NCBI GenBank assembly: GCA_040752395.1
Contig: JBFMHD010000099.1
Location: forward strand, 1-9,755
DNA from: JBFMHD01 sp040752395 [NCBI: Candidatus Hydrogenedentota bacterium]
GTDB lineage: Bacteria; JBFMHD01
Length of the DNA stretch: 9,755 nucleotides
Reading direction: 5' to 3'
The notes beneath the pieces were generated by a model. It made no database searches, was not told the DNA's origin, and worked only from the letters and a program-made list of their open reading frames with translations. A program made the translations under genes and the position numbers. Positions within the stretch are counted from its first letter, which is position 1. Every line of letters starts with the position of its first letter. Below are positions 1 to 9,755 of this stretch, in pieces.

Positions 1-314
1 TGCCTGAGCTTTATAACTTCCATTGCGATCTTTTCATGTTCCTCACGTCGGACAATTACTTCATATAAAGTATTAAGCCGTTGATTTGTTTCATCGATTC
101 GATTATTTGTTTCATCGATTCGATTATCTAAGCGCATTATATGAGTATTAATATCAGAAATTCTTAGAGACATCTCACCCATAGTTTTATGTATACCTGT
201 TATCCCAGCCTTTATACCTGTTATCTCACCCTTAACAGTGGATATCTCTATTTGTATTTTTTCGAGTTCTGGCAAAAACATTGTTTTAAAAGCAGTTATT
301 ATTTCGTCTTTCAT
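1..314 (-). CDS. Coiled-coil protein, N-terminal 104 residues (runs off left edge)
   Basis: The minus-strand frame opens with ATG at 314-312 and stays open to the window edge, so the C-terminus is missing. An SD (AAGGTGG, complement of 323-329) lies 8 nt upstream and a canonical promoter lies before that, which makes the start firm. The protein begins MKDEIITAFKTMFLPELEKI and is soon dominated by seven-residue repeats. First come two KGEITGI-like units (encoded by 192-233), then NRIDETN twice (encoded by an exact 21-bp tandem repeat, 84-125), then RLNTLYEVIVRREEHEKIAM. No signal peptide or membrane segment is visible. The heptad pattern of I/L positions predicts a long parallel coiled coil. 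Similar short coiled-coil proteins occur in many uncultured bacteria and archaea, sometimes ahead of a nuclease-like domain, but any such domain would lie outside this window. Function is unknown. Confidence 0.85.
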   Translation of the reverse strand, partial: MKDEIITAFKTMFLPELEKIQIEISTVKGEITGIKAGITGIHKTMGEMSLRISDINTHIMRLDNRIDETNNRIDETNQRLNTLYEVIVRREEHEKIAMEVIKLR

Positions 315-350
315 AATTTTGACCACCTTAAAATCATCTTTATATATTTC

Positions 351-380
351 AATATATCTTATTTTTCAGATATTTGTCAA
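351..380 (-). promoter_or_regulatory. Sigma-70-type promoter for the coiled-coil gene
   Basis: On the minus strand TTGACA (complement of 375-380) is followed after 18 nt by TATATT (complement of 351-356). The -35 box is a perfect match and the -10 box is close. Transcription would start near 344, leaving a leader of about 30 nt that contains the AAGGTGG ribosome site. This is sequence inference only. Confidence 0.6.
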
Positions 381-418
381 GAATTTGTTAAGAGATTTCT
401 TGAAAAACCTCATTTTTT

Positions 419-443
419 AAAGACGGGTCTTGTGACCCTCTTT
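419..443. other. Imperfect hairpin between divergent genes
   Basis: AAAGA (419-423) and GGGTC (425-429) pair with GACCC (434-438) and TCTTT (439-443) around a TTGT loop, with one bulged C at 424. This gives a 10-bp stem. Neither strand has a proper T-tract after it, so it is not a clear terminator. It sits upstream of the minus-strand promoter and just before the plus-strand reading frame, where it could be an operator or a leader hairpin. Confidence 0.35.
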
Positions 444-451
444 ACATTATA

Positions 452-979
452 TTGATTATATTGAAATTACAAAAAATAGAAAATGTAGTGAGCATCTTTA
501 GATGCGATAAGCAGGGTTTAAAAGAGACCTGCTTAATTTTTTTTGACAAAAGGGGTAAAAATTTTATATATGAGTCTCAAATGAACAGGTGTTTTTATTG
601 TGGGAAAAAAATAATGCCCCAAAATCTATTGTATTATAATTTAGAAAAAGACAGAACTGTTTTTGTATGCAGTTTCGAACATTTAAAAAAAGTAACAGCA
701 TATATTGAGTTCCTTCAGGAATATTATAAAATGTTTACAAGAGTTGGGTTTGTCTCGTTATTTATATATCTTGCATTTTTTGTTTTTTCACCTAAATCCT
801 GGCTGAAATGGATATATTTAATTTTTACTCTTGATTGGGGTATCGGCTGCTTTTTTTATCCATTCTTGTGGTCGTCTATCTCTAATTTTATACCGCTATA
901 TTACGTAACTATACTCCATCGGGTATTCAGTGTTTCACTTATATTCAGTGGCTTTATTGTTTTGATTATCTTCTTTTAA
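452..979 (+). CDS. Small membrane protein with CxxC...CxxxH motif
   Basis: I do not recognise a named family. The frame is 175 codons from a TTG at 452. In-frame alternatives are GTG at 488 and ATG at 581, and none has a good ribosome site, so the start is open. In TTG-based numbering the protein has Cys47-x2-Cys50-Gly, then Cys73-x3-His77, a spacing reminiscent of TRASH/YHS-type metal-binding modules. Three hydrophobic stretches follow, at about 98-112, 120-139 and 158-175, and the chain ends in one of them. This suggests a cytoplasmic metal-binding head on a small membrane anchor. The gene is divergent from the coiled-coil gene and is followed 11 nt later by a solo repeat copy. The paired Cys/His ligands and coherent membrane segments argue that it is coding, but the weak start and absent SD leave doubt. 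It could be the remnant of a longer gene. Confidence 0.55.
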   Translation: MIILKLQKIENVVSIFRCDKQGLKETCLIFFDKRGKNFIYESQMNRCFYCGKKIMPQNLLYYNLEKDRTVFVCSFEHLKKVTAYIEFLQEYYKMFTRVGFVSLFIYLAFFVFSPKSWLKWIYLIFTLDWGIGCFFYPFLWSSISNFIPLYYVTILHRVFSVSLIFSGFIVLIIFF

Positions 980-990
980 AATATACACTC

Positions 991-1047
991 TCCTCTGAAA
1001 AACGTTGTAACTCTAATAATATCAAATAGAAGCAAGAAGCAAGATAA
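991..1047 (-). repeat. Dispersed repeat, module A, solo copy
   Basis: These 57 nt match 9632-9688 at 54 positions, and the first 30 nt are identical to 6757-6786. On the minus strand the copy ends in CAGAGGAG, the SD-bearing edge that sits in front of real genes elsewhere in the window. Here no usable start codon follows at proper spacing and the edge faces the 3' end of the plus-strand membrane gene. It therefore looks like an orphan leader or a separate insertion. Modules B and C are absent. Confidence 0.85.
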
Positions 1048-1141
1048 ACAAACATCTGGTTTTTCATGCTTTGTGTAGAGCGCAAAAACGCAAGAACGCA
1101 ATAACCCAAGAACCCCAAAAACCCAAAAACCCAATAGTGTA

Positions 1142-1158
1142 GAGCGCAACCCGCGCTC
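1142..1158. repeat. Short perfect hairpin GAGCGC-AACCC-GCGCTC
   Basis: A 6-bp GC-rich stem with a 5-nt loop. No T-tract follows on either strand, so it is not an obvious terminator. The words GTGTA and GAGCGCAA before and within it also occur at 1073-1085, which makes a 13-bp direct repeat (1073-1085 and 1137-1149). Confidence 0.5.
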
Positions 1159-1178
1159 ATGTTGACTCCTTCGAAAAA

Positions 1179-1242
1179 GTTCGGAGTTCGGAGTTCGGAG
1201 CTCGTATCTATTATTACGAACTCCTAACTTCTAACTCCTAAC
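1179..1242. repeat. Inverted heptamer repeats forming a long hairpin
   Basis: The left arm (1179-1206) is built of GTTCGGA units. The right arm (1215-1242) is built of CTAACTC-type units. The arms pair at 23 of 28 positions around an 8-nt loop, so the two heptamer tracts are imperfect reverse complements. It could form a cruciform or RNA stem, but it lacks a T-tail. Confidence 0.7.
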
Positions 1243-1348
1243 TCCTATCTTTTTCATCCTTTGTGTACCCCCTTAGAGAACCTAAGTCAACTTATATGTC
1301 AACAAATTGTGGTCAGGCCGTTACTTTGTATCTACCTTAAACATTCAA

Positions 1349-1376
1349 TTGACTTTATAAATGATTTTATTATAAT
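1349..1376 (+). promoter_or_regulatory. Sigma-70-type promoter for the sulfhydrylase gene
   Basis: TTGACT (1349-1354) is followed after 16 nt by a perfect TATAAT (1371-1376). The predicted start near 1383 leaves a leader of about 27 nt containing AGAGG (1396-1400). The leader is too short for a riboswitch, so regulation, if any, would act at the promoter or further upstream. Confidence 0.7.
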
Positions 1377-1409
1377 GTTTTATATTGCACGGATTAGAGG
1401 TTATGCTTT

Positions 1410-2663
1410 ATGGACAATAATAAATGGAAGTTTGAGACGCAGGTCATTCATTGTGGTCAGACACCTTCGTTATGGGAAAACACAACACTTGTCCCAATTT
1501 ATCAAAGTGTTTCGCATAAATTTGAGACCGCAGAAGAATTAAAAGAGGTGTTTTCCGGCAAGAAACCGGGGTTTATTTACCAGCGACTCCGTAACCCGAC
1601 AAATCAGGTGCTTGAGAAGCGGTTAACGCTTCTTGAAGGCGGTGCCGACGCAGTGGTCACCAGCTCTGGCATGTCAGCAATCAATAATGCGGTGCTTGCT
1701 ATCTGTCGAAGCGGTGATACCATAGTTTCAGGGAATTCATTATTTATGACTACATTTCTTCTGTTTAATAATGTTTTGCGGAAACTTGGTATCAACGTTG
1801 TGTTTGTTGAAAGTAGTGATATCGAGGCATGGAAATCTGTAGTAAATCCGAAAATCAAGCTCTTATTTGTTGAAACCATAGGTAATCCAAAAATGGACGT
1901 GCCTAACATAAAAGAGCTTGCAAATTTGGCTCATATAAACAACGCACCGCTGATTGTTGATAATACACTTGCAACACCGTATCTCTTCAGGGCCATTGAA
2001 GCTGGTGCTGATATAGTTGTTCATTCAACAACAAAATATTTAAATGGTCATGGATCCGCGACTGGCGGTGTGGTCATTGATTCTGCAAAATTCAGCTGGC
2101 CATCGGATAAATATCCTGATTTCAATCCATTCAAAGAGCGCAAAGGCCAGCTCGCTTTTATTGACAAGCTCTGGCGCGAGATACACATCAATTTCGGAAC
2201 CACACAATCTCCTTTTCAGTCATATCTGACTTTGATCGGGCTTGACACACTCGCGCTCCGGATGGAACGACATATGAGTAATGCTATGAAGATCGCGGAA
2301 TATCTTGAGAAACACCCGAAAGTAAAATGGATAAAATATCCCGGGCTTGCTTCAAATCCGTTTTATCAAATAGCAAAAACACAGTTTAAAGGCAGGGGTT
2401 TTGGCGGCCTTATGTCAATAGGTCTTCAAAACGAAAAAGCGTGTTCTGATTTTATCAAGAACCTAAAACTTGTGTATCACCTTGCGAATTTAGGTGACTG
2501 TAAAACACTGGTTATCCATCCATGGTCATCACAATATATAAATTTTCCAGAGGAGATCCGGCGTGCAAACGGTATAGTTCCTGAAATGTTGCGTATCTCT
2601 GTCGGAATTGAAAATAGCGACGATATACTTGATGATATCAGTCAGTCTTTAGAAAAAATATAA
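1410..2663 (+). CDS. O-acetylhomoserine sulfhydrylase-type PLP enzyme (Cys/Met metabolism family)
   Basis: The 417 residues cover the full Cys/Met-metabolism PLP family (cystathionine gamma-synthase fold). Such enzymes replace the acyl group of an activated homoserine with sulfide or thiol, or catalyse gamma-elimination, in the cytoplasm. Visible family marks are YQRLRNPT (57-64), SSGMSA (85-90) of the cofactor phosphate loop, Asp184 in VDNT for the pyridine nitrogen, STTKY with Lys209 as the Schiff-base lysine, and Arg395 in RISVGIE for the substrate carboxylate. The length and LGDCKTLVIHP (361-371) favour the MetY/O-acetylhomoserine aminocarboxypropyltransferase branch over MetB or MetC. 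The start is ATG 1410, 9 nt after AGAGG. Oddly, the usual SLYGGT cofactor-stacking segment reads SLFMTT (110-115), replacing the conserved Tyr with Phe. Substrate choice is therefore uncertain; a methionine gamma-lyase-like role is possible. It appears to be monocistronic and converges on the next gene. Confidence 0.85.
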   Translation: MDNNKWKFETQVIHCGQTPSLWENTTLVPIYQSVSHKFETAEELKEVFSGKKPGFIYQRLRNPTNQVLEKRLTLLEGGADAVVTSSGMSAINNAVLAICRSGDTIVSGNSLFMTTFLLFNNVLRKLGINVVFVESSDIEAWKSVVNPKIKLLFVETIGNPKMDVPNIKELANLAHINNAPLIVDNTLATPYLFRAIEAGADIVVHSTTKYLNGHGSATGGVVIDSAKFSWPSDKYPDFNPFKERKGQLAFIDKLWREIHINFGTTQSPFQSYLTLIGLDTLALRMERHMSNAMKIAEYLEKHPKVKWIKYPGLASNPFYQIAKTQFKGRGFGGLMSIGLQNEKACSDFIKNLKLVYHLANLGDCKTLVIHPWSSQYINFPEEIRRANGIVPEMLRISVGIENSDDILDDISQSLEKI

Positions 2664-2733
2664 TCGATACCTTCTCGTCCTTGCTACCCTGTTCAATCCA
2701 ATTAAAAGCATTGAGTCTGGGGATCGCTAAAAG

Positions 2734-2768
2734 AAGTAAGAAATGAGAAATAGGAAATAAAAAAGAAA
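2734..2768. repeat. Degenerate heptamer tract in convergent spacer
   Basis: Five successive 7-bp units can be read: AAGTAAG, AAATGAG, AAATAGG, AAATAAA, AAAGAAA. The first unit is the same heptamer that is tandemly repeated at 3563-3576. The tract lies in the 146-bp spacer between two converging genes. I see no convincing intrinsic terminator for either gene in this spacer. Confidence 0.6.
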
Positions 2769-2809
2769 ATTTGAATAATAGACACAAGAGATTGTGGCGA
2801 CCTATGAAA

Positions 2810-3538
2810 TCAAAGAAAAAACTTAAATGTTTCGGGTTTGAGTTTAAGTATAATTCTATATTCCTCAATAGCATTTAATATATCTATAGATAGTTCTTCA
2901 ATAAATTTCAGTTCAAGGATGTCTTTCAGATTTACACAAAGTGGCATACCTGTGAATATTTTCTTTTTATCATCAGAGAGCTCTGTTTGTAAATAAAGAT
3001 ATAAACCAACCATACTTCCAAGTCCTGTAGCGATACTAATAAAATCAGTTTCTGGATACAAACTTTTTGCAATATATCTTGCAATGGTTTTAAATGAAGA
3101 ATTGTTAACAAGTTCTATTATTTCTTCAAGTAGCACGAATTTTCGTTTATGCGCAGCTAAATCAATCATCAATCCTCTGCCACGTAACATACTATCAACA
3201 TTATCTGTAACAAATGAAAGGTAGTCACCAGCTTCTTTATAAGCAAGTGTCAACAAACCATCAGCAATAAGAAGATGTATAGCTTTATCATCTTTATCCA
3301 TTTCTCTACGCAGGACTAATTTTATAAGATAAAATGAAAGATTCACGAGCTCAATGCTAAATAAAAACCTTTTGTCTTTTTCTTCAACTTCTTTATCCCA
3401 GCCTTTAAACATATGTAAACCGAATTCATATCGTAAAGGTCTATAACTTCTATCCGTAATAATTTTTATTTTTCTTTTAGTATTTGCGAAAGGGGATAAT
3501 TGTAATTCCTTTTCCAATAATTCATAAAATGTTTTCAT
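2810..3538 (-). CDS. Polyprenyl-synthase-like protein lacking the aspartate motifs
   Basis: This is a 242-residue, mostly helical, soluble protein. Its middle resembles trans-isoprenyl diphosphate synthases. IELVNLSFYLIKLVLRR (62-78) sits where these have the helix ELIHxxSLIHDDxxD followed by RR. KAIHLLIADGLLTLAY (85-100) matches the AVLxGDxLLxxAF helix. FKTIARYIAKSL (149-160) matches the KTA segment, and GSMVGLYLYLQTELSDD (174-190) matches GxxFQIxDDxxD. Both aspartate-rich motifs that bind magnesium and diphosphate appear to be lost. By analogy with small non-catalytic subunits such as component 1 of heptaprenyl diphosphate synthase, it may be a partner or regulatory subunit, but this is inference. 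ATG 3538 lies 6 nt after GGAGGA in a doubled SD (complement of 3545-3558). The leader is a dispersed repeat element. Confidence 0.55.
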   Translation of the reverse strand: MKTFYELLEKELQLSPFANTKRKIKIITDRSYRPLRYEFGLHMFKGWDKEVEEKDKRFLFSIELVNLSFYLIKLVLRREMDKDDKAIHLLIADGLLTLAYKEAGDYLSFVTDNVDSMLRGRGLMIDLAAHKRKFVLLEEIIELVNNSSFKTIARYIAKSLYPETDFISIATGLGSMVGLYLYLQTELSDDKKKIFTGMPLCVNLKDILELKFIEELSIDILNAIEEYRIILKLKPETFKFFL

Positions 3539-3544
3539 AGACTC

Positions 3545-3558
3545 TCCTCCTCTCCTCT
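3545..3558 (-). promoter_or_regulatory. Doubled ribosome binding site
   Basis: The minus strand reads AGAGGAGAGGAGGA before the ATG at 3538-3536, so two overlapping SD cores are present. The distal AGAGGA belongs to the dispersed repeat edge and the proximal GGAGGA is the better-spaced one (6 nt). Confidence 0.65.
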
Positions 3559-3735
3559 GAAAAAGTAAGAAGTAAGAAGTGGGAAGTATCAGGACAGGCT
3601 ACAGGCTACGGACTACAGCCGGCTGGAGCCCGAAGCCCGGAGCCAACATATCATTTACTTCTTGCATCTTTCGTTATCTTTCTTTCCGTTATCTTGCTTC
3701 TTTCGTTATCTTGCCTCTACCTATCATCTCTTATG
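3553..3735 (-). repeat. Dispersed intergenic element, copy with short A plus B and C
   Basis: In plus-strand order this copy has the module A edge TCCTCTGAAAAA (3553-3564), four AAGTAAG-type heptamers (3563-3590), the GC-rich module B (3596-3644) of GGCTACA, GGCTACG, GACTACA, GCCGGCT, GGAGCCC, GAAGCCC units, and module C (3645-3735) of CTTCTTGC, CTTTCGTTATCTT and similar words, ending TATCATCTCTTATG. Module B contains the palindrome CAGCCGGCTG (3616-3625). Module C runs 5 nt into the last codons of the upstream gene. On the minus strand the element separates the propeller gene from the polyprenyl-synthase-like gene and supplies the latter's leader. Confidence 0.85.
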
Positions 3736-5728
3736 GCACGAAATAAACTGCTCTATCCTGTATAAGCTGTGCCTTGGGGTCAGGTGGCTCATTGCGGAAA
3801 AGATTCAAAATGACTTTTACTTCAAACATAGTTTTATAAGGCACTTTTCTATAAGGTGTTCTGTAAACCACTAAATATTCTTCCTGAAAATTATAATCTT
3901 TTAATCTTCTAAACTCATTTTTAAAATACGGTGAATTAATATCAAAAAAATTTCCACCTGTCCACTGAGATATATATCTGGCATTACTTAAAATTTTATC
4001 ACTTACAATGCTTATAGGTAGATGCAGTCCTTTTGCAAGGTATATAATTTTTCTGCAAGAATCTTCTTTTAAATCTTCAGCTGTTATAAGTATTACATTT
4101 CTTAAGTTCTTATCAAGATAAGCATTCCATAAAGCTTTATCCAGAGCTGATTCAAGATTTTTATAATAGATGCTACCCATATCAGTTATGGTTTTGTTCT
4201 TCTTACTATCAATAATAAAATAATACTTATTTTTAATACCTATAAAATCTAACTCCTTTTCTAAAACTTCTACTAATTTTTTTTCATTCTCTTTGAGTTT
4301 AGAAATCACTATGTGTACTGACGAAGTTTTATCACTTCTTATTTTTGAGACATCGATTGGATAAACTCTGTTATTATTTTCATATACTGCAAAATTATTT
4401 TTATTAAGGTTTGGATAATGAAATCCTCTGTCATCAGTAACAGTAAAGTAAATGCCGAGTAGATGTTCTTTTTCATAATGAGAAACATCTATTTTCTTTA
4501 TATCAAGAAAAATCCTTTCGTCTTTAATAAGAGAGGGTCGATAAATTCTTATTCTGCTTTTTTCAAGGTCAGATAAATAGAGATAATCTTTATTATCAAT
4601 CTCAATATCAGAAATAGATACAATCGTATCAGAATTAATATTATCAAGAATTAAAGTTTCGTTTAAAAGATTCCCATTTTTCATTTTAAATACATTACCG
4701 TTTTTTGTTACAATAAAAAATAAATCATCTTTAATTGAAGAGAATCCCTGGGGTTCAAAAAATTGAGGATTTTTAAATTCCTGCAGTATCAATCCATTTA
4801 TATCGAACTTCTCTATCCTGTTATTATTCTTATCAATCACATAAAGAAATCCGTCCCTATCGAATAATAAATCACAAGGATTAATAAAGAGACCAGGTTC
4901 TATACCATAACCACCAATCATACTTATGCAGTTGTAGCTTTTATCAAAAATAGAGATACGATGATTCCCGCTTTCTGTTATATAAATATTTTCAAATACA
5001 TCCTTTGTAATAAATGATGGTCCTGATAATTCACCTTTTAACTTTCCAAGCCCACCTATCTCTTTAATTGTTTTTCCATTATAATTTATAATCCTTACCT
5101 TATTAATATTAAATAAACCAACGGTTATTTTATCTTTTTCAAAGAAAAACCCTTTGGGTTTACTCCCTCTTTTAAATTTAAACTCTTTTATTCTCTCACC
5201 GTTCTGATTTAATATTACTATTTCATCAGTAGCATATGATGAGAGATATAAATAATTATCTGAGGGGTTATAATAAAGTGCGACTGGTAACGAAAAAAAT
5301 CCTGTGCCTATATCTTTTCCGTAAATCTCTTTTATTAAAGTATATTTATCAGTAGAAAAAATATCATCAGTTGTACCAATCTTTATGTTTTCCCAGTTTT
5401 TCGAGCGTTTAATCTTCCATCCAACAGGATAAGTATCACCATAACCTTTGTCCTGTATCTTCTGCCAGCATTCATTAGCCTTTTTTGGATCGCCCATTAA
5501 AAGGTTAAGTTTTCCGAAATAATAAAGAGTTTCAATATTATCAGGATAAAAATTTAACGACTCGTTGAAATAATTTTTAGCAGAATTATAGTCACCAAGA
5601 TAAAACGAAATTATTCCTTCATAGAGTCTCTTACCCGACTGAAGTAATTCATAGTATCCTGGTTCTTTAGCCCGGGTATTTGTCACTAATACTATTAAGA
5701 GTAAAATACTGCTAAAATAATTCTTCAT
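3731..5728 (-). CDS. Secreted TPR / NHL-propeller / vWA-like protein
   Basis: The 665 residues start with a signal peptide (1-20: Lys, then a leucine/isoleucine core, then TRA). Next comes a short TPR-type helical region (about 27-95, with GDYNSAKNYFNESLNFYPDN). About 125-400 forms a six-bladed NHL-type beta-propeller; repeated marks are NIYITESGNHRISIFD (247-262), FLYVIDKNNNRIEKFD (294-309) and YLYLSDLEKSRIRIYR (382-397). Residues 420-460 carry the FAVYENNNRVYPI strand pattern typical of secreted vWA-related proteins. A vWA-like alpha/beta domain follows (about 468-600) and then a terminal beta unit (EEYLVVYRTPYRK). The vWA-like part shows no DxSxS metal site. NHL propellers usually bind proteins or sugars, so an extracytoplasmic binding or scaffold role is inferred. 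The start is ATG 5728 with only a weak GGGA upstream. The gene follows glmU after 51 nt and may be in the same transcript. Confidence 0.75.
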   Translation of the reverse strand: MKNYFSSILLLIVLVTNTRAKEPGYYELLQSGKRLYEGIISFYLGDYNSAKNYFNESLNFYPDNIETLYYFGKLNLLMGDPKKANECWQKIQDKGYGDTYPVGWKIKRSKNWENIKIGTTDDIFSTDKYTLIKEIYGKDIGTGFFSLPVALYYNPSDNYLYLSSYATDEIVILNQNGERIKEFKFKRGSKPKGFFFEKDKITVGLFNINKVRIINYNGKTIKEIGGLGKLKGELSGPSFITKDVFENIYITESGNHRISIFDKSYNCISMIGGYGIEPGLFINPCDLLFDRDGFLYVIDKNNNRIEKFDINGLILQEFKNPQFFEPQGFSSIKDDLFFIVTKNGNVFKMKNGNLLNETLILDNINSDTIVSISDIEIDNKDYLYLSDLEKSRIRIYRPSLIKDERIFLDIKKIDVSHYEKEHLLGIYFTVTDDRGFHYPNLNKNNFAVYENNNRVYPIDVSKIRSDKTSSVHIVISKLKENEKKLVEVLEKELDFIGIKNKYYFIIDSKKNKTITDMGSIYYKNLESALDKALWNAYLDKNLRNVILITAEDLKEDSCRKIIYLAKGLHLPISIVSDKILSNARYISQWTGGNFFDINSPYFKNEFRRLKDYNFQEEYLVVYRTPYRKVPYKTMFEVKVILNLFRNEPPDPKAQLIQDRAVYFVP

Positions 5729-5746
5729 TTGTATCCCATCAGTTAT

Positions 5747-5775
5747 CTGTCTTCTGTCTTCTGTCTCCTGTTTTC
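5747..5775. repeat. CTGTCTT heptamer tract
   Basis: Four 7-bp units, CTGTCTT, CTGTCTT, CTGTCTC and CTGTTTT, fill most of the 51-bp gap between glmU and the propeller gene. On the minus strand they form an A/G-rich leader just upstream of the propeller start, where a strong ribosome site is missing. Confidence 0.75.
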
Positions 5776-5779
5776 TATC

Positions 5780-6748
5780 CTAATACATCCGTGTTAAAGG
5801 ATATATTTTTGTGTTATCATAAATAACAACATCTTTTAAAACAGAACATGCACCAATCCTGCAATTCTTTCCTATAATCGAGCGTCCCCTGATAATAACT
5901 CCAGTTTCAATGTATGTATCCATACCTATGGACGTCTCATCTGAGATATAGCAGGTATCTGGATTTTCAAATGATACGCCTTCTAACATAAGAATTTTTA
6001 TTTTTCTCTGGTTCCTTAATTTTTCAACATAAGCCAATTCTTCTCTTTGATTTATCCCGCAAATCTCAGCACTATCATCCGTGGTATAGGCTGTAACCAT
6101 CCTTTTCTTTTTATTAAGATAATAAATAACATCAGTAAGATAATATTCTTTCTGGTCGTTTTTATTTTTAAGCAGGTTTAAAACATTTAAAACAGGCTCT
6201 TTTTTAAAAATATATACCCCAGAGTTAACCTCTTTTATTTTAAGTTCGTTTTTATTAGCATCTCTATGTTCAACTATTTTTAAAACTCTATTATTTTTAT
6301 CTTTGACGATTCTGCCATATCCAGCTGGATTTTCAAAAATAGCTGTTAAAATTATAGCATCTTGCTCTGTTTTCTCATATATTTCAAGTAGTTTTTTTAT
6401 AGTAGCAAGACTAATTAAAGGCATATCACCGCAAAAAACAAAAATATCATCGCTTTTAACTTGCCCACTGTTTCTCGCAGCCATAAATGCATCGCCTGTT
6501 CCAAGCTGGTTTTTCTGAATAGCAAAATGAATCCTTACAGAATCAGAAGGAAAATACCGTTTGATGGTTTCAGAAATTAATTTATAGTCTGGTGGTACCA
6601 CAATAATTATATTATTAATTTGATTTACTTTGCAGATAGTTTTTAAAAGATAACAAATCATAGGGGTATCATCAATAGGATGAAGTACTTTTGGCAATTT
6701 GGTTTTCATTCTTTTGCCAATGCCGGCTGCAAGTATCACTGCATCCAT
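5780..6748 (-). CDS. glmU: UDP-N-acetylglucosamine pyrophosphorylase (GlmU N-terminal type), shortened C-terminus
   Basis: The protein transfers UMP from UTP to N-acetylglucosamine-1-phosphate, giving UDP-GlcNAc for peptidoglycan and lipopolysaccharide. All uridylyltransferase marks are visible: LAAGIGKRM (6-14), LPKVLHPI (18-25), QLGTGDA (81-87), CGDMPL (106-111, metal aspartate 108), GYGRI (143-147), Glu160 in IVEHRDA, EVNSGVY (173-179) and Asn232 in GINQREEL. After a linker helix only about three left-handed beta-helix turns follow (262-322), ending in TRMY. Full GlmU has about 450 residues, so most of the acetyltransferase domain, including its catalytic His region, is absent. The following 51 bp do not encode it. 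Acetylation of glucosamine-1-phosphate must come from elsewhere, or the enzyme serves a salvage route. AGAGGAG lies 7 nt before ATG 6748, within repeat module A. Confidence 0.85.
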   Translation of the reverse strand: MDAVILAAGIGKRMKTKLPKVLHPIDDTPMICYLLKTICKVNQINNIIIVVPPDYKLISETIKRYFPSDSVRIHFAIQKNQLGTGDAFMAARNSGQVKSDDIFVFCGDMPLISLATIKKLLEIYEKTEQDAIILTAIFENPAGYGRIVKDKNNRVLKIVEHRDANKNELKIKEVNSGVYIFKKEPVLNVLNLLKNKNDQKEYYLTDVIYYLNKKKRMVTAYTTDDSAEICGINQREELAYVEKLRNQRKIKILMLEGVSFENPDTCYISDETSIGMDTYIETGVIIRGRSIIGKNCRIGACSVLKDVVIYDNTKIYPLTRMY

Positions 6749-6756
6749 TGTATATC

Positions 6757-6988
6757 TCCTCTGAAAAACGTTGTAACTCTAATAATTCGGGCTACAGGCT
6801 ACGGACTACAGCTGGCTGGAGCTCGGGGCCCGGAGCCTGAAGTCAACATATCATCTACTTCTTGCATCTTTTCCGTTATCTTGCTTCTTGCTTCTTTCGT
6901 TGTCTTTCTTTTCCGTTTCTCAACCTCAACCTCAACCTTAACCTTTTCTTTCTTTCCGTTATCTTGCCTCTATATATCATCTCCTATG
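6757..6988 (-). repeat. Dispersed intergenic element, copy with A, B and C
   Basis: Module A (6757-6786) is identical to 991-1020. Module B (6789-6837) repeats the GC-rich heptamers of 3596-3644 with several transitions, for example CAGCTGGCTG instead of the palindrome CAGCCGGCTG. Module C (6844-6988) starts AACATATCAT and ends TATCATCTCCTATG, like 3645-3735, but is about 50 bp longer through extra CTTGCTT units and a CAACCT hexamer run (6921-6938). It fills the entire 243-bp gap between fapA and glmU, and its module A edge provides the SD of glmU. Confidence 0.9.
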
Positions 6989-6991
6989 AAA

Positions 6992-8122
6992 TTATTCTAC
7001 CTCTAAATCCGGGTTAATCTGCATAAGAATCTTTCCTTCTTTAAGATAAAATCCACATTGTTTTACAGAACTTGTCACAAGATGAGAGATACCAGCAATC
7101 TCAATTTTCACCCCCGGGTAAATTTCATTAAATACCACAACATTACAATACCCTTTGGCTTTGCGTTTTCTAATCTTTAAATCAAGTTCTTTTCTTTTAT
7201 TTTCAGCATCCTCCATTTTCTTTTTCAGTTCAAAATAAAGTTTACTCTGTAAAGCGAGTTGTTCTTTTTTGTCCTGAGGGAGTGTCCTTATCTTTTCACC
7301 CATTGTTTTGATAACCATAATAAGTTTTTCAAGTCGTTTAAGTTTTGGTAAGTCTTCTCTTACAATACTCTCAAGTTCTAAGAAGTCGCTCACCCATTTT
7401 TTCATCTTGTCATTTTTAATAATGATTTCAACAGGTGTCATCTCTTTGTTTCCTAAAAACTTCACAGCCACTCTATCGCCCGCCTCAATTGTAGAGTCTA
7501 CTATGGTACCTTTATAGAGTGTACAATCAATACTATCACTAGCCACTACTTTACTTTTTTTAATCTCACCTGTATTAACTCTATCTTTAACTCTTATATC
7601 AGCTTCTCTGATATAAGGTGATGTAAGGGATGCTGCTTCAATCCATGTAGTTGACATACCATTTATGCCTCCCTCAATAACTAACTCTTCGCCACATATT
7701 ATAACAGCATCCTGTACATAGCCTTTAAGAACTATCTTTCCAGAAGCCTCGACTCTTGAACCTCCTTCAATATTCCCTATTATTTCAAGATTTTTATCAA
7801 ACTTTACAAGAGTATCAGCTCCTTTAATAGACTTTTTTATAGAATAAGTAGTTTTATCCGGATCAATAAATGATCCATCTGGTAGCGCAACCTCTTTTAC
7901 TTCAGCAATCTGTTTAGCTTTTTCTTCCTCTTTTTTATATAAATCTTCAATATCTTTAATCTCTTCATCTATCTCACCATACTCAATACCCCAATCTTTA
8001 AGTTTATTCAATTGTGATTCAGTAATAGTATCTCCTTTTGAGAATATTGGTCCGCCATCATAATATATATCTCTATTAAGAACTTTATTGGGTTTAAGTT
8101 CACTAATTTTAATAGTAGCCAT
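6992..8122 (-). CDS. FapA / DUF342 family polymer-like protein
   Basis: The 376 residues match the FapA (DUF342) architecture. The central part (about 112-235) is a right-handed beta-helix with repeated G-x-V-x-A-x-G-x-I turns, such as NIEGGSRVEASGKIVLKG and the GGING turn at 151-155. It is followed by a charged coiled coil (about 245-325) and a C-terminal beta unit with NEIYPGVKIEIAG (332-344). In some bacteria FapA-type proteins affect flagellar placement or surface structures. The N-terminus (3-50) resembles the small domain that precedes HD-GYP phosphodiesterases: ISELKPNKVLNRDIY, then FSKGDTIT, then LKDWGIEY. No HD-GYP domain is present. It is soluble, with no signal peptide. The ATG (8122-8120) follows directly on the sensor's TAA, and GAGGGGA (complement of 8126-8132) lies inside the sensor's last codons, so translation is probably coupled. 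Confidence 0.75.
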   Translation of the reverse strand: MATIKISELKPNKVLNRDIYYDGGPIFSKGDTITESQLNKLKDWGIEYGEIDEEIKDIEDLYKKEEEKAKQIAEVKEVALPDGSFIDPDKTTYSIKKSIKGADTLVKFDKNLEIIGNIEGGSRVEASGKIVLKGYVQDAVIICGEELVIEGGINGMSTTWIEAASLTSPYIREADIRVKDRVNTGEIKKSKVVASDSIDCTLYKGTIVDSTIEAGDRVAVKFLGNKEMTPVEIIIKNDKMKKWVSDFLELESIVREDLPKLKRLEKLIMVIKTMGEKIRTLPQDKKEQLALQSKLYFELKKKMEDAENKRKELDLKIRKRKAKGYCNVVVFNEIYPGVKIEIAGISHLVTSSVKQCGFYLKEGKILMQINPDLEVE

Positions 8123-9622
8123 TTATCCCCTCAATTTTAAAAGAGATTTATAGATATCTTCAGCTTCTTCAGGATAACTAACAAAACTAATTCTTACTGG
8201 ATTATTATTTATTGTTTTATCAAGTTCTACGGTTAAAAGAGTTCTTCTAATCTCTTTTTTATCTTTGCCTGGAAGAACTGCTATAAGTTCACCTGGATAT
8301 ACACTTATAACGTTTTTCGTAGTGGTTAATTTATTATATATTTCTTCTCTAAACTTTCTTATTTCTTCACCTGATATAATTTCAGACTGCACAACAAATT
8401 TTATAAGAGTTAACGGGTAATCAAGTTCTTTTGCCCTGATAAACTCATCCTTAAGAACCTCAACAAGCAATCTAAATGGTTCATTTCTGATTTTGGATTC
8501 AAACTCAAGAGTTTTCGCGGTAACGATGGCTGGTCCAAGCATCGAACCAAGAATGGTAAAAAGCTTTAAAAGAAAATCTTTATCTTCGAGTTTTTCATAA
8601 TCATTTAAGATTATTAAACCTCCTATCTTATCTCCGGCAGGTAATGGTATTATTACATCGTCTCCATTAAACGAGGTACCACATATATTTTTATCAGATA
8701 ATTGGTCAAAATATAAAGCCTCGGTTTTTAATCCTTTTTCAGATAATTCATTTTGTGATAATTTTTCAGGCAGGGTAAGGTCTTCCTTCTCAAACCCAAG
8801 TTTTTTAAGAAAATCTTCTTCGGATTTCTGATATATAGCACCTGATTTTGCTCCAAACCCTGTCTGTAGTGCTTCAAGCGATAATTGAAATACATCATTA
8901 ATATTATCACTTGAGCTGATTATTTTACCCACCTCATAGATAGCAGAGAGCTCATCATTTGCCTTTTGTAACTTTTCATGAGATTTTTTAATCTCTAAAA
9001 CCATTTCATTAAATACCTGGGCAAGTGTACCGATCTCGTCCCTGGTCCTGGGCGTGACACTCTGATTTAAATCACCCTCTCTTACTTTAATGCTCGCAGC
9101 TGTTAGTTTTTCAAGCTGTTTTGTTAACCTTGTTGATAAAAGACTTGAAATAATAATAGAAAACAATACAAGAATAACCGCAAATTTAACCATCTCCTTT
9201 TTTATCTCGTCCCTTTTTTGTAAAAAACTATCTCTGTTATAAAATATCTCAACGAAGCCTAATTCAACATCTGTTCCTGGTATAATGATACGAGATGCAA
9301 ATTTTTTATATTTACCAAGTACACCCCTTTTTTCAGCAAGCGTTTTGTTTTCGTCATCTTTGACAATTATTAATGCGATGTCTTTATCAGATGCAACTAA
9401 TAGTTCTATAACAGTCTCTATAGTAGAAAGCTCATTCTTTAATATATTCTCAGAAAGGCTCGGCATTAAAGTATTGGTTATAACATTTACTTTTCGTATG
9501 ATATCATCTTCTGTGATCTGATCTAATCGATAAAGAAATATATTCGTACCTATGCTTACTGTTATTATGATAAAAATAGCCACAAGAAGAGCTATTTTGC
9601 CTGCAAGAGTTAGTTTAAACAT
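8123..9622 (-). CDS. Membrane sensor: periplasmic domain, HAMP, GAF and degenerate GGDEF-like domain
   Basis: The 499 residues contain a first membrane segment (8-31), a periplasmic sensing region (32-146), a second segment (147-165) and a HAMP domain (about 166-215, with DEIGTLAQVFNEM at 195-207). A signalling helix (205-232), a GAF-type domain (about 233-372) and a C-terminal alpha/beta domain (about 385-499) follow. The last domain has the outline of a nucleotidyl-cyclase fold. Where active diguanylate cyclases read GGDEF or GGEEF followed by a hydrophobic strand, this one reads VYPGELIAVLPG (441-452), so the catalytic signature is not intact. It has no histidine-kinase or methyl-accepting region. 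I infer a receptor-type signalling protein acting with the coupled FapA protein. ATG 9622 is chosen because AGAGGAGG lies 7 nt upstream. A longer frame from 9676 would translate repeat sequence. Confidence 0.75.
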   Translation of the reverse strand: MFKLTLAGKIALLVAIFIIITVSIGTNIFLYRLDQITEDDIIRKVNVITNTLMPSLSENILKNELSTIETVIELLVASDKDIALIIVKDDENKTLAEKRGVLGKYKKFASRIIIPGTDVELGFVEIFYNRDSFLQKRDEIKKEMVKFAVILVLFSIIISSLLSTRLTKQLEKLTAASIKVREGDLNQSVTPRTRDEIGTLAQVFNEMVLEIKKSHEKLQKANDELSAIYEVGKIISSSDNINDVFQLSLEALQTGFGAKSGAIYQKSEEDFLKKLGFEKEDLTLPEKLSQNELSEKGLKTEALYFDQLSDKNICGTSFNGDDVIIPLPAGDKIGGLIILNDYEKLEDKDFLLKLFTILGSMLGPAIVTAKTLEFESKIRNEPFRLLVEVLKDEFIRAKELDYPLTLIKFVVQSEIISGEEIRKFREEIYNKLTTTKNVISVYPGELIAVLPGKDKKEIRRTLLTVELDKTINNNPVRISFVSYPEEAEDIYKSLLKLRG

Positions 9623-9629
9623 TTTTGGT

Positions 9630-9637
9630 CCTCCTCT
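9630..9637 (-). promoter_or_regulatory. SD that fixes the sensor start
   Basis: AGAGGAGG on the minus strand lies 7 nt before ATG 9622-9620. The protein begins MFKLTLAGKIALLVAIF, a plausible cytoplasmic end running into a membrane segment. The site is formed at the edge of the dispersed repeat, so the upstream frame extension to 9676 is rejected. Confidence 0.8.
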
Positions 9638-9755
9638 GAAAAACATTGTAACTCTAATGATATCAAGTAGAAGCAAGAAGCAAGATAACGGAAGAAGTGA
9701 GAGGTATCAGGACGGGCTACAGGCTACAGGCTACGGACTACAGCCGGCTGGAGCC
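9632..9755 (-). repeat. Dispersed intergenic element, A plus B, cut by right edge
   Basis: Module A (9632-9688) matches 991-1047 at 54 of 57 positions and continues with GGAAGAAGTGAGAGGTATCA. Module B starts near 9714 and runs to the edge. It has one more GGCTACA heptamer than the copies at 3596 and 6789. Module C, if present, lies outside the window. This is the best example of the A-to-B junction and shows that the sequence GAGGTATCAGGAC at 9701-9713 corresponds to GAAGTATCAGGAC at 3583-3595. Confidence 0.9.

Follow-up and report, generated by a model that had tools for sequence, protein, structure and literature searches.

MITEs and the REP, ERIC and BIME elements are small, dispersed, non-coding and intergenic. 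In a SPADE survey of 7006 prokaryotic genomes, heptamers were described as the most abundant tandem DNA repeats between genes across a broad spectrum of species, and the authors, in the available part of their text, see no clear clue to the function of intergenic heptamers (PMC6344855). The available account of Xanthomonas describes intergenic G-rich arrays of the heptamer GGGAATC, which lie nearer the ORF on their 5' side (28 vs. 160 nt on average); convergent pairs number 70 in one of two species and 75 in the other (Rehm et al., 2015; PMC4692102). In Beggiatoaceae, TAACTGA direct repeats are, in the excerpted description, built of one fixed word whose one-base variants are rarely repeated, and canonical ribosome-binding sites are rare beside them (PMC4679880).

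Here we describe repeats in four spacers of a 9,755-nt stretch of DNA (the window, meaning the whole stretch analysed): c1 (988-1047), c2 (3550-3735), c3 (6754-6988) and c4 (9629-9755). A sequence-only reading had seen the same blocks A, B and C in the same order in all four. Repeats are indeed present in these places and resemble one another beyond chance, with identities between blocks of up to 95%, but the order A-B-C is found only in c2 and c3. c1 and c4 have 58 nt in common at 95% identity (local alignment score 101; maximum of 500 shuffles, 26), c2 and c3 have 47 nt in common at 87% plus 35 nt at 89%, and the c1-c3 comparison did not score above shuffles. On the + strand, c1 is an edge cassette of A and a short array of the heptad word AGAAGCA, without B or C, with the end of the + strand ORF 452-979 as the edge from which it is read inward. 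c4 (+ strand) runs from A through an array of AGAAGCA and GGAAGAA to GGCTACA and GGCTGGA, and the window end cuts it inside B. A fourth block, D (AGAAGCAAGAAGCAAGATAACGGAAG), is complete in c4 and partial in c1, and matches a portion of C in reverse complement (25 nt, c3 vs. c4, 100% complementary). The left part of c2 (3550-3644, + strand) keeps only the gene-proximal 13 nt of A, followed by the D-like and B heptads AAGAAGT, GGCTACA and GAGCCCG; its right part is C (3645-3735, - strand), which reads inward on the - strand as GAGATGATAGGTAGAGGCAAGATAACGAAAGAAGCAAG and overlaps the stop codon of gene 3731-5728. In c3, A and the GC-rich B heptads GGCTACA and GAGCYCG (6756-6844, + strand) are followed by C (6845-6988, - strand), with a hexamer array, (CTCAAC)n, inside it at 6919-6944. 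Length and block content vary among the four (c4 being cut short at the window end). GGCTACA units number one more in c4 than in c2 or c3, two copies that are set apart by substitutions and indels and have different intact genes on their flanks. Within this contig, the data support the earlier description of a dispersed non-coding family filling gene spacers.

The Shine-Dalgarno-like end of A stands just 5' of a start codon in c2, c3 and c4, serving the - strand genes 2810-3538 (c2) and 5780-6748 (c3) and, with the start of the last gene set on our own reading at the ATG at 9622, the gene beside c4. In c1 the same end (CTCCTC) enters the 3' end of a convergent ORF and serves no start codon. 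Because the c1 copy abuts an ORF 3' end and no start, the Shine-Dalgarno-like end is part of the repeat.

Much of the repeat DNA has a period of seven. Lag-7 self-match was 0.38-0.64 in six of seven spacers vs. 0.25-0.30 in all seven genes; the fraction of 1000 shuffles as high was at most 0.01 for the six raised spacers, 0.27-0.97 for the genes and 0.97 for spacer 327-451. For c2 (0.476) and c4 (0.437), 0 of 1000 shuffles reached the value. Degenerate heptad arrays make up modules B and D and a large part of C; the blocks drawn as separate modules do recur but are largely 7-bp arrays spanning the module borders. Self-match drops with unit distance in c2 (0.48, 0.37, 0.35 and 0.34 at lags 7, 14, 21 and 28) and in spacer 980-1409 (0.39, 0.34, 0.31 and 0.28), as local duplication would give; the 51-bp spacer 5729-5779, with the unstranded array (CTGTCTT)n at 5746-5776, has no such drop (0.64, 0.70, 0.60 and 0.57). 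The long spacer of c1 also holds an unstranded octamer array, AGAACGCA/CAAAAACC (1077-1134, lag 8), and in its middle an unstranded inverted heptad pair around a short core (1178-1247, within the lag-7 region 1167-1268), made of (AGTTCGG)n at 1178-1204 and (AACTCCT)n at 1219-1247. At a strict threshold (0.70 over 42 bases) the window yields zero lag-7 arrays; looser ones give four (0.675 over 40) or six (0.68 over 28). Intergenic heptamer arrays of the SPADE kind (PMC6344855) should have a period of 7 bp that base composition does not explain and that is present in spacers but absent from genes; the degenerate arrays here have it. The period had been overlooked in the sequence-only reading. 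Anchor A, common at 95%, has no visible heptad pattern.

In both c2 and c3, arrays that face each other frame the spacer; followed inward from either gene edge, they are purine-rich and have words in common. When inward reads of the left edges were compared with right-side sequence, 4 of 5 comparisons exceeded 500 shuffles (one of the four narrowly, 28 vs. 26, and one on the interior of C), and 0 did so on the opposite strand. Purine fractions of the left and right halves fit this polarity in c2 (0.58/0.25), c3 (0.47/0.22, with C slightly above G in the left half) and 980-1409 (0.56/0.40) and are reversed in 2664-2809 (0.47/0.74), which holds the unstranded heptad array AAGTAAGAAATGAGAAATAGG (2729-2771), oriented opposite to the rule; the fit is thus three of the four window spacers above 100 bp with both edges. 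Scored by nearest gene edge, three of five scored arrays point inward, and the exception at 1172-1217 is equidistant from both edges.

Similar arrays occur in other genomes, in a recurring layout that leads from one gene edge through a G-rich array, a core and a C-rich array to the next gene edge. A survey of 135 loci gave 37 lag-7 arrays in 23 loci and 0-3 arrays at lags 5, 6 and 8-11, those with a shorter period of 1-6 having been dropped from the survey, pair and polarity scans; in the first survey, four of nine arrays lay mostly within six-frame ORFs. Between gene edges at picked loci of two related genomes, G253 and G255, 28 of 38 neighbouring array pairs ran from G-rich to C-rich and 0 the reverse. 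In 20 chunks of other genomes, ten pairs included two running C-rich to G-rich and two in the opposite order. The G-rich strand pointed inward in 20 of 23 arrays of G255 and in 40 of 54 at 153 loci of other genomes (per genome, 18 inward, 4 outward and 3 tied), a count made without L134 and L135, loci of G253 and G255. Array-free edges had no inward excess (54 in and 73 out; 498 in and 566 out); that run still contained L134, with array counts unchanged at 40 and 14. The test omits arrays with their midpoint in a called ORF (3/27 in G255, 13/85 elsewhere), lacking a called gene on at least one side (1 and 16) or with equal G and C (0 and 2). Loci L284-303 are a non-random set: they come from genomes in which arrays gave BLAST matches, and were partly positioned on these; without them 24 of 32 arrays are inward (16 genomes inward, 4 outward, 1 tied). 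Loci L225-263, chosen for arrays and outside both counts, gave 53 of 56. The rule was framed after G253 and G255 had been seen, the 133 survey loci having been fetched earlier. Gene calls were longest ORFs of at least 100 aa with starts trimmed past arrays, so edges are rough; the median distance from array to gene edge was -9 to 30 bases by set.

In six orthologous spacer pairs from related genomes, orthology being assumed from matching flanks, non-array columns (the "core", flanking gene ends included) are 94-98% identical and the arrays change. Differences in arrays were seen in five of the six pairs, one pair having none; 7 of 15 array indels are exact multiples of 7 and 8 are not, and in L230/L245 the core differs too, by large indels. 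Among the cores of G253 and G255 most have no relation to one another, an alignment being obtained for 13 of 325 pairs (5 of these orthologous); two small groups of non-orthologous spacers have pieces of core in common (82-88% over 28-120 nt). Fast-changing spacer DNA of this kind is present also in the unrelated bacteria examined. At E 1 the c2 array was matched in 16 of 39 genomes, with 30 places (E 0.004 to 0.7) in G254. A composite G253 array was matched at E 0.001 in 11 of 46, including its own genome and its relative G255. Words common to different phyla are suggestive only, because heptad words match easily. A universal trinucleotide in heptads was considered and dropped: TCA/TGA occurred in 16 of 37 arrays vs. 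8.3 expected (0.001 of shuffles, uncorrected for all trinucleotides tried).

The MetY-like gene (1410-2663) matched 55 loci spread over phyla (best identity 73%) and has 41% GC vs. 29-33% in the other six genes; from this it looks acquired by transfer, and gives no taxonomic placement. The FapA-like protein was found in 0/13 and 1/193 genomes (the one marginal) at E 0.001 and in 9/39, 15/100 and 16/198 at E 1e-5, with identity never above 33%; the GlmU-like protein in 15 of 32 genomes at E 1e-30 (identity at most 39%) and, on plasmids, at no more than 39.7% identity among the 10 of 69 records listed; and the HAMP protein in 16 of 19, nearly all matches being confined to the surroundings of the HAMP domain.

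The sequence-only reading had suggested a MITE-like or REP-like family, which the data do not demonstrate. A non-autonomous transposon would take the inward AGARGCAAGATAACGG words as terminal inverted repeats and A and the GATGATA end as termini, inserting beside Shine-Dalgarno-like CTCCT sites with its transposase located elsewhere. Near-identical ends in several spacers, with A common at 95%, the inverted matches between left and right sides and the Shine-Dalgarno sequence that the repeat itself brings in c1 would suit it, as would the few core pieces shared between non-orthologous G253/G255 spacers; yet the matches fall inside arrays, not at fixed termini, c1 has only one end, and most of A is absent from c2. 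Blocks and lengths vary from copy to copy, so that the constant interior and length of a MITE are not seen in c1-c4 (c4 being cut by the window end), and most G253/G255 cores are unrelated to one another. ATCTCCT stands on both sides of c3 as a 7-bp flanking direct repeat, but c2 has none, and no transposase family appeared among the Pfam or NCBIfam matches of the 8 ORFs scanned. We consider a transposon unlikely. The exact pattern of A gave 0 matches in genome contigs, element patterns gave 0 in each of five scans of viral contigs, and c3 matched plasmids and phages only in pieces (11-23% of c3 covered, E 0.02 or worse). A hairpin or structured RNA, including the stable hairpin of REP/ERIC, was rejected: folds were no better than dinucleotide shuffles (z -0.74, 0.22 and 1.05), and the window had 0 Rfam matches at gathering score.

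The same fold and Rfam results weigh against cis-regulatory leaders, RNA elements controlling downstream genes in which A would be a strong ribosome-binding site and the arrays protein-binding sites (a role put forward for the TAACTGA repeats; PMC4679880) or barriers to transcription leaving a gene. A ends at Shine-Dalgarno distance from a start codon in three of four copies and arrays elsewhere lie close to gene edges, but c1 serves no gene, and arrays differ in most of the orthologous pairs; this reading is improbable, more so than a transposon. That the spacers are collapsed or chimeric products of assembly is very improbable indeed: the window does stop inside B, likely an assembler break point, and the contig end is occupied by an array in 4 of 20 G253 stretches (C179, C110, the start of C80, and C8), but the differing copies c2 and c3 sit between different intact genes, and matching arrays lie within a 3.7-Mb contig (G220).

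We favour, at a probability of roughly 0.6, the reading that the A-B-C family consists of dynamic, spacer-framing heptad mosaics, partly spread as copies from one spacer to another, and is not a classical MITE or REP. It draws on a 7-base period present in spacers and not in genes, on near-identical anchors in several spacers and on inward words that c2, c3 and c4 have in common at their two edges. From other genomes come the inward polarity and the change of arrays next to conserved flanks and core. A gene edge would bear a short anchor, namely A on the left and the GATGATA end of C on the right, and next to it a degenerate array with 7-bp units, its purine/G-rich strand running 5' to 3' from gene into spacer; at the opposite edge a like array would be inverted, the two converging on a core that is nearly absent in c2 and c3. 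Units may grow and shrink in 7-bp steps via slippage or unequal recombination, and selection would remove arrays that enter genes. Edge cassettes may be copied between spacers through recombination or conversion between arrays, which would account for the dispersed A and B blocks and for the Shine-Dalgarno sequence carried by A.

A broader version, which we hold to be doubtful, is that heptad arrays generally grow from gene edges (start or stop, in unrelated phyla) with the G-rich strand outward from the gene, the window family being a snapshot of break healing or end extension in which imperfect 7-nt units would be added to spacer 3' ends before rejoining. The polarity of such arrays would be like that of telomeric repeats at chromosome ends.

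Like MITE, REP, ERIC and BIME elements, the c1-c4 repeats are small, dispersed, non-coding and intergenic; unlike them, they vary in length and have no fold above shuffles, and in the other genomes most cores differ from locus to locus. That no named family had been recognised was fair, but the broad class of intergenic heptamer arrays is published (PMC6344855, PMC4692102). With the SPADE heptamers they share period 7 and spacer location; the available account of those is one of presence, whereas framing, polarity and word mosaics are described here (PMC6344855). Like the TAACTGA repeats, the heptamers lie shortly upstream of start codons; unlike them, as far as that account extends, A carries a ribosome-binding site and the words are neither single nor fixed (PMC4679880). 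A rule by which the G-rich strand leads into the spacer from whichever gene edge is nearest, irrespective of gene direction, would make the heptamer puzzle testable and, together with arrays changing beside a conserved core, would alter spacer annotation, such DNA being by default neither MITEs nor regulators. The layout of intergenic, edge-adjacent, convergent G-rich heptads in Xanthomonas is a good fit for the other genomes, whereas polarity in the window is mixed; in the portion of that study available, the arrays are of one word with quadruplex-capable G-tracts, in contrast to several words per spacer, few G-tracts and non-heptad anchors (A) here (PMC4692102). Read by eye, the words AGAAGCA, GGCTACA, GAGCCCG and AACTCCT have no repeated GGG tracts. 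Convergent G-rich heptads are already published for Xanthomonas (PMC4692102, in the part available), and the cross-phylum rule and multi-word mosaics extend that description.

The 9,755-base window (33% GC) holds seven complete ORFs counted as genes, plus a partial ORF at 3–326. Four of its spacers, delimited here as c1 (988–1047), c2 (3550–3735), c3 (6754–6988), and c4 (9629–9755, at the window end), were described in the sequence-only reading as carrying the same modules A, B, and C in the same order. Blocks are shared among all four: c1 and c4 are 95% identical over 58 nt, c2 and c3 are 87% identical over 47 nt and 89% over 35 nt, and the GC-rich block B is common to c2, c3, and c4. However, A, B, and C occur together only in c2 and c3, with 13 nt of A retained in c2. 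On the strand of the neighboring genes, the blocks run C, B, (D), A and then the start codon. Block D, the fourth, occurs in c1 and c4 and reverse-complements part of C, perfectly so over 25 nt between c3 and c4. A ends in an SD-like stretch. In c2, c3, and c4 this stretch precedes a start codon; its c1 counterpart points at the 3′ end of a convergent ORF.

Among the genes, the O-acetylhomoserine sulfhydrylase-like one at 1410–2663 has a GC content of 41% (vs. 29–33% in the other six), and its relatives, 71–73% identical, lie in high-GC MAGs labeled Deltaproteobacteria, Hydrogenedentota, Planctomycetota, and Lentisphaerae; it was probably transferred. The GlmU-like protein encoded at 5780–6748 (322 aa) matches full-length GlmU models only over their first ~310 positions, so its acetyltransferase half is largely missing.

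Self-match at a lag of seven bases was 0.38–0.64 in six of the seven spacers vs. 0.25–0.30 in all seven genes. None of 1000 dinucleotide shuffles matched this value in spacers 980–1409, 5729–5779, c2, c3, and c4, and 1% equaled it in 2664–2809; against the same shuffles, spacer 327–451 and all seven genes had no lag-7 excess. The best lag among 4–21 was 7 in four spacers, 14 in 5729–5779, 18 in 2664–2809, and 12 in 327–451, while two genes had notable best lags (0.01 of 300 shuffles) at 18 and 12, both multiples of three. Heptads read from the sequence of c2 (AAGAAGT, GGGAAGT, CAGGCTA, CGGACTA, CTGGAGC, CCGAAGC) cross the module borders. Adjacent units are more alike than distant ones in c2 and 980–1409, which was not seen in 5729–5779. 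Because octamer (1077–1134) and hexamer (6919–6944) arrays are also present, seven is dominant rather than exclusive.

Read inward from the gene edge, c4 on its left side and c2 and c3 on their right sides carry AGARGCAAGATAACGG followed by AAGAA. When left edges were compared with right-side sequence, four of five comparisons exceeded 500 shuffles (c1–c2 narrowly, 28 vs. 26; one of the five uses the interior of module C of c3). The c1–c3 comparison did not exceed them, and no opposite-strand comparison came close to doing so. Purine content of the left and right halves was 0.58/0.25 in c2, 0.47/0.22 in c3, and 0.56/0.40 in 980–1409; that of 2664–2809 (0.47/0.74) runs contrary to the rule. By nearest gene edge, three of the five scored window arrays point their G-rich strand inward.

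No copies of the A-B-C element were found in the collections searched (genome contigs, viral contigs, plasmids, phages), and the array class was studied instead, in loci from other genomes. Seven of 55 loci fetched for another reason contain nine period-7 arrays; among the remaining periods between 4 and 30, 14 has four arrays and the rest have 0–2 each. Four of the nine lie mostly within ORFs of ≥100 aa (both strands considered), and some of these ORFs are bound to be spurious. In 80 further loci from four phylum groups, six loci hold nine period-7 arrays (periods 12 and 14, four each; 21, three); the same strict threshold finds no period-7 array in the window itself, but a single array at each of periods 6, 8, and 21. 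A shorter scan window gave 37 lag-7 arrays in 23 of the 135 loci vs. 0–3 at lags 5, 6, and 8–11. One heptad array of ~320 bp (L180:1271–1588, genome G254) passes from (CGGACCA)n to (CGGAGCC)n and (CGTAGCC)n; now and then a unit is a base short. Another (L019:16803–16848) lies within an ORF, directly ahead of what was read as an IYDLTGRR-type C-terminal stretch, so heptad arrays may enter protein linker regions.

In two related genomes, G253 and G255, which share a phylum with locus L040 and have a GC content of ~67% in the parts read, the typical spacer anatomy by eye is a stop or start codon, within a few bases a G-rich array (e.g., GGCTTGA, CAGTAGT, GAGAATC), a core, and a C-rich array (CTACTGA, CTTCCAC) up to the next gene. 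Composite-array matches number at least 24 in G253 and at least 22 in G255 (candidates scored: 17/191 and 17/267), 33 of 39 loci taken from these genomes match, and 28 array pairs have this layout. As only 13 of 325 pairs among 26 cores align at E 0.001, cores are mostly, not always, locus-specific; five of the 13 are orthologues, and eight reflect pieces common to L227, L230, L236, and L247 or to L238/L256 and L249. Across six orthologous spacer pairs, identity is 94–98% outside arrays and 85–99% in array columns. Of the 15 array indels, seven have lengths exactly divisible by 7 (7, 7, 21, 21, 28, 28, 49), the others being 3, 3, 10, 15, 16, 18, 23, and 29. Arrays are unchanged in one of the six pairs, and one member of L230/L245 lacks part of the core.

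Neighboring arrays (≤300 bp apart) ran from G-rich to C-rich in 28 of 38 pairs at picked G253/G255 loci (10 with equal signs, none reverse), in 8/8 pairs from 20 G255 chunks placed regardless of arrays, in 3/6 at survey loci, including L135 of G255 (none reverse), and in the single window pair; 20 chunks of other genomes gave 2/10, with 2/10 reverse. Scored against whichever called gene edge lies closest, the G-rich strand points inward in 20 of 23 G255 arrays (p 0.0005). The 153 loci from other genomes give 40 of 54 (p 0.0005); counted by genome, 18 are inward, 4 outward, and 3 tied (p 0.004). Leaving out the partly array-targeted chunks turns these last figures into 24/32 (p 0.007) and 16 inward, 4 outward, 1 tied. 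Stop edges have 18 in and 6 out, start edges 22 in and 8 out. No inward excess appears in the 50-base edges of spacers that lack arrays (G255, 54 in and 73 out; elsewhere, 498 and 566); outside G255 their stop edges lean inward (267 vs. 220) and start edges outward (231 vs. 346).

In the Bacteroidaceae genome G557 (L019), purine-rich heptads follow stop codons, alternating with a ~89-base cassette that has 21 matches there and 2–5 in each of five relatives, and no Rfam family at E 0.1. Loci L019 and L020 have nearly identical flanks and differ in arrays and cassettes. In L076, L087, and L019 the cassette is palindromic-looking and clustered 3′ of stop codons with heptad arrays between; its stems, GACAGCC...GGTTGTC and GACAATGC...GCGTTGTC, look compensated by eye in a relative.

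The simplest account fitting all these data, to which we give a probability of about 0.6, is a mosaic of heptads that frames the spacer. Units would be added and removed through slippage or unequal recombination, and cassettes at the edges would be duplicated from spacer to spacer. Array change and polarity are seen in other genomes, not in this organism; the 95% identity of c1 and c4 suggests copying between spacers. A MITE is a less likely alternative, in favor of which the inward-facing words could be its terminal repeats and some cores in other genomes are shared between spacers.

Such a mosaic has partial counterparts in the literature. Tandem heptamers are reported to be the most abundant in intergenic spacers across many different prokaryotes, with no clear clue to function (PMC6344855), and PMC4679880 proposes translational control for TAACTGA repeats; the terms sought do not occur in PMC4060949. 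We recognized no statement of a cross-phylum polarity rule in the literature searched, mostly listings and few subscription papers. According to PMC4692102, GGGAATC arrays in Xanthomonas lie nearer to the 5′ ORF, form 70 and 75 convergent pairs, and, where prominent, occur at different genes in two species. Their polarity is the same as here, but concerns one genus and one word.
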